This document shows, one piece after another, positions 1-64,000 of a stretch of DNA of 64,000 nt (the first letter of the stretch is position 1; each line of letters starts with the position of its first letter). The position numbers and the translations under genes are program-made. The notes below the pieces were generated by a model. The model was not told where the DNA came from. It did not search any database and saw only the letters and a list, made by a program, of their open reading frames with translations. The DNA is from Prillingera fragicola. Taxonomy: Eukaryota > Basidiomycota > Tremellomycetes > Trichosporonales > Trichosporonaceae. Location: NCBI GenBank assembly GCA_002335605.1, contig BEDY01000011.1, positions 62,001-126,000 on the forward strand, given 5' to 3'.

Positions 1-47
1 TATCTGCCCTCTCCCGTTTGGCAACTGTATCCTGGCTGACGGCACAG

Positions 48-136
48 ATCACTGCGTGTGGCTGTTTGGAGCAAACCACAGGGGTTGGTTTTGCAAGTAC
101 TGTGGCTGCAACGCCAAGCCCTTCCCAGCATGGTGA
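48..136 (+). CDS. C4-1: last exon of a small four-cysteine protein, 5' part missing
   Basis: Only the second exon is visible. A branch site (CTGAC) and acceptor CACAG end at base 47, and the exon then reads in phase 1 to a TGA at 134-136. It shows the family signature: an aromatic or His residue then Cys (HCVW), about 14 residues, then FCKYC and a short tail ending PFPAW. The first exon, which should carry the start and the first cysteine, lies at or beyond the window edge. The function is unknown. The cysteine spacing resembles a small zinc-binding fold, which is inference. The same exon plan recurs in the genes at 750, 20786, 21460, 22986, 23541, 24145 and 25410. Confidence 0.55.
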
Positions 137-749
137 CATGCCTGTTGTGTCTTTTGGAGCTCTTGTTGTCACCAATGTGTGGTGGCTGATGCATCGTTAC
201 AATTCACTTCTTGTTGGTGCGTTTCTTCGTCGCACCCTCCTACATACATACTGGTATTATTGGGTGAATTTTCGGGAGTTTTTCGGAGCTTTTCAATCAC
301 ATTAACACGAACATTACTCACGATGCCGAGCCCATCACCCCCACCACTCTGCTCAGGTTGCAGGCTCACTGGCAAAAACTACAACAGTGAGCTCCGCGGT
401 GCGTCGAGGAGTGCACTATTGTCTGACGCCCAGAACCTTGCGTTGCTCTTTTTCAAGTAGTTGGCCTCTTGCCATTTTACGGCTGTCGCTACTGTGGCGC
501 AATGATGACTGGGTGTGATCTGCAAATGTGATGAAAGGTCCCGGGCAAGTCCTGGGGTGCGTTGTTGGCAGAAGTGTTGATGGATGGAAGGCTCGTTGAA
601 GACTGATGGAGAATGAGTTTGGGTGCACGCTCTCATTGATTTCACCTTCTCCTCGAGAAACAGGATTACACGTGTTATGACCATCACTAAGTTCGTTGGA
701 AAGCTCTTATAAGAATCCTCATAATATCACTCGTACCCTCCAAGAACAA
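137..749. other. Intergenic, no gene seen
   Basis: Short overlapping frames occur on both strands, but none has a plausible start, splice sites and sustained coding bias. It probably holds the 3' end of C4-1 and the promoter of C4-2. Confidence 0.5.
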
Positions 750-1214
750 ATGTCGCAGAACCAATCCAACAGAGCCATTCCGTACCAGGGGCCGGGAGGC
801 CCTCGATATCCGTCTCAGCAGGCGTCGCAGAACCCGTCACTGAACTCCGGCCAGAGCTTCCCACAGGACATCCCACAAAACTTCGTCCAGAATCTCCCAC
901 AGCAGATGTTCCTTCCCCCGCCCCCCGCCGACACACTCCTCCGCCCCCTGACCCATTGCCCGGGCGACATACACAGGATGAATATGGGTGGTGAGCCCCT
1001 TCCTTCCCGGAAGTCCAAAGAGCAATCACTGACAAGTGGCACAGGAGTTTGCCTCGCCGCGGCTGTTGGGACCGCGACCCAGTGGGGGATTAAATGCGCT
1101 TACTGTCAAAGGGATATTATGCGGCCGAGTGGAGTCATGCCTCGTGTCACTCCCAAGCTCTTCACTACCAAGAACCCTCCTACCAAGGGCCTGAAGAGAG
1201 AGGCGAAGAAGTAG
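750..1214 (+). CDS. C4-2: Gln/Pro-rich protein with four-cysteine domain and basic tail
   Basis: The predicted product is about 136 residues from two exons, 750-990 and 1045-1214. The frame runs open upstream to 696, but only through a TTG codon, so the ATG at 750 (MSQNQ) was chosen. The first 80 residues are rich in Gln, Asn, Pro and Ser and look disordered. Then come the four cysteines: THCPG, GGVCL, and KCAYC. A 34-residue basic tail rich in Lys and Pro follows, which the other members lack. The intron is 54 nt, phase 1, with CTGAC before CACAG. It also reads through in frame, so an unspliced isoform is possible. The gene joins the C4 family by cysteine pattern and intron position. Its function is unknown. 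Confidence 0.55.
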   Translation: MSQNQSNRAIPYQGPGGPRYPSQQASQNPSLNSGQSFPQDIPQNFVQNLPQQMFLPPPPADTLLRPLTHCPGDIHRMNMGGEPLPSRKSKEQSLTSGTGVCLAAAVGTATQWGIKCAYCQRDIMRPSGVMPRVTPKLFTTKNPPTKGLKREAKK

Positions 1215-1609
1215 CTAACGCGGAGGCAAGTCAGTGATTATACCTTCCGGTGATCAGAGAATCTGCCGGATTAAAATCCGTACGCGTCTGTTATCATAAT
1301 CACTGCTGCAGGATAGCACTGTAAGTGATCAGTGATGATATTATGATATGCTGTATAATTACTGCACCGTCCTTGACACAGTCGGCTGGCGTCGTTCAGA
1401 GCAGATACTACAATAAAATAATTTCACGCTGGTGTGTAAACACATGGTCGCCATCCTGCTTCCCCTCCCGATATGATCTCTCCGCTCCCTCAGGCAGCTC
1501 TCTGAAGCTCTGAATTGATAGCTATTGATTTTGCATACATGTTTGAGCTTTGGCTATCCCTGACGCCCACGCGCGCGGAAAACTCCACTCGCCACACCAA
1601 CAACATCCA
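1215..1609. other. Intergenic, AT-richer, no gene seen
   Basis: No convincing coding frame is present between C4-2 and tRNA-Val. Confidence 0.5.
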
Positions 1610-1698
1610 GGCCACTTAGCTCAGTTGGTTAGAGCGTATGCTTAACACGTGCAAGTGTCTAGCGCATAAGGTCGGCGGTTCGACCCCGCCAGAGGTCA
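1610..1698 (+). tRNA. tRNA-Val (AAC) with intron
   Basis: The acceptor strands GGCCACT and AGAGGTC pair with one mismatch. The D arm is GCTC/GAGC and the T arm is GGCGG TTCGACC CCGCC. The anticodon stem TATGC/GCATA closes a loop TTAACA interrupted by about 15 nt after position 37, the standard nuclear tRNA intron site. The anticodon is AAC (read as IAC), giving Val. The discriminator base is A and no CCA is encoded, as expected for a eukaryotic nuclear gene. Confidence 0.9.
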
Positions 1699-3515
1699 TT
1701 TCCTTTTTGCTTGTACGGCACAGAAAAGAGGTATGCATGGCCGGTGGGATGGTGGCGAGGACTGAAAGCTTGATGGTGCGAAGCAGTGTGGGGTAACTGG
1801 AGGTGTGGGGTGGAGGTGCGGAGTGGCGCTCCATTTGGCCCACAGTAAACTCAAGCACGCATTCATGGGTCCGAATCCTTGTACAGCTAGTGTTATGAGA
1901 TCTGAGATCTGCTAGTTAGCACTTCTTGAGGTAGCAGGGACAATTGCTTGGACAGTCTGTTGCTCACATCGGACGTGCGCAGCTACATGTGCATGGCGGA
2001 CGTCTCCCAACATTCTCGCGCCACTTGCCACCCAACGTTGCAGGATTCCACAGGATCAAATCAATGACCACCACAATCGTCCTCACGGCAGGCTGAAAAT
2101 CCATCTGCAGTAGAGGCATAGGAGGGTACCTTCCCTCGAGGTGTAGGGATGGCACATCTCTCGCAACCAGTGTCAGCCACTCTTCAACCTGCCAACCTGG
2201 CAGCCCAGCAAGGGCCGGTCAAGGAGATGCAGATACTCACTCCCTCTGTTGAAGCGGTACGGGTCACCCGAACAAATACGCAAGTAGTATCCTGCGGGCA
2301 TGTTGTTGGACATGATTGGACTTGTTAGGAATGATGTCGAAAGATGCACAAGCGAAAGAATTAATAAATTCCACTATATGTGCACACATCCATCGCACCT
2401 CTGTTGTTGCTTCTCCCCATCAACACACACACCAGTGGTATGGCAAACTTCACCCTCCTCTCCCTTCACAAAAGCCACCATGTTCTCCTTCAATCCTCCG
2501 CCCGGGTAAACCTGTGGCAGCAATAAAGGCACTCGAGGGAAGTTTCCCCAATGTGAGGAAAGCACCGTCCTGGCGCCCGTTAGTCAACGCCACACTGCCA
2601 ACGATGACAATACGCACGACCCCGGTTGTGGCCTGTCTTGTCGCCGAGGCAGACGCGCGTGAAGAACTCTGCCATGTTGTTGTGTAATCGTGGTTGTGAA
2701 ACGTGAATGAAGAAGAGGTGAGGAGCAGGTAAGAAGTGGGACAATGTTGTGCAGTATATGTATCAGGTGTGCGGCGCCTCCCCTTGCCGCACCATGTGGC
2801 TGTCCTCGCCCTTCCCAGACTGCGCAAGGTCCCCAAAGTGACCGACCTAGAATGCGTGGTAACAAAACGCACACATCAGAGAGTTGATTACAATCTCGGG
2901 AAAGCATAGTTCTAGAGTGCAGGCGTCAGTCCTGGACTCACTAGAGGGTCGAGACTCACGATCCTTGTTTCTGCCCAGCTCGTCGCCGGGGCAGAGTCGC
3001 TTATAGAAGTGAGTGGTCATTACGGTGGGCGCCGTTGTTGTACTCGTTGTGGGTGTGGGTGCTAGTGGCGAAAATGGTTGAATAGAGAGAATAAGTAGCG
3101 TTGAGGATGTTCTTCTCGCCCCACCGAAGGCAAGGCGGTGGGGAAGAAGACGTGTTGCTCGCTCCACCTGGCAGCCACACGTCCTCCCCCACAACATGTT
3201 CCCACTCTTAGTGTGACCACGATGTGTACACCAATCACATCATGTGCGATGTGACTATGTAGAGGTAAGAAGACACCTGAGGCGGCCACTCCAGCACACA
3301 CGACTGCCGCTGAGCACTTCGCGGCATGACCATAACTACACATCGTTCATTCATAATCTCATGACCTCAAAACCGTTCCAACGTCTCAAGCACGTCTACA
3401 TCATAACACACCCCTTTGGCGCCTCCTTTCTCAACCGTGCAGCCTCAGCCGCCTCAGCCTCTTTCCTCTTTCTCTCCTCCTCGGCCTCAAACTCTCTATT
3501 CTGGACCTACAACCG
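1699..3515. other. 1.8-kb stretch without a supported gene
   Basis: Open frames exist on both strands (for example around 2450-2900 minus), but they are low-complexity, lack a consistent exon plan and match nothing I recognise. A GTGAGT-like donor on the minus strand near 2237 could belong to a decayed or unrecognised gene. Confidence 0.4.
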
Positions 3516-4314
3516 TCAGCCAACCTCCAACCAACCCCACAAACCTACCCGCTCAAGCAACAACTCCTCGAGCGCATCACTGACCTCGCACAAACTAGCC
3601 CATTCCCCCTGGAGCACAGCCGTATACCGCCCCTCGAGGACAATCTCCGGATCAAGCCTCAACACAGCGGCATGCAGCTGCATACGCGCCGCCGCAGAGT
3701 CCGGCCCCCACAGCACGACACTTGTGAGCTTCCCCTTGATCACTGCGGCGCGGTACGCGGCGACCACCCGCGGGACCTCGGGCGGCGGGGCCATGGGGAG
3801 CGCTGGGGTCGTGAGGCGCCAGCGCTCGATGGAGCCTGGAAATGTGTAGCCGCTTGTGCGCCGGTGGTGCTCTGGGGAGGGGTGGGGGACGGGGTCGCCC
3901 GGCCAGTAGGTCGGTTGCTGGGGATGAATCGTGGAGGGGCCGGGGGTGGGGCGGGTGGGTGCGCCGATGTCTGAGGGTTGGATGGGCGGTTTGCTGTTCT
4001 TCCTGTTCTTCGTTCGGCGCGGTTTGTGCTGGGTTTGGACTGGGGGCTGAGGGAGATGTGCTTGGGAAAGGTGTGCTGGGCCAGGCGTAGCTCGAGTTCG
4101 GGTCAATGACTGGACGAGGAGGTACGGGTGGCACGTCGCTTGTTGGACTCTGCGGCGAGTCTGGGAGTGAACTGATGCGTGCACTGTGGTGGCCGTTCGG
4201 GTGTGGTGTCGGCGGACGACGGTCTGGATAAGGGAGCAGCGTTGACAGGAATAATAGAAAGGCTGTCAGAGGCGTAGGGTGAGAGTTCGAAGTTGCTGAA
4301 TCGGTATACGGCAT
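3516..4314 (-). CDS. Hypothetical Pro-rich protein, exon structure unresolved
   Basis: The C-terminal 130 residues (about 3516-3920) look coding, with a segment around VLWGPDSAAARMQLH and a Leu/Glu-rich helix near the end (DALEELLLERVG). In that frame the apparent start at 4184 is a GTG, so the real start is probably upstream in another frame. The ATG at 4312-4314 begins MPYTDSATS and opens a Pro/Ser-rich stretch. An intron somewhere in 4000-4250 must join the frames, but I cannot place it. The third frame in this region contains SSADTTPERP, close to SSPDTTPERP in the small gene at 39293. The function is unknown. Confidence 0.4.
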
Positions 4315-4671
4315 GTTGCAAGTGGCGAGGATGGGGTTGGGAGTGGGCTATGGCGTCTCAGTTTGCCGGGTTGAGTCTGACTTGGGTCGGTAGGTATCGC
4401 TTAGTTCCTGGGTGCATGTTCCTTTGTACCGTGGCATCGGGGGAAGCTTGGGGAGAGATGGGCTGATCTGCGCTGTAATGAGGCAGAAGAAGACGAGGCG
4501 CAAGTGATGGCGTGAGAAGCAAGAGTGGTGGCGAGAAGCCATGCTTCGTGCTTCTTCGTGCCGAAGACATCTCTCGTAGGGTCGTTGCCCCAGTTTCCCG
4601 AACCTGTGGCAATGTCTATGCTGTATACATCTATTGTGTCTATGATGGGTGTATGGATCTAGATCTATGGT
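4315..4671. other. Intergenic, no gene seen
   Basis: The stretch lies downstream of the hydrolase stop codon and upstream of the minus-strand hypothetical gene. Its short frames are not convincing. Confidence 0.5.
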
Positions 4672-6415
4672 CTACAGGCCTTGGACGAGGTTCTCGCTGC
4701 CCTCAGCCGAGGTCGGCTCATTGACACAGAGCACCTTCCAACCGACACGCGCGGGCAGAGCGCCAGTCTGCGGCGAGACCTTGTCGCCCTTGACCCACGT
4801 CCATCCCTCGCCGTGGGACTCCTCGTCGGGGCCAAGCGATGCCCCGTCGGTCGTCGTCTCGAATGCGAGAGACGCCGCGGTGGGGCCAAGATCCCGTGCG
4901 GCGGCGGTCAGGAACTCGGAGACGGGCTTGAGGATCCAGCGCTGCTTGTTGCGTCCAAAGAGGGGACCGTCAAACCAGCCCAGGTGGCCGCCGCCGCCAG
5001 TGACAGCGAGGTGGACGTGAGATGAGTTGACAATCTGGTTGATGGGCAGGGCGTCGCCGTGCACGACCGGGTCGTCCATGGCGTTCAGCCCCAGCGTCGG
5101 TACCTTGACGTTGTGCACGACCTGGTGCGAACCGGCGTACTCGTAGTACTCGTCGGCCGAGTTGAAGCGGAAGGGAGGGTCGGGGCCTCCGGCTTTGACG
5201 ACAAATGCGTCGTCGACCATCTTGAGTCGTACGCCGTGGCGCAAAGCCCGAAGGCGCTTCATCTCGGGGACCGCGGCCTTGAGCCTGCTTCCCTCTGCTT
5301 CAAAGATTTCGGGGTTGAGCTCGTAGTGCTTGAAGAACAGACGGAGGAGGTTTTGACCCAGGGCACGCGAGTAGATGCGTGACGAGAGCCAGCCGTCCTC
5401 GAGTGCGTGGGACATGGCGACAATGTCCCACGGGCAGCCGATTACGCAGCCCGAGGACAAAAGGGACTGGTCACCACGCTCACCGAGGTAGCGTGCGAGG
5501 ACAGATGCGCCGAGGGAAAAGCCGATGCCGTGCATGGCAGACGAGGGGAAGCGCGAGCGAATGTAGTGAACAGCGGTGTGGAGGTCGGACGATGCCGCGG
5601 CAGAGTAGAACTGCGGCGAGGTGATGGGCGTGCCTCCGCAGCCACGGAACTGCAGCGTCAGCGCATGTCGCAAACCCAACGGCAACACCTTTGCCGGCTG
5701 GTACTCACGTCTACAACGACGGCACGGCCACCAAGCCCGCCCTGCTCCTTGGTCTTGGTAACCCACCGCGCAATGTTCCGGACATAGCTCTCCTGGGCAC
5801 TGCCAGTGAGGCCGTGGCCAAAGACGATCGTCGGCGCATCGGCCGGCAGGTCCTCATGGTTTGCCGGTGCCATGTCCAGCGACAACGTGCCGCCATCCGG
5901 GACACGGATCTGGGTGCGGACATAGTCAATCTTTTCAATACCGTTAAAGTTGCCCGCGACGATAAAAAAGGTCTGCAGGTGGCCACTGGAGTAGTCAGCA
6001 TACGAGCTACGAGTGGAGATTGCCGGAGGGGTCGGTTCCCGGTGTTATCAGACAGCGCCGCGCACAGGCGTCCAAGCCACCGCCACCACCGTCACCGATA
6101 CCCGGCACCCTCCTACGGACGTACTCACTTTGGCAACCACCAGCTGGGTATAAACGTGCCGTTGAGGCTGGGCACGCTCTCGCTAATCCACCTGTCGACG
6201 TTGGCAGCTTTTTCCTCGCCGCGTACCCCTGCTGCTGATGCGCTCAGGACGACCGACCCCGGAACGCGCGGGCGCACGCGTACGATCTGGCGCGAGTAGT
6301 GTGCGAGACCGAGCATGCCTAGGAGTGCAAAGAGGAGCTGGCTCGGGAGGCTGGCGACGGCGGCTAGCGCTGAGCGCGGGAGGTAGAAGGATTTGACTGG
6401 TGGGGATTGGAGCAT
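4672..6415 (-). CDS. Alpha/beta hydrolase, YheT/Eht1-like (fatty-acid ethyl ester synthase/esterase type)
   Basis: The 513-residue product comes from three exons: 6415-6129, 5985-5709 and 5649-4672. Introns of 143 and 59 nt have GTGAGTAC donors and CAG acceptors, and splicing restores two family hallmarks. WWLPNGHLQTFF spans intron 1 and VVVDFRGCGGTP spans intron 2. The nucleophile elbow is GFSLGA (Ser), the acid is in LNAMDDPVV (Asp) and the His is in GGGGHLGWF, so the catalytic triad is complete. A hydrophobic segment near residues 15-35 may anchor it to a membrane. In yeast this family (Eht1, Eeb1, Mgl2) handles medium-chain acyl esters and monoglycerides; the exact substrate here is not shown. 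An in-frame upstream extension reaches 6556, but ATG 6415 gives a normal N-terminus. The length fits the fungal family. Confidence 0.93.
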
Positions 6416-6952
6416 CCCTGTGTGCGTTGTTGTGCAATGAATGTGAGGGCTGAGTCGAGAGTGTGTGTGCGTGGGATAGTTTAGTCGCTCAGAGCAGAGA
6501 TGAACAGAGAGAAAGGACGAGAGATGCGTCGCTGGTGGCAGCATGTACAGTGCCAACTTTTGCCGCCAAGGATGTCACCCTTGTGGTGCGTGCCTGGGCG
6601 ATCGTCATTCCGGAAAAACAGGGGCTGGCGACATCCGGCCGCCGCTGCAGTGTCTTGATGACATGAGATCGTCCTGCGGCCTGCGTTGCCCAGGTTGCTG
6701 GTGTTATCCACGTGGCAGGCATGTACGACGCTCACAACGACGTCGACGACGACGACGACGCGACTCCGGAGCAGTGGTACACCAGCCTGGGGCGACCCTC
6801 TGGCGACTTCCATACCCGGCTCGGAGACTATCGGCCCTGGATCCCTCGGAGGCTGTCGGCGTGTGAGACTATCAGCAACACATCTCTTAACAGCCATAGC
6901 CTATGCAAATCTCTAGACCGATGCATGTTGCATGCTTTTTGTAACGACTACA

Positions 6953-8103
6953 CTACACCAAGCGGGTTATGAGCTTTCCTTTGTTTCCCTGGCTGCCGCT
7001 GAACAACCGTTCCCAAACCTTGGGCACATCCTGAATACTCGCGTCGACGACCGTTTCGACACCTTCCGTCTTAATCTTGCCGTCCTTTGCAAACTCCTGC
7101 AGCTTCTCGCCCTGGGCACGCCACTGGGGGGCCGATTCACCCACATTGAACCCCCGGATGGTGATGCCCTTGCCGATGATGGAAAAGATGTTGTTGTAGT
7201 CAAACTTGGCACCGTTGTACCCCGAGATCATGCCGCAGATCCCAATCATGCCGTGGTTCTTGACAAGCCCAAACATGATATTGAGCGCCTCGCCGCCCAC
7301 ATTTTCAAAGTAGCGGTCCGCGAGCTGGTCGCCGATCGCCGCCGCCAGGTCGGCCTCGAGGTTGCCCGCCTTGTAGTCGACGCAGGCGTCGGCGCCGAGG
7401 TAGTTTACGACCCAGTCGCACTTTTCCTTGCCGCCGGCAATGCCAATGACGCGCTTGGCGCCAACGACGTGCTTGGCGAACTGGATGGCCATGGAGCCGA
7501 CCGAACTGCGGACGTCAACCTTGCGCTTAGCTGAGAACTCGACCCAACTCACCCAGCAGCCCCAGACACGACGACGACGTGCTCCTTCTGGACCTTGAGA
7601 ATGTCAAAGATACCATGGTAGGCGGCAAGCGCACCGATGCCAAAGACACTGAGCGACGGCGCCTGCAGTCCCGGAACAGTGAGAGCGGGCGAGATGACGG
7701 CCGCGTCTGAGATGACGCCGACGTCAAACCAGTTCCACCTGCCAAACACCTTGTCGCCCGCCTTCCACTTGCTCGACTTGGACACCAACACCTCGGCCAC
7801 CCCGGAGGCGCGGACGGGGTCGTTCTTGTGCGTGGGCGGGGCGTGTGAGCGGGGGTCGGGGTTGGCCTGGATCCAGCCGCGCTGGGCGGGGTCGTTGGAG
7901 AAGAACTGGGTCTTGATGATGAGCTGGCCATCGGAGAGGGCCGGGAGGGGGCGTTCGGTGAGCGAGAAGGTGTCGGGCTGGACGTCGCCGGTGGGCGGGT
8001 TGGCGAGGAGCCAGATGTTTTGGGTCGTGGGGAGCGACATTGTGGTGAGGGTGCGGGCTTTGGTGAGGAGGGGTGAGGTGCGGCGTGTGAGTTGGGAAAG
8101 CAT
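6953..8103 (-). CDS. MDR-family NAD(P)H-dependent reductase (CurA / prostaglandin reductase type)
   Basis: The 367-residue product comes from exons 8103-7553 and 7505-6953, with a 47-nt intron. Splicing rebuilds the Rossmann glycine motif SGAAGSVGSMAIQFAK across the junction. The N-terminal half has the GroES-like fold with ASGVAEVLVS and GDKVFG. Downstream, YFENVGGEALN and the GMISGYN loop are typical of zinc-free double-bond reductases that reduce alpha,beta-unsaturated carbonyls with NADPH. No zinc-ligand cysteines are present. The first 21 residues are basic and Ser/Thr-rich (MLSQLTRRTSP) and could be a mitochondrial presequence. A second ATG (MSLPTTQN, near 8040) would give a cytosolic form, so dual targeting is possible but unproven. 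It lies head-to-tail with the hydrolase gene on the same strand. Confidence 0.93.
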
Positions 8104-8924
8104 TGGGTTGGCGTTGCCGTTAAGTCATGGGAGTCAGTTATACGTGATACCTTGCTCGGCGATCAGTCAGCGTTCCCAAGGTAGTGGAGTGTTATTCTGC
8201 CGCGGCATGGGCTTTTGATCACCAGCAGAGGTCACGAGAGCTGCGCAGGACCCACCCATCGCCGAAGGTGCGGCTGATTAGTGGTTCGGCTTATCAAAGA
8301 GAGTTTTGCCGTGATTGTCGATCCATTAGCTTCAGCGTCCTTGGCCTGACATAGCGGGTGATCACGCTGCTAGTGTCTGCCGATACGTTGAGGGCGGCCA
8401 TGATCATGCTGCGACATGAATGCCTAGGTAGTCGCAAAGCAAGTGTACATGACATTGTGAGACCAAGTCAAGGTGTTCAGACCGAGGGGTCAGCTGATAG
8501 CCCGCGCGCGCATTGGAATCCATCAGCGCGAGAGCTATCAACCTGATTCAAGGTGTTTCCACTCTTGGTTGCATTCAAACACCTCGATCTGACGGTGATT
8601 GCTCTTGACGACAACTTATGCATTCCTGAAGAGAGGCGGGTTGAAGCACCATCCACGAGCACGACTAATGACCTCATAGCCACCCCCACCCCAGCCGATG
8701 TATCTGCCATTCCGAAACGTTCAATCGTCTTGTCCAGCCAGCTGCCGCGATATCGCGACCCGAGTATGAGGGAATCCAGAGTCAACGTGCAATCTGCATA
8801 TGGACGTTTGCTGGAGCATCCGTGACCGGGCTGTTCCGGGGGGGGGCGCAGAAGCTTCAGTGGCATTGGGGGCGAATTGCCCTGGAAACGGTCGAGAGCA
8901 AGCTTTGGAGAACAAAAATATGTG
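8104..8924. other. Intergenic, no gene seen
   Basis: The stretch is upstream of the reductase and ahead of tRNA-Ala. A minus-strand frame at 8477-8866 has no recognisable domain or splice plan and is left out. Confidence 0.5.
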
Positions 8925-9011
8925 GGGCGTGTAGCTCAGTTGGTAGAGCGCGTCATTAGCATTTCATCAGTCTATTTGACGAGGTCTTTGGTTCGATTCC
9001 TAACTCGTCCA
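8925..9011 (+). tRNA. tRNA-Ala (AGC) with intron
   Basis: The acceptor GGGCGTG pairs with CTCGTCC apart from one T-T mismatch. The D arm is GCTC/GAGC. The anticodon stem CGTCA/TGACG closes a loop TTAGCA split after position 37 by about 14 nt. The anticodon AGC specifies Ala. The T arm TTTGG TTCGATT CCTAA has one mismatch. The discriminator is A, with no encoded CCA. The two mismatches are noted, but the fold is otherwise normal. Confidence 0.85.
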
Positions 9012-10399
9012 CATCTTTTTGCATTCTCCAGCACCAGGTAGTGCGCCATCCTTTTTGTCTCACAGCCTCAGCGGCCTTGTCTTTCCAGTGCTTGTATGCT
9101 CGGTTCACGAACAGATTGAGCAGTTCGTACCCGCAAGCCTATCCTTCGCCTTCCCATGATTGTCCACTTCCTGTTGGCCCGCGATAACGCGCTCACCTTC
9201 ACTGTGACTATCTGAACCCAATCGCGACCGCAGCACCGCCCAGGGTCTGGACGTGGCCCCCGCACTAGCTGTTTGGCTGAGCGTCGTTTGATCGCGTCTT
9301 GCTCCCTTACTCGGAATCTGAATGCGCGCGCGCTGGGACGCTTTGGCCGGGTGGGTGCGTGCGTCGTGTTCCCTTCCACATCGACCATGTCCTACCTCTC
9401 AGAGACATGACAATGCCACCTGCACTCCAGCATTTGGGCTCGAGATAGGTGGGTCTGGCTACGCCACATCAGCTGGTTGTGCATGTCTCGGCTCCCACCT
9501 CTTGGCCGTCCTCATGACCAGCCGGACTGAGTATCCCTGACCTTGAGCGCTGAGGGCAGTGGCACTTGGCGGAACGACGAGGTCCAAGCTGAACGCCATG
9601 CCGCAGCGCTCTGTGAGGCACGTCAGCGTGTCTCGGAGCGTTGGTGAACGTTCATGAGCTGGCGACATTGATGTTTCATGGTGATCAGCTTGACGCGCGT
9701 ACTGATCATAGGTAGGGAGACGCAAGGTGGCACTTTGACTAGCTGTTTGCTTCGTCAGCTGTTTACATCCTTGGTTAGCGAGATGCGTATGCACTTGCTT
9801 TGAAAGCTTGCTGAACTTTCATTGTCTTTCCTGACTCGTGTTATCTCCAGAATGCGCGATCAAGGATGCGAGGAGTGGTGCGAGGCTACGAAGACAAGGC
9901 TCATCACATTCGAGCGTCGTCATGCCCGGAGTGAAGGAGACGATGTAGATCACTATTGAACCTGCTCTACGAGCGTTCTTAGAGTGCAGTAGACTGAGAG
10001 TGGAAGTTCTTGCTACTGCGTAACGCTGTTAGATGCAAAGGTTGCATGAGTTGTCGTTACTCGTTGGTGGCTCGACGTGTGTGTCTGTGCCACTCATTTT
10101 TCCATTCCACAAACGACACACCAAGTGGAATGGTTGCACGGATCACCCATCATCCCCTTTTGCTCATTCTCACCATCATTCTCACCTATTCGTTCTGTTC
10201 AAACTCTCTCAGTCCTATCCCAACACCCCGGCTCAACGAACACTCTTACAAAGAGCTAGCCACAAGCCTAGTCCATGAGCAACAAGCAAGCACACACAAC
10301 CTCCTTCGCGCTCACACCAAACACCCACATCCTATTCGCGCCCATTGTTGCCACTTCTATCACTACCGCCGGCACACGACGTCCCCTGCACCTCGTACA
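9012..10399. other. 1.4-kb intergenic / 5' leader of the homeodomain gene
   Basis: No supported gene is present. The last 390 nt stay open in frame with the homeodomain gene but are rich in His, Ser and Thr with poor coding character. I treat them as leader sequence. Confidence 0.45.
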
Positions 10400-13300
10400 A
10401 TGACCACCATACCACCGCCGTCCGGACCAAGCCACCTGGCGCCGACGTCGCACGCTCAGGTGCCACCTCAGCCTGTGATCCTCGCCACCGCATCGCAAGC
10501 GACTACCCCAGACTCACCATTGACTCCACCTAGCGATTCACCAAGCGACTCTGCTTCTACTCCGCCCAACTCGCTCAAAGTGATACCTTACGTGTGGCCT
10601 ACCAAGGGGGAGCAGCTGGATCACAACGCGCAACGGCAACATCCTCCGCGGAAAACCCAGGCCAAACATGTCAGCATCGACATGGTGTCAGCACCTCACC
10701 ATGGCTCTGCCCCCCCTATTCCAAATTTCTACGCTGAAGGCGATTACGACCACACACAAGCCTGGACGGTGTCACCAATGCAGACCCCTCGCCAGCAGCC
10801 AACGCTTCCCTTGCCGATCCCTCACCCACAGGAATGGCAAGGTTTAGCGCCTGTAGGAGTGTACACCTTTCAGAATGTCCCAGAGCAGGCCTACGTTCAG
10901 GCCCAGCCAACACCCACCCAGATCTCCTACCCGCCACCACAGACCAGTCCCCCCGGCTCCGCACCAGCCAACCTCCACCCCGTCAACCCCACCCAGCCTC
11001 CCGTGAGACCCCCGCGCCGCGCAACGCTCCCGACCATAGTCGGCCCCACGACCGCAGGAGGCACGACATGGCTCAAGCCGCCAAAGGACTCGGCGACATC
11101 TTCTAGCTCCACAGCAGTGCGGCGAGCTAAAGGACCCTCTCGCGGAATGATTCCGCGTCCACAGCGCCGTACACCGCTGCAGCATGCCCCGCAAGAGCCT
11201 GTGCCGTACCAGGCCTATCAGTGGGATGAGTATGCGAGTGAGCCGATGGTGCATACCGTGGGTGACGGCGTGCACCAGTACAATGCGTATCGGGAGCATT
11301 CGTACCCTGGCGGCGCGAGTGGAGGCGAGATTATGATCGTCGATGCGCACACAGCGTATACGCCTCCTGTGCCGTACTTGCAGCACAAATATCTGCAGCA
11401 AGGGTACCAGCAGCCGCCACCAAATGGAGGATACTCATCCTGCCCCATGACTGCCCAGCAGGCGCCTTGGCAGCTGGAGACACCTCCCCAGCCCGGCGCC
11501 CCCAAGCCGCCACAGACCAACTCTACCGCACCGTCAGGCAGCGGACGTCGGCAGGTCGTCCTCCCTCCGCATGTCCAGCAAGCTCAGCGCGAGGCCAGGG
11601 CGGCGCATGCAAATGCTCAAGCCAACGCAGGAGCAAACATCCCTCCCGTTCCCGCTGGACCTCCTCCAGCCCACGAAGGCAATGCCGTCGTGATGCACAC
11701 GCCAGATGGGCCGTACCAGTGGCTGCCGGGGTCGTGGACCAAAGTCTCTAGCTCACCCTCGCCGGCGGCGTCCAATATCGCTTCACGCCCAGACACTGGC
11801 TACACGGGATCGCAGGCGTTTTTGTCGCCCTTTGGCGGGCAGCCGATGGTCCGTGAGGGGTTCTCGTCGCCGGCCGGTATTGTGGTCGGGAGCTCGCCGC
11901 TGCCACTGGCGCAAGTTTTGGGCAGCAGTCCGACCTTTACCACCTTAGCTAGTACGCGACCTCCAACTTCGGGGTCTGTGACGAGCCAGCCTCCGTCAAC
12001 CTCCAATGGCAGGTTCAAGCCGACTGAAGCTCAGCTCGAGATTCTCCGGCAAGCGTCGTCGCGTGGACCGTAAGTGCTGCACGAAAGAGCCGCGCTGATC
12101 AGCAGCTACCCCGACGCCGAGACTCGCGCTCAGATTATGCACCACATGCCCGAGGTGTCGGCCCAATCGATCGCCGGGTGGTTCAACGCCCGCCGGATGG
12201 CGCAGTCTCGGAGTTTCAACAAGCAGGGGAGGGGAAGGAAACGCAAGGCGCAACCTACCTCTGATGTCGACGAGGAGGATGAGGAGATGGCTCAAGCGCT
12301 GGACTCCCAGAGCACTTCGGTTTCTGCCACTAGTCCGGAGGAGCCTTCTCGCTCGGCAGAGGTATCTGGGTCTCAAGAGTTGATCACGACACCTGAGACC
12401 GCATCCCAGCCGGCCCCGAATGGTTCACCCATCGTCCAGGCTCCCACCCCGGTGAAGGGGCAGCCTCAACTTGTGGTCAGAAGCCACGCTCCAACTCCGT
12501 CGCTATCCACCAGCGACGTCGAGATGCTGGCTCTCTGCTCCATCGTCTTCGACACGGACGGTAAGCCGTCACCCTCGCTTAGCACTCACACCCCAGCCTC
12601 CCTCAGTGTCTTCCCCATTCACCGCTTCGGCATCGCGGGTTGGTCGCGACTAAACAATCCACCAGGCTGCAGCCCGTGTATCGCGGCTGCCATCCGGCCC
12701 AACCCTGCCGAACTGATCTTGTACACCATGTTCAACGCGCAGACCTACCGCGTCACCATGCCACTCCTACCCGCCGCCGTGTCCCGTGTCCACATCCAGA
12801 TGTCTGGAAGCCAAGCGCAAATGTCACTCGACGCCGTGCAGTTGATGTGTACCCTGCACCCTGGTGTGGCATCCTTCCACTGCTGGGGCAACGGCGGGTG
12901 GATGCCGAGGCAGGATTTCACAGGCGGCAGAGTGACTGGTGGCGGCACTGTCGAGCTCGTTGGACCGAGGGAGGTGAGTAGAGTGAGTGGATTAATGCTG
13001 ACACTGCAGGCGCTGTTTGACGCTTGCAGTCGGCTGCAGACCATGCTCGCTGCCGGGCAGTGTCTTGGGCTCGGTACGAGCAGCCCCGACGCGGTGGGGT
13101 ACGCGTCGCAAGAGTTTGTCGCTCCGTCCCAAGACTACTCTCAGTTGCGGTACTCTCAGGCCGCGCAAGAGTACCACGCACAGCAAGAGGCGTCCCAGAG
13201 CTCAACCCCAGCCCACACCACCGCCATGCACCTGCAGGCGCCCACATATGCTCTGCTCGCACCATCGTATCATGGGCGCTGGCCATCCCCTGCCATCCCA

Positions 13301-13639
13301 ATGGTATCCACCGCGGGGCATGCGGGGTACCCTGCTGGTCCAGGCCCGCAGCCACCGACCGAAACGCAGGGCAGTTTCACTTTCCACCACCCCACCAATG
13401 CCGCCAACGACGACGCGTCTGCGTCCATGCTCAGCATGATGCCTAGCGGTGAAGCCATGTTTGAGTCTGTCGCGGACGACCAGCTCAACGTCCTGCACCT
13501 CGGCACGGCGTTGACTGTCGAGACGTACCCGTGGCCGTTCCCGAGTTTTGCTGGTGGTGCCGCCGCCGACGTCACCGGCTCTGCATTGCCCTGTGAGGGT
13601 GCGGGCTGGGTCGGTTTCGGCGTCGAGGGTGGTGACTGA
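10400..13639 (+). CDS. Large homeodomain protein with an unusual recognition helix
   Basis: The 1043-residue product comes from four exons (10400-12069, 12106-12560, 12597-12973, 13010-13639) separated by three introns of exactly 36 nt each. The first intron lies inside the homeodomain, and splicing gives RGPYPDAETR. The homeodomain is near residues 536-592: it begins RFKPTEAQLEILRQ and helix 3 reads IAGWFNARRM. Other homeodomains have WFxNxR; here one residue between WF and N is missing. One extra residue earlier in the domain keeps Asn51 and Arg53 in register. The N-terminal 530 residues are Pro/Gln/Ser/Tyr-rich and disordered-looking. After the domain comes GRGRKRKAQ, a likely nuclear signal, then an acidic patch. 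It is most likely a DNA-binding transcription factor. It does not obviously match mating-type HD1/HD2 proteins, and no partner homeodomain gene lies beside it. ATG 10400 (MTTIPPPSG) was preferred over the open leader upstream. Confidence 0.85.
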
Positions 13640-14107
13640 GGAGGAGGCTGTGCTGATGGGTGCGACAATGCTGGCCTTCAGGAGTGGCCTGTGGACGAAT
13701 GAAGCTGGGGATCTCGTAGTGATAGCTGGGCAGAGTTTAAGGGCTGAGGTTAGTACTGCGTTGTTTCGTTGGACGACAGAAAAGGAGCATGTCGCGCGAG
13801 CAGCGCAGCTGTCTCTATGATTGTTTCGATGGATGGATTGAAGTAGTAGCAAGCAGCGAGTTGATGACCAGGAGCGGCTAGTTCATACGGCTGTGAGAAT
13901 AGCAGCAGAAGGAGAACGCGGGACCGTTGGCGTTCGAGTACAAAAGTTGCGTAAGAATCAGGTCCTCGACTACTGCGATGGTGCCGTCGTGTCAGCCCAG
14001 CCGTCATATCCCCCCTCGTTGCTCTTTTCTTCTTCCCATTCTCCATCCACACCAACACTCTCACCCCCAACCACCTCGCATCCACGCCCCCCACGACCCC
14101 CGCGGGC
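13640..14107. other. Intergenic, promoter region of the ADF-H/PH gene
   Basis: This is a spacer between two plus-strand genes. A pyrimidine-rich run at about 14005-14090 precedes ATG 14108, as is common in fungal promoters. Confidence 0.5.
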
Positions 14108-17100
14108 ATGTCGGCAGACACCTCGGACTCCGCGCTGCACCGCGCCGTCGCTGCCGTTCACAATGCCCACGAACCGACAAAGTGGTGCGTGCCTGAACAC
14201 TGAACTCTGTCTGGCCTTTTGGGCTGCCAGCACGCGCCGGCGAAGCTGCAAGGCATGCCAGACGTCGTACGCTGCCTCGCGCGCAGTGGGCGACGAGCAA
14301 CCAGCGTCCACCGCTGGGCGATGCATGGCGAGCGCGGCTGCACGGCCTGGTCACTTGCCAGCCCTTGGCCTCTGCCCGGCGCCCGAGATACGTAAAAAAC
14401 GTCGTTGTACTGACACAAACCACAGGCTCGTAGCTACGTACGCGGCGCCGGCGTCTGCAGCGCTCGTGCTGCGAGCGACGGGCAATGAGCCAGCGCTCGC
14501 TGGCTTGCGAGGCGCTCTCGAGGCCCAGGAGGATACAGCGTTTGGGTACGCTGAGGTCCTTGGCCGAGGTCTCGTCGTGCTCAGCTTGGCCAATGGTGTC
14601 GGGTGAGTTCTGCTTCTGCTTGCCGTCGCCGCTGCCGTTCCTGCCCGGGGCTGGGAACTGCAGCTGGCTGGTGGCGACGAGCGCGTGCGTCTTGCATTGC
14701 TGACGAAACAGGGGCGTGAAGCGAGGTAGGCATCGACGCAAGGCAGGGGGTGGTCGCGAGGGTGACGGCGATGCCAGCGCGGCGATCGTTGCTCACTCGC
14801 GATCGCAAAGCATACGCGCCCACACTGTGCTCTTGCCTGCTTGTGCAAACGTGAGCAAGATAGCTGACATTTACAGCAAAAGCCATCGTGCACTCGCGAG
14901 CCTTTGCTGCTCTCTTTCCGGTTAGTACCTTGCCTCCACCATCCAGCTGTCGAGCGCTTTCCCCGTTCTCCGTTGGAACCCAAACTAACAGTGCAGGACT
15001 ATCTCGCGCTCGTGACTATCACGCGCCACGGAGAGCTCACCGACGAGCTGGTCGCAGAGCGGCTAGGCCTGCCCAGTCTTCCCCCCGCACCGCCGAGCTC
15101 TACTCCAAAGGCCGCGCCAGTGAAGACAACACCGTCGCCTTCAGCTTCCCCAGCCGAGTCATCGCGCAGCTCTCTCCCTTCCAACACCTATCCCTCCAAC
15201 CCCTCATCGTCGTCAAACTATGCGCCATCATCACATATGCGATCGGCATCCCTTGCCCCCTCCCTCGCGCCGTCGGTCACGTCGTCACAAACACAGCGCG
15301 CCCCCTCCCGCACTCACACACGCGAGCCCTCAAGCGCGTCCGCCATCTCCACCTCGGCCGTGTCAACATCGGCTGTGGGCGGAGGGCAATCGTCGTTGCA
15401 TGCGCGCAGGCCAAGTGACGGTTCGGCGCCAACATCCAGGTCCGCGTCCGGGGGCTATGGCAGCAGCATCCCGAGCCCGAAAGATCGCGACCGCGCGCTT
15501 CCAGACCTGCCCACGTCACCAGAAGCAGCCGACATCAATGTGCTCGAGGCCGCGCTTCCCGTTCCCGGGTATGAGCTGCCACCACGCCCAATGCTGGACA
15601 CGGCCAATCAGGCTCTCCGTCGTGCCACGGACAGCAGCGCGCCCGAGTCACCCGCAAGCTCGAACACGACATTCCATACTCCAACGTACACGCCTAGCCA
15701 CTCGACAAACTCGTCCGTCTCGGCAAACTCGCAGTCATCCGCATCAGTGGCTCAAACACCTCGGCAGCCTGCTTCCTCCCCGCTGCCAGAAGTTGCTCCA
15801 CCGATCCCTCCTTTGCAACTGGCGGGCGGGTTGCCGCCAATCCCAGAGCGCGCCGCTGCACGAGGAAGCCCACCTCTTGATCTGCATACAGGCCACGGCG
15901 ACACGCCCAAGCCCTCCTCGCTGGGTGCCGGAGGGGCAGCGGCTGCTAGTGCCGCTGCCGGTGCAGGTGCCGCATCTCTTTCCATTGCCGTGAACAAGGA
16001 CCGCACAGTGTCTAGCTCGGCTACTTCACCTCGCGACTCGGAGGCGTCGTACCACACGGCTTCGGGAAGGGACGGTGCTCTGATCTCACCAGGCATGCAG
16101 AGCAAGGACTCGCAGTCGTTCTACACGGCGTCGCGTGACTCGCATATCTCTGGCCGCGATTCTCGTATCTCTGGCATCTCTGGCGTCTCTGGCATCTCTG
16201 GTCGCGATTCTGGTCGCGACTCGACACCGAGCATGGCTTCGACCGACTGGCGCAACTCGCGCGACTCGTACGGCGCACCCTTGTCATCTATCCGCAACGA
16301 GTCGCGGCGCTCATCACATGCGTCCTCGCGCCACGGCTCTGAGGCAGCTGGATCGACATCGGGAAACTACCGTTCGCCATTAATGGCGTCGCCGGGTCCA
16401 CCGAGGAGGATTTCGCGTGACAGTATCATTCGCCCACCCGGCGTCGGCAAGTTGTCCAATCGCTCGAGCCGGGAGGCCCTGCGTACGTCGCAGACCCCGC
16501 GGCGCATGAGCCGCACCAGCTCGACCGACAGCCAGCCTGGTCATATTATGCCTCCAAACCTCCTGGCGCCCGTGGCCGCGGTGCCTTCGGTGCCGGCTCG
16601 CAGTGGTGCACGGAACAGGCTATCGAGCAACAACATGCGCTACCCCCCGCCACCTACGTCCCCAGCGCCTGACGTGCCTCTCCCCCCACTTCCTCCCAAC
16701 GCACGCGAGCGCACGTTTAGCGCAGGTGCCGCTGCGCTACGTGAGCGCGAGCGTCGAGGAAGTCTTGGCCGCAGCCTGGATCCCAACATCTCGCTCGAGG
16801 ACACGATGCCCCGCAGCCGGAGTGCGTACCCAAAGCTCGACTATGGCCTTGAGCACGACCTTCCTCCTCTTCCACCAATGCCAGACGGATACCTAGTAGA
16901 CGAGTCGCCTGACCCCGGACAGCACCGGTCGCCCAAGTCTCGTGAAATGTTCCCCGACCCACCACCGGTGCCAAAGATGGTTCCTCCGCCAAGGAGCTCC
17001 AGTCGCGATCCTGCCCCACCACGTGTCAAGTCGCCCGAGACGATGACTGTGCCCGATGTTGTCGATATCAATGCCACACCGCGTGCCGCGGAGGTTGCGG

Positions 17101-20100
17101 TCATGCCTGAGACTGTCATGCCGTCGCCGCAGTCCGAGGAAGTCGCCACAGTACCAGCTTCCCTGCCAGTCTCGACACCTCATGCTGCCATGACACCGCC
17201 GTCAAGAATTCCACGCAAGGCTCCTCCACCAGTCACCATTCCTCCTGTCGCTGCACGAGCCGTGTCGTCTCGTGAAACCAGCCCGACAGTGACCACGAGG
17301 GCTACCACCCCAGGCGCGACTACGCCGACTGGTAACAGTCCCGGGCTGATTTCCCACTCGCGCGTCCCGAGTCTCAACTCGCCGACGCGTAAGAAGCCAG
17401 TGCCGCCTGTTGACCCGGATCTGCTTGATCACCCCGAGTTGCTCCAGATCGCACCACCCCCTGGAAGCAGCCTTGCCAAGAATTCGGAGAGTGCTGCCGA
17501 TATCGAGGCTGAAGCCGCCGAGGAGGAGGCACGGGAAACGGCCCGGCAGGACAAGGAGCGTGCAAGGGAAGCGATGGAGAGTATTGGCAAGGGACATCCG
17601 TCAGCGGCGCCCATTGCTGCTGGTGTTGCTGCCGGGTCGGCCGCTGGTGCGACCATTGGTCTCGGCATCAGCGGATCTGCGCTTGAACCACCCCTCACGC
17701 CAACAGGTCACGGGCCCAGCGGGGTCTCTGCCGTCACTCCCTTGTTCAGCTCTGGTGACGAATCGATATCTGCTGTCACGCCTGCTTTCAGCACTGATGG
17801 CACCCTGGCCGCCACGGCCATGCCCTCACCTCGTCCCAGCACGCACTCGGCGAACACTGTAAAGGTCTCCACACCGCGGTCCTTCGACGCCGCCCTGGAC
17901 GCACCTGCTCTCCCTATTTCCTCTGCGCGCTCCATCCACGACCCACCATCGCCTCACACCCCGCTGCCAGACCAGGAGCACCTGGGCGACGACGCAAGTT
18001 CCCTCATGTACTCGCCGCGATCGCCCGAGGTGGACGGCGGGGAGATGCTCGATGACGTGCAGACTGTCAAGGCCAGCGTGGTGCGTGTACACAGCCGCTC
18101 GGCGAGCGCCCAGTTTGTGGAGATAAGCAATGGCCACGTTCGTGCCGCGAGCGTCGACCTCGACCGTGCCGTCGAGAAGGCCACCGAGGTCAACAAGCCT
18201 GCGCCCGTGCCGCCGAAGTCGGCTGCGAGGTCCATTGCTGGCGCTGGTGGCTCCAATAAGGGCTCGCCTGAAGTCGGCACGTCGCCCATGATGCAGGTGG
18301 TCAACATTCCTGCCGGCTCCCCGCTCATTGGCACGGACCTTGAGCGTACGTCGTCGCGGGACGCGGAGCAGGCTCAGCGCCACGAACAGCGCTTGTCCGC
18401 CAAGCCGATTTACGTCGACCTCAACGAGGACGGCGCATCCGACATGGCGCATGGCGGCGGTAGCTCAGTGGGCCACGGCACTACCAGCAGCAACCGCACA
18501 TCCATCGGCTTTGGTCTTGGATCGACCCTCGAGCGTGGTCTGTCGCAGAGCTCTGACCGTATGAAGCGGCGTTTGCCATTCCGGAGGTCGAATGGCTCGG
18601 CGTCCACGGAGTCGTCGCCGTCGCTTACTCTCAACATGCATCAGGCGGGCTACGGATCGCCTGGAACCAGCGAATTCCCCAACACGCCTCCGTCGCCGAC
18701 CACGGCCCGCTTGAGGACTGCCAGTATAACTCGCGTGTTCCGTCGCAAGAACTCGCTTCCGCCTATCTCTGGTAATCCCTCTAGTCCTGAGGCCAGCTCT
18801 TCGCCCGAGCTTGCGGGCCTGGGTATTGGTCTCGGACCCAGCGCCTACCGAACGGCAACTGGTGGTATAGGCTATTCGCCGCCTACTGGTCGCCGCGGCA
18901 GCGACGTCCAGGCCAGCATCACGGCTGAGGCGGCGCTGCTTCACGCACGTAACAAAGGCTTAGCCGAGCAAAACGCTGCCCACGAGCGCTGGCGGCAAAA
19001 CGAGGCCGCTCGTCGTGCACGCAAGACATCAGAGGCTTCAAGTGGTGGCTTGAGTCTGAGCGAGAGCACGCGTCGTTTCCACGGCCGTCGCTCTGGCCCC
19101 AACTCGATCGGCGACCACGGCATGCTTGCCCCCGACTCGCGCTTGTCCATGGCCATGTCTGGGGACACTCACACCAGCCGAAACAGCATTCTCAGTGGCG
19201 AGAGCGACCTGGGACTCGCTTACGACGACCCCGAGGTGTCTGAGCTCACCATTGCGACGCGCCAGCACGCACGCGCACCGAGTGTCGACGGCAACATTGT
19301 CTCGCCTGTCGACCAGCTCAACGCCGCCGCAAGTGCCGCTCGCCGCAATCGTCGTGCGGGTACCCGTGACGGCTCCGAGTTTGAGGATGGAGTCGAGCGC
19401 ATGTCACCGCAGACTCACGACAGCCCATACCTGAGCTCTGGCAATGGCTCCGCTTTGGCGTCGCCACATACCGACAGGAGTGTTCGCAGTACGCTTGGCA
19501 ACAGTCCACTGGGCGAGAACGTTGTCGTCCTCGACAAGTCGCCTTTGGTTATGAGCAGCGAGTTTCCTGCTCACGGGTCGACATCGGATCACTCTCTACC
19601 GCGCAGTGTAGTAAAGTCGGTCCGGAGCGGTGCGGCCACGCCCTCCGAGGAGGCCGAGCGGAGTGCCTCCCGTGCTGCTGCTGAGCGCAAGGCCGAGGCT
19701 GAACGTGCCGTCGCTGAACGTAAGGCGGAGGCCGAGCACCAGGCGCTGCTTGCTTCCGACTCTGAGGCTGCGGCTGCCGCCCGTGCGGAGGTTGAGCAGC
19801 GCCGTGCTGCCCAGCTGCTCGCCGTCGAGCGTGCCGAGGCTGAACGTCGTGAAGTGGAGCGCCTCGAGGCGGAGAAGGTTGCTGCTGAGAAGCGCGCTGC
19901 CGCCGAGGTCGCTGCTGCCAAGCGCGCCGAGGAGGACCGTGTCCGGAAAGAGCAGGAGGAGCAGCGCAAGGAGCGCGAAAAGGAGCGCGCCGAGGTGGAG
20001 AAGGAGAAGCGCGAGGCCATGCGCGAGCAGCTCGTCAAGGGCAAGAGCGACGGCGGGGTCATGCTCCGAGGCTGGGTCACGGTCCAAACCACCCAATCCC

Positions 20101-20354
20101 TCACCTGGCGCCGCCGCTACTTTCACCTTGTTGGCGCGGAGCTGTTGATGTTCAAGAACGACAGCGACAGCAAGCCCATCACGACCGTCCAGCTCGGCAA
20201 GGGCGCAAAGGTCGACCAGGCCTACGAGGAGAGCCAGGTGCGCGGCAGCTGGAGCTTGCGCGCGGCTGGCGGCGAGGAGTATTACATGTTTGCCGACTCC
20301 GCAGAGGATAAGGACTTGATCCTTGAGGGCCTGGCTATTGCTATCGCGGCGTAG
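14108..20354 (+). CDS. ADF-H (coactosin-like) plus PH domain protein, 1889 residues
   Basis: The gene has five exons: 14108-14184, 14426-14602, 14712-14725 (14 nt), 14877-14920 and 14997-20354. All phases agree and the total is a multiple of three. The first four exons rebuild a coactosin-type ADF-H domain (residues about 5-115): SALHRAVAAVHNAHEPTKW, LVLRATGNEPALAGL, TAFGYAEVLG and the terminal helix DELVAERLG. A long disordered Ser/Pro-rich middle follows, with Ser-Arg-Asp and polyproline runs (PPLPPMP), then a charged coiled coil at about 1655-1785. A PH domain closes the protein at about 1790-1886, with LRGWVTVQTTQSLTWRRRYF and a GSWSLR strand. ADF-H domains bind actin and PH domains bind phosphoinositides or proteins, so the product probably links cortical actin to the membrane. 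The PH resembles those of Boi-type polarity proteins; I saw no SH3 or SAM domain. Confidence 0.88.
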
Positions 20355-20785
20355 CTGTAGGCTCCGTCTTGGTCTTGGTTTTAAAAGGGTGCCATTGAAG
20401 ACAGCTGGGTTTATCTGTCTGGATCCATCTCCACCCATCTCGTGTTGCGTTAGAATTTGGGTATGTACGCATGCAGCTGTGCTAGATTTACATGAACAAC
20501 GAGGCGCTCAGATGAACCCGACCAAACGGTGGTCATTGATGAGCAAGCACTCCAGTGCCGGCGAGTGCTTGTTGCCAGCAGTCATGAGCTCATCATCTGG
20601 TGCATACCACTTGGCTCTCGTCTACAGTACATCACATCTCCCGGTCATTCTACGCAGGACTTTGTCGTCCATGTCGTCGCCACCCCGTAGTGCCACCGCC
20701 GATCATGTTGCGGCCCTGTGCACTCCTGCCGTTCGACGCTGCAGTTATGTATACAGCACTTTCACTCTCTCACCCTGCACCCATA
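20355..20785. other. Intergenic, no gene seen
   Basis: The stretch separates the ADF-H/PH gene from the first clustered C4 gene. No coding frame is supported. Confidence 0.5.
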
Positions 20786-21017
20786 ATGCCACGCGACCCA
20801 ATCCAGCGCCAGCCAGTCTTTGTCTATCCCAGGCGCGTCCATTCGCAGAGCGAGTGCCGGACGCGCCTCGTCAAATGTGGGTGGGTGGAACAGGAATGTG
20901 GTTCTCGGTTGACACGTTGCAGCGTATTGTGTTCCAGGGTTCAAAATCTTGAATGGCTATGAGATGTGGCACTGCGTTTACTGCTACTCGCAGCTGCACG
21001 ACGTGTATAGCTACTAG
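20786..21017 (+). CDS. C4-3: 61-residue four-cysteine protein
   Basis: Exons 20786-20876 and 20923-21017 are joined by a 46-nt phase-1 intron (GTGGGT donor, TTGACAC branch-like site, TTGCAG). The protein begins MPRDPIQRQ. Its cysteines fall in SECRTR, SYCVPG and WHCVYC, and it ends DVYSY. The CVP after the second cysteine recurs in C4-7. The spliced frame avoids stops met in the two unspliced frames. No signal peptide or membrane segment is visible. The function is unknown; a small zinc-binding fold is possible. Confidence 0.6.
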
Positions 21018-21459
21018 AGAGTGTAAGCAGTGTGGGCGGTGGAGAATGGCGCTGACTGTGTGCAGGCGCCATAGGGTCGTCGTTGTCTGCCATGGCGTGT
21101 ATTGTACTGTACTGTTGTTCTTTCACCATACAGCACGGTCAAGTGGCTCTCATGTCAAATGCTCATCTACATACTTGCACACTTCTGCAACCCCGCTCAC
21201 ACAAGCCCTCGGGATGGGCCGGGGCACAGAGGACACGTCGTGTCCTCATTCCTCGTTGGGTGTCTGTCATACTTCCCAGACCGCAGCCACATGATGGCTG
21301 GAAAGAAGCTTCACGCTCAAGGTGACATGCAAGACATTTTCACTTACCCTTCGCAATTTCTACTAACTTCCCATTGCTCAGAAACTAGCGCAACGCTGTT
21401 GGAGTAATCCCCAAGCTCCAAGTCCCAAGGCTCGAGATTCAGGTGTCAGCCGAGGTGTC

Positions 21460-22306
21460 ATGGTCAACCACCCCGACAGCTACACATCTACGCTAGGACC
21501 ACACCCTTCTAAGCCAAAGTCGTTTGCACGGGCTAGAACTCCTCTACCTGCATCTCCAACTTCGGGGAAGCCAGTGCACTCCTCGACAACACGCAAAGCA
21601 CCTGCAGCAAAGCCCAGTCCTGAGCCCAACGCCGACAATCTCTCTGGCTGGCACCCCGACAACTTCTTCATGCACCTGGCGACCAGCGCCTCCGAACCCA
21701 TCGACCGTGAGACAGACGAGGCGTTCGACAACGACAGCAATGAGGAAGAGGATTTCCCCCCTCCCACACGACCCTCCGCGCACCTCGGGCATCGTGCTCG
21801 GCGGCACTCGCACCCCGCAGACGTCGCTTCGACACCACACAATCTCCAAGCCACCAACACATCAGCACCCACACCCGTTTCCCCCGAGACACACACGTCC
21901 ACTGACCCAAAGCTTGCAGTTTTCACCTCTCACTCGTTCCCGCCCCTCTCTCGGCCGCCGACGCCACCCTACACACCCTCCACTATACCGGGCACCCGAA
22001 GAGTGCATGTGCACTGGGACAATGCCGAGGAGGAGGAAACGACCGCCGCGCCGACAAGACGGGTGATCGTCGAGGGACAAATCGCCCGCGACGACGATTT
22101 TGTTTTTGGCTGGGTACTGCACTATGAGGCTTGGGTGCCGGGGATGGGGCCGCGGCCGTGTCCCGAGGACGAGAATGAGCATCGTGAGTCTTGGGTTTTC
22201 TGTGGCGCGGCGCAGGATTGGTCGTGGCGCTGATGGAGCAGGATACTGCCAGGCTGGGTACATTGGTGACATGCGGGTTTGTGCTTATTGTCAATTGACT
22301 TTCTGA
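21460..22306 (+). CDS. C4-4: 262-residue protein, long acidic/Pro-rich arm with C-terminal four-cysteine domain
   Basis: Exons are 21460-22183 and 22242-22306, with a 58-nt phase-1 intron (GTGAGT, CTGAT, GAGCAG). Without splicing the frame ends at 22233 and loses the cysteine domain. The first 180 residues are Ser/Thr/Pro-rich with a strongly acidic patch (DNDSNEEED). A more ordered region follows (DDDFVFGWVLHYEAWVPG). The cysteines are in PRPCPED, HRYCQAG and RVCAYCQLTF, the last running to the stop. It is the longest member and shows the domain at the end of a larger protein. The function is unknown. Confidence 0.65.
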
Positions 22307-22715
22307 AGTACATACTGTTAAAGGTGGAGTAAGACTGTAGCTGGAAAAGCAGATGAAGACCTGTTTCCGAGAGAGAGACTCTTTGTCCGGCCGGGGTTGT
22401 CCGGGGTTCTGGGGTCAGTGGTTCTGCGAGAAGCTCTTGGACCTTCTCATCTGCTCCTTAAATGTCACACAGCTGCTCACCAATCTCATACGTAAATCTA
22501 TTCTCGCCACTCACCTCCAGATAGAACATTGGTGACACTACGATCACACCCAACACCATGGCCAAAGCCCCTCAACCGTGCAGACCCGAGAAGCCGCCCA
22601 TCAAGAAGTGATGCACGTCCCGGTGATGAGGTCTTGAGTAATCTGGAGGGACCTGCCAATATGTCTCTGGCTGTGGAAAGCTCCCAGAGGTGACACTGCC
22701 AGCTGTCTCCGTTCG

Positions 22716-22826
22716 ATGTTCCTGAGAATCCCTATCGTCGTGATTACTGCGATGCAACATTTCTTCACGATTCGGGACGGTTACGATGAACAGCGATATC
22801 CGGTACCTTGGTGGCAACATTGCTGA
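22716..22826 (+). pseudogene. Probable decayed C4 family copy
   Basis: A short frame ends VPWWQHC at a stop. In C4-6 the matching place reads CPWCQHRF, and the DNA is close there (GTCCATGGTGTCAACAT against GTACCTTGGTGGCAACAT, one indel). Both cysteines of the C-x-W-C pair are lost and no proper first exon is found, though a small ATG frame with one cysteine lies near 22558. It sits in the array between two intact copies, as expected for a dead duplicate. Chance similarity is not excluded. Confidence 0.35.
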
Positions 22827-22985
22827 GTCAAGAAGACATGGTGCGAAGGTGCTGTCGTCCACTCAAACTATGTTAATGCGCAGCACTGATGCTGATGTTT
22901 AGCAGCAGACCCAATTGTTTCCCGATGACCTGCTCATCTCCACCAACATCAGTGTACGTACACTATTCATCCTCAGCAGCCCGCA

Positions 22986-23197
22986 ATGCCCCCCTCGTTT
23001 TTTGCCTACCACCTGGACATTGGATATGCCACCTTCTACCGCATTTGTAGAAGCGACGCAGACGGCGTCAACTTTGGCGGTGGGTCAACCCCCGCGTAGC
23101 AGAGACTGACCAGTACCAAGATTGGTGCTATGGGCGGTTCTACAGCTTTGCCATTATTTGTCCATGGTGCCACCACCAGTTTCATCCGCGCGATTGA
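22986..23197 (+). CDS. C4-5: 56-residue four-cysteine protein
   Basis: Exons 22986-23079 and 23121-23197 are joined by a 41-nt phase-1 intron (GTGGGT donor, ACTGACC branch site, acceptor CAAG). The N-terminal part contains DIGYATFYRIC, then GDWCYG, then IICPWCHHQF and a four-residue tail. It is the closest relative of C4-6, which has IGYATSYRHC, GNWCFG and VVCPWCQHRF. Same-strand neighbours about 340 bp apart point to tandem duplication. The function is unknown. Confidence 0.65.
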
Positions 23198-23540
23198 TCT
23201 CAGTGCACGGCCAGTGAAGAAAATATCTGAACATTACCATGATTGCTGTAGAAAACATTTGCACCTATGTGACTATGCGTGCTTTGAGAGTGCACAGTTG
23301 ACGGTGTGTGAAACCCCGCTGTCTCGGGTCGCAGACATGAGGACTGCATGGTGCGAAGGCAGGTGCTGGGAAACTCGCAACTCATCGACTGCGTTAACGG
23401 ACACTGAGATTACCCAGTGGGAGAGCAATCAAAGTACATATGTACATGTACATACATACATGAAGTGGCTTACCATCAGATTTCAACTCTCTACACTGCT
23501 CTCACAACACTCTCAACGGCAACACAGCGTTCTAGTAACC

Positions 23541-23777
23541 ATGCCCCCTCACCCGTATCTGGGCACTTACGAGGATATTGCCTATCGCCCAGGCATAGGC
23601 TACGCGACGTCCTACCGGCATTGCACGGGGAACAGGGACGGCCTGAATGTGGGAAGTGAGTGCCAGTATCGTCTTGTGAGCCCAGACTGAGCCAGCGCAG
23701 ATTGGTGCTTCGGCGAGCTCGATTTTCGGAATGGCGCTGTTGTGTGTCCATGGTGTCAACATAGGTTTGTGAGGTGA
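23541..23777 (+). CDS. C4-6: 63-residue four-cysteine protein
   Basis: Exons are 23541-23655 and 23701-23777, with a 45-nt phase-1 intron (GTGAGT, ACTGAG, GCGCAG). The cysteines lie in SYRHCTG, NWCFGE and VVCPWCQHRF, with the stop after FVR. Unspliced translation ends inside the intron. The match to C4-5 covers both exons and the intron position, which is strong evidence that both gene models are right. No transmembrane segment or secretion signal is seen. Confidence 0.68.
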
Positions 23778-24144
23778 TTCAGGAGCCGTCTGGACATGGG
23801 ATGGCGGGACTGTGCGTGTTGGTACATAATGTGTGTGCATTGCATGCATTGAGAGGTACTGCACGTGCATATGCACCACGTCAGGTCGAGGTGGCTGGGT
23901 GCACGGAGAGCGCCGTTGGAGCGAGGCGAGGACACATTCATAGCGTGACATGAGTTGGCTCTCAAGCTCGCCTCCCTATGACACCCCATTTCTTACAGCA
24001 AGCAACACCAAATGTGCACAGCACAAGCACATACAAAAAGACCAGAGTCGCCCATGCTTCTTCCTTTTCTAATCCGGCCCATTGCTTCTCTCAGACCTTT
24101 TTACCTGAACCGGACTAAAGACACACTGCACGTCACCAGCCGCA

Positions 24145-24331
24145 ATGGGCGTCTACTTCAACCGCATCTGTCAAGGGGACCCCGACAATGGAGAAAACCA
24201 CCTCTGTGAGTGTCTTTCGTGCTGCTCGACAGAACCAGTGCTGACAGCCAGTGCTCTGCGTGCCGTTCACCGAGGTCAACCAGTGGGGTCATGTTTTTAC
24301 CATGTGCTACTATTGCTACAGACCGTGGTAG
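24145..24331 (+). CDS. C4-7: 46-residue four-cysteine protein
   Basis: Exons are 24145-24205 and 24252-24331. The phase-1 intron of 46 nt has a GTGAGT donor and a CTGAC branch site. The acceptor CCAG at 24251 was chosen over an AG four bases upstream because only it keeps the family frame. The cysteines are in NRICQG, LLCVPF and TMCYYC, with the C-terminus YRPW at the stop. Function unknown. Confidence 0.6.
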
Positions 24332-25409
24332 ATCCAGTTCGTGGCTGGATGCATTTGTGATAGATGGCAGAAACTTTTTAGGGTGCATTGGAGATTGTGG
24401 CGCAGGCTGACAGTGCCTCCTTTGAGACATGACACACATCTCGGCTGCCTCTTGGCGTGCATTACAAGCCTCTTTGACTAGATTAAGCCCTCCCAAGCCG
24501 GAAACGTCTGGATGTAGATCTTATTGGGAAGGTTGAGGGAGGCTGAGGGAGGCTGCCCGGTGGCTCGGACCATGTCGGTGGCTTGTTCGGAGTGGCGCAT
24601 TGGCCGTCAACGTGACTGTACAGTGGCAGGCAGCCAAGTTCCCTACGAGTTACGCCGCTAGGTGCCATGAAGCTGATTAGCAGTGTGACATCTTGAGGTG
24701 ACATTGATTTTTTGCATGCAGGTTCGTTGCCAGAGTTACTTCCAGCCTCCACATCACTGGAAGCAACTGTGGCACATTTGCCGACACTCATCTGTGGATG
24801 GCCGCTCTTTGTCATTCCCGGCTGCATTCCTTCTCACTCCTGAAGTCGACAGTTTGCTCGACTAAGATCCAGACTGCTTAATCTCCTCCCCACCAAGTAA
24901 ACAGCTGACATGAGCTTTGGGTTCAGCACCTCAACCAACATTAACCGCACGCAGATCGCAAGCACAGACTCGCGCCACCAGTCCGTGCAAACAACCCACG
25001 CCACGATCCAGACCTTTACCCTCATCCCCCTCGCGCCACCATGGGCAGGCCACGCTCTCATCAAACAATGTTCCCCCATCCCCTCGCATCGTCCTCGCAC
25101 CCACACTGACAACACGAACTCCATTCACCCCATACTTTTTTCTCCCCTTCGTGCGCTTGCCAGCGCCTGCTCGCCAGCCTCACTCGCCCCTCGCCTCGCG
25201 GCAACCGCACCACACTTTCTCCCACAGAGAATGCTGTACCTGTTCTATCCAGCTCCTTATTAACTCATGTCCACCTCGCGCATGGCACATCCGACCACAT
25301 TCACCTGCACACATTTTGACTACGGTACCCAAACCCAGCGCTCTACCACCCCAAAAACCTACTGTCGGCAGTCACCCCTCGCCCAACTGGCTGCAACAGC
25401 GTCCTCGAA
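24332..25409. other. 1.1-kb stretch between C4-7 and C4-8
   Basis: An open plus-strand frame starts at ATG 24910 (MSFGFSTSTN) and runs to 25263. It is Ser/Pro/His-rich with no recognisable domain. It may be a leader or an unrelated small gene, and I do not call it. Confidence 0.35.
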
Positions 25410-25567
25410 ATGAACGACCACACCCGCTACTGCGTCTCCCTCCTCAGCCCATACGGTACGTCCCCCTCCTCTCTCCCAGCAAAGCTGACACGGCGACAGG
25501 CTACTGCCGCCCAGTCCGGCTGGGTCCCCGCTTCATATGCTGCTACTGCAGGACCTACCTTGGGTAA
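25410..25567 (+). CDS. C4-8: 37-residue four-cysteine protein
   Basis: This is the smallest member. Exons are 25410-25455 and 25500-25567, with a 44-nt phase-1 intron (GTACGT, GCTGACA, GACAG). It starts MNDHTRYCVS, continues YGYCRPV and ends FICCYCRTYLG at TAA. It contains the four family cysteines plus one extra. It is close to the minimum length able to hold the motif, so the cysteine core is probably the whole functional unit. Confidence 0.6.
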
Positions 25568-26442
25568 CTTTGCCTTCGCTTGCTCGAGGGGGACCTACCT
25601 GGCCTAACTCTGCCTGTGCTTGCTCTGGATTTTGTTGTCTCGTGGCATACATACTTGCATATTTTCCTGGACACTGCTCGTTTCGTTTGTCTGCCATCAA
25701 CCCATATTCCTCTATCACTATGCACATTCTAACTCTAGTCTCTGAGTAGTGCGAGCTCTCGCTGTTTTTCTGCATAACAGTAGCTGATTGCCTTGAGAGA
25801 AAGGATCAACTAAGTTATTACCCAGGACGAGCACCTGTATTGGTCTGGACCAGGTGGAGGGACTGTGCGTCTTCAGCTCGGACGGCAAGTTTGGATCGCC
25901 CGTGGGTGTTGTTGGTGCGCAGTTGTTCGGTTTGGTTGGTGATGTCAGGCAACGAATTATTTCAAAAAATCGGCAGGACCACGAGAGTGTGAGTGAAGCA
26001 GGAGACTCTCGGAGTTTGAGTGAGCAGGACATCTGGATTATCAGATGTGGAGTGTTGGTCCGTGAGTGGAGACAAGGAGAAAGATGTGTTGTCAGAATTC
26101 AGATTTGGTGAACCCCGTCCACCAAAGTTGTTACAGCAGCAGACTCTGAGTCACACCATGCTGTGATCACTAAAGCACGTGAAAAGTGCAGAGTAGACCG
26201 GACAGCGTAGGCAGGCAGTTTCCACCTCTCACTGCTCGTCTCTGCAGACTGCTCCACGATTAAAAATACAATTAATGGAACCAAACAAGACCTCCACCCA
26301 AAAACGGTTCCGCACCTCCACCAACCAGGGCGGCGCGAGAACATTTTCTCCGTCCCCGGTCCACTCGCTCCCTCCATCTACGTCTCCCTGCAACGTCTTT
26401 GAGATGCAAAAAGGTTGGCTTGGGAGGAACTGAATCCTCTGT
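25568..26442. other. Intergenic, no gene seen
   Basis: It separates the C4 array from tRNA-Leu. Small frames on both strands are unconvincing. Confidence 0.5.
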
Positions 26443-26539
26443 TGACGAGAGTGGGATTCGAACCCACGTCCGAAGACTGCGGATATGCTTGGAAGAGCAC
26501 ACCTTAACACAGCGCCTTAGACCGCTCGGCCATCTCGCC
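26443..26539 (-). tRNA. tRNA-Leu (AAG) with intron
   Basis: On the minus strand the acceptor GGCGAGA pairs with TCTCGTC through one G-T wobble. The D arm is the Leu-type GCCGAGCGGTCTAAGGC. The anticodon stem CTGTG/CGCAG closes TTAAGG, interrupted by about 20 nt after position 37. The anticodon is AAG. A short variable arm (GTCTTCGGAC) and T arm GTGGG TTCGAAT CCCAC follow. It is a normal eukaryotic nuclear gene. Confidence 0.9.
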
Positions 26540-26649
26540 GACTGATGGTTGTGCGTTTGCGAGCTCGCTGTTGAGCTGGTCAGATTATGGAGCGGTCAAG
26601 GACGGTTGTCTTTGACTCTGGACGTCACGGTTTATCAGGTTCATGGAAT

Positions 26650-27609
26650 CTAGGAAGTGTGTTGAGAGAGAGCGGGGTAGAAAAGCTTCGGGAGCACCTC
26701 CGAGTCGGACGCTTTCCTCCTCCCTCGCAGCCACGCGGTATATTTCACGTCCGCAGCCTCACGCACCTCACACGAGACCCTGACCACTCCAGCCTTCACG
26801 AGCTGCGCCTGCCTCATAATCCGGGCATACTCGACACAGTACTCCCCAACAAAGAGCGGAGGGTGGGTAAGTTTGAGGTACCCTGCGGATTGAACCAGCT
26901 GCTTCTGAGCTTCGACGTAGGGCGTCAGGAGGGAGACATGCGCTTCTTGCCAGCAGACCATTAGGCTCGATACAGGGAGGCCGTTGGCCTTGTAGGTCTT
27001 GAGGTGGGCTGATATCGAGGCGTCGAGCTTGGCTAGCTGGGCGGAGGCTCGGCTCAGCCCGTCGCGGCGGGGGAGATACCATTCTGCCAGCCCGGCTTGG
27101 GCAGACCATTCAATCGATGACGTGGGGGTGTGGACGGTTGTTTTGGCTTTGTAGGCGAGGTGGAGGGGACGCAATAGGGGTGACAGTGGTGAGACAGCCT
27201 CGCTTGCGTCCCCTGCAGCGGCGACTCTGGTATTGCGGTCGGATGGCCTTGACACACCAGTGTTCCGGTCGCTCACAGAGACACGGGCCAACGACGGAGA
27301 AATGCCAGTGTTGGCCGAGCCGACAGCCATACCTAAGACAGTCCTAGAGTCGACCTCGGCTTCAGCGCCGGAAGAGACGGAACGTGGGGCTGAACAGACT
27401 GAACCCAAGTCGTTGCCTATCGAGAGGCCCGGTTGCCACAGTGCATGGTTCATGATATCCCAGCGCCCAAGTTTAGCACTTGTCGGGGTCGCGATAACCG
27501 TGCTGGCCGGCGTGACGATGCCAATTGACTCGGAGTCGGAGCTCCGGCTAGTGTCTTCCATAGTGTCGGCAGTAGGTATTCTGAAATGGTTGTCAACGGT
27601 AGCAGGCAT
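26650..27609 (-). CDS. Hypothetical protein, 319 residues
   Basis: A single uninterrupted frame runs from ATG 27609 (MPATVDNHF). Residues 1-150 are Ser/Thr/Asp-rich and probably disordered (TPASTVIATPTSAK). The C-terminal 150 residues look folded, with helices around LSRASAQLAKLDASI, LMVCWQEAHVSLLTPYV and VGEYCVEYARIMRQAQLV, then a basic tail AWLRGRRKAS. I recognise no domain. No signal peptide or membrane span is visible. Confidence 0.6.
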   Translation of the reverse strand: MPATVDNHFRIPTADTMEDTSRSSDSESIGIVTPASTVIATPTSAKLGRWDIMNHALWQPGLSIGNDLGSVCSAPRSVSSGAEAEVDSRTVLGMAVGSANTGISPSLARVSVSDRNTGVSRPSDRNTRVAAAGDASEAVSPLSPLLRPLHLAYKAKTTVHTPTSSIEWSAQAGLAEWYLPRRDGLSRASAQLAKLDASISAHLKTYKANGLPVSSLMVCWQEAHVSLLTPYVEAQKQLVQSAGYLKLTHPPLFVGEYCVEYARIMRQAQLVKAGVVRVSCEVREAADVKYTAWLRGRRKASDSEVLPKLFYPALSQHTS

Positions 27610-28875
27610 GGTGGTATTGAGTGTCAGCAGAGATGAAGGGGGAACAGCGTGAGTGAAGGGGTGAGAAGATCAGAGTTGAGGGTCTCATGAGAAGCTTTAC
27701 GCACGCCAGTCTCCTTCACAAACAGTCAACCGTGTGAGTGTCCTTAAACATCCTTGACGAGTTTGTGAAGTCATAACGGTGCGAGGGGAATGGCGTGGTG
27801 AGCACACAGAGTATTAGAGCAAGTTGACAGTTACTGCCTAGTCTGGATCAGCTTGTCCAGCATGGTTACGTAACACACCCGAGGATCCCAGTGACAAGTG
27901 ACCATTGACGCGTTCCCCCTCTCCAAGCGTCCTCACGCTCTGCAACAGTAGATTTAGAGTGCAACAGATCATAGCTGCGCTGGCACATCGCAGCTTGATC
28001 TCAGATTGCTGCACGCCGCGTCCATCTCTAGGGGGCTGAACACTGCGGTCCCGCGTGCTGGTGCCCGAAGGTTTTGCCTAGTCACGTCTCTCCAACGGCT
28101 CTCAGCCTCAGGCATTCCCACATCCTCAGACGCGTCAGCAGCGTCGCACAAGGTGACAAACCCAAGCCACGCAAAAGAGATAGCTGCTCTGCTCATAGGA
28201 GACCGGCGATCAAGATGCCAGCCCGTGCCTGAATCCGGGGATGAACCGGAAAGATATCTCGCTCAGCCGGAGCCGTTTCCCATCCGTCGTGCGCGCCAGG
28301 CCAGTGGGGATGCATGCGACTGCGTGGAGTCTGCGCATTCGGGGTAAGCAGCATGACATGATTCGATAGGGAGTGATCTGATTGGGGCAGATACGGGCTA
28401 GAGATTGGTATAGTTGGCTGACGGATGCCATAGCATTCCCCAGCGTTTCAGTCGATGAGGAGTCACTGGGTGATACTTGCGAGACTTGTTTTAACGACAT
28501 GGAGCCTTTCCAGCACGGCATGCTCCGCATTCGAAGCAGCCTCACGCGTGAGCCTCACTCGTTCCTCATCGTTCATGCAGCAGCCCGTCATGCAGACAGC
28601 AGCTGAACGCACGCTGCATCGGTCGGTGATCTGCGAGATTTGGTTGATCCGGCCGTGTGGGGCCCGGAACAGCCAGGGGGGTTTCCCCGGACGGCGCTCG
28701 GCCGCGTGACCTCCGGGCGGGGATCGTTGGCTGCTCTCATCATCCATATACCTTGCCACTCAGCAACCAGCGCTTGGCTCTGCTCATACTTTGCCTCGAC
28801 AGCTATACTAGAAGGCCAAAAACAGCATTCCAACTTTCCTTCTCCCATCTCCTCAACGAAACCATCACCGCCATC
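27610..28875. other. 1.27-kb intergenic, divergent promoter region
   Basis: It lies between the minus-strand hypothetical gene and the plus-strand ligase gene, so it probably carries both promoters. No gene is supported inside it. Confidence 0.5.
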
Positions 28876-30639
28876 ATGTCACGAATCTACGAGTCCGACC
28901 TTCCCACACCGTTCCTCCCTACCCAGTCGGCCTTTGACTACCTCTTCCCCTCGGGACCCGGCATCTCGCCCCAGGAGCAGCGCGACCCCCGTCTTCCAGC
29001 GTTCATCGATGGACGTGACGGACTGACTCTCACCCGTGGCGAGCTCCGCGAAGGCTCGCTCGCCCTTGCTGGCGGGCTCAGGAAGCTTGGTGTCCAGCGC
29101 GGCGACGTTGCCTGTATCTGGGGCTTCAACAGTATCGAGTATGTCCAGGCTGTCTACGGCTGCCTGGCAGCTGGTGTTACCATCTCGCCTGCCAACTATG
29201 CCTAGTGAGTATCCGTGACAGCCGCTCGCGGCGAGCTCGGTCGGTCGTTGGCATATTGTTCGTCAGCTTACAAACCCAGCTCGCCAACAGAGCTCGGTCA
29301 CCAGATCAACGACTCGGAGGCCTCGGTCATCTTCATTGACCCTGCGCTTGTTCCTCAGTTTGAGGAGGCTCGCAAGCACATCAAGGCCAACTTTCCCAAC
29401 TCGCGCGTAATCCTCCTCGCGCGCAAGGGCCAGGGCCTTCCGGGGCTCAAGACTCTTTCCGAGTCGTTCGGCACCCCGCTCCCCGAGGCTGAGAACTTTG
29501 ACGGTGTTGCCAGCCAGAGCACTGCCTGGCTCTGCTACTCGTCGGGAACCACTGGTCTTCCCAAGGGCGTCATGACGACCCACTACAACATTACGTCGCA
29601 GCTCCAGGCCTCCAACCTTCGCTTCGAGGACATGCAGTCAGGCAAGGACGTCATTCTCGGCTTTGTGCCCTTCTCCCACATTTACGGTGTCACCCTCAGT
29701 CTTCTCCAGCCGATCACCCGCGGTGTCCCCGTTGTCGTGCTCCCCAAGTTTGACGAGCTTCAGGTTCTCTCTGCCATCCAAAAGTTCAAGGTCACTGTCA
29801 TCCTCCTCGTCCCTCCTCTTTTCATTGTTCTCGTCAACTCGAAGAATCTCAAAAACTACGACCTCTCCACTGTCCGCCTTGCCATGTCGGGCGCAGCCCC
29901 TCTCAGTGCCGAGCTCTCAGAAGCCTTCGCCAAGGTCGTACCCACCTGCACCATTATCCAGGGCTACGGCATGACCGAGACTACCCCCAACATTTGCACC
30001 ATGAACGCAGCCGACGCTGCCGGTCGCCAGGGATGGGTCGGCCGCTTGATCCCCACCTACCAGGCCCGCATGGTCGGCGAGGACGGCAAGGACGTCGACG
30101 CTTCCAAGGGCGAGAGCGGCGAGCTCTGGGTCCGCGGTCCCAGCGTCATGAAGGGCTACCACAAGAACGAGGCCGCTACCATCGGCACCATGGCGCGTGG
30201 TGGCTGGCTCAAGACTGGCGACATTGTCATCAAGGACGACGAGGGATGGTTCAAGGTCGTGGACCGCCTCAAGGAGCTGATCAAGTACAAGGGCTTCCAG
30301 GTCGCGCCTGCCGAGCTCGAGGCACTGCTCATCACCCACCCCAAGATTCTCGACGCAGGCGTCGTGGGTGTGTACGACGAGAGCGAGGCGACAGAGTTCC
30401 CCCGCGCCTACATTGTCACCCACGACAAGCTGGCCGACGCGGACCACGCGGCGTTTGCCCGCGAGGTCGACGCATGGGTCGCTGCCCGTGTCGCCCGGCA
30501 CAAGAGGTTGGGAGGCGGTATTATTGTCATTGAGGCGATTCCCAAGTCACCGAGTGGAAAGATTCTGCGCAAGGACTTGAGGAAGCGGGCCCAGGCTGAG
30601 TGGGATGCTAGGACCGAAAAGGGACGTGCTAGGTTGTAG
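28876..30639 (+). CDS. 4-coumarate-CoA ligase-like acyl-CoA synthetase, probably peroxisomal
   Basis: The 562-residue product comes from exons 28876-29204 and 29280-30639. The 75-nt intron uses the acceptor at CCCAG, restoring ANYAYSPTELGHQ, the family's substrate-entry region. The adenylation motifs are complete: YSSGTTGLPKGVM (P-loop), QGYGMTETTP, and GWLKTGD...IKYKGFQVAPAELE. The C-terminal Lys motif is PKSPSGKILRKDLR. The enzyme adenylates a carboxylic acid with ATP and transfers it to CoA. Fungal members act on aromatic or fatty acids; the substrate cannot be read from sequence. The last three residues are ARL, which fits the PTS1 peroxisome signal, so a role in peroxisomal acyl activation is likely. 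The length is normal for the family. Confidence 0.95.
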
Positions 30640-31194
30640 AGCTGTCGAGTTAGTTGTGGGCATTGTAGGATTTGGGACTTGTGTGCACATATGCAAGATG
30701 TTTCGCAGTACTTGTCGCAATGTTGGGAGGTGACTGTCCAAATGCCATGAAGAAGGTCTTGGCGATGAGGCTGGATGAGGCTGGGTAGTAACCGTGCCAA
30801 GGGACGATCAGCGGGCGTTCCTTGCGGTAGTGTCTCCACAAGCGTTGAAAGCGAGGATGGCGGCATGAGCACATGCATAGGCTAGGCTCAGCTAGACAAT
30901 ATTCATGCAGATATAAGATATCACAGTCGACACATGCATGCCGGAAAGAGGAAGAATCCGTCCTCAGAGCCATGATCCACCATGCTGACAATCTTTACGT
31001 AAACTATAACACATGGGTGCCGATGGCCTTGGTGGAGGTTGTACGACGCCTGTCGCGATCGACAGCAAGCCACCCGACACTCTGCCGGTCTCGTCTACCG
31101 CATTCACCGCCAACTCATGAACTACAGCATCTAGCAAGAGGGCAGGACTCGCACTGTCCTGTCTTTATACATTCCATCACATATACCATTCATC
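30640..31194. other. Intergenic, no gene seen
   Basis: It lies between the ligase stop and the next plus-strand gene. A TATA-like TTTATAC occurs near 31163, about 30 bp upstream of ATG 31195. Confidence 0.45.
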
Positions 31195-32840
31195 ATGGCG
31201 CGGCGGGTGAGTCCAGCGCTTGTATAGTCGGGACGGCGCTGACCTGAACACCCTCATGTCGGCTGGACCATCTTTCCGTGTCGTGTTCTTGCTCGATTCG
31301 CCCCATGTCACCAACCTCCTTACCCCTGCAGCTTTCCTCTCTCTTCACATCTCTCAAAGTCCGCAAATCGCCCTCCGGCAGCAATCCAGCCTCGACACAA
31401 ACGACCCCCAATCTCTCCCAAGACAATGACCGCTTGCCAGACCCACTACCTATCCCCTCTCCGCCCATTGTCTCTGCCGCGCCAGTTTCAGCAGAGCCTG
31501 AAGCAATAGGGCCGGTAGATGCAGATAGCTTGGATCGGGTGGACAATGTTCTGATCTGTGAGTGTGACGAGGTCGTGTTATCGGCGTTGTTGGAAGTTGC
31601 TCGGCAGCAGATTCTGGTAAAGTCAAACCTTAAAGCTTGTGCTGCGTGGGTGGTCACCAGCACGGACTTTACGCCACGGCGGACAAACTCGTGCCGTTCA
31701 GCTGAGACCGCAGGCTATCAACTGGACGGCATGCTAGAGGCAACGGGCCCTCCGCGTCCCGACGACCTGCAGCCCGCCCTCGCTGCAGTTCTACCCAAAC
31801 TGGATCCTCAGCGGTGTGATAAACACTGCGAAGAGCAAGCGCTATGGTGCTACGATTGGGTCAGCGGGTGGAAGGTGGGCCGATACGCTGCCACAGCTCG
31901 GAGCGTGCCAGTGAGTTGCATTCTGGCCTGGCATGATCGTTTTGGAGGACAGGGGGTTGAGCTCGCTCCATGTGCCATGCTCTACGGGCTCCACGCAGCG
32001 TACGCAGAGTGCTGCACGTCTTGTCGTGCTTTCTGGAGCTAGCGGCGCTGAAATTGTTTGTGGCTTCCCGAGGCTAATCCCGAGTGGTGATCCTGAAGGG
32101 TTGGAGGGTGGGACATTTCCATTCACCGGGGTTCATTCACCGTCAGTGGCGCCGTGGCAGTTGGCGGCTCACCCACGCTTTACTTTTTGGATAGTTGCTG
32201 ACACCTGCAGAGAGGCCAGATGGACGTGTTTCTGGATGCCCTCGCCCAAACCCCTTTCCAAACGCTGTGGCTCAAGATCAGGACTCCAGACGCAAGACTC
32301 ATGAAGGCGATCATCCGCATGATCTCGTCCCCAGCCTGCATCTCCACACTTGTCAGCCTAGACTTTGACGTAAAGCCCTTTCCAGCCGAAGCGGCACCGC
32401 CTCTGATCTCCTATCTGCAGTCTCCACGTGCAGCACAGCTCGCAGCTCTCACTCTCAACATGGCAGACCTCCCTACAGCTGCCATGGTATCCATTCTGGA
32501 CTGGAGTGCGAGCCATTATTCCAACCTCCCTCTCGTCCTGCCTCCAATGGAGCCACCGGAAATGCTCCCTGGCGATACGACAGTGGACGCACCAATGCGA
32601 GCCATTGCAGTGTACGAGCCTTCGACGAGGGAGCACCAGGCGCAGCGCCAGATCGCTCTGAATGCGAGGTCGGAACGTGTGCGAACCCAGATTCACCGTG
32701 CCAAGCGGTACGCTGCGAGCATCCGGGGGTTGATTCAGAGTGGTCGACAGCGGGATCCCGGCTTGCCGTGTTACATTGTTGAGGTGCCGGCGGAGGTGCG
32801 GCAGATTATTGCCGAGTTTTGCGTGGATGGTAAAGCGTGA
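31195..32840 (+). CDS. Hypothetical multi-exon protein
   Basis: A tiny first exon (31195-31206, MARR) appears to splice in phase 0 over 125 nt to 31332 (LSSLFTSLKVRKSPSG). Exon 2 runs to 31910 at a GTGAGT donor. Between 31953 and 32200 the coding frame changes, and I could not place the splices with confidence. The last exon (about 32211-32840) is clear: MDVFLDALAQTPFQTLWLK, a repeated hydrophobic pattern reminiscent of leucine-rich or F-box-type proteins, a basic helix, and VPAEVRQIIAEFC near the end. Other ATGs at 31305 and 32220 are possible starts. Function unknown. Confidence 0.45.
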
Positions 32841-33130
32841 TACGAAGGCGATGCTTGCCCACGCGCGGCTGAGATCTTGCTGTTGTGTATCAATATCACT
32901 GTGGGTGTCGAGGCTTGTATGATAACCACATGCATGTGTATCCTAGTCGACGTCACACGATGTGCAACAGAATCCAGGCCAGGGATGCACAGACACGGCG
33001 CGAAGGTGAACGCCACACTCACTGTGCGTGCGCATGTGAATACCGACGCTCACATCGTGATGAGTCCTGTGAACAACATCATTCTCTTATTCCATCAGTT
33101 GACATCTCTGCCTGTTCTTGTTATCTCATC

Positions 33131-33634
33131 ATGCACGACAGCGCCCCCTCAACAACCATGCAAGGAGTAACCAGCAGCACTAGCACGGCAAACACCATGG
33201 CAGCCGTCGACCCCGCTGAACCCACGATAAAATGCAACCTCACCCGCACCCTTGACGTCTCAGCAGCCACAGCAGCCATGTCCCCGGCCAAAGCGCTGGA
33301 ACTTCTCGACATCCTCGAGGACCGGGTGCCGCACGAGATTGCTGCCGTGTGCTCCCGCGCGGCCAGGCGGAGAGAGGAGGAGGCCGAGCGGGCTTGGAGG
33401 CGGGCTTTGATGCTTGATGACCAGGTCTTGGGTGGCCAGGAGGAGGGGGAGGGGGAGGTTGAGGAGGAGACGGGGGAGGATGATGGGGTTGAGATGGAGG
33501 CTGCGCGGGCGCTCAAGGAGGTTGCTGTTGCTGTCGTTCGGTGTGTGGGTAAGGAGGGCGTTGGGCGGGCTGAGGATGTTGTGAGAAAGCTTGAGAGGCT
33601 TGAGGTTATGCTTGCTGAGGAAGAGAGATTGTAG
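33131..33634 (+). CDS. Small hypothetical protein, 167 residues, acidic and helical
   Basis: A single exon starts at ATG 33131 (MHDSAPSTT). After a Ser/Thr-rich leader come helices around SPAKALELLDILEDR and ARRREEEAERAWRR, a Glu/Gly-rich acidic run, and a final helix VRKLERLEVMLAEEERL. It could form a coiled coil. No family is recognised. It is the first of three small same-strand genes of similar size. Confidence 0.55.
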   Translation: MHDSAPSTTMQGVTSSTSTANTMAAVDPAEPTIKCNLTRTLDVSAATAAMSPAKALELLDILEDRVPHEIAAVCSRAARRREEEAERAWRRALMLDDQVLGGQEEGEGEVEEETGEDDGVEMEAARALKEVAVAVVRCVGKEGVGRAEDVVRKLERLEVMLAEEERL

Positions 33635-34047
33635 CTTTCCGTACCAAGGGATGAAGCACTGTACATGCATTGCGCCGGAAACAGGAGTGACACGCAGACA
33701 TGAGCAAGAAGACGCCTCGCCACTGCTGTACATGACAACACGTAACATTCTCACTTTCGCCACCTCCCATTACCTCTCAGCGCCACCTCTCTTCTTCTAC
33801 ATCTATTACTCTGATCATGTCTTTGAAACGCCTGCCAAAGAATGGGTGTTTGCAGCAATTGATAGGAAAGAAAGGCGAACTTGGGCGCGACGGGTCGCTT
33901 GTCTGCGCGGAATTCAGTTGCCCCTCCACATCCTTCCACATTCTGTCCATGCTGTCCAACACCACCACCCTCTGTCCACACTCACCATCACTCGCTCTGT
34001 ACATCACAGTTGAGCCTGCCTACCACAGCCCTGTTTACCACTTTACA

Positions 34048-34566
34048 ATGACAGACGCACTCGACAAAACGAAAACCACCTACGTCTCGCCTTTCTACGC
34101 ATCCTCGACCATTTCCGCCAACCCACTCATGCACCTGACGACCCTCGCCCCCGACAATTTCCCCGAGCACATTATCGCGCCCATCCTAGCGACCCCACCC
34201 GGTGTCGCGCCAGCGGCCCATGTCCGTCCCGACATCATGGCCACCTTCTTTGACCACATCTCGCTGCTCTTCCCCGTTAGCCGATCAGTATCAGAGAAGA
34301 AGCAGGTGGCAGAGCTTGATGCCGAGAAAGACGTCGAAGTCGGTCCCATTTATCGGGATATAGACACCAACGTCTCGGTCAGCAGCCACGAGTCTCTAGT
34401 GGAGGAAGAGCAAAAATGGGACAAGGACGTGCATACTATCCGTGCTCTCCGGGCGGCTGCTGAAAGCCACTCCACACGCTGTCGCCGGGATGTGGAAACC
34501 CAGGAGAAGCTGGTGGCTGTTCTGAGGGCTATGGAGTGGGTCCTTGTCGGCGATGAGGGTATGTGA
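34048..34566 (+). CDS. Small hypothetical protein, 172 residues
   Basis: A single exon starts at ATG 34048 (MTDALDKTKTTY). A hydrophobic helical region (DIMATFFDHISLLFP) is followed by an acidic segment and a C-terminal helix LVAVLRAMEWVLVGDEGM. There is weak resemblance to the next gene: TLAPDNFPEHIIAPIL against LALDPFNPHAHHLSTLL at a similar place. No domain is recognised. Confidence 0.55.
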   Translation: MTDALDKTKTTYVSPFYASSTISANPLMHLTTLAPDNFPEHIIAPILATPPGVAPAAHVRPDIMATFFDHISLLFPVSRSVSEKKQVAELDAEKDVEVGPIYRDIDTNVSVSSHESLVEEEQKWDKDVHTIRALRAAAESHSTRCRRDVETQEKLVAVLRAMEWVLVGDEGM

Positions 34567-34710
34567 TGTGGTGATTGTGTCATAGATATTCTGCCTGTAC
34601 GGGTGTTGGAACAGAATGTAAGAGGTTCATGGGTCTCCTGTACGCACAAGTTGTGTATCCCCTGCCTCTCTCCCAATTCACTCTATTCTCACATCCAACC
34701 ACTCACATCA

Positions 34711-35160
34711 ATGTCCAACCCCCTCTCAGACCTCCTAACCCCCTACACCCACGTCTTTCAGTCTCCCCTAGCACTCGACCCCTTCAACCCCCATGCCCAC
34801 CACCTCAGCACCCTCCTAACCCTCACGCGCCCCACCGCCCGCCGCTTTCTGTATCACCTCGACGCAGCCCTCCCCCACCTCTTCGAATACGCCGGCACCC
34901 TCGTAGCCGACCGGGACATTGCGCGGTCCCACGCGCGCATCGCGCTCGATCCATGCCATCCGGTCCAGAACGGCGGCGTCCGCGTAACCCACGCCGAGTA
35001 CGCGGCGCTCAGGCGGCAGCTGGCTGAGGATCGGCACCGGGTGGTTTTGCTCGAGAATATCGCAGAGGTCGCGCTTGTGTGCTGTGGGGTGTCGATTGCG
35101 GATGTTGCGCGGGAGGCGGCTGTGGTTGAGCTGGGAACTTTGAAGAGGTTTCTCCAGTAG
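34711..35160 (+). CDS. Small hypothetical protein, 149 residues
   Basis: A single exon starts at ATG 34711 (MSNPLSDLLTPY). It is predicted mostly helical: LDAALPHLFEYAGTLVAD in the middle and VVLLENIAEVALVCCG near the end. No signal peptide is seen. It is the third gene of the 33.1-35.2 kb tandem set. The shared size, order and weak motif resemblance suggest distant paralogy, which I cannot prove by eye. Confidence 0.55.
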   Translation: MSNPLSDLLTPYTHVFQSPLALDPFNPHAHHLSTLLTLTRPTARRFLYHLDAALPHLFEYAGTLVADRDIARSHARIALDPCHPVQNGGVRVTHAEYAALRRQLAEDRHRVVLLENIAEVALVCCGVSIADVAREAAVVELGTLKRFLQ

Positions 35161-35556
35161 CGTCACAGCAGCTTTGTCCGAAAGGATGGGAAGGATGGGA
35201 GGAGAGGCAGGACCGATGAATTTCCCGATTAGAATTTGTTTGGTTCCAAACCTCGGTGTCGGTCGGATGGCAGGCCATGTTCAGGACCGTCAATGCATGC
35301 GTGCTGCTTCTATCATGTTGCTGCAAGATTGTTCATGCTATTCCAATCTATGTACTGTGCGCGTGGGGCGTGTGGACATCTGTCAAGTGCGAAGGGCACC
35401 CAGTTGCCTCCCCATCGGCAGCAACTCAAAGTGGCACAACCCCATTGACGCCGTCCACCTCACCAACACTCGTACATGTCACACTGCAACACCTATCCAG
35501 CACACCTCCAAGCCTCAATTCTCGACGCCTGGACGCACCCAGAGCCAAAAAAGAAC
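35161..35556. other. Intergenic, no gene seen
   Basis: It is a spacer between the small gene ending at 35160 and tRNA-Ile. No supported coding frame. Confidence 0.5.
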
Positions 35557-35650
35557 TGACCACTGACAGGATCGAACTGCCGACCTTTGCATGACTGATA
35601 TCTGAATCAAGATATTAGTACAATGCTCTAACCAGCTGAGCTAAGCGGCC
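35557..35650 (-). tRNA. tRNA-Ile (AAT) with intron
   Basis: On the minus strand the acceptor GGCCGCT pairs with AGTGGTC, including two G-T wobbles. The D arm is GCTC/GAGC. The anticodon stem TTGTA/TGCAA closes CTAATA, split after position 37 by about 21 nt. The anticodon is AAT. The T arm is GGCAG TTCGATC CTGTC. No CCA is encoded. Confidence 0.88.
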
Positions 35651-35966
35651 TTGCGTGTTTGCGAGTGGCGGGTTGGCTTCTGGGCTGAGGCTTGGGCGCA
35701 GTTGCTGCTGCTGTGGAGTCTGTGATAAAGTTACTCCAGGACTAACGATACAATGGTGCTTGCAAGCTGTCTGTCTGCGTGCCTATGCTATTGTACTGTG
35801 GAACAATAGTCACTGATGGCACCCGCAATGTCGATCAGCTACCATCACAACGCCGCACTGATGGCAATGGCCTTGCTCTGAGGGTATCCACCGACCTATA
35901 GTCACAGCATATATTCGCAGCACACTCCTCCTTCAACTCTCTCACCAGCGCCACTCAGCTCACAGG

Positions 35967-36476
35967 ATGACAACAGTCTACCACCCCCGCCTCCCACCCC
36001 TGAGCAGGCGAAAGCTCGCAAACCTCCTAGGCGCCGAAACCCTAGAAATCCACAACGAAGACATAATAGCCCTCTACGCAACCGTGTCCGACCCAAGCAA
36101 CGTCTCCTCCGACGAGGGCTCCCTCGACGACGCGTTCACGCCGCGGAGCAAGCCTGCGCCGTGGCTACCGCTCAACCCCTCGCACGGCAGCCGCGAGGCG
36201 AGGCAGCGCCCGCAAGCTGGGCCGTTCGGCTCTGTGAGGGCGGGCCGCAACACGCAGCACTCAGCACTAATGGCCGCCGCGCAGCGGGTATGGCAGACCT
36301 ACCACACCTCCCCGTTTAAGCGGCACGAGGCCGCCGCGCATGCCGTGCATACTGCTGCGCTGGAGCGGGAGCTGGGGGTTATTGATTTCCGCGGCGTGGT
36401 GCAGGTCACAAGTGGGAGGGGTGGGTGTCCTGTTTGTGGTGGGGGGAGGGGTGTGCGTGGTTGGAGTTGGTTTTGA
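35967..36476 (+). CDS. Hypothetical protein, 169 residues, ending in a Cys/Gly-rich tail
   Basis: A single exon starts at ATG 35967 (MTTVYHPRLPPLS). An N-terminal helix (RRKLANLLGAE) is followed by an acidic Ser-rich stretch, then an ordered region ending RELGVIDFRGVVQV. The tail has GGCPVCGGGRGVRGWSWF. The CPVC pair recalls the C4 family, but the rest of that pattern and its intron are absent. Function unknown. Confidence 0.5.
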   Translation: MTTVYHPRLPPLSRRKLANLLGAETLEIHNEDIIALYATVSDPSNVSSDEGSLDDAFTPRSKPAPWLPLNPSHGSREARQRPQAGPFGSVRAGRNTQHSALMAAAQRVWQTYHTSPFKRHEAAAHAVHTAALERELGVIDFRGVVQVTSGRGGCPVCGGGRGVRGWSWF

Positions 36477-36951
36477 GGATCGTTAGGCGGTGTATTTTAG
36501 GCGGTGTATGGCACGTTGTGCATTGTCTGTCACAGTACAACTAGGCGTCGAGAATGGTATGTACAACTTTTGTTCGATTACATTGTTCAAGTGACAACTT
36601 GGGACGGCGAATGCGGAGACGTTGGAACCAGGGCTGTGGCTTGGGGGCCGCCGCTCCGAGTAGAGTCACGACCAGTGACAGTGTATGTTGCGCTACTCGA
36701 GACCATGAAACTTGCGCAGCCCAGCAGCATGATAAAGCAGCGCGACCTCAAACCTCAGCCCGAGACTCAACTCAGCCCCAGGCCCAGCCAGCGCAAGCGG
36801 AAACCCAGCCATCTCCGGCGAGCACAGCACAGGCGCGCACCCCAGCGTCGGGCTCGGCGGTGCGCTCCCATCTTCCGTCGCTGCGGGTGTCGCATACGCC
36901 TCTTCGCCCGAGACGCTCACCGCACACGAGCCAGAGCAGTCGTCGTCGGAC
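36477..36951. other. Spacer, possibly including an upstream exon
   Basis: A plus-strand frame is open from about 36735 into the gene starting at 36952 without an ATG, so a spliced upstream exon is possible. A minus-strand frame also spans this GC-rich area. I could not decide the exact structure. Confidence 0.35.
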
Positions 36952-37413
36952 ATGGCCGTGTCCGAGTCGTCCCCTCCCCCGGCGACCTTTGCACACGCCA
37001 CAGCCCGGCGAGCTCCACCCCCCTTGGCCGTCGCCGCGCGCGCCGAAGCCCGCGTGATCCGCCTCGACCCCGCCGCATCACCTGATCCAGCACTTCGCAC
37101 TTGTTCGGCGCGTGGACCCCTCCCAGCCTCTTCCCCGTGGGGCCCCGCCACCCGCCCAACGCTCGGACCCGCAGAATTCGCCACCGCCCCGCAGGTCGCA
37201 GACGCAATCCACGCGTTGGCCGTCCTCCCGAGCGTCCCAAAGCTGCATCCACTGGAGCACGTCACGCACCCGCGGAGCGGCGCGGTGCTACGCCGCGCGA
37301 CCACGACGCACGGCCAGCCTACGCGTGAGCACGCGGTGCAGGCGCGTGACGGCGCGAGGACGGAGGTCGTCTTGTCTTGCCGCAGCAGGATCTGGCGTCA
37401 GCGGCTGGCGTAG
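36952..37413 (+). CDS. Hypothetical Ala/Pro-rich protein, 153 residues from the first ATG
   Basis: The frame shows plausible GC-rich third-position use and an ordered segment APQVADAIHALAVLPSV and PKLHPLEHVTHPRSGAV. The frame continues open upstream (ASSPETLTAHEPEQSSSD precedes the ATG), so the true N-terminus may be longer. A competing minus-strand frame (36693-37304) is open over the same DNA. I prefer the plus frame because its C-terminal half looks folded. Function unknown. Confidence 0.4.
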   Translation: MAVSESSPPPATFAHATARRAPPPLAVAARAEARVIRLDPAASPDPALRTCSARGPLPASSPWGPATRPTLGPAEFATAPQVADAIHALAVLPSVPKLHPLEHVTHPRSGAVLRRATTTHGQPTREHAVQARDGARTEVVLSCRSRIWRQRLA

Positions 37414-37697
37414 GGGGAGCTTACGATGCGGGGGGCTTTGAATTGATACCTCTGAAAGGCGGTGATTGCTGAGAGCTCGGGTTTGGTGAAGCTGCCCAGG
37501 TCTGGGGAGGGGGCTAGGCGGCGCAGCGGCCTTTGTGCTGTGGCTGAGGGCGAGAAGGCAGTGGCGGGTGAGGAGGGGGTGGCGACGGGTAGCGGGGTGG
37601 ATGTGCTGGGGGCGCTGGGGGACGCGGCGAGGTCGAGGAGAAGGGTGGCGAGCTCGGCGTCGGTTAGGTTTGATTCGGATGATGTGGTGGCGAGCAT
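37398..37697 (-). CDS. Small hypothetical protein, 99 residues
   Basis: The frame opens further to 37730 only through a TTG codon, so ATG 37697 (MLATTSSESN) is chosen. It begins with a helix LTDAELATLLLDLAAS, has a Ser/Pro/Thr-rich middle and ends GSFTKPELSAITAFQRYQF. Its last 16 bases overlap the 3' end of the convergent gene on the plus strand. Function unknown. Confidence 0.5.
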   Translation of the reverse strand: MLATTSSESNLTDAELATLLLDLAASPSAPSTSTPLPVATPSSPATAFSPSATAQRPLRRLAPSPDLGSFTKPELSAITAFQRYQFKAPRIVSSPYASR

Positions 37698-39292
37698 GGC
37701 TGTGCACGGGTGTGTTTGCGTTGGATGCAACGTTGGCGACGACGTGTGGAATGTCGCCAGAGGTGCGGTGAGTTTGTTTGTGGAATAATGTGGTCAATGG
37801 GCGAAAGCAACGCGGGCGACTGCAATCTGGTTCATATACGCTACGCTGCACCCTGCTCCCCCTCTGCGTGCGTTGCCCCAGTCTGCGTCGAAACGTGGTT
37901 AGAACAGTGTTCATTATCGGGCAGTGGTGGCGTCTGCGCCATGCCGCTGGGAGGGTGCGCTGTGGGGTGGGTGGCAAACGAGCAGCGACACTAACGGGAT
38001 CCAAGGGTATGTGGTCTGTGATCCATGCACATGCACTCTGGGTTCCTGTGCCCTGAGTGGAGACGCCGCAGCACACCGCTGATTAAGACTGCCGCGGCGG
38101 GACGCGTGCAGCAGGAGCAGTAGTAGCAGCAGCGACGCAAGCGGGGTAACGTGAGTATCATCCGAGGTGACTCCGAGATGTGCTAAACCAAAGACCGGTG
38201 GGGCGGCGACGATGTCAGCCTTTTGGATATGTGTCACCGCGGCGTGCGGGGAAAACATGCATACAGAGGTCTCGTGCTCACTGCCCAGGCCAGGCTGGCG
38301 TATGAGCCATGACCGGGAGTGTGGGAAGCTCAAGGTGCAGCGCCAAGAATGGATTTCAAACGACAACATGGGTGGCTGATTCCCACTCGGTAGTGCACAG
38401 GGTTAAACGAAGCGGGGAATGCGGCGCACGACTCGACGCGCACGCGGGCAGCAATCGAGTTACTGTTGACAATTGACGAACGCATAGGCCATGACCAGCC
38501 CACGACGCCGCTCGGACACAGCCAGTGCTCATGTCCAGACATCCAGATTCTGGGCTGGGAGATGAGAGGCCAGAGAGACATGCTGTCGTCTGCACACGCC
38601 CACAGCCGCCGCCACCGCACGTCCCAGTATGGCCCGTGTTCTTATCGTGCTCCCCGCAGTGTGGTCACCAATGCATGGGGTATTTCGAATCGAGGGGATG
38701 ATTTCGATTTTCTTTGATGCGCTGCATGATTTGTATTGGTGCACTGGATGCCGAGGTGGCCGGGCGTTGCAGTGGCCAGGGCGGATGGGGTCGGCATAGA
38801 TTGGAGAATGGCCGGGGGATGCCGGAGGGATATCCACTCAGTGTCAACAACCCTTGGTTATATAGCTTATCCGTGGTTGTGCTGATCGCTTGAATCTCCT
38901 AAAGCTCATCGCACTTGTCGCGGCGTGTCAAACATTAGAGCATCGAGTGTCCATTGCATCACACGGCCGACGCTGCGACGTCTGAACGGTGCCTTGACAC
39001 TCAACACCAACCTCCACCGCCATCGTCTCCTTCTTTCAGCAACACCTCATGGCAATGGGAACCCGGTCAAGATGACCTGCCCAGGCCCAAGTACAGTATG
39101 CCAAGCCCCACTCTTTCCGGGGAGAACCAAGCCAGATTGCTGGCAACAGCCCACTGCAGCAGCAAGGCATTGCTTCCTTATCCACCGTACCTTGCTGTCA
39201 AACAAATACATCAAGCCCTTATAACAGCGAGCCACCACGGCCATGCAGTCCACCCACTACACCCAACCATAACGATACACACTCGAACGACA
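37698..39292. other. 1.6-kb stretch without a supported gene
   Basis: Small frames on both strands lack domain signals or splice plans. A TATA-like TTATATAG occurs near 38858. Confidence 0.45.
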
Positions 39293-39619
39293 ATGCGCAC
39301 CCCCACGACCCAAGCCCATATCGACGCAACACAACGGATCCGCAAACGTCTGCATTTCACAGTCGGCGCTCCCATCACACTACCCACTTTGCCCGAGTCG
39401 CCATCCTCGGCGAGCACGACGCGCGGCTCAAGACTCTCATCACCAGACACGACCCCGGAGCGGCCGTTCGGGCACTACACCGACGAGGACTTGGATAGAG
39501 CCCTCGACGCCTGGGTGGCGTTTTATGCCAATCTGAGGGGATGTGGTGAGGAGGGGATGGTGCAGGCTGCCGAGTGTGTGAGGAGGGAGTTGGTTTTGGA
39601 GCTGAGTAGGCGGGATTAG
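39293..39619 (+). CDS. Small hypothetical protein, 108 residues
   Basis: A single exon starts at ATG 39293 (MRTPTTQAHID). The N-terminal half is Ser/Thr/Pro-rich and includes SSPDTTPERP. The C-terminal half is an amphipathic helix pair: DEDLDRALDAWVAFYANL and AAECVRRELVLELSRRD. No family is recognised. The DTTPERP string also occurs in one frame of the gene at 3516-4314. Confidence 0.5.
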   Translation: MRTPTTQAHIDATQRIRKRLHFTVGAPITLPTLPESPSSASTTRGSRLSSPDTTPERPFGHYTDEDLDRALDAWVAFYANLRGCGEEGMVQAAECVRRELVLELSRRD

Positions 39620-40311
39620 TGGCGGTTGGAGGCGTGGACACGATGTGCGTTCATGCATGCGGTGTGTCGCAAGCTGAGATGGCAAGGGGTGGCTCCTGTT
39701 GTGCCGGTGTCGCGTGTCGCATAAGAAACAGTCCTCGTTGTGCTCTGACGACCTCAGCCCTGGCATCCCACGTATGAAAGTGTTCAGCCCAGACTGACCC
39801 CTGCTCGCTTCGAACCTCACACTAATGCCCGCCCGTCCGTCTCTTCCTCTTGGGTAGGACGACCCATGCGAGGACACTACCAACCGGGGGGGCGTTGGGC
39901 TTGGCAAGAAGACGAGATACACAACAGTGTACTGTGCCTGTAGCTCGCGCGAGGTGATCGCCTGTAGATCTCGTCGATCTTCGATCAGCGCCTCTCATTT
40001 GTGGCAGGGTGCCGCCAGCCCACTCGAGTACAACGTTTCAGCAACATGATGTCGCTTATTGATCAATGCAGCCTATGGCCTAGACTCATACAGAAGGGCA
40101 GTAAGCGCTCTCAGAACCTTTGCCGCAGCCCACGCGCTGACCCCTTCGCGTCGCATACTGCACCCGACCTCCTTCGTCTAGGTGTGGTGAGGCTCCCACC
40201 TGGGACTAAGCGACAGCCCACACTGTGTCATGTGTGAGTAGATATAAACTGTTCTCCACTCTGTGCTGAATCTCGTATCTTCCACTGCAATCCCAACTGC
40301 AAACCAGAGTC
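39620..40311. other. Intergenic, no gene seen
   Basis: A TATA-like GATATAAAC near 40240 lies about 70 bp upstream of ATG 40312 and may serve the membrane-protein gene. Confidence 0.45.
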
Positions 40312-41066
40312 ATGATCTCCATTCCAGCTGTTCCTCCCACCGTCAACGCACAGGAAACTTCCCACCTCCTCCCCCCACTCCCAATCAGGAGCTACACCCA
40401 GCCCAACTTTTTCCCACCTCGTCCAAACAGGCACTACACTCGTCATCTCGCGGCCGACCGCGCTCCCACCTCGCAGCCGTCGCATCCGACTAGCGTCAAA
40501 TCGCCCCACCAACCGCCACTTACCCATGGTCGCGTCTACACACGGCTGCAAGCCAGCGACCGTGTCCCCACCTCATCGCCGACAAGCCTCAACACCCCTA
40601 TGCACCCAGGATACCAGCGGCGTACCCACAACCTAGGGTATCTCCTCCCACCACCATATAACACAGAAACCACACCACTCTCCCTCCCCGGCGCCACCCG
40701 CCGACTCCTCATAACCCTCCTCCTCCTCCTCCCGGTCCTCACCGCAGTCTCCGCGGCGGTAGGATGGTAAGTCCCACTTCCCACCACTCGTAGCTGATCG
40801 ATCACAGGGCAGTCAGGCAGGACGAAAACCTGACCACGGCACTCAAAGTCCTCGCCACGCTCTATGTCGCGTGCAGGATCACTGTGCACTGTCTCTCCCT
40901 CCTGCGGGCTGAGTTGCTCGCGCTGCCTGCCGAGTATGTCTGGGCGCACTGGGTTGCGGGGTGCATGGTTGGTGTGCCTTTGTGCCGGGTTAAGTTGCGT
41001 CGGCGGCGTATGGGTGTGGAACCTGGGCCAGTGGAGGATGATGAGAAGTTTGATAGGCTTGTGTAG
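40312..41066 (+). CDS. Hypothetical membrane protein, 237 residues
   Basis: Exons 40312-40766 and 40808-41066 are joined by a 41-nt phase-2 intron (GTAAGT, CTGATC, CACAG). Residues 1-125 are Pro/Thr/His-rich and probably face a hydrophilic side. A strong hydrophobic segment (LLITLLLLLPVLTAVSAAVG) lies at the splice junction. Two weaker ones follow, around LATLYVACRITVHCLSLL and WVAGCMVGVPL. The C-terminus is basic, then acidic (VEDDEKFDRLV). Without splicing the frame ends at once, so the intron is well supported. Function unknown. Confidence 0.62.
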
Positions 41067-41200
41067 TCCAAGTCGTATATTCAGTCAATACACGAAATAG
41101 TTGCTGTGCTGGTGACCTTGAAAGGATGAAGCCGTTGTAAAGTCAGAGGCCCACAGTGAAGTCATACACAAACGCAACAAATATCAAATCAACTGTGATG

Positions 41201-42125
41201 CTAACCAAAGTAACAATACCTCGGAAACGGCAGCTCGGCAAACCCCTTCATCGCGGTCCTCTTCTCCTCCCAGCTCCAGCACGTCTTCCTACTCGGGTCA
41301 GACTCGTGTATAATACCTTTGAGCAGCTCCTTCGTCAGTCTACCCTCGAGCATCAAATGCGTCAATCCCGATGGGAGGTCAGGCAGACCGCGGTCCCGGA
41401 CCATCAGAGTGACCTGCACGACGTAGTCGGAGAAGGACACGTCGCGGCCGTGCAGCTCGAAAATCTCCTTGTCGGACGGCCACGGGCCGTGCTGCGTGGG
41501 GATCGTCGGGCGGATGAGCGACTCGGCGGAGACGTGCGAGGGTATCCAGTCGCGGAGGATGTAGGACGATCGCTCGAGGTCGCACAAGGCCGCGAGGTGG
41601 TTGCCGAACCGCACTACTGTCAGCTCACGTCGGGGTGAGCACTCACTGTTGCGCGCATACAGTGCCCGGCCATGCAGGAGGAGCACGCTCTCGATACCCC
41701 GGCACCGTCGTGAGGGGCGCCGTTTATCGTCTTTCGGCATGGCCGCATCGAGGAGGACCAGCTCTAGAGCTAGGTCCAGAACTTGGCCCGCTTGGCGCAG
41801 CATTAGACCAAAGGTCTCGATCACGTCTGCCCTTGTCACCTGTTTGATCAGCCTCCCTCCGGACGACGACATCGGTACTCACCGTGCGCCTTTTGCCACC
41901 GACGTCAATGTGAAAGTGCGTAAACCACCCCCTGCCGTAGACAGTCAGCGGGTCCCGTGGCTGGGCGGTGGCTGCCGCGGTGTGTACGGGCGGGTCGAGA
42001 CACCATGGAGGCGGCGGGGAGTGCACAAAGTCGTACCGCCCAAACCAGAGGGGGTGTAGGTCTGGGTAGAGAAAGAGACCGTCTGTTGGAATCAGGAGAG
42101 TCGACAGTTCGTGCACAAAGGCCAT
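41201..42125 (-). CDS. Hypothetical protein, 283 residues, three exons
   Basis: Exons are 42125-41883, 41839-41647 and 41616-41201. Intron 1 is 43 nt and phase 0. Intron 2 is only 30 nt, phase 1, with GTGAGT and GCTGACAG; it also reads through in frame, so it may be optional. The protein starts MAFVHELSTLL. It has an aromatic-rich region (DLHPLWFGRYDF), a helix DVIETFGLMLRQAGQVLDLALELVLLD written here only in part as VLDLALELVLLD, and a C-terminus SRKTCWSWEEKRTAMKG. I do not recognise it. It is next to the F-box-like family but lacks that motif. Confidence 0.55.
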
Positions 42126-44365
42126 CCTGGGGGGTCTCCTCGGTGGTGCCAGATTGGGTTGCAGACGCTGTTGAGCGGGATACCTGCGCTCATCATAAGT
42201 ACGCATGCACAAGTAGTGCACAGCAGACTCGGGTGAGTGACTTTCAGTAGCATCTACACCAGTCGTCACTGCATTGCGACAACCAGGCTAAGCCAAGTGA
42301 GCTATTTTGGCGTCGGTGCGGATTCCTATGCTTTGGCTTCCCGCGATGCCATTGAGCTGCTTGCTTTGGCTTCGGGGCATGGTCCGTGCGTGGCTTGAGA
42401 TTGTGAGGAACTAGAAGTAGCCGTTGTCTTGTAGACTGGGGTGCAACAAGGCTGGATTAGCATGGCTGGAGGATTGGATGGAACATGTCGCAATGTTGAC
42501 ATTCATCGCACCCAACTGGGATATGTAAATCACTCACGCTAGTTGTTGATGCAACACGTCATTCCTTCAAGCAGTTATCAGTAGCAGTATCGCTCACAAG
42601 CAGGCTTTCTTTGAACTCAGCGCAACAGCCAAACGCATGTTAGGCATGGCAAAGTCTCCAACTCTTCATTGTTTATGCCGCGAGCTATTGTCGGTGATGC
42701 GATGAGGAGAGTGATTTGTGGACTCCACCCCGAAGTGGGGGTGCCTGAAAATCACTCATTGCCACCACCGGATCTTTGTCACTGTCCACTCTTGCTCTTG
42801 ATTACAGATTTGGCGTGCGTCCTTTTGCTATGCTGCGGGTGTGCAAAAGCTCTACAAGAGTGTTTGGCACGGGTCAATGCCCGAAAGGCCGCCGACGTTC
42901 GGCGTGCAGCCTCAGCCATGATGCTCGCGCCACTCGACTGATCGACTCATGGTGTTGACTTGCCCTCACCGAAACATAGATGTTCTCATGGGTACGGACT
43001 GCACAACGTTCTATAGTTGAATTGAGCTTGGCAGGAATTCTGTGCTTAATCTAAGCGGATTGCACTCGAACATAACTCACGCATTACCTTGCTCTGTGGC
43101 AGACCTGCCGTACAAATCCTAGTGTAATGCCGCGGATGGAGATAGTCTGGCCAATGATTCCTACACCTCGTATAGCATTTAAGCCTATGTTGCCATCCAA
43201 AAGCACCACACTTTCTTCCCAGACGATCCATCTACTGCGAAGCAACCCACGGCCACGACACCGTGTGAAAGCCGACACATAATGGGACGACGTGCCGATC
43301 AGGCGCGCAGTCGTACGACTATTTGGAAAGGTATAACAGCCCCTCTTTTCAGAAGAGTACCCATCGTCGCTCCTGCACCGTGACTTTCCAATATACTCTA
43401 TGGGGGAAGCGCGTTCGGAATGGGGCGGCCATTCATCAAGCAGCTGCCGTATGGGCTGCCATGCGCTGCTCGCTGAGCCCTCAGGCAACCCGGTCACCCC
43501 AATCAACCATCTTCTTTACTATCGCCGCCATCTCTCCCTGTGTTACACTCCGGAGCTCTGTTGCCTCATACCTTTGACATCGGATGGTGAGGAAGGTGGC
43601 ACTCGATGGCCCACGCGGTCGCTGCAATAGCCACAGGAGAGACCGCCGATGAGTGCCACCGGCTGACACCAATGCAAGGCATCTCTGGGCATGTGTCCCG
43701 CAGAATCTCGTCATGCGATGTGAATCCATCGTTACGAGCATGACTTCGGGTCCTCTACACAAAGAACCTCGCTCGCTTCCCGTGACCCCACCATCACGCA
43801 ACATCCGGCAGTGCTGTCTCACGGGGCTTAGCCTACGAACGAGGTCATAGATGTGGTGCCATTTTCCTCTGTGCTGCTCTGCCATGACCCATGATGGACG
43901 CCAAAGGCAAGAGCTTCGGGGAAGGAGTTTCAAGGTGCCTCCAGAAGCCTGACGCGGCGGATGTCATGTCAAAGCAAAGCTGAAGAGCTGTGGTACATGC
44001 CTGGCCGCACTCCTCCTGACATGGGGCGTTCCGATGGGTAACGCCTAGTCTGATATTGCCTTGCCTACTGTGCCATTATCATTTCCGGAAGAGCCATCGC
44101 GGCCTCGCTGGAACAAGCACCAGATCACTGTGCCTTCCGCCAGCGGAACGCTCAAATATTTGTGGCTTCTTCCACCGAGGCCATACACATCGGCCTGCAA
44201 AACCGCGCAGTTGTTTCATGAGTCTTACATCACGAAGTAGAGATAGAGTGAAGCCAAATCTACAGCCGCTGCACTCTGAGTGCGACAGTTGCTCATTCTT
44301 GACGTCGTGCTGGGGATAAAACCAAACACCAAGTACTGTAAGTGACAAGCCAGACAGAAACTAGC
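42126..44365. other. 2.2-kb gene-poor stretch
   Basis: Composition is more AT-rich than the neighbouring genes. Frames on both strands (for example minus 43084-43506 and 43481-43933) look random. No transposon domain or terminal repeat was seen, though old mobile-element debris would look similar. Confidence 0.45.
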
Positions 44366-45482
44366 TCAGTCGTGCTGTAAAGGGTCAGCATGAACCACCA
44401 TAGGACCCAGCACAACTCACCGCCCTAAACGACGCTTCGGCAGGCAACTTGACCGTCTCAAGTTTGAACACGGCGTCCCCAACAGCATCTCGGTACTCTT
44501 CAAGGGTGACCACCTCCACCAGATCTGCACCAGCCCTCAAGGCGTCCGACGCTGGCTCTTCAGACATCTCCTCGATTGCGTCGTACAGGTCGCTTCGGAA
44601 GAGCTGCTTGAGCTCGTCGCAGCTCATGGGCGGGGGCACACCAAAGTGCGACGGATGGAGGTTGACAAAGGTGAACCGCACACTCGCGAGCCGAGGGACC
44701 ATCATGAGGGTTGTGGCTGAACGGAGATTGCGCAGCTCTTCGGCGGAGAGCGTGCCCGAGCCGTGGAACACTATGACCACATCCTGGAGAGAGGCGGGCA
44801 CCATGTCAAAGGCGAGGTAGGAGAACGGGTGGTCGTTCCACTCTCCCAGGGTAACGTTGAGGACGAGTTTCTCAATCGGATGCGAGTTGAAGAACGTGTA
44901 TCGGTTTGGGATCCGCCATGTGTCAAAGAAGGCCACGACGGTGATGGCAGAGTGGACGAGGCCAAAGTTGCGCGGCATCACCCCGCCAACGCCGGAATGC
45001 AAACGCACAGTGGTCGCACTCTTGAGGCGGTGGACTAGAAAGTCTAGATCTTCCCGGTAGCGTTCATAGTAGATGTCGACCGTTTGGGTGTGGAAGCCGA
45101 GCTGGGCGACACTGTCGTGCTTGAAGGCTGATTCGGTGAGGTGGGCCGGGTGCCGGCCGTGGGGGGTCGCGACGAAGTGGGCGATATGGGGCTCCTCGTT
45201 CTCGTCGTCTTTTGCTACTTTGCGGTCGTCGTCGTCGCCGCCGAGGTTGAGCTGGGAGAGCTTTAGCATATGCTCGGAGCATGGCCCGCCGAGGACGATG
45301 TGGTTGAGCAGGAGATTGTCGACCTGAAACTTGACCTGGCGGGAGGTCTGGCGGAGCGTCAACAGGGTCGTGCGTGGAGAGTAATGGAGGATGGTCGCAA
45401 ATATGTGAGGGTAGTCTTTGTGATTGATTACACCAAGCATGATGCCTACTGGGCGAGGAAGAGTGATATGAAGAAGTGCCAT
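44366..45482 (-). CDS. F-box-like family protein P1, 356 residues
   Basis: Exon 45482-44421 is followed by a 46-nt intron and a nine-base last exon (44374-44366) coding His-Asp-stop. The start is ATG 45482 (MALLHITL); MLGVINHKDY downstream is an alternative. Residues 20-60 carry the family's F-box-like motif: DYPHIFATIL, LLTLRQTSRQV, NHIVL. The middle has the shared strands EKLVLNVTLG, LQDVVIVF and VRFTFVNLHP. The C-terminus has EEYRDAVGDAVFKLETV. F-box proteins commonly recruit targets to SCF ubiquitin ligases, but this motif is only F-box-like and the role is inferred. It lacks the long disordered arm of P2-P4. Confidence 0.68.
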
Positions 45483-47437
45483 GGAGGACCCAGTCGATGT
45501 TTAGAGTGTAGCACCGGCGAACGTTGCTGGATCTGCGGACCTATTCAAGCATTGACGCCACCGGCGCCATGGTGGCGTCGCTGGTACCCTTGACACTCAT
45601 GTCGCCAGCGAACACCCAGTTTTCTGTATTGGTGAAAGACGTTTAGATGAAGGCGGCCCGTCCGAGTCTCTCAGGACACTGTGGGGCGCCTGGGCAAACG
45701 CCACAACGCCACCCCCACACTCCCTCGTGTCACGGAACAGAGAACAACTATTGTTGCCAGCACGTTCAAGCGTAACATTGCAGAAAGTACCAACAAGCCT
45801 CGCTGAACGTGATTGAGATCATTTGAAAAGCATGTCAGTCAGCTGCTTGTGGTGAGTGTGCACTAGCGAGCACTGCTTGCTGTCTCAAGGTAGGCGTCGT
45901 CAACGGGCGATCAGCACGTCGCCCTGAGATATCAATGTCAGAACGCAGTGCATGCCAGCATTCCGGCAGAGAGATAGCACAGCTATGGCTAGACTCTGGT
46001 CTTCGTTGTTCAGCCCACTGTGACATGGGAAGGCAACAAATGACCAAAGATGGGCTCGTGAATGTCTTGAGCCTACCGCGAGATAAGAGTTACGTAATAC
46101 AGTCTTCGTCTCGAGGATGGTCCTTCCTCGGTTGCGCCAACGCCGGGTCCTGCGCATAATCATGTCGTTAGACACATTCTGGGGAGGCTTCGCACTTGAG
46201 CCTATGCCTGAAGTGCGTGGTGGAGGAGTAGAGTACGAGTTCCGCGTTGCCGTTGCTGTTCCGGTCACCGGAAGTGCCAGCCGCCGAACAACACCCCGGA
46301 ATGTTAGGAGTGCAGGACCCTTCGGCGATCACTTACGTGAGCTTTGGAGCGGGTCCCACCGTCCTGGGTCACAAACTCCATCCATCTGTAAAGGTACATG
46401 GCGTTTTGGGTCTCTGTGCTTCAGACTGTAGGTAGGGGGCATCATTCTCAAGGGTCCAGCACTGCCATGTGGAACGTTGAAGACAGCACCCCCCGAAGAA
46501 ATTGGGCATATTTCTTTGACAGTGGCTGCCATTACGCACTTTGGCTTGGCATGGCCGTACATCTCGATTGTCAGGACCTACCGAAGTCTACAGGAACGGT
46601 CAGAAGAGTTTCGGGTCAGTCAATGTCAAACCCAAAGTCTGGCGCCAGTCACCACTTCCAGCCCATTCCCCTGCGTATTCACTCTTTATCTCGTGCCGAA
46701 CCCAGATCCAGCCTGCTTAAGAGTGCACAGCTGTGCTGATCACCTAGGCACAATCACTTGCCTGCACAGCAAACCATGGCCTGGGCCATGGTTCGGTGTC
46801 GCAATTCCAGCTCCGACGCGGCGCCGTGGCGTCGGCGTCCTGAAAGGTCGAAGCCTTGGTGAGGGGAGCAGCCGCACAAAGCGGCACGAGTGTCGTCCGG
46901 AGAGGTCAGGTGCTGCGCCGCGGCATGCGTCCCGGCGCTCCCAGCGCCGTTGCGCGTCGGTGTGAAAAGGTCGCCGGGGCAGTGCACGTTGAATGCGTCA
47001 CATGCCGTAGAACCGGGGGTTTGTTGCAGGAGCCGAAGAGGAGGCGGACGAATCGACAGAGTGGATGGGTGGGTGGTGGCGCCGACCGCCATTGACATCG
47101 AGTGTGGCACTTTTTCGGCATCCAGCCAGCCCACCCTCTAGCCGCGACCAGATCCGGGTGGGCCGGTGGAGGTCGTTCAATGCTTTGGTATACCTGTTGC
47201 GATTGTTGCTGCTGCTCGTTGCAAGGATTGATTGCTTGCTGCTTGGGCGTGCAGAGAAGCAATTAGCAATCTCTTCTGCACAGCTAGGCGGTGCAGATGA
47301 TTCTCGTTGTCAGTTGACGAGGTGCGCAAGACGGAGCGTCCTTTCCGGACACTGGCATTCAGGAGACGAATGAGGCAGCAAGGTGTTTGTGTCGCGCTTG
47401 TCGCTGCCAGATCTACCCGCCCATGTTGTCAATCTGA
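45483..47437. other. 2-kb stretch without a supported gene
   Basis: No frame with splice plan or domain was found on either strand. It includes the upstream region of the GPI-protein gene. Confidence 0.45.
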
Positions 47438-47447
47438 TATATTTAAG
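47438..47447 (+). promoter_or_regulatory. TATA-like element TATATTTAAG
   Basis: It is 86 bp upstream of ATG 47524. The identical 10-mer lies 76 bp upstream of the second wall-protein gene. Confidence 0.5.
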
Positions 47448-47523
47448 CAAACCAAAGGCTACTCTCCTTGACAATCTTTACCCGCTCATCAACAACTTGT
47501 CTTCACACAAACCCAAACTCACG

Positions 47524-48659
47524 ATGACACCAACAAAGACTCTTTTCATCCTGGCACTCCTCGCCCGTGCGTGTTTTTTTTAAAAAGCTCACCACTGACG
47601 GCAGAACCAATCCTGTCCTTCCCTCTGAATCACTCACCACTGGTCCGTCTGTCGATCCGTCAAGCGGAAACCTCTACAATTGAGGGTGATGAGGGCACGC
47701 TCCCAGCTGCCCCAGGCTCAGACACGACCACAATCACTCCCACGGAAGGTACACTTCCTGCCGCGGGCTCACTCCCAAAATGCCCCACCGCAAACACCCC
47801 CGCTCCTCTCGATTCAAACAACGTGCCCACCTGCGAAGTATTCTGCGAGCCCATCACCAACGCGGACGGTACCATTACCCAATGCGACGGGTCTGTCACC
47901 CCAGCGCCAAAAGCATGCCCCACCACAAACCCCGACGGCAGTATTCTCAACTGCAACGGCAACACGACACCTCCGCCAGGAACTGGGCTTCCAATGTGCA
48001 AAGATGGCGAGCCGACGCCTGTTGATGATGCGGGATTTCCCCTCTGCTCTCGTATTGCGTGCGAGCCCACTCACCACCCCGACGGCACCCTTTCTGGGTG
48101 TGGCATTGAGAACAAGCCCAAGGGAACCAAGCCAACAAAGGACGATATCCCCAAATGCTGCGAGACTGGTCCCAACACGGCGTGCCCAGCAGTTGTCGTG
48201 GAGTGCTATGGCACCGACGGCAAAATCCACAACGGCGAGTTCGACGGCCAGGATGTTGGAGAGAGTAAAGGTACCGAGACGACCACGGGCACCAAGAACC
48301 CGGACGGCACGACTACCAATCCTGACGGCACCACCACCCACCAGGATGGCACGACGACCAACCCCGACGGCACACCTGCTCCAAACCCCAACACGGGATC
48401 TACGGGCGGTACTGGATCAACTGGCGGCACAGGCTCTACCGGTGGCACAGGATCCACTGGCGGAACTGGCACCTCTGGCGGCAGTGGTTCCAGCAGCAAC
48501 CCGGCTGGCTCGCGCGTCTCTGGCTCGACGACTGCTAGGCTCAATACCACTGCTCGCCCCACTACTGCCGCCTCAGAGGGCGAGCAAGTCACGCCCCGCA
48601 CCAATGTGCTTATTTGTCTCTGGCCCATCATCTTTGCGGCTTGGGCCATGCTTGTTTAG
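47524..48659 (+). CDS. GPI-anchored cell-wall protein with Asp-Gly-Thr and Ser-Thr-Gly repeats
   Basis: The 365-residue product comes from exons 47524-47566 and 47605-48659, with a 38-nt phase-1 intron directly after the signal-peptide core (MTPTKTLFILALLA). The mature part is secreted: a cysteine-containing region with repeated NPDG / NADG turns (residues about 75-220), then NPDGTTT repeats and STGGTG repeats, then a Ser/Thr-rich stalk. The C-terminus has a hydrophobic tail (LICLWPIIFAAWAMLV), as expected for GPI attachment. The spacing of cysteines around ADGTITQC and PDGSILNC suggests a small disulfide module. It is probably a covalently bound wall or adhesin-like protein. The partner gene at 49565 has a similar plan but no cysteine region. 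Confidence 0.8.
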
Positions 48660-49488
48660 TTGTGATAAATTTATACACTAGTTGTAGTACGTTGTAGACT
48701 TGACACATGCATTTTCAGTAACGTCCACTTTGGATTGAAAATCGGCTCCCACCAAAGCCAGCCCACTACTGTACCAACATGCACCATGCCACGCTGTTGG
48801 TGCTTCTCATTGGAAATACCTCATCTCAAACTTGACTGATTCCAGCAATCTCTCGACCGTGTACACTGCATGAGATTGTCAGCCCAAAGTACTGGATGAT
48901 AACTCTCACACAAAGTTGCCCGTACCCACGATCCCCAGAGACCGTAACGAATCAAGATCTCCCAACTGCCACCCCTCTGGCGCAATCAAGCATAACCACA
49001 ATTCTCAGCACCTGCACCGCCGAGGCGAGCCCAGACCCATCCGCAAGTCTAGCCGCACCTGATACAATTCACCTGTCTATCGGCACTGTTTTGCATCTGT
49101 GGGTGAATGGGAACGGGTCACCCGGCCAGTGTTGGCTGAACGCCGAGATCCTCCCGCTGCCGTTCTCTTCTTCGGTTCCTACGTGGCTGTGGCGGTGTCG
49201 GTCGTTTACTCCGAACAAGATTCATCCGTCTTCCCTACACCCACAGGGGCAACTCAATACTGAATGTCAATACATGCACAGAGTTGGAAAGTACTGAGCC
49301 GGCCGTCGGTCTGCCTCCCTGTGTGGGTGGCTTGGCTTGCACTGCTGTGTGGTTTCGGGTTGGATACAGCACTGCCTGGTGGGGAGACTTTGACGTGAAG
49401 ATCTGACATTGTTCTCGAGGCGGTGGGCGCCGACGGTCATTTTAATCACCTGAAATCAACAACTCTACTCGCCAAGACACTGAGCATG
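48660..49488. other. Intergenic, no gene seen
   Basis: A plus-strand frame at 48896-49297 has no domain, signal peptide or splice plan and is not called. Confidence 0.45.
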
Positions 49489-49498
49489 TATATTTAAG
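49489..49498 (+). promoter_or_regulatory. TATA-like element TATATTTAAG
   Basis: It is 76 bp upstream of ATG 49565 and identical to the element at 47438. Confidence 0.5.
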
Positions 49499-49564
49499 AA
49501 CTATTGCGTACTGACAACAAAACTCACAACGACCTCGCACTGACAGTCACACCACAACCCCAAC

Positions 49565-50392
49565 ATGCGCCTCACCACCTTTGCCGTAGCAGCCAGCCTC
49601 GCCCTTTCTCTGGGTACGCCGCAGCCTCCAACCCAACTAACTCCCCAGCCCCAGTAACGGCCCACCCCATGCGCGTCGGGACCGGCACGCACGCCCTCGC
49701 GCCCCGCCAGTCCCCCGAGCCCGGCGCAGAGGACCCTCCCCCCGACGCCACCAGTCCTCCCAGCGAGCCCATCGTTGACCCAGTCGAGCCCGAGACTGGG
49801 GAGCCGACCACGGGTGAGCCGACCACGGGTGAGCCCACGACTGGGGAACCAACGACTGGCGAGCCGACAACCGGCGAGCCCACGACGGGCGAACCGACCA
49901 CCGGCGAACCGACCACTGGCGAACCCACGACTGGCGAACCCACGACCGGCGAGCCTACGACCGGAGAGCCGACCACAGGGGAACCCACCACTGGTGAGCC
50001 TACCACCGGCGAGCCCAACACTGGTGGCTCGACCACGGGTTCCAACACCGGCGGCAGCAACACTGGCGGCAGTAACACTGGCGGCTCCAACACCGGCGGT
50101 ACCGGTTCCAACACTGGTGGTACCGGCTCCAACACTGGTGGTACGGGATCCACTAACGGGGGCACGGGGTCCAACAGTGGCGGCACGGGTACCAAGGCTT
50201 CGGCTTCTGTTAGTGGTGTCAAGCCCAGCACGACTGTCAAGGTGGGTTTTCTGATGGTTGGGAAACTGACGACGCTAGACTTCTGCGACCGCTTCTGCCA
50301 AGTCTGGCGCGCTTGTTTCGACGCCTTATGCCTTTGGCACCATGTTGGCTGCCCTTGCTGGTGCGGTGGTTGCTGGCGTGTTTGTTGTATAA
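49565..50392 (+). CDS. GPI-anchored, GEPTT-repeat cell-wall protein
   Basis: The 251-residue product comes from exons 49565-49613, 49649-50241 and 50279-50392, with introns of 35 and 37 nt. The signal peptide is MRLTTFAVAASLALSL; the first intron falls inside its end. Fourteen exact GEPTT repeats plus one GEPNT follow, then Ser-Asn-Thr-Gly-Gly repeats (SNTGGTG). The last exon encodes the GPI signal, ending LAALAGAVVAGVFVV. If the second intron is not spliced, the frame loses this tail and ends in a cysteine-rich non-anchored sequence, so splicing decides anchoring. It has no globular domain and is likely a wall spacer or glycosylated coat protein. Confidence 0.8.
49798..50007 (+). repeat. 15-bp coding minisatellite, 14 units
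   Basis: Fourteen units of 15 bp each encode Gly-Glu-Pro-Thr-Thr without a single amino-acid change. Third positions vary between units (GAGCCGACC, GAACCCACG and so on), so the protein repeat is conserved while synonymous sites differ. Confidence 0.9.
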
Positions 50393-50658
50393 GCACCTCG
50401 AAATTGAAAAACATGAACAGAGATGTGCATTTCGTAGATCTTATGAATGTTGTTGATCGAGACGAGCGTGAGCGAAGCACTTGCCATTGTGTCAGATGCT
50501 ATCCTCGCTGGACATCCTAAGCAACGGCCTCCGCATCAACCATACCCAAGCGCCATGATCTCACCTTCAGCGTCTGACGACGAAAGTCATTCATTGCATA
50601 ATTCATTACTCATGCCTGTCCAAACAACTGGACCGGCCATAGCGAAGAAACCCTCAAC

Positions 50659-52984
50659 TCAGACACAACGCGCAGCATCAGGCTCAGTCTGGATTCTAAA
50701 CGCATACTCGCCAACACGCTCCCTGTACTCCTCCCGAGTCAAGAATTCAATCTCGTCAAGCCGGCGTTTGAGTTCGTGACGGACATTGACAAAGCCAGGG
50801 ATACGCTTCTTGAATGTGTGGCGACCTAGCGGGGTCTCAAACTCCTTGAGGGACTCTTCTGCCCAGTCCGGATCGTCGATGAGAGTATACAAGGCCTCGA
50901 GCATGATGGCGCGACGGAAGCCTGGACGGTCGGTGTTGGCAAGCTCGGTCCACTGCGCACTGGCCTGTTTGACAACATAGGTTTCAAAGATGGGGTACAA
51001 GTCCACCAGCGTGTAGCGCACGCCGTCGTCCATGAGCATCTGCCGAGCCAGCGCTGCCAGCACCCCAGGCACGAGATTCCTCCGTAGCGACACATTGGTT
51101 AGGATGCGCCGCTTGTCGTTGCCTTTGGTGGTGGGTGTGAAGACGAAGACGGCTTCCTTGAGTTTTGAACGAGAGCAAGTGTTCCTTGGCCACCAAAAGT
51201 ACTTGTAGTCGCTTTGGCAACGGGGGTAGAAAATGTTGAAGACACATTTGGTTGCGCGGCGGTCAAAGTAGAACCACCAAGACTGCGTTTTTTCCAGTAG
51301 CGTGATGAAAACAACGGCCTGGTGGATGGCTTTTGGTGGCCAACCCGCTAGAGCCTGACTACCCTCCTCGCAGTGTTCCGAGGAAGACTCACAGCGAGGA
51401 GGGGGAGTTTTTGGGCTGAGGTGGTAGCGCACAACGTTGACGCCAGGAGGGATGACCAGGCGACCCTGCCCAGTGAGGAGAGGAGGACCTCCACCTCCGA
51501 TGATGTCGATGACGCAGGGGCTGGGAGACTCCTGGAACTCAGGCAGCACTGTGGACCACATGGGGTCTTGAGACTTGTAGCACGCGGAGCATCGACGGTC
51601 GTACTCGTACATGACGGGCAGGCGTCCTTGCGGGCTGGTGATTTGGACAAACGTCCCGTCTGGCCTGACAACAATGACATGGGTGCTCAAGCACTTGTCC
51701 ACAATGGCGCGAGCAGAGCGACACGTGCGGCGCAGATTGAGTTGGGTGCTGCGGTTGCTCAAGCGGACCACTTGATCAAAGATGTGAGGGAAGGACGGCA
51801 TGTCAAAGTGGCAACTGAGCTTGTTGGCAGGACGAGAAATAAGGGCGGGTGGCTTCGTGAAGCCAAAGTTGTCTGCGGCGGCGGCGATCGGCTGACCCTT
51901 GCGCTTGTTGACAGGCTCGGCGAGCTTGAAGTGACTGTGGAACCCACAATCCTGACCAGTTCCGTGGCAGATGATGCTGGGTGTCTTTGCATTTCTGTAG
52001 AGGGGTTGCTTCTTGGAGCCAGCGGTGAAGGTAGTGATTTCGTGCTCATCAGCGACAAACTTGGCTGCCCAAGAATCCACTGTGAGATTGCCACTTGCGA
52101 CACTCTTTGCATCGATCTTGTCGCCAAGGTCAAAATCCTCGGTAATAGTAGATGTTGTCGATAACAGACCGTTTGCCGAAAGGGCCTTTGGACGACGAGG
52201 CTTGCCCGCCATCTTCTTCCTGCGCTTCTTGGACTCGTTCGACTTTGTAGACTTAGTAGACCCTGCTGACCGAACAAAGGTGGGCTCAGGAGCGGCGCCC
52301 ATGTCAAATCTGAGCTCGTCGTTCACAGTGGCAGACGCATAGCCGTTGCAGGTGGCCTCCAGGTCTTCGTCTCCATGATCTGGCATGCTCGGAGGGTCCT
52401 CCACAGGACGCCCGGACGATGCAGCCAGCGCCTCCAGGTCCTCGTCTCCATGATCTGGCATGCTCGGAGGGCCCTCCACAGGACGCCCGGACGATGCAGC
52501 CAGCGCCTCACGCAGAACCGAACAGACAGCCGACTTGTGGATACGGTGGCCGTCATGGAAAATCAAAGCTCTTGGAACAGCTTGGTGGCGAACCGGCTCA
52601 GTGCCAGAACCAGGCGGATCACGCCAGGACTGAGGCAGCCTGGCAATAACCTTTTCCTCATCAGCTTCGCCTGGCGTCGTGCGAGGGGATGTTGGAGCTG
52701 TGACTCGAGCTGGGCTGGGATTGGACGTGAATGCGCCTGGGAGGAGAGATACTGGAGACGTGGGGTTGAGCTGTAGCATGCTCGGTGTAAGAGACCCGTC
52801 GGCGTTGGGCAGTGTGTTCTGAGCCTTGGACGCGGCGAGTGAACCGGCGTTGCCCTTTGATTGCCAGGGCTTGGGTATCGGGTGGTGACCGTCGTGAAAG
52901 GGTTTGGACTGTATAGTGTAGTGATGAGTATTGTGATGCAGAAAGGGAGGCGGTGAGGACGACACGTACGTGTGTGCACCCCAT
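50659..52984 (-). CDS. F-box-like family protein P2, 754 residues, predicted N-myristoylated
   Basis: A 15-nt first exon (52984-52970) codes MGCTH and is spliced over 61 nt (GTACGT donor, TATACAG acceptor) to exon 52908-50659, beginning SKPFHDGHH. The unspliced frame upstream opens only at a GTG. The join creates MGCTHS, which fits the N-myristoylation rule (Gly2, Ser6) with a palmitoylatable Cys3. A 340-residue disordered arm follows, including Lys/Arg-rich KKRRKKMAGKPRRPK. The F-box-like motif is FPHIFDQVVRL...LNLRRTCRSAR. Shared blocks are TSPQGRLPVM, AVFVFTPT, VRYTLVDLYP and the C-terminal EFLTREEYRERVGEYAF. The arm holds a 75-nt tandem duplication. Function unknown; a membrane-tethered recognition protein is plausible. 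Confidence 0.75.
52355..52504. repeat. Tandem duplication, 2 x 75 bp, in the P2 coding sequence
   Basis: Two adjacent 75-bp copies are nearly identical and keep the frame, each coding 25 residues (LAASSGRPVE...PSMPDHGDEDLEA). Of the two amino-acid-level copies only one position differs (Gly/Asp). Confidence 0.9.
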
Positions 52985-53399
52985 GGCGGTTGTGCACCGA
53001 GGGGTGGACCACAAGGGGTCCGTTGGATGAGTCTGGGTGCCAGAGTGTGATGTGTTCTAGGCTGTAAAGATGTTTGCAGCTACTGAAAGATGTGTGCTGC
53101 ACAAAGAGTAAAAGATAGGACTGCAAAGAAAGGCAAACTGGTTGAGACGAGAAGAGGAGAAGAGAAAAGTTGTGCGAGGGACAACCTCCACCCCCTCGCC
53201 TGGCTGGGCTCAAACTACCATTACAGTATTGAGCCGCATCTGTCCACGCACCAGTGGTCCCCAGTACACAGTCAGTGACGGCTGTTCTTATGTACACAGT
53301 TTGACTGGCAGGATTTGCATAAGGTTGACTAACATGAACCGCATCGAGTTATCAACCTCTTTTGCATCTTTGACGCCACAGGAAACGGGTGGCACTCGA

Positions 53400-55214
53400 C
53401 TACATGTAGCCCTTCCAGCCTGGCATTGTCTTGAGACTAACACGGCTGACACTCTTCTTGATGCCATCTTTACGACTCTTGATGCTGGCAGCAAACTTTT
53501 TGGCTCCACTCTTGGGCATTTCCTGCTGTGTCAGCAATCATCACTGCCAGCACACTTACAGGAAGCACGTCGTCGTCGCCAGGCAGAGGCGGGTCATATT
53601 CATGAAGCGAGGTCTCGACCGTCTCAATCGTCCACTCCTTCTCTCCAATCAACGACCGATACTCTGCGGAAGAAAGAAACTTAATGCTCGACGTCTGGAG
53701 CTTGAAGGTCTCCTTTTCCTCCACGCTGAGGACGACATCGTCATCGATCCGCTGGCGGAGGCGGTCCAGGATCTTGTCCTGCAGCTGCGCACGATTGTGC
53801 TCTCCAGTGAACCCAAATGCCTCGGGTGACAGAGTATGCAGGTCGACAAAAGTGTAGTCCACCTGGAGGAGAAGGGAGCACATCTGGTGCGCCATGGCCT
53901 TGAGAATACCGAGATCCTCTGCCGTCGTGAAAGGAGGTTGCTTCATCTTGGGGTTGAAGGGGGTGAAGATGACGACTACCTGCTGAAGGGTCTTGGCAGC
54001 CTGAAACCCAGTGTAGATGAGTCCAGCATAATCGGGAGCATACGCGACGTTGAGGACATACTTCTTGACTCCCTCAACAATGGAGCACGCCTGAAGTGGC
54101 GAGGGAGTGCTTTGGTTGACAAAGAGTACCATTCGGTCGGCAGAGAGGTAGCGATACTCGCCGACGTCCATGTGGCCGCGGTGCTGACGCAGGTGATAGC
54201 GCACAGTGTGGACGGTGCGCAGTAGACTAGGAAGGTGAGGCAGAGTGCTTCTGCGGGGTAGACCGATAATGTCGGCAACTTTGGGTTGAAGGTGTGTGTC
54301 GAGGTCTCGAACGGACGGGGCCAGCGTCTGCCAAGCCCACATGGCGGGAAGGCGGCGATGGCCCGGTACCGTAACGATGAGCTGGGGTTTGTCCTGGATG
54401 ATAACGCGTTCCGTCATGTGGAGATCGACAAGACGACACATGTCACGAGAGACCTGGCGAAGAGTTAGGAGGGTCGGCCAGGGGCAGCTTTTGAGCATGC
54501 TCATGAGAGTGGGCGACGCGTCGACTGAACCGCTTTCGCCCGTTCCAACAGCAGTCGAAACGCGAGACATGGCCGAGTAGAACGACGGGATGGATGAAGA
54601 GCTCAGGTTGAGGATATCCGGAATTGAGCACTCGCTGACAAACTCGAGCTCTGGCAACATCGGGGCCATGTCGCAGCGCGACCGACGCGGCGTCGAGGTC
54701 GAGACGTCCTCTGGGTCAACGTCAATCCAGGACGACAGGCCAGTGGTGCTGCCCATCCAAGACGTCTCTGAAAGGTCCGGAAACGCCTGGAGAGAAGGCT
54801 CTGTGCCCTTGAGGTGGTAGATGGCCACTGGCCGCTCAGGCTTGGCTTTTACGTAGCTGAGGCCCGAAAAGCTGTCCGACTGGCGCATGGGGAAAGGGTC
54901 ATCCTCGCTGCGGCGCATGCACGCTGGCGAGCTGGTGCGCTTGCGCGGTGAGCCGAAAGACCATTCCGACATGGTTGTCCCCTTTGAGTGGGACTCGGCT
55001 AGGGAGAAGGATTCAAAGGCCTTGCATGACTTGGCGGGGGAGGGTGGGGAGGGTTGGGATGCTTGGGCGGGCTGGGCGGGGGGTGGTGCCTTGAGTTGGA
55101 GACGGGGGTGGTGAGGGATGGCCACAACGCGGTCGAGCATTGGCTGGGACTGGGAGGTGAGCTTACTGGATTTGAAGAAGACCATTGGGCTATGCTCACG
55201 AATGCGCATCCCAT
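53400..55214 (-). CDS. F-box-like family protein P3, 575 residues, predicted N-myristoylated
   Basis: Exons are 55214-55200 (15 nt, MGCAF), 55149-53560 and 53522-53400, with introns of 50 and 37 nt. The start of exon 2 is SQPMLDRV, giving MGCAFS, again a myristoylation plus Cys3 signal. An in-frame ATG at 55209 would instead give MRIREHS without the signal; the shared plan with P2 and P4 favours the 15-nt exon. The arm contains SPRKRTSSPA. The conserved parts are LTLRQVSRDM, VPGHRRLPAMWAW, KKYVLNVAYA, LQQVVVIFTPFNP, VDYTFVDLHTLSPEAFGF and KFLSSAEYRSLIGE. The last exon adds a basic tail rich in Lys and Ser (KKFAASIKSRKDGIKKS). Function unknown. Confidence 0.72.
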
Positions 55215-55691
55215 GATGCCTAGGTCGTGTGTGGCAACGGTGGTGGGGTAGAGGTGGCGCCGAAGCGGGTATAGCTAGCGATGTGAGTTAGAGACATGGC
55301 CTTGATTCGCAGCCGGTACGTACAGTTCACAAGATGAGTCGTCTACACAGGTAGAAAGACGAAATACTAAAATATCACAGGTGACACGAGAAATCGAGGT
55401 GGAATGGGCAAGAAGAGAAATCGTGTCAACACAAGTTGTATCAACATCTGGCACAGAGGGTGGAGGTCCGTGCACGGCCATCCACTTGCCGTGGCTGCAG
55501 TTGGTCAGTCAACAACCTTGTCTGCATGCATGCATGATATTCCATTCTGAGAAGATGTATGCATAGCTGAGAGCTTGTTTGCGATGGACAGACAACGGTA
55601 TGCATGACAAACGACAATAGCAAACAACTATGAAGATAAGACCAAACTTCTGCGCTCAAATAGGCTTCCTTTGTGAGCATTCTCACCACAC
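55215..55691. other. Spacer between P3 and P4; may hold a last exon of P4
   Basis: The P4 frame ends at 55692 just after a good GTGAGT donor, as P1 does before its tiny last exon. A P4 terminal exon could therefore lie here, but I could not identify it. Confidence 0.4.
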
Positions 55692-57747
55692 TCAGCCGGA
55701 ACAACTCACCGCAATGCCAGCAGCAACAACAGGCGGAATAACGGTCTCCAGGGCAAACTCATACGCACCCACCCGGGCCTTGTACTGTGCACGCGTGAGA
55801 AACTCGACAGTCTTCATCCGCTGCATGAGCCTGCTTGCGCGGTGCGACTGGGTGGTGACAATCAGCTCGCGGAGGGTGTGGACCACAGCCTTGGCGAGGT
55901 CGGCTTTGTCCAGACCAGGGTCAAAGCCGAGACCGGCTGGGCCAATCTTCGGGACGTCGACAATGGTAATCTTCAGGTCTACCTGGCCAAAGAGCAGTTC
56001 CTGCGTGACGGAGCGAAGGATGCCCATCGTGTGGCTGATCGTCGTGGGCCAGTTGGGGTTGCAGCTGGTGAACACGACCACTACCTCCTCGACGGTGGGT
56101 GGGAGGGAGAGCGCGCTGGTAGTGGCGTGTGGAAAGTATCCCTGGGAGCAGTCGACGTTGAGGACGCACTTTTTCACGTCGCCACGGAGCATGAATGTGG
56201 CGCGGTCGGATTCGTGGACGAGGCTGGTGAAGAGGACGACGCGGCGGGAGCGGAGTGGGAGGAGCATGGTCTTGCTCGTTGTGTCCTCGCGGTACCTGAT
56301 CGTGTCGACGTTGCAGAGATCGTTAACCAGGGAGACAACCTGAGACGCTTTGATGGAGCCCAAAATGTCGACAATGCTGGTGTGGAGGAGGGGTTGCCGG
56401 TGGAGGGCAGAGACGGAGAGACGGGCGTTGTGAACATGCTGGTGCCAGCCGAGCATGTGCGGCAGGCGGCCTTGCGGAGCAGCAATGGACGCGGTATGAG
56501 TACACCATTCCTCGATAACGATGTGCTTCGCCATGAGAGTTCCGACCTGGTGGTTGACACTACGCGACACCAAGCGCAAGTTCATAAGGTCGTCCCAGGC
56601 GCAGTGGCGGAGGATAATGTCAAAGACCTCCAATGCCATTGTCCTGCTGCGGCAACTGGTTGAGCGACACCTGCGAAGCCTGGTATTCATGGAGAATGCT
56701 GCTGTACCACGACACGCCGGCGCGACGAGGGCGAATAGTGCTGGATCCCACAGATGATTGCGCCATGCTGCTGAGCGTCGTGGCAGAGTGTCCCAACTCG
56801 GACAGTGTCCGAGTATCGTCCGAGAACCTAATGCTGCCCGCGCGCAGATTGTCGATATGTTCGAGCGGCATAAACTGCTCCGTGCCGTCACTCCGGGCGG
56901 TCTGGTAGGACAGGTACGAGGAGACGCTGAGCCCAGATACGCGGCGGGGAGCCGGCTCACGAGGGGCCACGGCGTGAACGACCGGTTTCGGGATACCAGC
57001 CAGCTTGTACGGGCAGCAGCGGTCTTTCCCTCCCAGAATCTCTGTGGGTACCTGAAGGGTGTCGCCGCTGACTGACATCCTGCGCTCCGACTTGGGCGGA
57101 CGAGGAGGTCGATTCAGCGAGTCGCCCCACATTGCCGGGCCTAGGTCCAGGGCTGGGAGCTCGGTGATGGTGGGGGCGCTAGATGAGCTGACCGACGACC
57201 GGCGATGAGACTTGGGCGGACGCGGTGGACGCGGTGGAAGCGAGCCCTTGGTCGGAGTGTAACGAGGCTCGGGTGTCGGTGCCAGCACTTTCACTGGTGG
57301 GAGGTTATGATTGTCCGGAGGGGGGGTCACTGGGTTGTCGAGCGAGGAACGAACCGGCTTGGCCAGAGTCTTGGGACGAAACTTGCGGCCATGGGCAGGG
57401 GGAAGGTGGCTCCTCGCCGGCGGGGTGTCGACTGAGGGTTCGAAATGCACAGAGTGCCGCGTATTGGCAGGGGAAGGGTCACGACGGAGAACACTCGTAG
57501 GACGGAACGGTTGGGGCACAAAAACAAGGGTTGAGCGGCGGAATGGGTCTGGGTCGTCTACATCCTCGAGCACGATGGGTGGGATGGCCGCAGGAGCGCT
57601 GTGTCGCTTTGAGCGTACGGACGGGAGACGGCTCGTCACTAGCTTGCGGCGTTTGCGGCCACTCGCTGGCTCGAGGCTGGGTTTGGACTGCTGGTGAGTG
57701 CATGAATGACGGGGATGTATTTTATCACCTACCCAGGAGCCGCCCAT
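55692..57747 (-). CDS. F-box-like family protein P4, predicted N-myristoylated
   Basis: Exon 1 is 57747-57733 (15 nt, MGGSW). A 45-nt intron follows, then exon 2 from 57687 begins SKPSLEPASGRKRRK, giving MGGSWS, a myristoylation-type start without Cys3. The longer open frame upstream starts only at a TTG. Exon 2 is a 330-residue Pro/Ser/Arg-rich arm with PPRPPRPPKS written twice. Near 56680-56750 the coding moves to another frame through a phase-2 intron whose exact ends are unclear. The C-terminal part has MALEVFDIILRHCAWDDL, MNLRLVSRSVN, APQGRLPHMLGW, KKCVLNVDCS, VVVVFTSCNPNWP and EFLTRAQYKARVGAYEFALE. The stop at 55692 may be intronic. Confidence 0.68.
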
Positions 57748-58137
57748 TGGGAGCAGAGGTTGGGGCGGAGGTGAAATAGACAAAGTGGTGTCGCCCGCTG
57801 CTCCAGTCAGAAAAGTATGAGACTGGGGGTACTTACTGTGCCAGGAGAGGGAAAGGCTGCAAGGACACAACCAAGAATAAATGAAGATGGACAAGGAGAC
57901 GACTAGGAGACAGGTGAATGGAGAAAGATGAAGTGAGTAGTGAGAGCGCTAGTGACGCCAAAGTTGGCCCCGAAATACATGTAAAGGCAGGCGCGTCGCA
58001 ACCGCCGACAGGCATGCACCACGCGGCTTGCAGCTCTAACATGCATGTGTTGAACAATTCGTGTATAAGAGCTACGTACAGTTCTTCTCTCCCCTAGCCA
58101 GCTCAAAGCGCGATCGAGGGTGCATCGAGACAGCCAA
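57748..58137. other. Spacer between P4 and P5, no gene seen
   Basis: It contains a good minus-strand intron-like segment (donor near 57837), probably in the P4 5' leader. Confidence 0.45.
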
Positions 58138-59187
58138 CTAATCGACCATCTCCTGGCTCCAAGCCGGGGTGTCGCCAGGACACATGTGGAGCGCAAAGAT
58201 GTAGCTTCCAACGGTCGCACGATACTGCTTCGAGTCGAAGAACTGAATGTTATCAACGCAGGCATTGAGCTCCTCGACGGTCGCTCCCGAGGTGTTGACG
58301 CCGTTGGCCACGAGATTGCGGAGGAGAGCGCTGATACTGTTGCCGTACGTCTTCGAGTTGAGTTGGGGATTCGGTGGCTTCCGCCTACTGAGAAGACCGG
58401 GGCTGCTGGGTTGGGTGCAGTAGTCGACAAACACGAACTGGATGCGGCTCATAAGTTTGACAATTGTCTTCGCCATCGGCGAAAAGACACCCAAGGTGCT
58501 ACGGGCGTTGCTGAAATCATCGACCAGCACAACTTTGCGTAAAGCTGCGGATTGGGGGATACTGTCGAAAGCTGCAGGGCCGGCCCCTCTGTGAAGTACA
58601 AAGCACTCAAGGTAGGGAAGAGTGAGGGTAGTTATGGTGCGCGAGCTGTCGGGCCACACGACGAGGACACGAGCATTCAAGGCGATAGGAGACATGCTCT
58701 CGCCGGGCGGAGCATTGTTCTTAGTCTCGCTGAGCCCCGGTTTGTCGTCCAAAACGTCGCTGTCGTCGTCACTGATATCGTCTGAGAGACAACGGAGCAT
58801 CTCGAGGGGAGGCCTGTCGCCCTTTGCCAAATGTTGGGCAAAGCTGGCGATGGTGCTCTCACGCACGAGATATTTCCAGTCGTCCTCCCAGAACTCGATA
58901 ATCTTGGCAGTCAGGAGGACCTCAAGGCTGGGAGCTGGCTTGGCCTTGTCATTGGGGGGAGTGATGGGCAGGCGCATGCCGCCAGGTACGCGACAGTGGG
59001 AGTCTTTCGCCAGGACGAGGTGGCGAGCGAAAGCGACATTTGCACGAGTGCGTAGAGAACGGTTGGTGAGGCGAAGTGCCAGGAGGGTTTGGTGTGTTGC
59101 GCAGAGGCAGATAGCATCAAAGATGTGTGGGAAGCTGTCCGGGTGGAGGGGTTGGGAGCGAGAGCGCGCTGTGGTAGGTGCGGACAT
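58138..59187 (-). CDS. F-box-like family protein P5, 349 residues
   Basis: Single exon. The frame extends to 59205 only through GTG, so ATG 59187 (MSAPTTARS) is chosen. It has no long arm; the F-box-like motif comes almost at once: DSFPHIFDAICL, LLALRLTNRSLRTR, ARHLVLAKD. Later blocks are LRKVVLVDDFSN, RIQFVFVDYC and FFDSKQYRATVGSYIFALH. There is no Gly2, so it is not predicted to be acylated. It may be the cytosolic or nuclear counterpart of P2-P4. Confidence 0.7.
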   Translation of the reverse strand: MSAPTTARSRSQPLHPDSFPHIFDAICLCATHQTLLALRLTNRSLRTRANVAFARHLVLAKDSHCRVPGGMRLPITPPNDKAKPAPSLEVLLTAKIIEFWEDDWKYLVRESTIASFAQHLAKGDRPPLEMLRCLSDDISDDDSDVLDDKPGLSETKNNAPPGESMSPIALNARVLVVWPDSSRTITTLTLPYLECFVLHRGAGPAAFDSIPQSAALRKVVLVDDFSNARSTLGVFSPMAKTIVKLMSRIQFVFVDYCTQPSSPGLLSRRKPPNPQLNSKTYGNSISALLRNLVANGVNTSGATVEELNACVDNIQFFDSKQYRATVGSYIFALHMCPGDTPAWSQEMVD

Positions 59188-60018
59188 GGCTGTTGGGCTA
59201 TGCACTGAGTGTGTGAGAACGTTGCGAGAGTGATGAGTGGAAAGAGAGACAGTGAGGTCAGTGAGTGTAGTGTCAACGTGGAACCCCAGAGAGTGTCACT
59301 GGAAGAGGACGGATGCAGGCGCGGGAAAACACATTGCGAGCGCCCTCACCAACACGCCGCCGTTGTCCGACAAACGCTGCACCGAAACGAGGACCTACGA
59401 TAGCTCTAAGAAGTTTGATGTCATTGAGATTGAGAAGCGTGAATAGGTTGCGGGGGCTCTGACGAGCCGGATGTCATTCAGGTTTAAGAGGTGGATATCT
59501 TGGTACCGCGCTCTGCGTAAGGTGGTTGGGGCTTGACCCCGGCGGACACACATGGTTGGGAGTTGCCCGAGCTGGAGGAATTGAAACGCAGAACACGCCC
59601 ATTTAGTAGAGAGGCCATGAGCGTTGAAAGATGTCCTATCCGACAAGAGGCCATGATATGATCAGAAATGTTGAGAGAGAGTTGTTGATGATCTGCATGT
59701 TCAGGCCGTTTACGTCCGAACGGAACCAAACGCGTCCACAGCAAAGTCACGTGACTTTGCTCCCCATCTTATCAGATTAGGATACCTGTCCAAACTCTCC
59801 ATCGGCCGACAGACTCTCCCATCTCTCAGCGCACAATACCCAAGGACAAGGGCGAGACGCGCGCACCAAGCCCACCCCGGTTGTGTTTTTTCAACCCCAT
59901 CGCGCCATCAGACGACAGTGTTTGGCCATGGACTTTAAATCTCTCCCACATCCCTGTTGTTCACTTCACGCAACCACAATCTCACGACTCACTCACCCCT
60001 CGCACGAGCACGGCCGAC
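59188..60018. other. Divergent spacer between P5 and P6
   Basis: It probably contains both promoters. A TTTAAA element lies near 59935. The P6 frame is open back to 59881 but starts there at TTG. Confidence 0.45.
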
Positions 60019-61392
60019 ATGAACTCTGGCACGAAGCGTACAGCGACATCTCCCCCGCCGGCACGACCGGTACGGGGCGCGTCCATTGTGTTGGAGGATA
60101 CCTCCTCCCCAGTCGACATTGCGAAACATGCGCGCCTCCACGTATCTGACGACGAGGTCTTCGCTACCGATGTGCACGCGCCCACCCCCCTCCCAGCCTG
60201 CTCCTGGCTCAATACCCCCATACCAGCCCACGAAGACTGCATCAAATCATCTTCCCTCCTCACCCCACCCCCAACCCCCCCACCAGTCTACCACCACGCA
60301 CCGCTAGACCACACCTCGTTCCCACACATCTTTGACTCGATCCTCGCACTCGCCCCCCGCGCCTCCCTCCTAGCCCTCCGGCGTACCTCCCGGGCAACCC
60401 GGAATCGCGTCGACACAGCCCTGGCCTCGCACCTGATACTCTCCTTCCCCTCGGCCCGCTGCACCATAGCCGAAGTCCGCATCACCTCCCCCTTGGGCAA
60501 ACTCCCATCCCTCCACTCCTGGGCGAAAGCTTGCACACCGGCCCCACCGACGTGCTGCTCCCAGTTCGACCCGCACGCCATAGCCGGCAGCCTCGTGCAG
60601 ATCGAACCCTCCCTCCTTCCCGTGTGCCGCCCAGCCCCGCTCCCCTCAGCCTTCAACGCCGCAGTCCACACCGCCTGCCGCCGCGCACGCACAGTCGACG
60701 TCGTCGGCTGGCCACCCCGCGCGCTCCTAGCCGACCTCGCGCGCTCCCTCACCCCGGCGGCGGTACGGTACAGGGCGGACACGAAGGGGCTCTTCCGGCT
60801 GCAGATGGCCGTGCGCGCCCCGGCCTGTGTGAGCTTTACCGACGGCTCGTACACTGCGCGCGAGTTTCAGCATAAGCGCCTCGACGGGGTGAGGCGGTTT
60901 GTGCATAATGTGAGCAGCGGCGAGTTTGCGCCCCGTGGGAGTTTTCCGGAGGGGAGGCGGCTGCGCGAGGTCGTGCTTGTGTTTACGCCTGCCAAGTGGG
61001 TGTGCAACTTTGAGCCGCCGGGGGGTGAGGTTGTGCCGTTGGGCATGTTGAGCCGGTTTGCTGTGGATGTGGTGCGATACCTTCACCAGGTCGAGTTTAC
61101 GTTTGTGGATATTCTCGAGGCGGATCCGCTGTGGCTTGGGCTTGGTGCGCAGGACAAGCCGTTGTCAAAGGGCTTGATGCGGCTCAGGATTGTTCAGCGG
61201 TTGCATTCGTTGATCGACGACGGGATCAACAAGAGTGACTGGAGCGTGGATGAACTCAAGGACAAAGTCGAGCGCATCGCATTTGTCAGACGCGAGCAGT
61301 ATCGAGACAAGATTGGCGCCGAGGCGTATGCGTTTGAGACTGTCGAGTTTCCGGGTGGAGAGCAGTGGACCAAGGCCATTGTTGGCCCATAG
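60019..61392 (+). CDS. F-box-like family protein P6, 457 residues
   Basis: Single exon from ATG 60019 (MNSGTKRTATS); the upstream extension to 59881 has only a TTG start. An 80-residue Pro/Ser-rich arm leads to the motif TSFPHIFDSILALAPRASL, LLALRRTSRATRNRVD and ASHLILSFPS. Shared blocks are TSPLGKLPSLHSW, RRFVHNVSSGEF, LREVVLVFTPAKW, VEFTFVDILEADPLWLGLG and AFVRREQYRDKIGAEAYAFETVEF. It is on the opposite strand to P1-P5, so the family spread included an inversion or separate insertion. Confidence 0.72.
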   Translation: MNSGTKRTATSPPPARPVRGASIVLEDTSSPVDIAKHARLHVSDDEVFATDVHAPTPLPACSWLNTPIPAHEDCIKSSSLLTPPPTPPPVYHHAPLDHTSFPHIFDSILALAPRASLLALRRTSRATRNRVDTALASHLILSFPSARCTIAEVRITSPLGKLPSLHSWAKACTPAPPTCCSQFDPHAIAGSLVQIEPSLLPVCRPAPLPSAFNAAVHTACRRARTVDVVGWPPRALLADLARSLTPAAVRYRADTKGLFRLQMAVRAPACVSFTDGSYTAREFQHKRLDGVRRFVHNVSSGEFAPRGSFPEGRRLREVVLVFTPAKWVCNFEPPGGEVVPLGMLSRFAVDVVRYLHQVEFTFVDILEADPLWLGLGAQDKPLSKGLMRLRIVQRLHSLIDDGINKSDWSVDELKDKVERIAFVRREQYRDKIGAEAYAFETVEFPGGEQWTKAIVGP

Positions 61393-62075
61393 GCGTTGCA
61401 CATCGTGTCATTGTCATAGAGTATAGAAGACCTGGAACGTACCCTTTGTTGCCATGACTCTCGCGCGGAAACTGCCATGGACAGCTCTTGAGCACACACG
61501 ATGTAACCCCGCGGAGCCGCTGTGCCTCCTGCTCGTCTATAAGAGCAGGTTTGGAGAGGGTTGAGCGTGTCTAATCTGATAAGAGCCCAGTGCTAGAGGG
61601 CACAACAGGTGGACGCGGGGGAACGGAGTAATACCAAGAAGATGGTGGGCCGAGACAGTGTACGTACGTGTACTTGTGGTCCCAGATAAAGAGACGTTGA
61701 CCGAGGTGCGTGTCTTGGCTGTTGCGAGTGACAACAGTCTCCTATGTTTATCTTGACAACGTACAGAGAGACCATCAATGGGCAACGACATGAGGAGATA
61801 GGTGTATAGAAAGGTGTAGGTGGTTGGAGGAGATTTTGCCAAGAACAACAAGCCTCAAGCCACCGAGTCACTAGCGCGTCCTGTGCTCAATCTCTCTCTT
61901 GTTGCTTCTTTCTCATCATCATTCTCCCTCTTTGTCTCTTTGTCTTCTGCCCCTTGCTGATATAAGACTCTCTCACTTCGCTACACACTCATGCTGCCAT
62001 CACTCCTCACTGTGGTCAGCAACATCACCCAGCACGACTACAACCCAACCTAACTCCACCGAGCCATCATCCACA
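61393..62075. other. Spacer between P6 and P7, no gene seen
   Basis: A TATA-like GATATAAGA near 61959 lies about 115 bp upstream of ATG 62076. Confidence 0.45.
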
Positions 62076-63255
62076 ATGTCAAAAGCTGTTCGCTCCCTCA
62101 AGAGCCTCCTCAAACGCAAAGACTCGCCACCTCCACCACCTCCATCACCGCGCTTCATCCCAGTCCCAATCCCCATCAAGCAGGTTAAACCCCCTCGCGA
62201 GGTAGCCTTTGACCACACGGCCTATCCGCACCTCCTGGATCTCATCCTCGAGTTTGCCAGCTACGAGGTGCTGCGCATGACGCGCCTCACCTCCAAGGGC
62301 CTGCGGGGCAAGATTGACGCGTTGTTCGCTCGGCACATTGCCATTGTCGAGTACTGCATGACGTGAGTACACTCCTGGCAGGCAGCTGACAGCCAGGTGT
62401 GAGGACGACTGGGGCATGGTCGACGGCCGGCACTTTTACGGTGTAAAGCTGTACGGCATCTTCCACGGCAAGCGGCTCGTCCAGCCCCGCCTCGAGGGGG
62501 CCGTGGACGAGATGATGGAGCACCAGTGCGACGTGCTGCAGCACGAGCATACCTTGCTGGCCCACACGCGCGTGCTCGAACTGCACGTCCTGGTCAAGTA
62601 CACCCACGGGTACGATGCGTGCGTCCGGGCCGTCCGCTCCGAGACGCCGTCGCTGGACGCAGTGGCTATTAAGCGGAGCACGCGTGTTTGCCGTGACAGA
62701 GCCATGCTGAACCACGGTGTCGGGGTGTACAGCTTGCCCGCGACCAAGCGGTTCACCTACCTCCTCGACGACGTCTACAACGGCGGGCACGGGGGCTTGC
62801 TACCCGAGGGTGTTGAGCGGTATTTCGTTCGACTCAACATGGCCAAGCCGGGACCCGGAACACCCTCCGAGCTTCTCGACAAGGAGCACAAGCACATTTT
62901 GTGCCTGTTTCCATTCTGGAACCAGGATCATCCCGAGTATCGGCCCCAGCTGCGCGAGATTGCCGTGCTCATCGACTTTGAAAGCCTTCCCGGCACGACT
63001 CTGAACAAGGACAACGTGTGGTACTTGCCGTTCCATCCATACATTGTCCAGCTCCGGCGCGACTACGCCAAGCCCAACCATACGGACATGCAGGTACTTA
63101 GCACCTGGGAGTATGCCCATAAAGGTATCCACCCCTTGGAGGACGGAGAGTGGTTTACTACCATCCATCGGGTGAGCGTGATTAATCGTCGCAAGTTGCC
63201 GACTTTCGAGCTGTTGCCGTTTGCAGAGGACGCGTATGACTTCCATCATGCTTGA
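62076..63255 (+). CDS. Divergent F-box-like family protein P7, 381 residues
   Basis: Exons 62076-62362 and 62397-63255 are joined by a 34-nt phase-2 intron (GTGAGTAC, GCTGACAGCCAG), one of the shortest here; without it the frame stops at once. The start MSKAVRSLKSLLKRK is basic, followed by a polyproline run. The motif TAYPHLLDLILEFASYEVL, LRMTRLTSKGLRGK and FARHIAIVEY matches the family. The rest differs and lacks the C-terminal block of P1-P6. It has its own conserved-looking segments, ALINDFES-type strands such as IAVLIDFESLPG and a C-terminus LPTFELLPFAEDAYDF. It may be an older branch. Confidence 0.62.
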
Positions 63256-63462
63256 TTGTAGGCGTTGAGAAAGGCATGCATGGATACCAGGCATGGCCTA
63301 GGGGGAGAGCTTCCAGGATACCTGGGAGGCGTACCTCTGCAAAGCAAGGTCAGCTCTCACTGGAATGGAAGTGCTGGCGTGCTCCGTTGTTGCTAACGCA
63401 AACATCCTTGTACATACATATGGATGCACTGTCTACGCCGTGCCCAGTACACAAAACCCAAA

Positions 63463-64000
63463 CTAGAACAACTGCTCTGTAATCTGCCCCCCAGCCTCCA
63501 TACCAGGCAACATACCCAGGCCCAACACCTCTTCCAAGCCCGTAAACGCTCCCATACCCATATTGAACCCCGCGTCGACATTCATCCCCGTGCCCCCGCC
63601 GTCGAGCAGGATAGCACTCAGGTCGGGCGCGCCGGCCCCCGTGTCGCTGTGGCGAATATCCGGCATGAGCTGGATGAACTGCACGCGCGAGTACTGCCCG
63701 TCAGCGGTGCCAAGTAGGGGTGAACTCACAATGTTCCACCAGTCCCAGAGCCCGTCGCCGATTTCCCCGCCACTCTGCGCGTTGAGGAGCGCGAGGATCA
63801 CGCGCAGAACTTTTCCCCTCAGGCTCTCGCCGTTCGAAGCAAGGCATTCGAGGGGCATGCGTTCCAGCTGCCTGAAGGCGCGCTTGGCGATTTCAAAGCG
63901 TTCCTGCTCCGAGTCGACTTCTGGTGTCACTTTAGCGCGGAGGTCAAGCTGGATTGTCAGCTGCTGTTCTGAGCTGGAGGGGAGCGACTTACGAGGGCGA
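63463..64000 (-). CDS. Partial gene, C-terminal part of a hypothetical (possibly transcription-factor) protein
   Basis: Three exons are visible: 63993 to beyond the edge, 63948-63730 and 63693-63463. Introns of 44 and 36 nt have GTAAGT / GTGAGT donors and CTGAC branch sites. The readable part begins LDLRAKVTPEVDSEQ, has a helical region FEIAKRAFRQLERMPLECL and GKVLRVILALLN, and ends in a Gly/Met-rich tail (FNMGMGAFTGLEEVLGLG). Such glycine-rich ends occur in fungal Zn2Cys6 regulators, but the DNA-binding part would lie outside the window, so this is only a suggestion. Confidence 0.6.
   Translation of the reverse strand, partial: RPRKSLPSSSEQQLTIQLDLRAKVTPEVDSEQERFEIAKRAFRQLERMPLECLASNGESLRGKVLRVILALLNAQSGGEIGDGLWDWWNIVSSPLLGTADGQYSRVQFIQLMPDIRHSDTGAGAPDLSAILLDGGGTGMNVDAGFNMGMGAFTGLEEVLGLGMLPGMEAGGQITEQLF

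What the first reader, a model, noticed from the sequence alone, without database searches (positions are those of the whole stretch)
20786..25567. Tandem array of micro-proteins with a C-x(n)-C-x(n)-C-x-[YW]-C core
Six plus-strand genes (at 20786, 21460, 22986, 23541, 24145 and 25410) share four cysteines, a closing pair of the form C-x-aromatic-C, and a short tail to the stop. Core-only members are 37 to 63 residues. I know of no named family with this plan. The length makes them easy to miss in automated annotation, and the cysteine pattern suggests a small zinc-binding or redox module. They have no signal peptide, so secreted-effector roles are not obvious.
Basis: partly seen in the sequence, partly recalled or inferred. 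Interest (0 to 1): 0.88.

Follow-up and report, generated by a model that had tools for sequence, protein, structure and literature searches.

The report
Tandem family of tiny cysteine proteins
A fungus carries clusters of very small genes, nearly all split by an intron at the same place, that encode mostly 37-63 residue proteins built on four cysteines that probably grip a metal ion; the family matched nothing we could search and is easy for annotation to miss.

Summary
All six plus-strand genes read as two-exon genes with four cysteines and a closing C-x-[YW]-C. Their introns (41-58 nt) are all phase 1, with the acceptor 5 nt before the codon of cysteine 2. Reading 276 kb of the same genome gave 19 members in three clusters and one weak stray hit elsewhere. 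Seventeen keep the intron; two are intronless. A rescan allowing any phase found 14 loci, all phase 1 with the same spacing, and 0 in ten shuffles of 256 kb.

Consensus: R-x-C-x-G-D-x-x-G-x-N-x-G-x-x-C-x-P-x(n)-C-x-Y-C. Neighbours m11/m12 differ twice as often at third as at first or second codon positions; other pairs show less. No Pfam, NCBIfam or database relative was found, by searches weak for split, divergent genes.

Best reading: a lineage-restricted family of stand-alone, probably zinc-binding, four-cysteine microproteins, spread by tandem duplication, whose variable C2-C3 loop is the likely contact surface. Expression, metal binding and function are inferred. Weak resemblances to complex I zf-CHCC and to a RING finger do not support membership of either.

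The parts
20786..21017 (+). m09, 61 aa: exons 20786-20876 and 20923-21017, 46-nt phase-1 intron; divergent member; start uncertain
21460..22306 (+). m10, 262 aa: exons 21460-22183 and 22242-22306, 58-nt phase-1 intron; core at the end of a long, probably disordered protein
22986..23197 (+). m11, 56 aa: exons 22986-23079 and 23121-23197, 41-nt phase-1 intron
23541..23777 (+). m12, 63 aa: exons 23541-23655 and 23701-23777, 45-nt phase-1 intron; closest paralogue of m11
24145..24331 (+). m13, 46 aa: exons 24145-24205 and 24252-24331, 46-nt phase-1 intron
25410..25567 (+). m14, 37 aa: exons 25410-25455 and 25500-25567, 44-nt phase-1 intron; divergent member
48..136 (+). m03, second exon only; first exon lies just upstream of the window at C11:61892-61991; 62 aa in all
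323..531 (+). m04, 53 aa: exons 323-386 and 434-531, 47-nt phase-1 intron
750..1214 (+). m05, 136 aa: exons 750-990 and 1045-1214, 54-nt phase-1 intron without in-frame stop
2083..2313 (-). m06, 49 aa: exons 2313-2241 and 2159-2083, 81-nt phase-1 intron
2490..2675 (-). m07, 45 aa: exons 2675-2618 and 2569-2490, 48-nt phase-1 intron
2847..3020 (-). m08, 41 aa: exons 3020-2960 and 2911-2847, 48-nt phase-1 intron without in-frame stop; a longer start at 3197 is possible

Best explanation
A family of stand-alone, probably intracellular microproteins. Each folds around one metal ion, most likely zinc, held by four cysteines: cysteine 1 in a conserved turn (CxGDxxGxN), cysteine 2 usually twelve or thirteen residues later, and a closing C-x-aromatic-C knuckle. 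The C1-C2 segment is the scaffold. The C2-C3 segment varies in length (10-15 residues) and sequence and is the probable contact surface for a partner protein or nucleic acid, so paralogues would differ in what they bind. The genes descend from one ancestor that already had the phase-1 intron, multiplied by local tandem duplication and diverged fast while keeping the cysteines and the intron; two lost the intron. Shown: gene structures as predicted from sequence, common descent, tandem duplication, coding-level constraint for one pair. Inferred: expression, zinc, location, adaptor role.
For: Four invariant cysteines in 19 of 19 (four cysteines and the closing motif were partly search conditions). 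One intron, phase 1, same place, in 17 of 17 intron-bearing members (16, m18); 14 of 14 loci phase 1 in a scan that allowed any phase. Nearest relatives are neighbours: m11-m12, m02-m03, m07-m08, m16-m17; m02 and m03 share a 3' flank, 77% over 62 nt. Third-position excess in m11/m12, 15/16/30 differences in 52 codons. C1-C2 spacing 12 or 13 in 16 of 19, C2-C3 spacing 10 to 15. The closing part resembles zinc knuckles of RNF125 and zf-CHCC.
Against: No transcript, protein or metal data. PDB matches are not significant (E 0.08 or worse). Third-position excess is small or absent in other pairs, for example 16/15/15 for m06/m07 and 10/17/17 for m07/m08. Three members have a shortened C1-C2 spacing, so one fold for all is not certain. 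Related work found that only nine of 14 purified CxxC microproteins of an archaeon bound zinc (PMC11241148, abstract). Nothing here identifies a partner.
Confidence: 0.5

Rival explanations
1. Genetic-conflict or self-recognition repertoire: the microproteins are fast-renewed recognition or poison/antidote-type factors, kept by conflict within the genome or between strains, and the C2-C3 loop is the recognition part.
For: Clustered tandem duplicates with strong divergence and clusters intermixed in a poorly supported tree; variable C2-C3 loop; no relatives found.
Against: No direct evidence: no strain variation, partner gene or phenotype was examined; neighbouring genes are ordinary.
Confidence: 0.12
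2. Decaying relics: fragments of an older zinc-finger gene scattered by duplication and no longer functional.
For: Short length, strong divergence, loss of the conserved loop in m09, m10 and m14, and weak or no third-position excess in several pairs.
Against: A spliced open frame with start, GT-AG intron and stop could be modelled for all 17 intron-bearing members, though open frames were a search condition for most; cysteines kept while both cysteine codons are used at all four places; third-position excess in m11/m12.
Confidence: 0.13
3. Offshoots of the mitochondrial complex I zinc subunit (zf-CHCC, NDUFS6) that swapped the histidine ligand for cysteine 2.
For: 8qby_R is second of four PDB matches with the 19-member profile and the only one with six members (E 0.31 and 0.47); hhalign against seven zf-CHCC sequences scores 26.7, probability 76%, and a 15-row version beat 60 of 60 column shuffles.
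Against: A RING fragment scores higher in the same test (29.9, probability 94%); zf-CHCC is not among the Pfam families matched by any of 19 members at E up to 10; the zf-CHCC model finds only the genome's own NDUFS6, whose introns lie elsewhere; the GHP histidine is not conserved in the family.
Confidence: 0.07
4. A redox or iron-sulfur module rather than a zinc site, or a small metal buffer.
For: Four cysteines with one CxxC; no experiment separates the possibilities.
Against: Conserved glycine, asparagine and aromatic positions and only four conserved cysteines do not look like a metal buffer; the closing part resembles zinc knuckles.
Confidence: 0.15

Closest known systems
C(P)XCG zinc-finger microproteins of Haloferax volcanii (PMC11241148, abstract and outline seen)
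   Same: Proteins under 70 residues built on cysteine pairs and predicted to bind one or more zinc ions
   Different: [quoted passage not shown] here only one CxxC pair, two single cysteines and an intron; no sequence comparison was made
zf-CHCC / NDUFS6 (PF10276)
   Same: C-x-G start, similar spacing to a closing C-x-Y-C-x-x-x-[FY]
   Different: The histidine ligand in GHP is absent; an extra cysteine 2 is present; introns elsewhere in the genome's own NDUFS6; no Pfam match
RING finger of RNF125 (PDB 8gbq)
   Same: C-x(10)-W-x-C-P-Y-C stretch aligns with C2 to C4
   Different: RING uses eight ligands and two zincs (recalled); only four conserved cysteines here
Conserved small ORFs of fungi (PMC7394265, abstract and outline seen)
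   Same: Proteins of 80 residues or less that gene prediction overlooks
   Different: That survey looked for ORFs conserved across 31 fungal genomes; this family is divergent and split by an intron; its lists were not searched

Membership tests
zf-CHCC (PF10276) | Match to the Pfam model | tested here: not met
   Not among the five families matched by any of 19 members at E up to 10; the model finds only the genome's own NDUFS6
zf-CHCC (PF10276) | Histidine ligand in a GHP motif between the first and third ligand | tested here: not met
   No conserved histidine in that place in the 19-row alignment
zf-CHCC (PF10276) | Profile similarity above other zinc families | tested here: inconclusive
   Score 26.7 against 29.9 for a RING fragment, 17.1 for rubredoxin, 8.4 for GATA and 8.8 for TFIIS fragments (the last three recalled)
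RING finger | Eight metal ligands in a cross-brace (recalled) | tested here: not met
   Only four invariant cysteines
Rubredoxin | Two CxxC knuckles (recalled) | tested here: not met
   Only the closing pair is CxxC; cysteines 1 and 2 are 8-13 residues apart; no rubredoxin family among Pfam matches
Metallothionein | Many cysteines, mostly in CxC pairs, few aromatic residues (recalled) | tested here: not met
   Four conserved cysteines and an aromatic residue in the closing motif
Small secreted cysteine-rich effector | N-terminal signal peptide | tested here: inconclusive
   No N-terminal hydrophobic run by hydropathy of the first 35 residues; no signal-peptide predictor was run
C4 zinc-binding microprotein (functional class) | Four cysteines including one CxxC in a short domain | tested here: met
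   19 of 19; partly a search condition
C4 zinc-binding microprotein (functional class) | Bound zinc | not testable with these tools
   Needs purified protein

The most novel reading that the evidence does not exclude
A lineage-specific, rapidly renewed repertoire of splice-dependent metal-binding microproteins: the intron separates cysteine 1 from cysteines 2-4 in all 17 intron-bearing members and its retention would truncate the protein in 15 of 17, so splicing assembles the metal site and could switch the repertoire, whose variable loops recognise changing partners in genetic conflict or self-recognition.
Probability: 0.1. Interest if true: 0.85.

Novelty: new variant of a known kind. Interest (0 to 1): 0.55.

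Why it matters
It shows a gene family of at least 19 members that similarity search and ordinary gene prediction can miss, because most of its proteins are under 65 residues, split by a tiny intron and too divergent for word matching. The fixed intron gives a simple DNA signature (phase 1, acceptor 5 nt before a Cys codon, then a closing C-x-Y-C before a stop) by which the family can be counted in other fungi. If the proteins are made and bind metal, the family is a natural set of about 35-residue single-metal folds with one variable loop.

Tried and rejected
Protein database searches with m12, with all 19 and with six of the closer members gave no homologue. In one search, 26 candidates shared words and none reached E 10; the other two had no candidate. 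These searches need shared exact words and the database may hold few spliced fungal proteins, so the absence is weak evidence. Pfam and NCBIfam gave only isolated weak matches, best E 0.053, each to a single member. A viral-contig scan could not run because the alignment has no conserved stretch. The zf-CHCC lead was followed and set aside after the RING control. Upstream sequences showed only a TATA-like enrichment (TATGTAT in 5 of 19 against 0.2 expected) and nothing specific. Eleven member searches of the whole genome hit only the three clusters, but they rarely found intron-split relatives, so further clusters are not excluded; about 276 kb of 20.25 Mb was read. Six literature listings showed no description of such a family in the rows listed.
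Full report
WHAT WAS CLAIMED AND CHECKED. Other splice choices exist for each gene; the preferred ones have the best donor and branch signals and introns of 46, 58, 41, 45, 46 and 44 nt. All six preferred introns are phase 1, and the split codon lies two codons before cysteine 2.

EXTENSION. A scan for the same plan in the window, both strands, found the six plus three more at 323-531 (+), 2490-2675 (-) and 2847-3020 (-), and nothing in 20 shuffled windows scanned on one strand. The window lies in a 20.25 Mb, 17-contig assembly, on contig C11 at 62001-126000. I read C11:1-256000 (plus the window) and C4:1826001-1846000. On C11 the wider scan gave 12 good hits and two low ones: one is m09, the other, at 147206, a stray. 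It gave 0 hits in 3 shuffles of 256 kb. On C4 it gave four. One more C11 member (m02) and a fifth C4 member (m18) were found from motif listings and read by eye. In total there are 19 members: eight at C11 60.1-65.0 kb, six at C11 82.8-87.6 kb (the finding) and five at C4 1832.4-1836.4 kb. Eleven whole-genome searches with single members hit only these places, but apart from self matches they found mostly the intronless members, so other clusters may exist.

THE INTRON. My first scanner required phase 1, so I repeated the scan with any phase, a consensus donor and a branch-like site. It found 14 loci in 276 kb, all phase 1 with an acceptor 5 nt before a cysteine codon, none in phase 0 or 2, and none in ten shuffles of the 256 kb. 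The five members it missed are the two intronless ones (m01, m15), m02 (donor GTCAGT), and m09 and m12 (no CTRAY match). In the final models 17 of 19 members have the intron, 34 to 81 nt long. For m18 the choice is 31 or 34 nt, and m06, m18 and m19 use less usual acceptors. The intron separates cysteine 1 from cysteines 2-4 in all 17; unspliced reading is truncated in 15 of 17.

THE PROTEINS. The consensus of 19 is R-x-C-x-G-D-x-x-G-x-N-x-G-x-x-C-x-P-x(n)-C-x-Y-C with four invariant cysteines. Glycine lies two after C1 in 15 of 19, asparagine five before C2 in 16 of 19, and the residue two after C3 is aromatic in 19 of 19, which was a search condition. C1-C2 spacing is 12 or 13 in 16 of 19, and 8 or 9 in m09, m10 and m14. 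C2-C3 spacing ranges from 10 to 15. Most are core-only; m05, m10 and m15 carry long extensions of low complexity. No N-terminal hydrophobic run was seen by hydropathy alone.

SELECTION AND DUPLICATION. m11 and m12 share 28 of 52 aligned residues; their codons differ 15, 16 and 30 times at positions 1, 2 and 3, as expected if the protein is constrained. Other pairs show less: 20/17/25 for m02/m03, 10/17/17 for m07/m08, 16/15/15 for m06/m07. Both cysteine codons are used at all four positions. The closest pairs in a tree of the cores are neighbours: m11-m12 (support 0.98), m02-m03 (0.85), m07-m08 (0.78), m16-m17 (0.73). Deeper branches are poorly supported and the three clusters intermix. m02 and m03 also share a 3' flank, 77% over 62 nt, the only DNA-level repeat found between copies at E 1e-3.

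RELATIVES. No Pfam or NCBIfam model gave more than isolated weak matches, and three searches of a 5.8-billion-protein set found nothing. Against the PDB the 19-member profile's matches up to E 10 are an RNF125 RING (E 0.08 and, in a second entry, 3.1), a zf-CHCC chain of complex I, 8qby_R (0.31), and a U1C chain (9.7); with six members only 8qby_R appears (0.47). I tested the zf-CHCC lead: hhalign gives score 27.2, above all 60 column shuffles (maximum 15.9), on 15 of the 19 rows because duplicate row names were lost, and 26.7, probability 76%, on all 19. But the RING fragment scores 29.9 in the same test. The genome's own NDUFS6 alone scores 17.0, rubredoxin 17.1, GATA 8.4, TFIIS 8.8, and six chance peptides with a similar cysteine plan average 12.3, maximum 16.7. 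The shared part is a generic zinc knuckle. The genome's own NDUFS6 is elsewhere, with other intron places. I take the resemblance as weak support for zinc, not for descent.

CONTEXT. Neighbouring genes are ordinary: a large PH-domain protein, an alcohol-dehydrogenase-like gene and an AMP-binding enzyme in the window, and near the C4 cluster a P450-reductase fusion and transporters. Ten of the 20 neighbouring frames tested matched no Pfam family at E 0.01. Nothing suggests a shared pathway.

JUDGEMENT. The family, its gene structure and its spread by duplication are well supported (about 0.95). That the genes are translated and constrained is likely (about 0.8) but rests on one strong codon comparison and on features partly used to find the members. 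A zinc site is likely (about 0.65). The adaptor role with a variable loop is a proposal (about 0.35). The Haloferax study (PMC11241148, abstract seen) warns that such small proteins need not bind zinc and that AlphaFold2 does not settle it. That fungal small ORFs are often overlooked is stated in PMC7394265 (abstract seen). A passage search of PMC12820176 found none of zinc, tandem, expanded, orthogroups or uncharacterized in its text. PMC10568926 was seen as abstract and outline only.

Noticed in passing
window 26443-26539 (-): A tRNA gene, 97 nt, probably with an intron, found by Rfam and not by ARAGORN as run, which reported others at 1610-1698 and 8925-9012.
   Followed up: no
window 15237-20354 (+): A 1705-residue open frame with a C-terminal PH domain lies directly before the array.
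   Followed up: no
window 12074-13636 (+): A long open frame holds the stretch GWFNARRM, which recalls homeodomain helix 3; no Pfam match at 0.01 and no homeodomain in the PDB search.
   Followed up: partly
C11:60082-60219 (-) in L006, and C4:1832439-1832729 (+) in L031: Two family members (m01, m15) have no intron while 17 others keep it, a likely case of intron loss within a tandem family.
   Followed up: partly
L031:2828-5773 (+): A P450-reductase fusion gene (P450, flavodoxin, FAD and NAD domains) lies beside the C4 cluster.
   Followed up: no
L033 (C4:436577 region): The fungus's NDUFS6 appears to have one intron just after its first ligand cysteine and another splitting the last cysteine codon of its CGYC motif.
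   Followed up: no
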